Shown here: one piece after another, positions 1-64,000 of the stretch
Numbering within the stretch: the first letter of the stretch is position 1
Layout of the letters: each line of letters starts with the position of its first letter
From: Lineus longissimus
Taxonomy: Eukaryota > Nemertea > Pilidiophora > Heteronemertea > Lineidae
Assembly (NCBI RefSeq): GCF_910592395.1
Contig: NC_088309.1
Location: 1,118,501-1,182,500, forward strand
Reading direction: 5' to 3'
Length of the DNA: 64,000 nt
Position numbers and translations under genes: made by a program
Notes under the pieces: generated by a model
What the model saw: only the letters and a program-made list of their open reading frames with translations
Database searches by the model: none
What the model was told of the DNA's origin: nothing

Positions 1-126
1 GGCGTTCACGTAGACGTTTTGGGGGCTTTGCGAAACTCCATATTATTCATTTCGTCACCCGAAAATGAAGAAACACATTTTTGGACATTCTCGTTCAGTG
101 AGAAACGGATGTGCCGGCACCCTTAC

Positions 127-1647
127 CTCTGCATGTAGTTGTATCTGTGTTCAGAGTATAACCGTCATTACATCCACAATAGTAGGACCCGAAGGTGTTG
201 GTGCAGACCTGTTCACAGCCTCCGTTGTTTGTGGCGCACTCATCATCGTCTGCAAGGATAAAGTTCAAGGTCATAAGGTCAAAAGCCAAGGCCGAATAGT
301 CAAATGTTTCGACGGATTGTTCTCCTCTATCCACCAATTAGCGGAGTTGCGCGTCTGATATATCGGCAAGCGGCCGGCACCAGAGCACTGAGGGTACTTC
401 CCTTGGCTTCAGAGCAGCTGTTGGCCTACGCCTATCAGAGCAAACTGATGTTTTTGCTTTCAGGAAATCTTTTCTTACCTGTCGGCATTGGTCCTTCAGG
501 TCCAGTCACACCAGGTGCGCCTGGTGCGCCAGTTGCACCATCTTCACAAACAACGACTGAAAAAAATAAAGGCATATTGTCAGTCCCGGCGACTGGTGCC
601 AGATCAGAGGAGTCTGCTGTTCGATGATAGATTGTCTGATTGAACTTGCTCTTTGTGCTGTTTTCAATTCTCTTAAAAATACAGTTTGTTTGATAGAACT
701 TCGTCTGTGAACTATTTTCCATATATCCTCGCAACTTCCTGTACATAAAATGATTTACTTACCATTATCGACGAGGACAGCTAGGGAGAGCTGTACCATG
801 GAAGGAGTGTTACTGAACGAAACACTGTCTCCTACAGCGGGGTAATTGTCCTCGTGAACATCGTAAACATAGGTGGGGTAGTTTTCCGTCAGGGAGAAGC
901 TGATCGGGTTTCGAACGTCAGTCAGGGTGACGCCCATGTATGAACCACTGTAGATCATCTGTCTCGTGGGAAGGTCAAACTGGAGAAAATATGATGTTCA
1001 GCATGAAAACCATACAGGAGTGAAAGTACATAGGGACCTGTGATAGACAGTGACTCGGCGATTCGAGACTAGCTACTCCGTCCATTTTGGCACCCATCGT
1101 ACTGAGGACTCGGCATTGCGGGGCCCGGCATTTGCTCATTGTTGTTTGAGATGGACGCTCGGTCCTAACGGATCAAGAAGATGGCCATTAATAACGAGAC
1201 GCATTTATTTAACGGTGATAACGTTGATAAAACAGTTTTTTTCTTATGTCAAAGTAAACTCCAAGAATGTGAGTGTCAGATTGCTGTACGTGACGGATCT
1301 CTTTCCGTCCAAAACAACCTGACAGCCGGAAAATCAGTTGTCAATTTCATCTTCAGGTGATTGGATGGTCTTGACTCTCACCTGATATTCCCCTTCTGCC
1401 GCGGGAAGAGTGACGGTCATTGTATAGTAGAGCTTAAAGAAGCCGGCACTATCTCCGGGTTGCCAAATTTGGAGGAAGGCATCTAATTGTGTGTTGACGG
1501 TGTCGACCTGGCTACCGATGTAAACTTTGAAAGCGGTGAGGTCGCCGGTTGGGAGGACGTGGAAGGTGTCCACGATGGAGGTTTTACTTCCCGATTCCTG
1601 GTTGAACCGTCGCAGTGTGACGTTGTTGCCATATTGCGAAACACTGC
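127..1647 (-). CDS. EGF/collagen-like surface protein, 5' half, partial (head-to-head paralogue of the large collagen gene)
   Basis: Four minus-strand exons join in frame: 1647-1382, 979-763, 556-479 and 249-127, each with AG acceptor and GT donor. The first two encode about 160 residues of a beta-rich, unrecognised domain. Its blocks FKVYIG...LQIWQPGD and YPTYVYDVHEDNYP align with FHMYIK...LQIWSKTN and FYPLYSHDYADILP in the plus-strand gene starting at 7136, with identical intron phases (1, 0, 1). The third exon has about six Gly-X-Y triplets that contain proline (GAPGAPGVTGPEGP). The fourth is a calcium-binding type EGF module with DDDEC and C-x-N-x4-Y-x-C-x-C. The gene continues beyond the left edge, so any transmembrane or further EGF part is unseen. 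Probably an extracellular adhesive or matrix protein; the function is not recognised. Confidence 0.72.
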
Positions 1648-3052
1648 CTGAAAACAATAATTACCATTAGCAACGACATTGACGGGTCCAGAAATCAGGG
1701 TTGCAGCTGGAGAATGATGTTGAAGCGGCTGGTTAGAACTGTTCTCTCCTCAAGGCGAGAGAATAGCAAAATATGAATCTAAAGGCTTTGGGATTTAAAG
1801 CCTTTTTAAGAAGAGTTCATTCGGCGTGGCCTATAATGTACCCATCAGTACACACCTGGGTGGAGTAGGGCAGGTCTCTTTGTGACAGGGGAAAGAGACC
1901 TGCCTGTAGGATCTCACGCCCACCGTGGGACTTTATTGAGTGCTTGACGAGAGTAGGCCTACGAGCCACAAGACCACCGCGACTTCTTAACTGAACCAGG
2001 GTCTATTGAAAGAATCTGACTGAACCGATTTTGATAAGAAAGTGCCCTTTGATGGCCATGTCGGACCAAAAAGACTATAACGCTAGAATCAAGAGAGGTT
2101 TACGTGTGCGCGTTACAGCGGTTTAATTCACAAGTGGATTTGTACATCGTGTGTAGACGCTAGGCCTATTACGTATCAAAACCTTTTGTACTGGCGCCCT
2201 TCAACCGGCTAAATGGCGTCTTCATAGTATAAAATTGTCTTACGCCGTTCGTGTAGGCAAGAATGCAAAACATTGTTGGGCGTTGTACTATATTGTACCG
2301 ACTCCTCTCCAATAACTGGCGTCCAGTCTAATTTCAATAGACACGAATTATTATGGTTTGTAATTATATCAAACTTCTGATCAATGAGTAGTTAACAAAC
2401 CGTTAATCATTGTTTAAACGCAACAATTATTTTTCAATAACGCCAGATAATTAGGCTCGCAAGTACATGTATGTATCTAGATGCTGCCCTTTATTCATAA
2501 TCACCCCCGGGTAATTAACAGGGCCTCACAAATTTTGACACTGACGCTGGCGTGGTGGGATGACTGCAGGCCTACTGGTAAATCGCTCATAGTGTGGTGC
2601 GACGAACTTTGTTTCATGAATGGGCGTCGTCGGATATTCGACAAGACATATATGACTACATAGGCCCACATGTACACAGGCTTATTTCTTTTAAGGCCCT
2701 TTAGTTGCAATCATAACCAAAACGCGTTTCTTGGGTGAAATTGTTATATAATGGGGCACACACTGAACGTGTTCAACAGAATAAACCTAATTCCGTAACA
2801 AATCAACTGAATAGAGATATTTGGATTTTCAAAGTCAGCGTAATGCATTTGGAACGAAACAAGGCCTGGAAGTATTCCATTCTGCACATTATGATATGAC
2901 AGAAACAGTACCATGCAACACCGGAACAATGAATATCTTCATTAATTCGCTGAGGCACTCAGCAGAGAAAAATACACTCGTTAGAAAAGGGCTAACAGTT
3001 CGATTGACTTTAAGCTTTTTCACTCTCGACGGGGTAAGACGCTGTAGTTTAC
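1648..3052. other. Intron of the minus-strand gene, with one hairpin
   Basis: No coding signal was recognised. The only structure seen is a perfect 13-bp inverted repeat, 1869-1881 against 1892-1904 (GGCAGGTCTCTTT and its complement), with a 10-nt loop. The rest is AT-rich unique-looking sequence. Confidence 0.4.
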
Positions 3053-3119
3053 CTTGTGCTGTGGTGACGGAGGCGAAAGTGATGACAAGAAGAACTGTGT
3101 CGAAAAATCTGTGTCGCGT
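3053..3119 (-). CDS. Candidate signal-peptide exon of the minus-strand collagen/EGF gene
   Basis: On the minus strand TTTTGTAG precedes a 67-nt open segment ending in CAAG|gtaaac. It reads DTVLLVITFASVTTAQ and finishes in phase 1, the phase required by the next exon at 1647. The layout (acceptor, hydrophobic stretch, phase-1 donor) matches the first coding exon of the plus-strand paralogue at 7133-7193. There is no in-frame ATG in the segment, so the start codon would have to come from a further upstream exon. It could be a chance match; an mRNA is needed to decide. Confidence 0.33.
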
Positions 3120-6100
3120 CTACAAAACAGAAAGAGGCCGGTGTTATAAGATGACAACCAAAGAGAGAAAATTTGGTGATACTCATCATAACGTGACAAA
3201 TTGGCCGAAAAGTATTATCACAAACTGCCTTTATCGATGTCACCACGTGACGCACACACGACGATCTCTGTCGAAGAACCGAGTCGTATTTTGGGCGTTT
3301 CCACAATAATCACATTAACGCCAATGCATAAAAAGATCAATCATCTCAAGTTATAAATGATTAAAACTCAACTCACCATGATTTTTGTGTTTCTGATCTT
3401 CCTATCATGAGATATGTGCGATTCGTTTTGAATCCCTATGAGAAGTGTATGTTTGTTGGTTCTTCAGGTTGTCTCGCCTTTCACCACAAGCCGTCACAGT
3501 ACAAGAACAGGTTTGGGCACCAAGGCGTGGTGAGCACAGTGGGTGAGAATTTTGGGAGCTATTGTAAGGACGTGTTACATAAGTACCTCTGATCACATGT
3601 TGACTTGGCTGTGGACCGACAAGGGTCTCGTAGCCGAAGTACTTAGGGCTTTGTCCTGCCAAGCTATTGCAAGTCCTTGCCAACACATGACAAAGGATAA
3701 TCGCTTATTCACGAGGGCCTTTAGACTAAAATTAGGAGCGGTATAAATTCTTTTGATGAGGTTGGTTGTTGATATATAGTAGTTAACTGTTGAAGGGTCG
3801 ACCCAACCGAGATATGAGTATGTGGGACCAAGCCCATGCCACTATGTCTGTCCGACGCTGAAAAACTTTATGACTGAACCTTAACAACAGAATAAAAACT
3901 GTTATTACTAAATGCAAAATATCCTGAACCTCATGGACGCGGATGGGGGAACAACTTGGAGAGGTTTCATTGTTAAAGTGATCTTAATCCAACATTCTGG
4001 TTGTTCACCATATCAGTGTATCTACTTATATGAGAATCGATGTTGTCCGCACGTGTTACAGACGAAGATGATACATTGCACTCAATTGGGTTTTGTTAAC
4101 CTTCTAATTTATCGTTCAAGGCGCATCAAGTAATGTCTCGATAATCGTCAAAGGGGTTAAGTGTCACAGATTCAGAAGAGGTCCTTGGCAAGTCTGACGT
4201 TTTAAACAAAACGTCCAGTGTTCGTAACGACTGTTGCTAAATTTGTATTATGCGCTTCTAATCCATAAGGTATTGCTCGCCCATCATGGTCTCTTTATAA
4301 CCAAATACCTTAATCCGTCACCATAGAATGGTGCCAGACACTTTTTTTCTGGGGGAACTTTTGACTGCTACACCATTTTTTGCATTTTTATTTTAAGCGC
4401 TTCTCAAGCGCTTCGACGATCGTGAGTTTTAATCACTAAAGTGTGAGAGACGACATTGGTGGTCATGGCCTTATTCGAACCACTCTATCTCCCAAATGGG
4501 ATCCGCTGAGATTGTTAACGGCAACTCCCTGTGATTCATAACATAAAGATTTCCCCAACTGATGTTAGGCGTTTATTGAAGCCTTGTTCACAAGGCCTTT
4601 TGGACTTTTAAGGTCTTGCTCGTTTTTGGGTGTAACCACAAAATGGTATCAGCTCCGAACCTCCCGATCAGTCCCTTTTCAATTTAAGTGCTATAATCTT
4701 ACATACAAGGCAATTTTTTCTGGTCTCATGAAGCTCATTCAACAGTCCTTTCAAGTTTAAGTGGTAATGAGGTTTGCGTAAGAGGGGCGATTAAGTTATT
4801 GTTCCGTGGGCGAGGTTCACTTAGCCGGTTCAGTCGGTCTACAACTCGACCTTGCTCGATCCTGTCGTTTCAAACTGTCCCCCTCTTCTCGTCAAGAAGT
4901 CATTCTCAATCTTCTTTCTCTGGTCTGGTGGAATGGATATAAAGTTATAGCGGAACATTTTCGGAGAAGAAAGAAGAAAGGGTGCTCAGGGTCTTCATAT
5001 CAAAAAAATGGTAAGTTGCTTTGTTGTTGATAAAATATTTCAGGTGACGCCCTGTTTCTGGGCCGAAATGTCGCTGCTTGTGGCTAAGACACAGTTCCCT
5101 GAGTAGGCCGATATAGACCTGTTTTTTTTCTTAATTTTGCATGCATTTCACGCCTAACATAAGGCGGTTTGCGAAAATGCTTTTCGGTCATTTTGTTTTG
5201 CCTTTTTAAAAGGCAACTGGAGTTTGAATCAAATGGTCGCTGAAATCATTCAAAATATGGAAGCGTTTGTCGGGGATTCAAGCCTTAAATCGTACATTCA
5301 CTCGGCTGTCTTTGCAGATGGATTCGCTTACACTAAACCGTAATCTATCGGATGGTTATAAAATACTGAACAGTCATCTTCTACTGTGACAATTTTGACA
5401 ACACAGCTATTTTTTTCTTCTAATCTTGTGTTGTTTGCTGTTTTACATGGTTTACTGCCATCGACAATCAGATATCTCTACGATTTGATCCCATAAAAAA
5501 AGGAAATTTGGGCATATTTGAATGTATGTAGCCCGGGCCTGGCCGATCCATTGGGAAGGGTTGCTCGAATCGGCGGAGCATGGTTCTGGTTTTATTGGTT
5601 TGCAAATAATCATTTTACTTGGTAAATGACTTTAAAAAACATATTTTATTTGGCCAATTGGAGAAAAACAGATAAATACATAACGGGCATGGGTAAACAC
5701 AATTTGTTAATTTCATTAATTGATTATTAATTGCGGGCATTATAGGTGATAATCCCTCAGTAATCCTCTATAGGTGAGATGGCTGTGTTCTATTCAGAAT
5801 CGATAGACCATTTCGACAATGAGTCCATGTCAGCAGGCCTACACAAACTTCGGACAATGCCAAGCGACTTTGACACGCGTGACTGGTCAGCGCCCAAACT
5901 TCGTCGAAATTGTCTCCAATGCCACAAACAATGTAATCTGCACCTTTTTTTGGATTACCTCCAAGTTTAAACAAGAAATTGAAAACCATGACAACCTCCA
6001 AAAACAGAATCGTATCGCAGTCCGTGGTCGTTTATTAATTTTTTTTAAAATTGGTTGCCGAGGGGGGGGGGGGTCATTTCACCCGTCTCCCGGAAAAAGC

Positions 6101-7132
6101 CCGAAAAGGCTATTTCTATCAAAACAACGGGCTCGCGCGGGAGATCTTTAGTCTTCATTCAGCGGAGCTTTGCATGCCAAAGCCCGTGAAATTGCTTAAA
6201 CAACTTCTGCTGCATCGTTCTTTACTAAAAACACAACATCGGGACCAAGTAATGACGGCGAATGAAAGCCCGTCGTGTCACCAAGTCATGTCCTTCATTT
6301 AGGTGACACTCGTAAGTTGTTGTAAATGGAATCGGGGATATTTTTACACTGACATACCTCGTACTTCGTCGTTCGTAACTCTTCGTAAGGGTTGCGAAAC
6401 CTGCCTATTATTAAGAAACAACAACTTAAGTATATTACATGTACAGGCCTTTTCTTATGAGCGTAGTTTTGGGTGTAACTTATGCACGGATGGTATTATA
6501 AATGGGCGTGTTGAGTTTATCGACACTTGGAACACTCCTAAAATTGGGCGTCTAATCCGAGGCATGTTATTTAAAGTTGGGGCCTGTAAAATATGACTAG
6601 GGCCTACATGTTTATACAAAGTGTTCTTGATCACATACGCATGAGGTTTTATTCAAGCCCATTCGATTTGTAAACTATTCCAAAAACCCTTAGAAGTTTT
6701 GGTTGTTACATAACTTTAATACCTTGCAAAAGTACATGTAAGACATTCTGTGGGAAATTGGTTTAAAATTGCCGAAATATTCTCAAAGTCAGACTAAAAA
6801 CTACCCGGCTCAAGCCAGTGTCATGAAGCGCCATGCTGCGGCAAAATTAACATTGTCTCCCAGGATAGAATGTCGGGGGACAAGGGGTTCTATTATATAA
6901 TATATTCTTTGATATCTAAACTATTGACGGTCAAGGCCTTAATCGACTCAAGTACTTGTATCATTATCCGTCAGAATACAATAAAAATAGGGCCGGACAC
7001 TTTTTAAGGGGGACATTTTATACTTCTGCACCGGGCAGGTGTGTCGTTGCTACTAACAGAGACCACCGAAGCGGCCAACGTTATTATTTCTTATCGCTGT
7101 CATTAAACAAACGTTATTCTTTTTCTTTTTAG
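3120..7132. promoter_or_regulatory. Intergenic region between the divergent collagen/EGF paralogues
   Basis: About 4 kb separates the two head-to-head genes and should hold both promoters and any 5' UTR exons. I see no clear TATA box, CpG cluster or coding exon. A 12-G run lies at 6062-6073. A pyrimidine tract and AG at 7120-7132 immediately before the first coding exon suggest that the plus-strand gene has at least one non-coding 5' exon somewhere here. Confidence 0.4.
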
Positions 7133-7135
7133 GAT

Positions 7136-33427
<26,292 letters not shown>

Positions 33428-33673
33428 TTGACACTTGCCAATATTGATTTATAATTGATTTGCCAAAAGTGCTGAATTATCATGATCAATCAGACAACCA
33501 TTGTAAAGGGTGTCAAACGATTTGTACATTTGGTCATCGAAATTCTTTTGTAAAAAAATGCCTTCGAGTTAAAAAAATCGCTCGGTGATCGTTTATCGTT
33601 ATGAACCCGGTGACTTGCTCATCGACTGAGGGCACACGTAGACGATTGCACCCGATTATAATGGCCGCTATAC

Positions 33674-33679
33674 AATAAA
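33674..33679 (+). terminator. Candidate polyadenylation signal of the transmembrane collagen
   Basis: AATAAA lies 247 bases after the stop codon. A second AATAAA lies at 34018-34023. Either would give a short 3' UTR. Confidence 0.45.
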
Positions 33680-34023
33680 AAAATGTCAAATTCTTAATGA
33701 ATGATATATATAAATTTGTAACATGTATATTTTTGTCAGTACGTTTTAGTTTGCACACTGTACAGAGCACTTAGTTGCATATTGAAAACCGTCCAAAATA
33801 TTTAGCTCATTTGTAGAAAATGTGGTAGCGGAATGGTAAACTAGGCTGTAGTATATTTCATGATTGTAGTGTTTATTGTAGCAAAATCTGCGGCAGTTTT
33901 ACTTAAGTCTAACAATTGTGGTCACATGTCTTGTTACGTTAACACCCGGTCAATTCTATTGGTCACAAGGCTTCTAGTCTCAACCTTTAGTGATTTGGTC
34001 CTTTGTCCGTCCTGTCGAATAAA

Positions 34024-37000
34024 TACAGTGTCGATATTTTTAAAATGTATTTTTCCCTTCTACAAAACCAAATGAATGTAAGTAGGGGATGTCGAGAAGG
34101 CTACCTGATACCCATATACAAACCTGAAGCACCTTTGAGAAGCGGCGGCCATCTTGAATTATAATGGCCCAACGGCCGGGTATGAATTTGCTGTTTCCAC
34201 TCACATCTTGTTTTTCGACATGTTTTGGTCAGTGCTCTCTTTTCATTGCTTCGGGATTGAATATGGGAAGCCATTGTTCTCATCAACAATTCGCTATAAT
34301 GACGCTAGTTCTCCTACTGCGTTAGACAACAAGTCTCAAATAAACCAACCTCGTCCCCAGGGGTTGATTTGGTCCAACCGATTGTTCTAAGTGTACATGT
34401 ACGCTTCATAAACCCTTAATTACCCCCCTGGAAACGAGAATGCAAGTCAGGACCGCTCTCCTCGAATCCTCGCGTTGTCTCCAAAGGTCGGAGATACGTC
34501 ACCTTGATTATGATATATAGCTTGGATACACTGAAGAAGCAAGCATATGTCGGTGAACGTATCAAAATCCATTAGATGTCACGGTGGGAAAGGTATCGGG
34601 TTGACCTTTGCAAGACCATCTTATGACCGAGTTGGAGGGTACAATGGTATAAAAATAAGAAATGCGTGACCTTACGCCCCTTAAAATGAACTAGTCTTTG
34701 GTTTAGTCATCCTTCACAAGCGTAGGTTTTCAAGCTTCATTTGTCATGGAGTCTGAGATCTAAACCAGGAGTTGATCCGCTGAGGTTGAATAAAAAAATG
34801 TTTTTTTGAAAAATTATGTTTCATTTGTTTAGTTAAACATGGCGTCAAATCAAAATTGTTCAATGTTATCACCAGTGTTATTATTAGACCCCGGAAAGTG
34901 ATGTTGTTCATACATTATAATTTGTACATGTACGATTTTTCCTTACTTCAGATCTTGCAAATTCACTCACTTTCATTCAAGATGTGTAGACTTATAGGCC
35001 TACCTTTATTAACCGCAACATTAAAATTGAATCTTAAAAAAACATATTGTTGTTTGTTTTACTCTCGAACAAAAATGTTCCACCGTACCTTGATTCCAAG
35101 GGGCTGGATCAGTTGTCATATGGACAATAGGGAACATCATTGCCGCTCCCGTCGATATCGTACAGTAATGATCTGATGGTTCATAGGAGCCAACTCGGAG
35201 GGAAGTTGGCCTCCAGTCTCAATGCGCCAATTCGAACTCCTTCGGAGTGGCCCACCTCCAGACCGGCGCTGGTCCGCCCCACAAGTACGCTCATTTCATC
35301 AGCCTCGGCGGACGAGCCCACCTCGAACGATTTGAATCGATGTGAAGGTTCATTGGGGGACCCACATTCATTTGTCTCGTACCCAAGTAAACCCTCTGAC
35401 ATTTGCATTCCCTCTCTTATGTACTTATTTACCCAAGGAGCAAAGTATATGTAATCCTGGTGAAATCTCGGTTGAACCACCAAAAGATGAGACCGGCGAT
35501 ATCCTGGTGATCGTTTAAAGTCTCTGACTGCATGTTGGTGTAACGTTCTTGACAACTCTTTAAGTACAACTTGAGTACTACTTGGGACCACAGTCATCTT
35601 AGAAGGCTGGTGAATCCTCCCAAAGTCCTTTCTCTCATGCAGAACGTGCCACCAAAAATACATCAATATAGCCAGGTCAGGACCAGGCTTGGCCCAGGGT
35701 GGCTCACTGACCTTGGGCAGCCAGGTATGGGCCAGGTCACATTTTTCCTAAGGCCCGGCCACCCAGTAGAAACATGGTGCACTACGTTGGGACAGTACAC
35801 ATCTAGGTCAGACAGAGTACGCAGAGTGAAGGGGCATGGCACATCCAGCAAGGGCTTGGTACACTCTCTGGCAACATGGCGAGCTGTGAAGGGGAGGGCA
35901 CATCCAGAAGAGATATGGTGCACTACTGTCTCATTGCATTTGCTAGAACGTTTTTAAAAAAATGCATTGTTTGTATAAGAAATATATATACATGCCATAC
36001 AGCAAGTCAAGAAAGAAAAATGCGTCATATCTTGTATAACCTACGTGTTTAAGATGCAGGCAGATTGTCTTATTATAATTTTCGGCACCACACCATTGTT
36101 TGTTTCACTCAAGTACAAGATTCGGTTATTTTTCATTTTTGGTACTTGAGAATTTTCAGGGTTGTATCACTGGAGATGATTACCATTGCACCCTGGTGGA
36201 AGTCTCCGGAGAAACTTGACCCCAGTCAGAGTACTGGTGTCAGAAAAGGATCTGGCGTACCATGAAAAACTCTGACTGACCTTTTGGGGACCCTCACCTT
36301 TTGGCCAGCCCTGTGGCACATCAGGCATGCCATCCGTGTTCGAGAGTAACTGGCACATGGCCTGACCCTGGTCCTGGGAATACAACCTGGCCGTGATGGC
36401 ATACTTTCTCTGGCAAGCCTCGGTTCTCATCTGGCATACCACTCTCACCAATGTCTTGCCGCACCAAGGAATTTGAGAAATCATGTAGCATATTATTACT
36501 CAAGACGGTCCCGATTTGAAATACATTACTACATGTATGTATTTCTACCATTGGTTGAGTTTTCCAAGCTTTGTCCTTGAAATTATATAATTCAGTTCAT
36601 GGTAAATATTAAAGGTATCTTGGATATAGATGCATAACAATGGCTACATGTAGAACCAAAAAAATTAAGAAAACATAAGGCCAGAGTCCTCTATTAAAAC
36701 ATGTGTACATTACGTGTACATTGTTGTGCATAGGTTTTGGTGAAAAAAGTACTCATTGGACCAATCAATCTGCACAAAATTTTATACGTGTCAAGAAGAA
36801 CCCTTTGCCAATAGCATAATAAAGTTTTTAAAAATTCCAATACCGATTGCCTGAGAAAAAAAGATTTCCGTACACCATATCCATCAAAACGTCACTGGCG
36901 CATTGATATGGCCCTGTCAAAGTACAAGTTCTAAACTGACCAGTGAGACCACATTTTCTTAAATATATTATCAAAAAGCATATTTCTGTGATGGCCTGAC

Positions 37001-37233
37001 TCTGTAGATTAAGAATCAACCACAGATTGAGAATTAATTCCACTTTGGTCCATCCCAGCCATGTATTTACCACAACTTGACATTTTGATAAGCTCTATGT
37101 GGATGAATACAGGTCTCTGCCCATAAATTAAGTCTCCTCATGGTTTCGAAAACACTCAAATATGGGTACAACCAAAAATGTTACACCGGACTCAAACTTT
37201 GACAGAAACCAGCCAAAACAACTATTTTCGGTA
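34024..37233. other. Intergenic region with one unexplained minus-strand open frame
   Basis: No gene was recognised. An open frame on the minus strand at 35181-35666 (161 residues, containing QPRFHQDYIYFAPWVNKYIREGM within it) overlaps an open frame on the plus strand and resembles nothing I know. It might be a relic of a transposon or gene. From 35660 to 36480 the sequence is rich in GGCACATCC, GGCCAGG and CTGGCATACC words on both strands, suggesting decayed repeats. Confidence 0.3.
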
Positions 37234-37239
37234 TTTATT
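37234..37239 (-). terminator. Candidate polyadenylation signal of the minus-strand forkhead gene
   Basis: TTTATT on the plus strand (AATAAA on the minus) lies 505 bases beyond the stop codon of the forkhead gene at 37744. Confidence 0.35.
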
Positions 37240-37743
37240 TTATTGTAACTACAGATTTAGCACTCATCGAATAAGGTGACAGTTACACAAATAAATGCAA
37301 TAAATCAACAAAGTAATAAACAATGCGACGATGACGTCATAAACACACGGCGATCGTGGGGAGTAATTTGTACATAGCATTATTGTGTATGCAACTGTAT
37401 GTCCAAGAAAACAACTTATTGGCTGGACGTCGTTTGCGATCTATATACAACCTTAGCGGCTTGCGAATGAGACAGATTTTATATACATGAGTATACACTT
37501 CTTTAAACTATTTTCAACAATATCGCACACAGAAATGGACGGAATCTGATGGGGCAAGGTTAGATACAAAAATGTACATAATGGTCACATGGTTCATCAT
37601 ACACCCAGTGTTCGTGAAAATGCTCAGACAACAACAACAAACACTCGATGTCCATGCCGTAGAGAAAATGTCCCGTCACTCTAGTTGATCTAGCGGACAG
37701 GAGCCTCGGATATACGGACTGTTCATGATAAGTGTACTTAGTC

Positions 37744-39120
37744 TCACACACTTCCGCCGAGATCAGTCTGAAGACGTGACAGCGTGTCTTGCCAACTCGG
37801 CAATGCTCCTGCCAAAGACATGGACGGCAACGCCTGGGTCTGAACTAGAGGCGTAAAGAAATTGTCCTGGAAACTGGGCGCATTAGGCATGGCTTGACCA
37901 CTTGGGATATGTGTTTGCTGCATGGATGGTATCGTGGTCTGATGAACTGACGAAATTGAGGTCTGGTGAACGGACGGAATTGAGGTCTGGTAAACGGATG
38001 GATTAGTATTGTGATGAACGGATTGAATGGATGTCTGGTGAACGGACGGAATGGAGGTCTGGTGAATGGACGGAATTGAGGTCTGGTGAACGGACGGAAT
38101 GGAGTTCTGGTAGACGGAAGGATTAGCATTGTGGTGTAACGGGGAAAAGTTCATCTGGTGTCCCGATTGGACCGCCGTCTGCTGCTGTATATTCTGATGC
38201 GTGGACGACACAGGACTCTGGTGAATTGAGGAGAGATTGTTCTGATAGCCAGTGTTCACCAATGGCTCCGTGTTCGCAAACACCGAAGAGACGTTAGTTA
38301 TGTTCGGAAGAGGTTTAGTGTTACTTAACTGTTGGTAGTATCTCTGTAGCTGCTCCTCCCGCGACAGGACATTTTCCACACCAAAGATATTGCTCAGCGC
38401 TGGAGTTGAAGCGTAGGTTGACATCATGGGGACGTAGCTGTTGTAGGACGAGTAGTAACTCGTGTCCTGCGGCGGTGCGTTCGTACCGTCTTGAAACCTC
38501 CGCTGCAGCTCGTCACACTTCCGTACCCGGCGCCTGGCGCGGCGTCTCCTGAAATCACCTTTGCCGAAGTCTTCCGTGTTCGCCGGATGAATTGACCAGT
38601 AGTTTCCCTTGCCGTTTTCGCTGCGACCGTTTTTGATGAAGCATTCATTCAGTGATAGATTGTGACGGATGCTGTTGCGCCAGCTCTTGTCCTTTCCCTG
38701 GTAGTAAGGAAACTTGTCCGTGATCCACTGGTAGATCTCGGAAAGCAGCATCCTCTTCTGAGGCAGACTCTGGATGGCCATCGAGATGAGAGCAATGTAG
38801 GAGAGGCTGGGCTTTGTCGACGGGTCCTTGTTGGCCTCAGAGTTCAGCAACACCTGGGCGACATCCTCGCCTGAGGAGTCCGAATCAGGGGCGCTGTCGT
38901 TACGGGCAGGTATTGCCGCACTCTCAGGAAGGCGACTGACGTTTTCCAACTTAACGTAAGACTGCGTTGCAACGTTCACTTGTGGTAGGAGGACGTCTGC
39001 ATGGCTGGTTGAAAACTGCACCAAGTCGAAAGTTGAGTCTGGTTTCAAAGAAAGGTAGTCGTCGGTGATGGTGTTGACAGGGTGCGTCAGGCCACAGGAA
39101 CTAGTGACGTAGAGCGACAT
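37744..39120 (-). CDS. FoxQ2-like forkhead transcription factor, divergent member
   Basis: A 458-residue intronless frame. The forkhead domain lies at about residues 100-195: KPSLSYIALISMAI, the recognition helix WRNSIRHNLSLNECFIKNGR, GNYWSIHP, and the FoxQ2-like basic wing GDFRRRRARRRVRK. FoxQ2 proteins are DNA-binding regulators of anterior/apical patterning in invertebrate larvae. Unlike the two genes to its right it lacks the N-terminal FSIEYL-type EH1 motif. Its C-terminal third is a tandem of about ten 8-residue units of the type SIPSVHQT. The true ATG is at 39118-39120. A TATA-like element lies about 115 bases upstream. Family placement rests on the wing region and neighbours; another FoxQ-class assignment is possible. 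Confidence 0.82.
   Translation of the reverse strand: MSLYVTSSCGLTHPVNTITDDYLSLKPDSTFDLVQFSTSHADVLLPQVNVATQSYVKLENVSRLPESAAIPARNDSAPDSDSSGEDVAQVLLNSEANKDPSTKPSLSYIALISMAIQSLPQKRMLLSEIYQWITDKFPYYQGKDKSWRNSIRHNLSLNECFIKNGRSENGKGNYWSIHPANTEDFGKGDFRRRRARRRVRKCDELQRRFQDGTNAPPQDTSYYSSYNSYVPMMSTYASTPALSNIFGVENVLSREEQLQRYYQQLSNTKPLPNITNVSSVFANTEPLVNTGYQNNLSSIHQSPVSSTHQNIQQQTAVQSGHQMNFSPLHHNANPSVYQNSIPSVHQTSIPSIHQTSIPSVHQTSIQSVHHNTNPSVYQTSIPSVHQTSISSVHQTTIPSMQQTHIPSGQAMPNAPSFQDNFFTPLVQTQALPSMSLAGALPSWQDTLSRLQTDLGGSV
37915..38135 (-). repeat. 24-bp coding minisatellite in the forkhead gene
   Basis: About ten imperfect copies of a 24-nt unit (plus-strand GTCTGGTGAACGGACGGAAT core) encode SIPSVHQT-like octapeptides with variants SIPSIHQT, TNPSVYQT and SISSVHQT. 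Such arrays change copy number easily, so the tail length is expected to be polymorphic. Confidence 0.75.
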
Positions 39121-39234
39121 GATGTTGATAAACTTTCCCCAATGTTGTGATATATCCTGAAGAGTTTAACGTAAGCAGGGTCGTGTTTCTGGCAATGTTG
39201 ACGAAGATCTGTGATTGTTGATGATAAACATAGC

Positions 39235-39242
39235 TATATATA
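39235..39242 (-). promoter_or_regulatory. TATA-like element of the divergent FoxQ2-like gene
   Basis: TATATATA reads on the minus strand about 115 bases before the ATG, a reasonable core promoter distance for a short 5' UTR. No other core element was recognised. Confidence 0.45.
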
Positions 39243-42200
39243 CAGATACTAACCTTACCGGACAAAACCTCGTCCCAAATCTCAACACCGAATAAAGTAC
39301 ACCTCCATCATTGTGATAATAACGTGCTAATTTGCATCAAACAGACGGGCCGAGGTTGTCTAGCATTGGTCGCCAGCGACTCCGCCTTGTTGATCGCAGG
39401 ACAAACGAGCAGAAACCGAAATGATTGCCAAAGAATGCTTCTCGCAGTTGGAAGTGAATAGGACCTTTGATGCACCAATTAATTATGTCGGAGTGCCTCG
39501 TTGGCCCTGAATGGAGGGAACAGTCAGTTTGTTACAGGTTCCTAATTGGCGACGAAATGACGAGTTGCTGTCGGAAGAACTTTGAGTCGGTGCAACAAAA
39601 ACCGCTTAAGAATGCACGTCGTTTTATTTGATATCAATTTCATCTGTTCTGATTTTTGAAACAATGTTTCTTCTTCAACTAATTGCTGGCTGAGCACATT
39701 CTTTCTGCCTCTGAGGTTAAAATTGATAGATTGCTCTGATATGGTTAATCTGTTCCGCCCCTATTTCTCACCGGAAGATGACAGTTTCCCGGCCTTTTCC
39801 GGTCTTGGCGACGGGAGAGGAGCCTTGTTTCTAGGCGCCGGCAAGGTGATCACCGTCTTTGAGATGTCAAATGATGAGTTGTGGGATGAGACAGTCATGT
39901 CTGACGATTGTTTAAAGAATTTCAACATGTTTTTCACACAATATAGAGTAGACACAACCGAAAAGGCAGGATGAGACAATGATAATGATGTGATCACCAT
40001 TTTCTAATTCTGCCCGATTTAGTTTATGTTTCCTTCATCTTGGACACAGCATTACTGTAATATTCACTTCGCATTCAAAATTTTGTCCAAACTCAACTCG
40101 ATAAGGTTTTCGAGAACTTTGCTGTGGTGATGGGTATTTATTGATTCGTTCTTCTCCACATGTACGTTTTTCACTGATCATATTTTGGTAGTGAGCATTA
40201 ATTTGAGGATCAAAAGAACTTTTTTGCTTCTTCTATGTAGTCGAACTCAACAGTATATTCTCGTACAGTATCATCACAATCAATAATGACGTACGTGTAT
40301 CTTCAAGCTGGTTTGTGGAGACTGGGAATAAAAAAATCTATATGTTTTTACTACCACATTGTAAACGGGCGCACGTGTTTTTTTACTAGTAAACTTTTGG
40401 TTCAATGATTCGTGCCAAGTTACAGAGTTCAGACACGTTGTTCCTAGGTCGAGGCCGGTCCCGTCGTTGGCGCCCGGAGACAGAGCCAGGTGTCATCACA
40501 ACCGGAAGGAAGCAGAAACTGTCATAAACTGGATGATCAGTTAATTTTGACCGTTTCCCTCGCGATGGATAAGTGTGATTTGAAAAATCAAGGGAGGAAT
40601 ATCTCGAGAGAGTATGGCTGATTATGCCGGCATGGGCGGCGATTTTGTTCCCAATCGACGGCACAACGCTTTGAATGAAATATCATGTGCGGCAGATGCA
40701 AATGAATTTACAGCCGCCAAAGTTCATTGTTGAGAGTCATATTTAGATGGCCTCAAGTTTTCACTACTTCCAATTTTCATAACAGCCTGGACGATGGTAT
40801 GGTCACTCAATCTTTTCGATTTTATAGAGTGCAGGTAAAACGCGTGCCAGCGCCAGCACGATATTGTTGGCCGAATACAATGGTCAAATCGTTCTCGCAA
40901 ATTTCGCCAAATAACAGTACAAGGATTATTAGTCAAACATTCTGGGGATGTATTTTATGTAGAAAAGGCATGATCACAACCATGTCGTAAACTTACCAGG
41001 CGAGAATGGAAGTGTAACAAACATGGCCGCCAATCGCAGACGAACAATGATTTTCCAATGTTTTGTTTGATTTCTAATAAATAAACTAACAAGGCACTCT
41101 CGATGTCAACCAGTGCAAATCATTTCACCTCTTGGTTCAATGCAGGGAGAAAATTCGAGAACACCTTGGGTCATCGTAATAAGTCGATATTTTCAGTCCT
41201 GAAGAACAGTAAAACCTCAGTGCCAGATGACCTGAGGACCAGTTGACCGGATGACCTGAGGACCAGATGACCTGAGGACCAGTTGACCGGATGACCAGTT
41301 GGCCCAAAGGCCAGTTGACCTGAGGACCGGTTGACATGGGGTCCATTGATGACCTGACGAACAAGTCGGAGTAGTTGACCTGAAGACGAGTTGACCTAAG
41401 GACCAGCTGACATCGGAACCAATCGACGTGAGGACGAGCTGACTTGCTGACTTCTCTCGTTTTTCACCTCTCCGTTATAGTTATCAAGAATCAGGCAAGA
41501 GCTCATATTATTTTGCTGTGACCGAGTGTACAACGCACCGGACACACCACAGACGAAGTTCCTCCAATTTCACAGGAGTCGGTTCGATCTTATATTATTG
41601 CAACATGTTTAAGGGGTAAAATGGATACCCTCATACCGTTTAAGTCTCAAACGACATTACTGCTAATTACTTCCGTTTAGTTTGCATTCAAACACAAATG
41701 AACAATGACAATACGATATACGACAAAACCAAACCAACGATCTATCAGTCACGTGCTCTTAGATTGTTCGATGCGCGTGATAATGGTATTTGGCAGAACC
41801 TCCATAACGATGTTAGGGTCAATGAGTACAACCCAAGATTACAAAAATGGTGTGGAAAATCGTCCATTTTGCGGTCAGTGATTAACATTTGACCAGAGAG
41901 GAATTTCGCCATCTCTGGGTCGACCAGTGCGTGTTTGAGTTGGTTCGGTGTTTGTAACATCAAACAAGGAAACAGTTTAGTTCGTCCAGTGCTGTGTTGT
42001 CTCGGTGCATGGTGGAGGGAACGAGGCGCCGAGAATGGTTAGTCAGTCCCAACTTAGATATCGCGCATTTGAGATATCGCCAGGAGGGAGTTTTAGCGAT
42101 GCCCGCATTCATCATCCTAAACGTCATTCTCCTATTAGGATGGTCGAGGTCGATACCACAGCATTCGCAGTGTCATCTCAGAGTGATGAGTGATCTTAGA

Positions 42201-42494
42201 ACAGATCTCAGGCTATCATTCATGATTAGAACTGTCTCTACACTATTCCGAAGATGCCCCAGTGTGGCGCTTGCGGTGTTTGTCTCAAGTTAAATTTTGG
42301 GTCTAACCCGCTTGATCGCAGCTCGGCGCAAACAGCTCATGGATCGTGATTGTCTTATTTTGACATTCAGTCATAAACAACCAAGTAGTAAAAGATCAAT
42401 TAGTGTATTGTTCTATACTTTATTACACCTCGATTTCTCCACCCTTTTTCCTTGGAAACAATGCAGACAAACACTGCGTAACCATGGGACTTCG
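39243..42494. other. Intergenic region left of the inverted FoxQ2 pair
   Basis: No gene was recognised. An 83-codon open frame at 39723-39974 lacks an ATG start and resembles nothing known. A minisatellite occupies about 41218-41445. The remainder looks unique and AT-rich. Confidence 0.35.
41218..41445. repeat. Degenerate minisatellite of GACCTGAGGACCAGTTGACC units
   Basis: Short units GATGACCTGAGGACC and AGTTGACCGG alternate about twelve times, becoming more diverged to the right (GAGGACGAGCTGACTTGCTG at the end). No open frame relationship is apparent. Confidence 0.75.
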
Positions 42495-43144
42495 ATTTCT
42501 GACGCGCATCACCCCAGTCAATCACCCAAGCCAATCAATATAGGCCTATTGATTCTCAAAGCAAAATCATCCATCCAGTAGTCGTTTCATTAAAATGTAA
42601 ATGGAGGAACATTGCCTACGAACTATAAAAAAAATATGTCGATAAAAATGTTTCCGAACGATCTCTACATACTTTGAAAAAACCTTGACTATATTGGCCC
42701 CGGATATTGGCCCGGGTGTCTTTGAACGGGTACGCGTCAGAAATTAAAGCAGTGCCTATGGGTTCAACAAAAAGAAGAGAAAAAAACATGTATATCGCAA
42801 ACAAGATACAAGCACTCGTGCTTTGAGAAACCTGGGTTGGCGAGGGTATCCCTTTTTCGGTTGATGATGCACGTCAGAAACTACAGAGCAATAGCAAATG
42901 GCTTCAAAGGCTTCATCGTTACATCTACAACGTTTCCTTTGGTGCCCACAAAGGCTCGTCAAATAACATCTAGGAAAATTAGATAATGACGATTGTGATT
43001 ATTGAATTTGAAAATAAAAAGTTTTTGAAAAGTGACAAGGACATATTTGATGGGGTGCATATCTGACGGGCAAGTTTCTCCCCTGCGTTGAGAAACATTG
43101 GTTGGCTTGGGCGACCGACCGAAAGTGAAGCGCGTCAGAAATTA
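42495..43144. promoter_or_regulatory. Cluster of four bipartite elements upstream of the plus-strand FoxQ2 gene
   Basis: Copies at 42495-42541 (plus), 42704-42747 (minus), 42824-42881 (minus) and 43088-43144 (minus) share TTTCTGACGCGCATCACC-like sequence. Downstream is a second half resembling CACCCAAGCCAATCAATAT, 10-20 bases away. The same arrangement recurs at 47587-47640 beside the other FoxQ2 copy. The spacing varies while both halves persist, which favours a regulatory module over a decayed transposon, but neither is proven. The half CCAATCAAT resembles CCAAT and homeodomain sites. Confidence 0.55.
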
Positions 43145-43395
43145 TGGTGTCCCGTGGTCATGCATTGTTTATAAACATTGACCCACAAATAAATTGGGAG
43201 GGAAAGTGGGGTGCGATAAAGTATAAAACAAAGGGCCAATTAATCAATGCGCTATGGGATGTTTATGGTTGAATGCCAAAATATTGTAAGCGGATTCCAG
43301 CGCTGTTTGCTTTGAGTTGCGATCGAATTGCGACAAACACGGAACCCGCCGTTGTGTGGTCAAAACCAGTGACGATGGGCGCGTAATCACCAGAA

Positions 43396-43403
43396 TATAA
43401 AAG
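43396..43403 (+). promoter_or_regulatory. foxQ2: TATA box of the plus-strand FoxQ2 gene
   Basis: TATAAAAG lies 99 bases before the ATG in a stretch with no other start codon in frame. Transcription would begin near 43427-43435 (ATATCAATTCAG). An intact core promoter argues that this copy is the ancestral or at least an active one. Confidence 0.65.
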
Positions 43404-43501
43404 CTTTACCCGAGAAATCGAAATCATATCAATTCAGTTTACTTAGAGACAACAGCTAAACGATTATCTAATTTTCAACTTGTCGGAAAGATTTCTACAT
43501 C

Positions 43502-44377
43502 ATGCATCCTTTCAGCATTGAGTACCTAACTTCTCCTGCGGCCGGGAAAAAGATACAGCGATCATCATCACCAGCCTCTGTTGACAGCGACACTCCCAGG
43601 ACACCGTCTCCATCCAGTAGCGTCTCCTCATCAAACAAGTCTCCATCCTCCTCGCCTTACGGACACGTCGTCGACTCCTCGGTTGCAGAGGCCCTGATTT
43701 TGTTAGAGAGACACGCAGCATCCACCAGAAGCACGAAGGAGAAGACGGAAAAGCCACCGCATTCCTATATTGCCATGATCTCCATGGCCATACTCCACGC
43801 ACAAGACAAGAAGATGCTCCTCTCCGATATTTACCAATATATCATGGATAATTTCCCTTACTACAACAATCAGGACAAGGCATGGAGAAACAGCGTCCGG
43901 CACAATCTCTCCCTAAACGAGTGTTTCATCAAATGCGGCAGAGCTGACAACGGCAAAGGCAACTTTTGGGCCATCCACCCTGCATGCGTCGAGGACTTCT
44001 CCCGCGGCGACTTCAGGCGCAGACAAGCAAGGCGACGGGCTAGACGGAGCAACCATCGGGACATCGACATCGGCCAGTTTTCGGGGATGCCTGGTAACTT
44101 CAAATACAACCTCGGCTACATGCCCATGAACTGTCCTCCAGCTTTCGCCGGATACCATCCGTACTCTACTCCGATTTACGCCCAGCATCAGTACCCCATG
44201 GCATCACAGATGACATCAACACCGACGGGTTACGCGGGTGGATATACGCAAGGTATGATGTCTTCACCAGCAGGACTACCATCGCCGATGTCTTTCGGAA
44301 CAGGAGGGAATACGGCAGCGTCAGCGATGTCTTTCGTTTCAAATGGACCGGGGAATACCTCACTACCAGCGTGGTAA
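43502..44377 (+). CDS. foxQ2: FoxQ2 forkhead transcription factor, plus-strand copy
   Basis: A 291-residue intronless frame. An N-terminal EH1-like repressor motif (FSIEYLTSP, residues 4-12) is followed by a Ser/Pro-rich stretch and a forkhead domain at about residues 80-180: EKPPHSYIAMISMAI, WRNSVRHNLSLNECFIKCGR, GNFWAIHP and the basic wing GDFRRRQARRRARR. EH1 recruits Groucho/TLE corepressors, and FoxQ2 acts in the nucleus in apical/anterior ectoderm of many invertebrate larvae. The start is the only ATG fitting the EH1 motif, 99 bases after a TATA box. The gene is nearly identical to the inverted copy at 46381-47256 except for residues about 275-285 (SAMSFVSNGPGN here). Confidence 0.92.
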   Translation: MHPFSIEYLTSPAAGKKIQRSSSPASVDSDTPRTPSPSSSVSSSNKSPSSSPYGHVVDSSVAEALILLERHAASTRSTKEKTEKPPHSYIAMISMAILHAQDKKMLLSDIYQYIMDNFPYYNNQDKAWRNSVRHNLSLNECFIKCGRADNGKGNFWAIHPACVEDFSRGDFRRRQARRRARRSNHRDIDIGQFSGMPGNFKYNLGYMPMNCPPAFAGYHPYSTPIYAQHQYPMASQMTSTPTGYAGGYTQGMMSSPAGLPSPMSFGTGGNTAASAMSFVSNGPGNTSLPAW

Positions 44378-44927
44378 GAATAACGAACCCTCGATTAATG
44401 AAAGACTTCTCTTGAACTTTGAACTTACCCATTATTTATTTTGACTCTAATCTTGAATGGGCGTCTAAAATGGCATTATCAGCAGATATGTCGTGAAGAT
44501 TGGTTGAAGACAGATCTAGTCCATGACGTTGTTGCATTATTTGCGGGATATTTTGCGGGTGAAATAGGGTTTTTGTCAATTCGGTTTCAAGCACTGGGAA
44601 CAACTCAAATACAATTCATCTTTGTCGACCGTGTGCGCTAATGCAACATAGTTTTCATTCGATTGATCGCCAGTAGTTTGCTGATGGCATCATTTTGTTG
44701 CCTTGTGGAAGTCATCAGAAAGTGCTATTTATGTTATTGTTATACATGTATGTGGAGTGCAATGACCATGAGTTTAAACTCTGGGATGGGTGCGCATGCG
44801 CAATAGTGTGGCGGGCGTCACAATGTCGTCAACAGCGTTCCATGCAATTCGATAGTCTAAATTTTGTAAATATTGTATAAATAATGCCTGTATATTCAGT
44901 TGTTCATGTATATATCTCATCTTTATC

Positions 44928-44933
44928 AATAAA
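44928..44933 (+). terminator. Polyadenylation signal of the plus-strand FoxQ2 gene
   Basis: AATAAA about 550 bases after the stop codon, in an AT-rich stretch followed by a TGTGTT downstream element (44959-44964). No earlier canonical signal was noticed. Confidence 0.5.
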
Positions 44934-46380
44934 ATTGATGTCATAATGAATATATCTCTTGTGTGTTCGGTATCTTCACTGTTTACTTCTGATTACCACC
45001 CGGCCCAGCGCGAAGTAGACTCCCGGGGCAGTACATTGCGTCATCCTAATTGGATATGTGAGGTGAGAGATGAGACCGAGGCCACTGTGTCCGGAGTGAA
45101 GCACGAAGAAGTGTAGGTAGTGCACTTTTTCCCGCCAGTCTAGATATATTGGCTGTTACAATGATATTCTCTACTCCCTTCTCCTTAGATAATAGGCACA
45201 GATGAGCCGGCTTTGAGCCCAACACAAACAGGTGTTAACAAATGCACGTGTAAAAACACAGACATGACCTGTCAGCCGGTATTTTCAAACGAGGGTGATT
45301 GAACATGAAAACAAGACAAAACATAACATAAAATTTGCATCAATCGATATTAGACAATATTATGCTACCAGAGCCTGGTCTTATGATGTCCTTTTGGAAG
45401 AAACAACAATATTTGAGTGTGGAATCTTTACTGATATAATGGATGGACAGACAGCTTACCTCAAGTTATAGTGTTGTGACTTCAACGGTCAGTGAGTCAT
45501 CTATGGACAGAAGTTTGAACTAAACGAAAACTTGTCTCCAGACCCTTTGTCTCCGGAAGACAGCACTGAAAGACAGGTTATTTCGTCCATGAAGTAACAC
45601 CCTGTTCACCCTGAATAAGCAACATCAGTGCTAAAGGTTCTGGGTTATTAGTTTGTGCCGAGTCATCCTCGCTTGTCATGAATGAGCCATATCATGGCCT
45701 GGGTATTTGTGAAAAGACCGATAATACCAGTTGACATGACAGTTTTCCATAAAGAGACACGAGAGCCATCAAGGGAGAGAACTTGAAACTAAACGAAAAC
45801 TTGTCTCCTGACGACGGAGCAATCAGTAATGGAGGACATCAGGCGACATCACTGGAAGTTACTAGATTGCCCTCTTCTCAATCCTCCGCGTGTGCTGCTT
45901 ATGGACGGTGACGTATGTACAGTTAGCTATCAACCTGACATGACTGGTGCATCGATGAAAGGAGTTGCACAAGTATCTGGTCCATGCTAATAAAAAGACA
46001 ACACATGGATTCATTGTAAACAAGGCATCCCGTTTTATTTTTGGTAAAACAAGTTGCTGGCATAAGCACGAGCACGATTATACTTGATTAGAATTACATA
46101 AGGTTAATTGCGTTTAATATAAACGTATACAAATATAGAGCACAACCTAATTCATAGGCCTACAAACTGTGACATGTACACTTGGTCAATACGACGTGTG
46201 TACGAGAAGAGACAAATATAATGAAAGCACAAGATTTACATGCCATTGTCACTTTGAACAGCATTTTGCATGAGAACATTATTTTGAGAAATACAACAGA
46301 AGATTTCCATCGCTATGGGTTCTGATGATAGCACAATTTCATACTACATTTTAAAAGGACATAATTATTGTCGTAAGGAA
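44934..46380. other. Spacer between the two inverted FoxQ2 genes (convergent 3' sides)
   Basis: No gene was recognised. The word CTAAACGAAAACTTGTCTCC occurs twice in the same orientation (within 45514-45539 and 45783-45808), each followed by a GACG/GACC-rich stretch. The spacer arms are not complementary to each other, so the coding duplication does not extend into it. Confidence 0.4.
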
Positions 46381-47256
46381 TTACCACGCCGGTAATGACG
46401 TATGCATCAATCCAGTCTGAGCGAAAGACATTGGACACGCTGCCGTATTCCCTCCTGTTCCGAAAAACATCGGCGATGGTAGTCCTGCTGGTGAAGACAT
46501 CATACCTTGCGTATATCCACCCGCGTAACCCGTCGGTGTTGATGTCATCTGTGATGTCATGGGGTACTGATGCTGGGCGTAAATCGGAGTAGAGTACGGA
46601 TGGTATCCTGCGAAAGCTGGAGGACAGTTCATGGGCATGTAGCCGAGGTTGTACTTGAAGTTACCAGACATCCCCGAAAACTGTCCGATGTCGATGTCCC
46701 GATGGTTGCTCCGTCTAGCCCGTCGCCTTGCTTGTCTGCGCCTGAAGTCGCCACGGGAGAAGTCCTCGACGCATGCAGGGTGGATGGCCCAAAAGTTGCC
46801 TTTGCCGTTGTCAGCTCTGCCGCATTTGATGAAACACTCGTTTAGGGAGAGATTGTGCCGGACGCTGTTTCTCCATGCCTTGTCCTGATTGTTGTAGTAA
46901 GGGAAATTATCCATGATATATTGGTAAATATCGGAGAGGAGCATCTTCTTGTCCTGTGCGTGGAGTATGGCCATGGAGATCATGGCAATATAGGAATGCG
47001 GTGGCTTTTCCGTCTTCTCCTTCGTGCTTCTGGTGGATGCTGCGTGTCTCTCTAACAAAATCAGGGCCTCTGCAACCGAGGAGTCGACGACGTGTCCATA
47101 AGGCGAGGAGGATGGAGACTTGGTTGATGAGGAGACGCTACTGGATGGAGATGGTGTCCTGGGAGTGTCGCTGTCAACAGAGGCTGGTGATGATGATCGA
47201 TGTATCTTTTTCCCAGCCGCAGGAGAAGTTAGGTACTCAATGCTGAAAGGATGCAT
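46381..47256 (-). CDS. foxQ2: FoxQ2 forkhead transcription factor, inverted minus-strand copy
   Basis: ATG at 47254-47256, 291 residues, same length as the plus-strand copy. The longer frame upstream has no ATG and is not used here. EH1-like FSIEYLTSP, forkhead domain and basic wing are unchanged. Over the first 265 residues I count five replacements (Q/H, N/T, P/S, A/T, S/F) and few silent changes. A short C-terminal block differs (CPMSFAQTGLMH), and TSLPAW and the stop match again. Identity starts only three bases before the ATG and ends at the stop. No strong TATA box is visible upstream. It may be a converted paralogue with its own regulation, or a retrocopy that acquired a promoter. Confidence 0.9.
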   Translation of the reverse strand: MHPFSIEYLTSPAAGKKIHRSSSPASVDSDTPRTPSPSSSVSSSTKSPSSSPYGHVVDSSVAEALILLERHAASTRSTKEKTEKPPHSYIAMISMAILHAQDKKMLLSDIYQYIMDNFPYYNNQDKAWRNSVRHNLSLNECFIKCGRADNGKGNFWAIHPACVEDFSRGDFRRRQARRRARRSNHRDIDIGQFSGMSGNFKYNLGYMPMNCPPAFAGYHPYSTPIYAQHQYPMTSQMTSTPTGYAGGYTQGMMSSPAGLPSPMFFGTGGNTAACPMSFAQTGLMHTSLPAW

Positions 47257-47586
47257 GATCAATAGTGTCTTGGAGAAGTAAAGTCGGCTGATGTTGGCTA
47301 TATGGTCAGTGCCTGAGGTTATGAGTTTCGATAGATTTTTCCTAGTTATTATACAACTAGCCAACGACTCCACGCTATCACGCCATGATAGTCACACAAG
47401 GTGGTCAGGTTTGTTTATTCCAACAAGATCGCAACTCAGCACAAACACAAAGATATCGCAATTGCAGAACAAAGCGAATGTCAACTCGTTTATTAATCTG
47501 TATTATTGTTCCTAATTCATTTTTTGGCCATGGATCGATGATTTTAACCAAGACAACGGCTTAAAATTTTAATTGCGGGCCATCAC

Positions 47587-47763
47587 TTTAATTTCTGACG
47601 CGCATCACCTTCAGGAAGACACCCAAGCTAATCAATATAATGTTGCGCGAAGCCAGATAAAAACTTCCCTTTCACATTACGTAATCAAATAATATAGAAA
47701 TACGGGATCAATTAAAATGCGTGTTTGAGATAACGAGACACTATAATTTCTGACGTGCATCAC
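47587..47763 (+). promoter_or_regulatory. Shared bipartite elements upstream of the minus-strand FoxQ2 gene
   Basis: One full copy at 47587-47640 (TTTAATTTCTGACGCGCATCACC, then ACACCCAAGCTAATCAATATAA) and one half copy at 47745-47763 (AATTTCTGACGTGCATCAC), about 335 and 490 bases upstream of the start codon. They match the four copies 5' of the other FoxQ2 gene. A further half copy, GCGTCAGAAA, overlaps the candidate ARNT first exon at 48094-48103. Confidence 0.55.
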
Positions 47764-48102
47764 TGTTTGTTGGGCAGATCTGTTTTCCAACGCAAACACG
47801 TCCACACAGACCTCATTCTGCGTTTGCGTCGACTTGCGATGTCACTTGGTAAATGAAGATGACCCTGATGGGATCCCCATCCCGCATGCGTCCTTGTCCA
47901 GACGGTGTAAATTGTCTTTGGTACGTTCAACGGCTACGACGGTACATGTAACGACGACCACAACAGCATTATTTACAATTTCAATGCAGGCATTTCGGTC
48001 TGTAATTAATCCCTTTATCCCATGAAATCTGACAACATTATTACGTATTAAAGGTCCAAGAACCAAGAAACAATTCATAACTCTGAATAGGTTGCGTCAG
48101 AA

Positions 48103-48142
48103 ATGGCAACAGCCGTCTCGATAAGCCCTGGAACGTCATCGG
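48103..48142 (+). CDS. ARNT: Candidate alternative first coding exon of ARNT
   Basis: ATG in a good context (GAAATGG) opens MATAVSISPGTSSG and is cut by the donor CGG|gtgagtg in phase 1. This is the phase needed to splice directly to the ARNT exon at 54196 (giving [12 protein letters not shown]). Vertebrate ARNT and ARNT2 also start MA(A/T)... with Ser/Pro/Thr-rich ends. It cannot splice in frame to the exon at 52555 through any acceptor I found, so it would be an alternative promoter. It may instead belong to an unrelated gene or be chance. Confidence 0.4.
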
Positions 48143-48372
48143 GTGAGTGCACAAAAATCCTCGTTTTATTTGTTCATTCAACTTGCAACAATGCATCTGT
48201 TATCTGTAGTGCAAGGCTATTAATTCATATTAACATATATAACAAAGACAAGGCAGAGCCTAAACAAAACAATTACATACACACACTCCACTCTCCAGTC
48301 CAAATGAGAAGGCATGGCAGCCTGATCCTGGTCATAAGTCTATCTCACTGTGGTGACCTGGGCCAGGGATGC

Positions 48373-48392
48373 GGGGGGGGGGGGGGGGGGGG
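48373..48392 (+). repeat. 20-base G homopolymer
   Basis: An uninterrupted run of twenty G, followed by GGGAGGGGG a little downstream. It is prone to length error in assembly and could form G-quadruplex. Confidence 0.85.
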
Positions 48393-49194
48393 CAGGTAGG
48401 CAGGGAGGGGGTCTCAGTGGCCCATCGGCATGCTCATACTCCATCTTTAGTAAAAGCCCAATACAGCAGGTATTGGTCATTTGAAATCCAACCACCCTAC
48501 ATGTAGGCCCTCATCACATGGCCCGTATCATCAAATCTCGTCCACCATTGTGGCAGGGTTATTTCAAATTCCTAATCCTACCTCTTATGGTCTTCAAACC
48601 TTTGACACCTCTGGCACTGGCAGGGGTCCTTTCAGTCTAGCCCAAGTCCACCTCCTTTAGTTGTAGATCACAACTTTACACGGATGTACCTCGAAGGGAT
48701 GTAAGGTTGAAAATAGGGGGCTTTCTGGGGCCTTTGCGAGGCCAGCCGATGTGACCAAAAACAATCCCTTTCCAGCAATTTTTGTTTCGTTGATGTGCTA
48801 CCCACTTCATGGCAAGTGAGGCTGTGGCACTTGGTTCTAAGCATTGTCAAGTGAAACAAAGGGTGACTGGTCAGGACCCAAACATTGTCAAACTTGTCTG
48901 TAAAGGTCGAGACTTGTGGATCTGGAGTATAATCCCCGGGTCATTGGCCAATTATTATCATATTTCACAAATTTGCAGCAAAGAGTACAGCATTAGCCTA
49001 TGGTGGATCACGTATCGTCCCGTTAACTGTAATCCCCCCTATAAGCACCCTGCTTGCCTACATAGCAACATGTTCTTGTGGAAGCTGGAAGTATTTCAAA
49101 ACTGTTATTCTTTCTTCAGAAAGGCCAAAATTGGCACATTTTCAGAATCTTAAATACTGTTAGGGATTCAAATGGTACAGACTACAGTGTATCT

Positions 49195-49280
49195 GAGTGA
49201 CCATGGTATCATATATCCTGAATAAGTGACCATGGTATCATATCCTGAATAAGTGACCATGGTATCATATATCCTGAAGA
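49195..49280. repeat. Short tandem repeat, three copies of about 28 bp
   Basis: AGTGACCATGGTATCATATA followed by TCCTGAATA repeats three times with a 2-base deletion (ATATATCC to ATATCC) in the middle copy. Confidence 0.75.
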
Positions 49281-51175
49281 ATTGATAGAGCAGCACGATA
49301 TTCCCTGAGGGTAGACCCAAGCTTTTTCCAATGACATTCATATTCTAAATGTAACATCATAGTGGTGATCGGTGGCAAACTTACATAACTTTTCATTTCA
49401 TTATTATGAATATTAGTTCGATTTCCATTAAAATAACCACTTCAGTAGTAGAACCTCTCTCTTGGGACACCCTGTTGGCTCACAAATGCTGTCCTGAATT
49501 CAGAGGTCTCATGATTACAGAAATATTTAGTGGATAATACTATGTGCAGTGTCCTTTATAGAGAGGGTACCCTTAATAGAGAGGTGTCCCAGGGAGGTTC
49601 CACTGTACTTATAAAGTCTTAAATAACATGATTTCAGTCCATTGACTCCTCTGAATCCTCTGACTGATAGACTCATCTGTTTCCCTGAGAATAATGTGTT
49701 TCGTGGCCCATCATGAGCCCCCCACATTGCGTGACACTTCTACCCTTGCCATGATGATCACTCAGATTAAATGCTTCATTTCCATGGCAACGTCACATCC
49801 ATTCTTTGTGTGTAGTTATTGAGAGATGGAGGCCATGTCTGTAGGCTGGCGGCTATCTGTGTGTGCGCGTGGTGTGGGGAGGGTATAAAATGTTTAGAGG
49901 AGTTTAACACTTTCTATGGCTCAATATGTGCTTTGCCTCAAGCTACAACTATCAAATTGGTCGTTGGTCGTGTGGGTGCTTCCCATTCATCTGAACACAT
50001 TGGAACATAATTTAACATGATAAATGAAGAAAAGTAAATAAGACATCAAGTTTCAGAATTTTTGAGTATGATTTATAGTTTCATGACCCAAGATAGACCC
50101 CCTAGATGCACCTGGTTGCCCTACATACATATTGATATTGTGATACAATCACACACCTTCTGGCAGTGTCCCACAATTCTCCCCTATTCATCGAACCAGC
50201 AAGCGACAATTTTCTTATTTATTCATCCACGACTAACGCTATGCAAACAAAAACGTCTTTATCTGATGTTTATTGACCATCTGCTAGGTTGACTGGTGGG
50301 TCCAAATTGTGATGTGAGAGGGAAGTAGACCATGACTGATTTCAGCTTCGTCAGTACCATATTTGATCATTTTCAAATTACTTAGGATAGTCCTTATTGA
50401 TAGGTCTACAAATGTCTGTGCAATGGCGATTTCTTCAGGTTTGCATCAAAAAATGTGCACAAGTGTTGTACACAAATTATTGGGGCTTTTGGATGTCACT
50501 CTATTTACAGGTTTGCATAGATCCTATCCCTGTCTTACATGTCTGACACTCGTTGAAATAAACTACACGCATTTACAATCACCTCGTCAACTGAGCTACC
50601 TCGTTGACCGAGCTAGCCAAGATACCATGAGCACTATACAGCACCATGTATCGGCCAGAGTAATATGCGAATCAGGAAATGGCACTGGTGCGTGATTGTG
50701 CATATGAATTAAGTGATCATCGTGAACAGAGCACATTAATCAAACCTCACTGTAGCGATGGCATGCTTTAAAACGTGTCTTCCTTGGGATGAGGCATGGA
50801 TGTGAACTTTCCAATACAGAGTGGGCAAAGTTGTAGTGTATCTTGTCGCTGTTTTGATTAGGCCACTGAAAGTTAATTCAATGGTTCTTGTCAGCGGTGT
50901 TTAGGAAAGGGGGCACAATTTCCATCAGTGCATTTTCATAGATCCAAGGTCGTGTGAAGCTATTTGAAGATAACCGTTAAAAGAACCATACAATCAACTT
51001 TATCGTCCTCATGGTGTTTTGGGAAGTGGCATTATGGGATGCAAATTGACTGACTCAAAATGGCGGAAAGGGGTGTCTGCCCCACTGCTTGCCTGCGAGA
51101 CATTGGTGTGGTTTGGCTGCAAAAGCATAGATGTCACCACTATAAATATCACATCACAAATTTTATGGGTCTCTT

Positions 51176-51212
51176 CAGTGGCAGAACCAGAAATTTTTAT
51201 AAGGGGACGGGG
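51176..51212 (+). mobile_element. Possible terminus of a hAT-type DNA transposon
   Basis: CAGTGGCAGAACCAGAAATT followed by TTTATAAGGGGACGGGG resembles the CAGTGGCGGATCCAGAA...GGGG ends common to hAT-like elements in animal genomes. The opposite end was not found, so it would be a fragment. Confidence 0.35.
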
Positions 51213-52554
51213 CAGCCAACCGTGAAATCACACAGACATTCTCAGAGAAAATGGGAAGAATGACATTTTCTGTCATGTTTTCCATTGAAATATGAGAATT
51301 ACTTCCTCTTCTGGGTTGCATTTGATGTCCTGGAGCCAAGTTTCACGAGAGAAACTGGCTCACTTTTGTTAAGATGCTTCCTTGTGTGGAGGAAAATGTG
51401 GGCCTACAAACACAAACGTTTTAAAATTCTTTCAGAAAACAACTGAATTTCAGGAAGAGGGTTAAGTGTTGACAATTGGTACCACCATTTTGGCTAGAAC
51501 TTGAAATCCTAAAGCGATTGGAACTCTTTCAAAACAAATTGTTTGGCAATGAATGTCGAGGATGAGAAACGTCACTTTCAACAGATAATGTCATGGTTTT
51601 TCAAAAGCTCAAAAACCTAAGAGTGTTCCATTGAGGTCAAAGGGTAAAGATGCCTCCATCCTCCACTCTGATACTCTTAGTCAGCATTCTTCATCTCATA
51701 ACCTAATGCCACCTCATCATGGTATATTGATGAGCCAATGTAGAAATGAAAAATACGTGACCAGATTGCAATGACGGAGAAAATATTGAGTTTCTTGGAG
51801 CTGCGGGGATGTCACGAATGGCCATGATTAGGGCGGATGAAGGCATTGTGGTTCATGTCATGGTAAGAATACCAAAAGCCTCTCTATATTCATCTGCATC
51901 TGATTTATGTACTTTTGGTATCTAAATAAGTAAAGTTAGTTTGAAACAAAAAACATCAAGTCTACCTTTGGGTATCTTTCTTTTCTGAAAGCATTTTGTG
52001 TGATTGGCAGTTTCTCTTAACTAAATTCCTCCATTTATTTCATAACCAGATATTTGCGCCAATCGTTGCAAGAGAGTAGAATGGAAAATAATTAGGCCTG
52101 GAAGTGGTTTCTATGGCAACAGTTCCTGATTACTTACAGATTGAAGCGCATGCATGATGGCGACATTTACACTTTCATATAAAACAGGCACATCTGATTA
52201 GAAACACGCATTGATGACAAACCAAAGATCAGTGTGACATGTACTCGTCGCAGCACACATTTGTTCTCCTCTGATCTCATCCTCACCTGGAAAAAGGCAT
52301 AGCAAGTCTTCATCATCGCTTGGATTGCAGATACCCATTGAGACGTATTCCTGTCCATCTTCTTCCTGCTTGACTTTTTCTCAGAAGTATTCCTCAGGAG
52401 AAATCTTGTTGGCTCCTCTTCCAAGTGACATGATGGTCGTATTAGGTGTCTGAGATGTAATGATAGGATCAGTTTCGTAGGTTGTCACGTAGAGTCTGCT
52501 CTTATCTAGTGGCATGTTTCTAGTAGTGGATTGTATATTAACTTGGTGTACAAC

Positions 52555-52657
52555 ATGATGGATTATGCTGCAGCTACGGGTAATTACTACCAGTGTATGG
52601 ACTTATCGACTAGGGCGCTGTCGGTCCAGGTCCAACCATCATCGCCTCAGTATCATG
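52555..52657 (+). CDS. ARNT: ARNT N-terminal exon, first member of a tandem exon array
   Basis: ATGATGGATTAT opens 34 codons ([20 protein letters not shown]...PQYHG) and ends CATG|gtaaga in phase 1, joining CATCTGAC of the exon at 54196. The second half of this exon and about 80 bases of following intron are the prototype of the 191-bp repeat downstream. Confidence 0.6.
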
Positions 52658-55600
52658 GTAAGAACTTTCAAGTTTACATGATTATGATGTTAAAGGTACC
52701 CAGCAGTATTGTCTGTTTCTCAACTCATTCAGCTTACTAGTATGACCAGACACTAGTGGTCAGTGTAGTTACTACAGAATGGACTTTTACGTTGTATTGA
52801 CGAAGGCCTTGTCAGTCCAGGTCCAACCATCATCGCCTCAATATCATGGTAAGAACTTTCAAGTTTACGTGATTATGATGTTAAAGGTATCCAGCAGTAT
52901 TGTCTGTTTCTCAACTCATTCAGCTTACTAGTATGACCAGACACTAGTGGTCAGTGTAGTTACTACAGAATGGACTTTTACGTTGTATTGACGAAGGCCC
53001 TGTCAGTCCAGGTCCAACCATCGTTGCCTCAGTATCATGGTAAGAACCTTCAAGTTTACGTGATTATGATGTTAAAGGTACCCAGCAGTATTGTCTGTTT
53101 CTCAACTCATTCAGCTTACTAGTATGACCAGACACTAGTGGTCAGTGTAGTTACTACAGAATGGACTTTTACGTTGTATTGACGAAGGCCCAGTAACAAG
53201 GGGATGGCAAGGAGGGAATATACAATGTATCCCCAATGGGTGGCTAAAATGTGTTTTTCATACAGGCTTAGCCTTTATCAAAAGTTTAAGAAACTCGCAT
53301 CTGTTGAGGTTGTTACAAAAACACAATCTGCATTCATCAGTATTCAATCCCTGTACCCATACTGCTACTTTCACGCTTTGTTGTCTTGACCAACTGTTCT
53401 CTCCTCCAAGGAAGACATATTTATAAAGCAATCATTGTGGCCTGTTCTTCCAAAGTGTTCAGGGGGCCCACGAGTCTCTGTGTTGACTGCAGACCTGACC
53501 TGGCCACATCGTGAAGAGGAAATATCAATATGCCTGATCATGTTCTCCCCAGAAATCTAATCAATCAATTTGGCACAATGATTTTCATTCCCCATCATCC
53601 CCATGGCCTACCCCTAATCCACTTCATTGCTATGTCAGATTCAATTACTTAACAAAGTGACGTGACTTCATGATACGTGTGAACCATCACAAGGTCAAAT
53701 GTTTTCTTTCCGCGACAAAGGTATGATCTCTAGAAGCGTTACTATGACATCCATTTTCGATTCGACACAAACTGCGCTCAAACTGTGTTGGGGTTTGAGC
53801 TTTTGGTCTGGGATAGTCAAAAACACTTCTGAGAAATCCTGGCCGGATACTTGGCCCATTTTACTCATGATCTTGGAAGGTGGTGACCATGGAGATATTC
53901 GTTTATGATCGAATACTTGCTGCGTTGTCTCCAGATTATATTTCTTTAAGCAACATTGAGCGCGGTCATGAAACGGAGGGGTGATTGATGCGTATGATAC
54001 ACTGTGCATACTTAATAGTACCTTTTTGGTTGAAGTCGAAAAAAATACCCTCTGCAAAAAGGTGTGCCAGTCCCCTTTATTGATCAGCGATGGTTCTCTC
54101 CAACCTCATGATGATTCAAATGATGATAGGGTTACAAGTCTCAGTAGTTTAAACTCTGTAATTTACTGATTTGTCCATATTTTCTATTGTTGCAGCATCT
54201 GACTCATCTAACAAAAGAAAGAGGAAGCTGGGAAGAGAGTAAGTTTGACTGATCAGGGAATCTGACTTTGATATCCTCGCCATGCAGGGGAGGGCTACGA
54301 CAATTGTTGTTTGATTCTAACACACTGGCCTGGTGACAAAATATACCAAACGGTATCCTAAGAAGGCCTTTGTCACAGGATGTCAATGATTGTAATGAAG
54401 AAAGCCCGAACCTGGATTTGATCGCAGAGGTCCTTGGTGTTGCATTTCGGTCTTACTCTTCAACAAGAACAAATGCTACATCCCATATACATGGTGTACA
54501 GTACATAATGATATAAAGGGGCCAAATACATGGTTTGCGTGCAAATCATGAATTGCTACGTGTACCTGGGGAGGGCGTACAAAGCATGCCTCACACACTG
54601 TGACTGATTATCAATTAGTACGAAGCTTGGGCTATGCTCTAGAGAATGGCCAATTGTAGTCATGGCTTGGCAGCGTGCTGTGCATGTGAGATGTGATGAT
54701 GGTGAAGTTTGAAGCAAGGAGCGGATGATGTCTCATGAAACGACTTGAATTCTTATATTATATGTCTCTGTCGTTCTATTTCAGTTCTGATGATGAAGAC
54801 AGCCAAGAAGGTGTGTTTGCCCGAGATGCAGATCAATCTGATAAGGAGAGGTTTGCCAGGTAAGTTTTCGGCGTTTACCGAGTTTCTCTAGAGAGGGCAG
54901 TTCTTTGCATGAATTTATTTCGCCGATCGCCAAAACAAAGAGAAACTTTGTGTGTTTACAGCAGATATTTTCAGTATGGAGATTGAAGTAGATGTAGCAC
55001 ACAGTGCATCGGAAAACCTTGGCCTCACTTGTCATTCACTCCTTCAGGGCTGCAGGTAGAGGTTCTCCTAGTGCATCAGGTAATGCATTGTTACACTATG
55101 CATTTGAAGGCTACCTGGATGAGTCATCACTCGGTACACTCAGCTGTATGCCCAGCATTGTTAAAATTCGACCAACTGTTCAAGTACATTGTCCACTTTG
55201 GATGCTTTGAGCCTCCTACAGGAGAAAATTTAAAATGAGGTGGATCTGGATCACAATGTCCTCCTATCATATTTTGTATTTCTTCCTTTCCCTGTTAGGC
55301 AGTTCATGTTGAGTAACCAGGAAGTTTTCCTCACCTAAGTGCAGTATCATCATCCTTGTCTAGAGTTTTACGCCCCGATATTCTGATGAGGGCTATTCAA
55401 ATAAAAGATGTGTAGGCCTACTTCCTTGTCGTGTTTGATGTTCGAGCAGGTGATAATCTCAGGTGTGTTCATATGAGGCAGTTGAGTTGGTGTGTCACAT
55501 CAAAGCAGTCCAGTTGTGGAGTTTCATTAATTTCAATGATTTCGTTAATTCTTGATGGTCTTCATGTCGCGTCGTTGTAATCGTTTCCTCAGGGATAACG

Positions 55601-58600
55601 GGCAGATTCTGCCGTATTCTGTTACTCCGCCCAATCAGGACTATACATACAGTCAGAATGTGTACGAAAATAATGCGAGTAGCTCTCAGGACAAGAGAAG
55701 GTAACATGGCCTTGTATCAGCTACAGGTTTTAGCCAGCATTTGGTGAACATTTCCCTTTAGAATGGTATTTTCTCCTCAGTCCTGCAGAATCCAGATCAG
55801 CTACATTTGATTACATTTTGTCAATGTTTTGTCAAAGGGCATATTCACCTTGAGATGTTGAAATTTGACTCTCGATCCCCAAGGAATATTTTCAGTGTGT
55901 CACTCTAGATATATTCATATATGTATGTTTTGAATTTGTCAGTGTATAGTTGAACGTAGCCAATCATCAAAATTTCAAACTTTTCATCACAAAGAGTCAT
56001 TTATGAAAAATGTGAACTTTTGAGGATTGGCCAACTTGAGAGAAATATTTTCGTATTTGGTTTAGCTGAATGCTGGCACCTCTTGTTAATGTCCTGCACA
56101 TTGGGATATGCTGTATATCAGGTCTTCTCTTACAAATGTTATCATTCTACGAGATATATTGTCAGATATTGCAATGACATGTTAACACTGGTGATGCAGA
56201 ATTTATACTCTGTTGGCAAAATTGGCACTAACTCGAAACAAGATGCTAAGAAAGAGCAAAGTTGGGGGTTTGAGACCGTGGCAGAGTTACACTAGATTGT
56301 TAGTTCTTCCCGCTGAGAATTTGATGCCATGGAGAAAAGTGTCATTTGCCCAACTTCATATGTTCAAAAACCTCTCCACCCCTAAATCTCTGTACTTACT
56401 ACTCTATTTCCGGTTGCAGTCCCAAGTCACTGGAGGCTCGGTAGGTCTATTTTCATTGCTCCATTGCGGAGTTTCCTTTAACTGTGCATAATTATTCTGC
56501 ATTTTGTTATTATTTTGGCCTTTGGTTTTTCAAAATTATTGTAACTTTGAAGTTCAGTAGATACAAACCTATAGAACTACCAGTATTAAGAACTTCAATT
56601 CTCAACATTTGTTGTTGGTTCTGCAGCTCTATTTTGACAGTGGTGAATTCTATAGGTTGACTGAAAAGATGGTATTTACCTTCCTGCCTTTTGACTAAAT
56701 CTTTTGCATCTTAAAACAACATTTGGCACTTCGAATTTACTCAAACAAAAGTCATTTGCAGCCCCTATAATGTTGAGTCATGTTGGCCTTGGGACAAATA
56801 GATGCAAGTTGTGTCTTTGAAATTAAGTTAATTTGGAAATGTTTGAACATGTTACAAGATGATAGCGTGGAACCTATATGTACTTCCAATAATCTCTAGC
56901 AAGTAAAGGCTAGTGTGAGGAGTTATCTTACAGAAGTCCTTTTGTTAAGTTGGCTTTCCTTAGGGCCAGTTTTTTTTAACAGTAAAACCTTACCTCTGAA
57001 CCTGTAGAATGTTTCTAATATGTAACACCCTTGCTTGTAGGAACTCTGTTGTGCATACCATGTTTTGCAAATCAGAATGGATTGAGTTTAAATGGCTAAG
57101 GAGCTGGTGTGTGAAGCTACTGAGTTGCGAGGCTTGATTCATAAAAAACAGAACCTTCTACAGACTAGACTAGTCTGTTGTTTTCATTTCCATACAAAAC
57201 GCTTGCGTATTATAATAATGTAATCCTCTTTATGATTTCATTCCTGTTTTGATGATTCAGCAAATATTGAAAAGTCTGAGAATACAGCATATCCCAAGCA
57301 TGGTTAATTTGTAAAAATTTGGATTTCTTATTCTCTTCATGTTTTATATTGTAAGAATACTGTTTAGCGAAAACAATGCTTTTATTGAAGAGGGTATACT
57401 TTGCAAGGGTCTGTATATAATGGGGTAAGGGACTTTTGATAAATCCGGGGTCTGGATATAATGGGGTAAGGGACTTTTGATAAATCCAGGGTCTGGATAT
57501 AATGGGGTAAGGGACTTTTGATGATCCAGGGTCTGGATATAATGGGGTAAGGGACTTTTGATAAATCCAGGGTCTGGATATAATGGGGTAAGGGACTTTT
57601 GATAAATCCCTGGTAAGTTGACCTTTTCAAGGACTGTGTGACAATATCGCTAACTGCTGATGACATAAATGGCATCATGTGAAACGACCCGACAGAGGGG
57701 CCAGCAAATAATGTTACAATGACGCATTGGATCTCACAACATCTATAAACCTTGCATCCATGCAAAGTATACCATGCTCCTGTTTTCCTCTGTGAAAAGA
57801 AGGGGTGTCCCAGAAGAAGAGATTGTGTCACATCAAGTCTTCTTCCCAAAATTCATGCTTGATTTCCAAAGATTTTGCTCAAACAAGGTGAGCAGGGCAC
57901 TCACCTAGTTTGCCAGTCTGGAGACGTGTCTGATGTCAGAAATCTAAACGTCAACAGAGGATCAACCAGGGGAAGACCCAAAAACAAGACCATACTTCCA
58001 CTTCCATCTCACCTGATGTAGACTTTCTTTCCTTTAAAATGTCTTCTTCTTTTTGCTGATAGGGAGAGCCACTGTGAGATTGAACGTCGACGACGGAATA
58101 AGATGACGGCGTACTTGAACGAGCTTTGTGATATGGTGCCCACGTGCAGTACACTTGCTCGTAAGCCAGACAAACTCACAATTCTAAGAATGGCTGTGTC
58201 ACACATGAAAAACCTGCGAGGTGACTATCTCATTCCTCTAGATACAGTACGTCCCAGCAAAACGACTCAGACTTTTATGGGACGCACTGTATACTCCTCT
58301 TTCACACACTGTATTTTAACGTGCACTTTATTGTTCTTCTGTAGAGAGAGCCACTGCGAAATTGAAAAACGTCGCCGACACCGGATGAATAATTACATGA
58401 AAGAACTTTGCAGCATGGTATCGGCTGATGGGTCCCTTGGCCGAAAGCCTGACAAACTCACCATTCTCACTCAAGCAGTGGCTCATATGCAGAGTCTCAG
58501 GGGTAAAGCTGCCTATTCTACTCAGCTTGGAATTTTTGCCACTTTGTACTCAGTGTTCTCAACAGTAGTTTTAAAGAAGGACTCCCTGCCCCTCTTTGTG

Positions 58601-61600
58601 TACCAGGGACCTCCTTACTTTAGAACTATTGATGATTTGGAATGAAGTTACGGTTGAAATTTGTAATGGTGAATTAATCCTTATGCCTCGAGTATTAAAA
58701 AGTGTATTTTGAAATAATGTATTGTAAGTAAAGCACATTTTTGAAGAAAGAAATTATTTCTCAAAAAATCTGAATTTTTTGGTTCAGTGCTTGTGGAAGC
58801 AATGATAGATCCTGCCAACTGAGAAGCTGTTGAGAACACTGGTACTAGTTGTTTCCAATTGACAGACTTGGGGCAGTCTCTGTCCCACACCTCTGCTTAA
58901 AGCCCGGTCCCTATGCCCCAGCCGGGCACAGCATGCTCTCCCTGCTGTGCCAGGCCAGCCCTGAGAGATTTTCAGTATGCATACAGTCTCAGGACTTCAG
59001 ACTATCTCTGCAGTAGAAGTCACTAGTCTTGTGCCCTGCTAAAAACCTTTAGCTGTAACACTATAGGTTACTGGATTAGACTGGGGAATGAATGTAAAAC
59101 GCCATGAGACAGTACAGTTGTACAGTATATAGCTCCACACAAGAACTTATATTTCATTTACCTTTTCAATAGACTGTCACATGCACCAAGATATACATGT
59201 ACATTTGTATATAACCAGGGCTCTGATCTACCCAGCCCCCAAAAAACTGTTTCATTGTCCTTCATCCCTGCATGCTCCAAAAGACATGAACCTTTTTGTA
59301 CAGAATCTGACATAATTTCTGACAAATAGTTCCACTAGTATTCCATGTGGCAGACATGGTTGCAGGTCCCACGCTTAAATTAGCTTTCTTAATGGGCTGT
59401 TTAGATTTGGAAGTGAACCGTTTTTACACCACTTCCCTACAACTCATTTTTCAATACATTTTTCTTGTAAGATGGACCTTTTTGAAGTCTCGTTAACAAT
59501 AACATCACGGCACCAACAAAGTAGATTTCTAGCTAGATTCTGCATCATTTCATCAACCTTGTGATGTCAATCTCGTTACTTGAAAACCTTTGAAAGTTTT
59601 CTGTTTTTCTGGGAGGAAATAAATCATTCCTTGTTCATGACTAACTAATCATGACTTGCGGGTAGCGCATGACCATTTAAACTGGCAGGATGGGCCTCTT
59701 GACATTTAACCCAAATAATAAGCAAATCATGATCTGACAAATATAGAATAGCCACCTTTATTTTCCTCTTGATCTGTTGTATTTGATGCAAGTTTATTCT
59801 ATTCTAGTCAGTTGACCTCGAAATTGTTGAATCATTCATTTCGTGTTTTCGAGCAAAAACATCAACATTTCTAGTACTTTAATATGACCCTGTTAATCAC
59901 CGGTATGTATGTTCCCCAACATTAAGGTGATGAAAATGACCAACTATCAAGACAAAATAAAGACTTAGATGATGGAAGCATTACTGGAGCATTTTATATC
60001 TAGTACTAGGTAACAGATCCTGATAATAGGGGGAGTTTACAAGATAGCAGGTGCTATTCAATGGCTATGGCTCCGTTGGCTGGTTTTGGCTTGATTTTTG
60101 TCAGAAAATACACGTGAAGCACCTGAGCCAGGTTCTCATAGAAGTTCACTTTGAATTGTTCACATTTGTTCTCATTTTACGTCAAATACAGATAGAGCGA
60201 GCATCTCTGATGACTGCTATGATACAAGACATGTAGAAGTCTCACGGCCAAACACCTTTAAATCATTCTGTCCGTTCAGGAATTTTGATGTTGGAATCTT
60301 CAAGTTTGAAAAGTGAACTTCTGTGTAAACCAGCCAAAGAGTTTTGTCCATTTTTGACTCCGCCTCACCTTGTGTGGTTACTAACCTGGTGCGGTTGTTT
60401 CAGGTACTGGTAACACAGGGACTGACGGCACATACAAACCATCCTTCCTCACCGATCAAGAGCTCAAGCACCTGATTTTGGAGGTAAGTGGATGTCAAAG
60501 TAAAGATATGATACCAGACATGGGCATATCATGTATTTCAATTGGCACTTCCATTGAATGAGACCTACTCTGTGAGGCCAAGATTCTGATGACAGGGTGT
60601 GTCAGGATGAGGAAAAGATCAATCAAGATATGTGATATGTTTCAGGCAGCTGATGGTTTCCTGTTTGTCGTGCAATGTGATACCGGGCGGATCATCTATG
60701 TGTCCGACTCTGTGGTACCCGTCCTCCATCACTCACAGAACGAATGGTTCAGTCGCACCATGTACGAGATGGTTCATCAAGATGACGTGGACAAGATCAG
60801 AGAGCAGTTATCGACCGCTGAGTCGTCAAATACTGGCCGTATTCTCGACCTGAAGAGTAAGTATCACAATACATGTATGTACTAATGCATAAACCAGTTG
60901 TAACTGTAGGCAATTGCAACCTGTTAGCATCACAGATGTCAAACAACAGATTGCCACATGGGTTCCTCGCAGCAGAGACTGGTATCCCATATCTGCTGGC
61001 TGACCCGAACAAGATGAGGATAGAGGATTTTGATCTTGCTCTTCATTTCATATAAGTTGTTTCGCGGTCTGTGGTAGGAAGGTGGCAAATGGTATTCAGA
61101 TCTTGTCTATTATTGCTCACTAATAGTCCTCCATTACTTTTTCAGCTGGTACCGTTAAGAAGGAAGGTCATCAATGTAAGTACAGACTGACCAACTGTAG
61201 ATCATGAGGTGAATAATAAGCTCCCAGTTGAATTCTTGGTGTCACTTTTAATAGTCAGTCGGCATTCTATGAGTTGTTAGTGGCCCTCCAATTTATATAA
61301 AACACTTTCTTCAACTTACAACTGACAACTTACATCTGTGTGTTTTCAGCTTCGATGAGACTGTGCATGGGATCACGTCGGGGCTTCATTTGTCGTATGA
61401 AGATGGGCAATGCACACATCGATGCATTGACTGCTAATCATACTGTACGGGCGCGCCAGAGAAACACGTTAGGAACGTCTCCTGACGGACAGCAATACGC
61501 AGTCATCCATGTGACTGGTTATATTAAGAATTGGCCTCCTTCGGGTAAGAAATATGCCGGTAAGGTCATCCATGATAGTTAATTAAACCTGCAGGAACTG

Positions 61601-63745
61601 GTGGCTGTAGTGCGACTAGTGACTGATAATCTAATAGAAAATTTCATTTGAGTACTCAGTTCGGTCATTTTGACCAGCAAATATCCTTCTTCCTGTTGTT
61701 TGCTTTGCAGTCACTATAGTCGCCCTACTACAGAAGTTTCCCCTTCACAATTACTGCAGGAATGCTACTGATTGTTGTGGGAGTAGACCAGTTTTTGAGG
61801 GCTTAATTTTATGTTGTACAGTGCGTATTCCTGTTATTGTGTGTATTCTTTCGATTTATATAATGATAATGCCACTTTTCTCTAGCACATTAGGTCTGCT
61901 TCAATTCTGAAATTCAAGAAAATAAGATTCTTTATGAAATTACAAGGTTTATGATACTTTGGCGTGAACATTTTCAACTTATTAGCATTTTTGACTTGGT
62001 GATTCCAGGTGTCCAAATTGAACGTGATTCAGAAGATTCAGGTAGCCATTGCTGTCTTGTTGCTATCGGTCGCCTCCAGGTGACGAGCACCCCCAACACC
62101 AGTGACCTGGGCTCCTCCTCCCCGAATGAATTCATCACCAGACATAACCAGGAAGGGAAATTCACGTTTGTTGATCAGAGGTAAGTTTGATGTTGGTTTA
62201 TTTGAAATGTTTATATCAAACCAGGAAGCTTCTGACTTCCATTCACAAATTAGACGCTCTTCCACAATACACCTCCAACCCCTGTATAGGGGATATTTCA
62301 ATATCATTTGTCTTTTTTTCAGAGTGACAAATCTCCTGGGGTATCAACCACAAGAACTTCTCGGTCATCTTAACACAGACTTTGTTCATCCTGATGACCT
62401 GTCATTGATGAAAGAAACATTCCAAGATGGTAGGTTAAGACACATAGGCCTATAGAAGTTCCTCACGTGACCTGGTACATCACGTGAAATCGCACTGCAG
62501 CCATATCGGCCATCAAAATAATGAGTGACGTCACAACACCAACATAACCCGCAGGAGATGATGTCAAAACCTCATGATGGGTTAGTCTGACATCGAGCTT
62601 GCCAGTTCTTGAGCCAACCACGCCGATGATTTGCTGTGTAAGTTGCTTGTACCTCTGTTAATGGTGAAGATGGCAACCAGCACAGTCACTCATCCTGCTA
62701 GCTGTCAGCAAGGCATCAAGTCAGTAAGTCATTCCAAGCTGTACATGTCAATTGAAGTTTCTCCATTTGTCTTTCAGTCATAGCTAAGAAAGGACAAGTA
62801 GTGACGATTGTCTACCGTTTCCAGCCAAAGATAAAGAATCCTCATGATCCCTATGTTTACCTTAGGACGAGTAGCTTTAGCTTCCAGAATCCATACACTG
62901 ATGACATAGAGTATATAGTGTGCACCAATTCATTAAACAAGTAAGTCAATTCAGTCGCAAATACACATACTTATGTGACCTGTCACAAGAAAACATACTT
63001 CTTGGAGAGATTTGCCATTTCTACTGGTTACCTGCACCAATGAAAACAAAGATAAATTAAAATCGCTTATCAGGGTCATTGGTAAAATCTGCAAAAATGA
63101 AGTGCCTGCAAAAGTTTCGTGGTTAAATACTTCGTTTGTGTTACTGCTCACCTCTTAATTGTGAACATTGACTTTCCAGAAGCAGTAGTCAACAAGGTGT
63201 GATTGAGCATGGGCCTGAAGCTCATTCCTTGGGTGGTCAGTTCCCGACGGCCCGCACACTCGGCACTGATGCTACTGCTGACCCGAGATACGCCGAGATG
63301 TATCGATCAGCCATGAACAGGGGCCCGGTGGTCACACAGAGTGAGTACATGCCATTTTACCATCCAACTTTTTTTAGCACTTTTCACTGATCTGGGTCTG
63401 TACCAAAGTGCTTCACAACAACTGTCACTGATACAGGTCTCAAAAAAGGTAATCTGAGGTACTAGGCTTTCATTTCAGCGCTCACCTGTGAAAGGACTGT
63501 GAGGCAGCTAGACTGGGGTTGAACCCATGACCCGTGGATTGGAGATGATTTTGATTCTGTGTCATAAAACGATGAATAATGATAAATTTTCAGGCCAGCA
63601 AGTAGCATACAACTACCCAAGGGGAAAGTACCAGTCAGCTAATGTCCCAGCGTCTACGGGCACCGTCTTATCAAATATGATGACAAACAGGAATCCAAGT
63701 CCTGGGAACAATCCTTACCCTCAGAGCTCTTACCCTCAACAACAG
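52555..63745 (+). CDS. ARNT: ARNT (HIF-1beta/Tango) bHLH-PAS transcription factor, 3' end outside window
   Basis: Exons with matching phases: 52555-52657, 54196-54238, 54785-54859, optional 55593-55700, then either 58063-58220 or 58345-58502, and 60404-60483, 60646-60856, 61146-61175, 61350-61544, 62009-62180, 62323-62429, 62778-62940, 63180-63340, 63594-63745. The protein runs from a Ser-rich start through [13 protein letters not shown] and DKERFAR to the bHLH, PAS-A, PAS-B and a Gln/Ser/Pro-rich tail. Landmarks include [70 protein letters not shown] and EYIVCTN, distinguishing it from BMAL/Cycle. ARNT dimerises in the nucleus with HIF, AhR, Sim and Trachealess-type partners and binds half an E-box or response element. 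The start at [13 protein letters not shown] is the first ATG of that exon. Confidence 0.92.
52658..53192 (+). repeat. 191-bp tandem repeat carrying copies of the ARNT N-terminal exon
   Basis: Units at 52741-52931 and 52932-53122 plus a partial one to 53192. Each full unit holds ATGGACTTTTACGTTG..., an open frame ([18 protein letters not shown], then PQYHG) and the intact donor CATG|gtaaga at 52848/52849 or 53039/53040 in the same phase as the first exon. The frame is kept in both copies with only a few changes (PSSP versus PSLP). Acceptors before them are weak and a TGA lies upstream in frame, so they would work as alternative first exons or not at all. Confidence 0.75.
54196..54859 (+). CDS. 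ARNT: ARNT exons with basic and acidic N-terminal stretches
   Basis: Exon 54196-54238 (43 nt) encodes [14 protein letters not shown], a likely nuclear localisation signal. Exon 54785-54859 (75 nt) encodes [24 protein letters not shown], the acidic linker that precedes the basic region in ARNT proteins (compare DDEQ...DKERFAR in vertebrates). Both have canonical AG and GTAAGT sites and end in phase 2. Confidence 0.85.
55593..55700 (+). CDS. ARNT: ARNT in-frame cassette exon upstream of the bHLH
   Basis: TTTCCTCAG precedes 108 open nucleotides ending AGAAG|gtaaca, phase 2 at both ends. Inclusion inserts 36 residues rich in Asn, Gln, Tyr and Ser ([15 protein letters not shown]... SSSQDKRR) between DKERFAR and ESHCEIE. 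The frame, phases and codon character fit a real alternative exon. Vertebrate ARNT also has a small alternative exon just before its bHLH, though of different sequence. Confidence 0.6.
57408..57612. repeat. 41-bp minisatellite, five copies
   Basis: The unit GTCTGGATATAATGGGGTAA then GGGACTTTTGATAAATCCAG repeats five times with 1-3 changes per copy, and the third copy lacks three bases. It lies about 450 bases before the first bHLH exon. Confidence 0.85.
58063..58220 (+). CDS. ARNT: ARNT bHLH exon A (canonical)
   Basis: 158 nt, acceptor TTTGCTGATAG, donor CGAG|gtgact, entering in phase 2 and leaving in phase 1. It encodes the basic region [15 protein letters not shown], helix 1, the loop [12 protein letters not shown] and helix 2 [16 protein letters not shown], a near copy of ARNT/Tango. 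The DNA-contacting His, Glu and Arg at positions 5, 9 and 13 of the basic region are all present. Confidence 0.93.
58242..58292 (+). promoter_or_regulatory. RNA hairpin in the intron between the two bHLH exons
   Basis: ATACAGTACGTCCCA (58242-58256) pairs with TGGGACGCACTGTAT (58278-58292), 14 of 15 positions, with one A-C mismatch and a 21-nt loop. The intron is only 124 nt and the hairpin starts 21 nt after the exon A donor. Such structures are known to enforce exclusive choice in other tandem-exon genes; here the role is inferred. Confidence 0.6.
58345..58502 (+). CDS. ARNT: ARNT bHLH exon B (alternative, tandem duplicate)
   Basis: 158 nt, acceptor TTCTTCTGTAG, donor AGGG|gtaaag, with phases identical to exon A. 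It encodes [20 protein letters not shown], then [18 protein letters not shown] and [16 protein letters not shown]. About 35 of 54 residues match exon A, with no length change. His5, Glu9 and Arg13 are kept, so the half-site preference is likely unchanged. The differences fall at the start of helix 1, in the loop (PTCSTLA to SADGSLG) and on helix 2 (RM to TQ), suggesting altered dimerisation or partner choice. Open frame and splice sites argue that it is used. Confidence 0.87.
58503..60403. other. ARNT intron after the bHLH exons
   Basis: 1.9 kb with no exon recognised. No third bHLH copy was found on either strand. Confidence 0.5.
60404..61544 (+). CDS. ARNT: ARNT exons encoding the bHLH-PAS linker and PAS-A
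   Basis: Exons 60404-60483, 60646-60856, 61146-61175 (30 nt) and 61350-61544. They read [20 protein letters not shown], then [46 protein letters not shown] and [18 protein letters not shown] through [15 protein letters not shown] mediates dimer formation with partner proteins. The first three lines of PAS-A are as conserved as in fly Tango. No alternative copies of these exons were seen. Confidence 0.9.
62009..62940 (+). CDS. ARNT: ARNT exons encoding PAS-B
   Basis: Exons 62009-62180, 62323-62429 and 62778-62940. Landmarks are [59 protein letters not shown] and [21 protein letters not shown] binds coactivators and the partner's PAS-B. Relative to other ARNTs the segment [20 protein letters not shown] has the usual length. 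Confidence 0.9.
63180..63745 (+). CDS. ARNT: ARNT C-terminal exons, gene continues past the window
   Basis: Exons 63180-63340 and 63594-63745 encode a low-complexity Ser/Pro/Gln/Asn tail ([15 protein letters not shown], then [27 protein letters not shown]). In ARNT this region leads into the transactivation domain. The last exon ends CAACAG|gtaatt in phase 0, so at least one more exon lies beyond 64000. Confidence 0.85.
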
Positions 63746-64000
63746 GTAATTATATTGTTTATCGGAAACTTTTTAATGAATGGTCATGTTAATAGGTGTT
63801 GTTATGTATTCACAACATCTGTTGAGATAGAAAGTGTGATAGCAATTAGTTTACCCATTTACCACCAGATGGCCATAGTGTGCAAAGTCAGAGTTGGCCT
63901 GTTTTGGTGATAAATTGGCTTTATTATGCAATTGTTCATCAATAAATAAATTATAAGTTAACTAAAATACGTTTTGAAACATCATCTTGTGTGGGGATAC

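Follow-up and report, generated by a model that had tools for sequence, protein, structure and literature searches.

We find that the ARNT gene of the heteronemertean Lineus longissimus contains a real, selected tandem duplicate of the exon that encodes its basic helix-loop-helix (bHLH) domain. ARNT is the common dimerisation subunit for HIF, AHR, SIM, TRH, and NPAS4. The two bHLH exons, A and B, lie side by side in the window (the whole 64,000-nucleotide stretch of DNA that was analysed), and their reading frame strongly suggests, at the level of sequence, that A and B are used exclusively of one another. We consider it probable that the ARNT bHLH exon was tandemly duplicated long ago and that the copies now serve as alternative, mutually exclusive cassettes, with B altering partner choice or affinity. 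A hub protein may exist in two interchangeable forms in a ribbon worm.

The region from 54196 to 63745 on the forward strand is an ARNT gene, in agreement with an earlier sequence-only reading of this DNA. We assembled 15 exon candidates, all with AG/GT borders, and the spliced 515-residue product containing exon A matches P0001, the RefSeq “aryl hydrocarbon receptor nuclear translocator homolog isoform X3” of L. longissimus, with 99% identity along the entire query. The gene extends past the window edge, and the C-terminal remainder is present in P0001. All exons lie on the forward strand. On the 5' side of the bHLH are an exon at 54196-54238 (splice borders and frame; in P0001) and the exon directly preceding the bHLH exons, 54785-54859 (ending ...SDKERFA R), which was assigned from its borders and frame and has the donor CAG/GTAAGT. 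A 108-nt candidate cassette exon at 55593-55700, in frame and identified from borders and open frame only, is absent from P0001, and a 21-nt microexon at 56420-56440 (SPKSLEA), just 5' of the bHLH, is included in isoform X3. The common 3' exon, 60404-60483 (GTGNTGTDG...; borders and frame, in P0001), is followed by the PAS and later exons, which were placed by assembly and by P0001 (60646-60856, 61146-61175, 61350-61544, 62009-62180, 62323-62429, 62778-62940, 63180-63340, and 63594-63745). P0001 contains exon A and the 56420-56440 microexon and splices exon A straight to 60404; the exon A junctions are implied by this RefSeq protein alone. Small insertions at the microexon point are also seen in several other ARNTs (for example, P0037, P0054, P0107, P0115, and P0154), and since they recur at one point, the position just before the bHLH appears to be a recurrent splicing spot.

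Exon A (58063-58220), assigned from borders, frame, and ARNT match and present in P0001, encodes the canonical ARNT bHLH, and exon B (58345-58502), assigned from borders, frame, Pfam, and homology, encodes a divergent second bHLH. The sequence-only reading had placed both exons at these coordinates with a length of 158 nt each, entering in phase 2, leaving in phase 1, and encoding complete bHLH domains that share about 35 of 54 residues; our analysis bears out each of these points as well as AG/GT borders for both exons, with the identity at 35 of 54 residues, or at 34 of 53 if only complete residues are counted and the shared final Gly is set aside. At the nucleotide level the exons are identical at 99 of 158 positions. 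A tblastn search with A as query recovers B at E = 2.2e-21, whereas the next matches in the window have E of at least 2.8, so that no third copy of the bHLH exon is found in the 64 kb by this search. Duplicated intron flanks around A and B were sought and none were found. The exons adjoin, are homologous and of equal length, and have the same phase, as is expected of a tandem pair.

The flanking exons limit which combinations of the pair keep the frame. A transcript model with the flanking ARNT exons and just one of the pair, whichever it is, reads through 515 residues. Inclusion of both leads to a stop after 105 residues and omission of both to a stop after 41, each counted from the first assembled exon. 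The pair is therefore tandem, phase-matched, and frame-exclusive, as had been claimed, with joint inclusion and joint skipping both non-productive. Each transcript would take one exon, A or B, and transcripts with both or neither would be frameshifted and presumably subject to mRNA decay.

The A-B intron (58221-58344; 124 nt) carries no stop in the reading frame that the two exons share, according to the ORF listing, and a continuous open frame spans A, the intron, and B (58022-58645, forward strand). The chance of such an open intron is about 4% (intron letters shuffled, times one third for the frame). One alternative is that the product is a tandem bHLH protein made by retention of this intron, with no exclusive swap. 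The unbroken ORF would fit this, as would the donor scores: the B donor, at 4.7, is at the bottom of the 15 donors scored and the A donor, at 7.3, ranks 9th of 15, above six others (the 54859 donor is at the top with 12.8). However, A and B each have complete splice sites, P0001 joins A directly to 60404, and retention would turn an intronic hairpin into coding sequence, and we regard a retained intron as very unlikely. The low B donor score may instead fit a regulated exon, although a weak B donor beside an unremarkable A donor also counts against the exclusive-cassette reading.

The hairpin, detected by inverted-repeat analysis at 58242-58292 on the forward strand, has two 15-nt arms with 14 of 15 positions paired and a 21-nt loop. 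Its inner 12-nt inverted ends, CAGTRCGTCCCA, are located at 58245-58256 and 58278-58289 and are each flanked by TA. Arms of this length were found in none of 1000 shuffles and in none of 90 windows drawn from nine other introns of this ARNT gene, and the predicted fold of the whole A-B intron is marginal (z of -1.75; 9 of 200 shuffles were equally or more stable). No second copy of the hairpin was found within the 64-kb window. We take its TA-bordered, inverted-end form to resemble a small MITE; the hairpin could be a regulatory element or a MITE remnant. Competing RNA structures are described in the available text of PMC9013439 as a known route to exclusive exon choice.

A second known route is steric interference, for which a limit of 50 nt between donor and branch point is used. 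The distance from the A donor to two branch-point-like matches before B is 84 and 99 nt, which leaves room for ordinary A-B splicing and counts against exclusivity. With the hairpin looped out these distances would become 33 and 48 nt, below that limit. Three further branch-point-like matches lie near the donor, within the hairpin, and 14 nt from the acceptor. Ten other pairs of inverted repeats occur near exons A and B. The intron after exon B contains a perfect 15-nt inverted repeat (58551-58565 and 58827-58841, with 261 nt between the arms), and in the intron 5' of exon A a 41-nt unit is repeated five times in tandem with 95% matches (57406-57609).

The pattern of substitution between A and B demonstrates that, since the duplication, purifying selection has maintained B as protein-coding sequence. 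The two exons differ at 15, 10, and 34 sites in codon positions 1, 2, and 3 (25 of 59 differences in positions 1 and 2). A dN/dS check of exon B, which the sequence-only reading had proposed, gave a dN of 0.25 by NG86, where dS is undefined, or 0.22 by maximum likelihood, where dS is 25; synonymous change between A and B is saturated. Two controls placed all of the change on B. In one, with 59 differences and 20,000 runs, at most 30 residues remained identical and 82% of the runs acquired a stop; in the other, which is weaker at short divergence, at t = 0.3, 380 of 3000 runs stayed open with at least 35 identities, none of them with identical nucleotides as few as observed. Because these controls load all change onto B, they cannot alone exclude a neutral B on a short branch, and the decisive model therefore lets A evolve synonymously only and B neutrally at the same rate (10 divergence levels, 4000 runs for each). 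A match required an open B with no more than 25 differences at codon positions 1 and 2 and 34 or more at position 3; 0 of 40,000 runs reproduced the A-B pattern (0 of 4000 at every divergence level), from which it follows that B was selected as a coding exon after the duplication. Chance similarity and neutral drift as origins of exon B are ruled out by the tblastn match together with the simulations.

Selection in the past would also be compatible with a dead exon, once functional and now never spliced in. The weak B donor fits such an exon, and no transcript or protein containing B is present among the protein matches listed. Nevertheless, B retains an intact frame, its acceptor and donor, and all three residues that read DNA despite saturated synonymous change, and a neutral B is excluded by the simulation. 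We consider a dead exon quite unlikely, with a very recent loss of B splicing possible.

The ARNT bHLH against which B must be judged is nearly frozen in our comparison set. For comparison we fetched 240 proteins and kept 178 rows with a full bHLH and at least 28 identities to A (66 distinct, four of them BMAL/cycle), leaving out 62 proteins as truncated or without a bHLH. Exon A is an ordinary ARNT bHLH, matching P0001 at 54 of 54 residues; among the other 119 proteins of the best 120 of 3585 matches, 98 match it at 47-52 of 54 residues and 19 at 42-46, and 2 are truncated. Exon B differs from A at 19 positions, and at 11 of these its residue occurs in none of the 178 rows. Four of the changed columns, Lys14, Pro27, Cys29, and Arg43, are otherwise invariant in the 178 rows. 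By our division of the domain, two changes fall in the basic region (Arg9Lys and Asn13His), seven in helix 1 (including Pro27), five in the loop, and five in helix 2. B nonetheless scores as a bHLH, with 49.7 bits for Pfam HLH (cut-off 20.7) compared to 54.4 for A, and the best solved-structure match of both exons is ARNT (E = 3.7e-26 for A and 1e-14 for B).

The changes spare the base-reading residues. As the sequence-only reading had noted, the DNA-reading His/Glu/Arg is preserved in B as His4, Glu8, and Arg12. These align to His94, Glu98, and Arg102 of ARNT, residues that correspond to base-contacting residues of Max according to the available text of PMC2568859. The hydrophobic core presumably comprises Met15, residue 19, Leu22, Val26, Ile41, Leu42, Ala45, Met49, and Leu52, and all of these positions remain hydrophobic in B. 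Given that the reading head and core are intact and the outer faces are new, altered dimerisation or affinity is favoured over loss of function. From sequence, we infer that exon A would yield standard ARNT and that exon B would yield an ARNT still able to fold and to read the E-box half-site through His4, Glu8, and Arg12. Because helix 1, the loop, and helix 2 would present a changed surface, such an ARNT would differ in the partners it chooses or in its dimer/DNA affinity, while its PAS domains would stay unchanged.

The same substitutions raise the alternative that B encodes an attenuated or dominant-negative bHLH. B is without Pro27, Cys29, Arg43, and Lys50, and the loss of any of these might weaken its function. 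An ARNT-B of this kind would hold partners through PAS and dimerise or bind DNA poorly, damping HIF, AHR, SIM, or TRH. Changes at positions invariant in the 178 rows and the replacement of Met44 by Gln are in line with attenuation, as is the fact that the PAS exons are common to both forms. However, B keeps the base-reading residues and a complete HLH, features that would be unnecessary in a form that only inhibits. We judge an attenuated B unlikely, and being compatible with exclusive splicing, its odds overlap with those of the partner or affinity switch that we prefer.

A different question is where B came from. Exon shuffling from a different bHLH-PAS gene (BMAL/cycle or, with lower probability, NCOA), rather than duplication of ARNT A, would account for Lys9 and Asn16 of B, each of which occurs in just 4 of the 178 rows; the four BMAL/cycle rows carry both. 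It would also fit a phmmer score of 53.6 bits for BMAL1 versus 56.5 for ARNT with B as query, and the result for the Pfam NCOA bHLH model, whose cut-off of 27 B barely passes at 27.4 and A fails at 20.5. On the other hand, B retains the RKPDKLTIL and RESHCEIE of spiralian ARNT, and placing it within BMAL costs 8.9 log units (p-AU of 0.08, not formally rejected). We consider shuffling highly improbable and take the passing of the NCOA cut-off as a sign of B's divergence.

Among the 240 proteins listed, our searches identified no B-like bHLH. In the search with the 515-residue ARNT-A product, no bHLH among the best 120 of 3585 matches is closer to B than to A; in 118 of these the bHLH starts at its usual position, and the remaining pair, P0099 and P0114, begin within helix 1 with canonical sequence. 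With a short query built around B, the best 120 of 236 matches include 97 that share 28 or more identities with A; none of these 97 is closer to B. A search with exon B by itself gave 8 candidates, none significant, an odd result given that ARNT shares words with B and one that carries no weight. The protein database is clustered at 90% identity and the P0001 cluster has 8 members; any Lineus B isoform would sit behind P0001 and could be hidden inside its cluster. The most B-like of the 240 proteins is P0186, with 38 of 54 residues.

P0186 is one of four proteins, with P0040, P0151, and P0049, that have a milder variant bHLH (xKMA-YV...PAC...RLA-AHM). P0040 is RefSeq isoform X2 of Lingula anatina and P0151 is a partial protein of Capitella teleta; among the matches listed, Owenia, Tubulanus, and molluscs have the canonical type. 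Like B, this variant is a second, diverged spiralian ARNT bHLH, but it is much less diverged than Lineus B. In a bHLH tree of 33 hand-picked rows, trees that force either the Lingula or the Capitella variant to join Owenia are rejected (p-AU of 0.008 and 0.002). In a PAS tree of 27 hand-picked proteins, by comparison, the variant-bearing proteins are not united and Lingula falls with canonical Owenia (support 87); Capitella is a fragment in this tree, placed with a support of 8, and a union of the variant-bearing proteins is not rejected (p-AU of 0.23 and 0.30). The discordance between the bHLH and PAS trees is the pattern expected from alternative exons, and exon-level segregation of the Lingula/Capitella variant is favoured, not proved, by these sequence comparisons. 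We also considered a gene-level paralogue as the source of the variant, which the tree conflict, read with these union values, disfavours.

In the maximum likelihood bHLH tree, Lineus B is placed within the variant clade (SH-aLRT 99.1, bootstrap 83), but the alternative tree with B beside Lineus A is only 1.2 log units worse and is not rejected (p-AU of 0.45). In a parametric test of the two placements, a difference as large as the observed one arose in 7 of 60 null runs and a smaller one in 5 of 60 alternative runs. Because Lineus B sits on a long branch, attraction may contribute to the variant grouping. We raise tentatively the possibility that spiralian ARNT has had two alternative bHLH exons since before the brachiopod/annelid/nemertean split, a conserved exon and a faster-evolving one that would have given rise to both Lineus B and the Lingula/Capitella “KMA-YV / PAC / RLA-AHM” form. 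If true, a bHLH-PAS hub of hypoxia, xenobiotic, and developmental responses would be splice-switched across much of Lophotrochozoa, where vertebrate-style reasoning from a single fixed ARNT would not apply.

The Lineus gene is a bHLH-PAS hub in a nemertean, unlike TCF3/E2A, an E protein without PAS domains. TCF3 still offers the nearest working analogue of the A/B pair, with swapped bHLH exons: its alternative exons 18A and 18B (E12/E47) encode bHLH domains that differ slightly and bind DNA differently, as described in the available parts of PMC12585103. E12/E47 has been shown by RNA and protein, whereas the Lineus switch is predicted from sequence. If exclusive use of A and B is true, one splicing choice could retune all ARNT-dependent pathways at once, as E12/E47 does for E proteins. 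Human ARNT itself is alternatively spliced, and isoforms 1 and 3 differ by N-terminal exon 5, whose splicing affects DNA binding and adds 15 residues (PMC4905433, available text). The Lineus cassette candidates before the bHLH resemble this N-terminal splicing; human exon 5 adds residues and leaves the bHLH in place, whereas Lineus B would replace it. The geometry of A and B is that of the human exclusive exon clusters of Hatje et al. 2017, which, in the portion of that paper available, are neighbours of similar length and sequence in the same frame, with lengths not divisible by three in 60% of clusters (PMC5740500); those clusters, however, were validated by splice-junction reads. ARNT is not named in the available main text of that paper (PMC5740500). 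An amphioxus bHLH-PAS survey that in part covers the partner role of ARNT shows isoforms of Hif-alpha and, in its available text, does not mention alternative splicing (PMC4066832). The genome note for Lineus makes no mention of RNA-seq. The sequence-only reading knew of no ARNT with duplicated bHLH exons, and a search of open-licence literature, which is no proof of absence, likewise showed none in ARNT or any other bHLH-PAS gene among the papers listed.

Elsewhere in the window, two single-exon forkhead frames in opposite orientation, 43472-44377 (+) and 46381-47391 (-), are 96.7% identical over 880 nt. The first matches Pfam Forkhead, and both are FoxQ2-like by our reading. A third forkhead-like frame at 37744-39165 (-) was recognised by eye. 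Lastly, long collagen-like reading frames with repeats occupy 9030-26400 (+).
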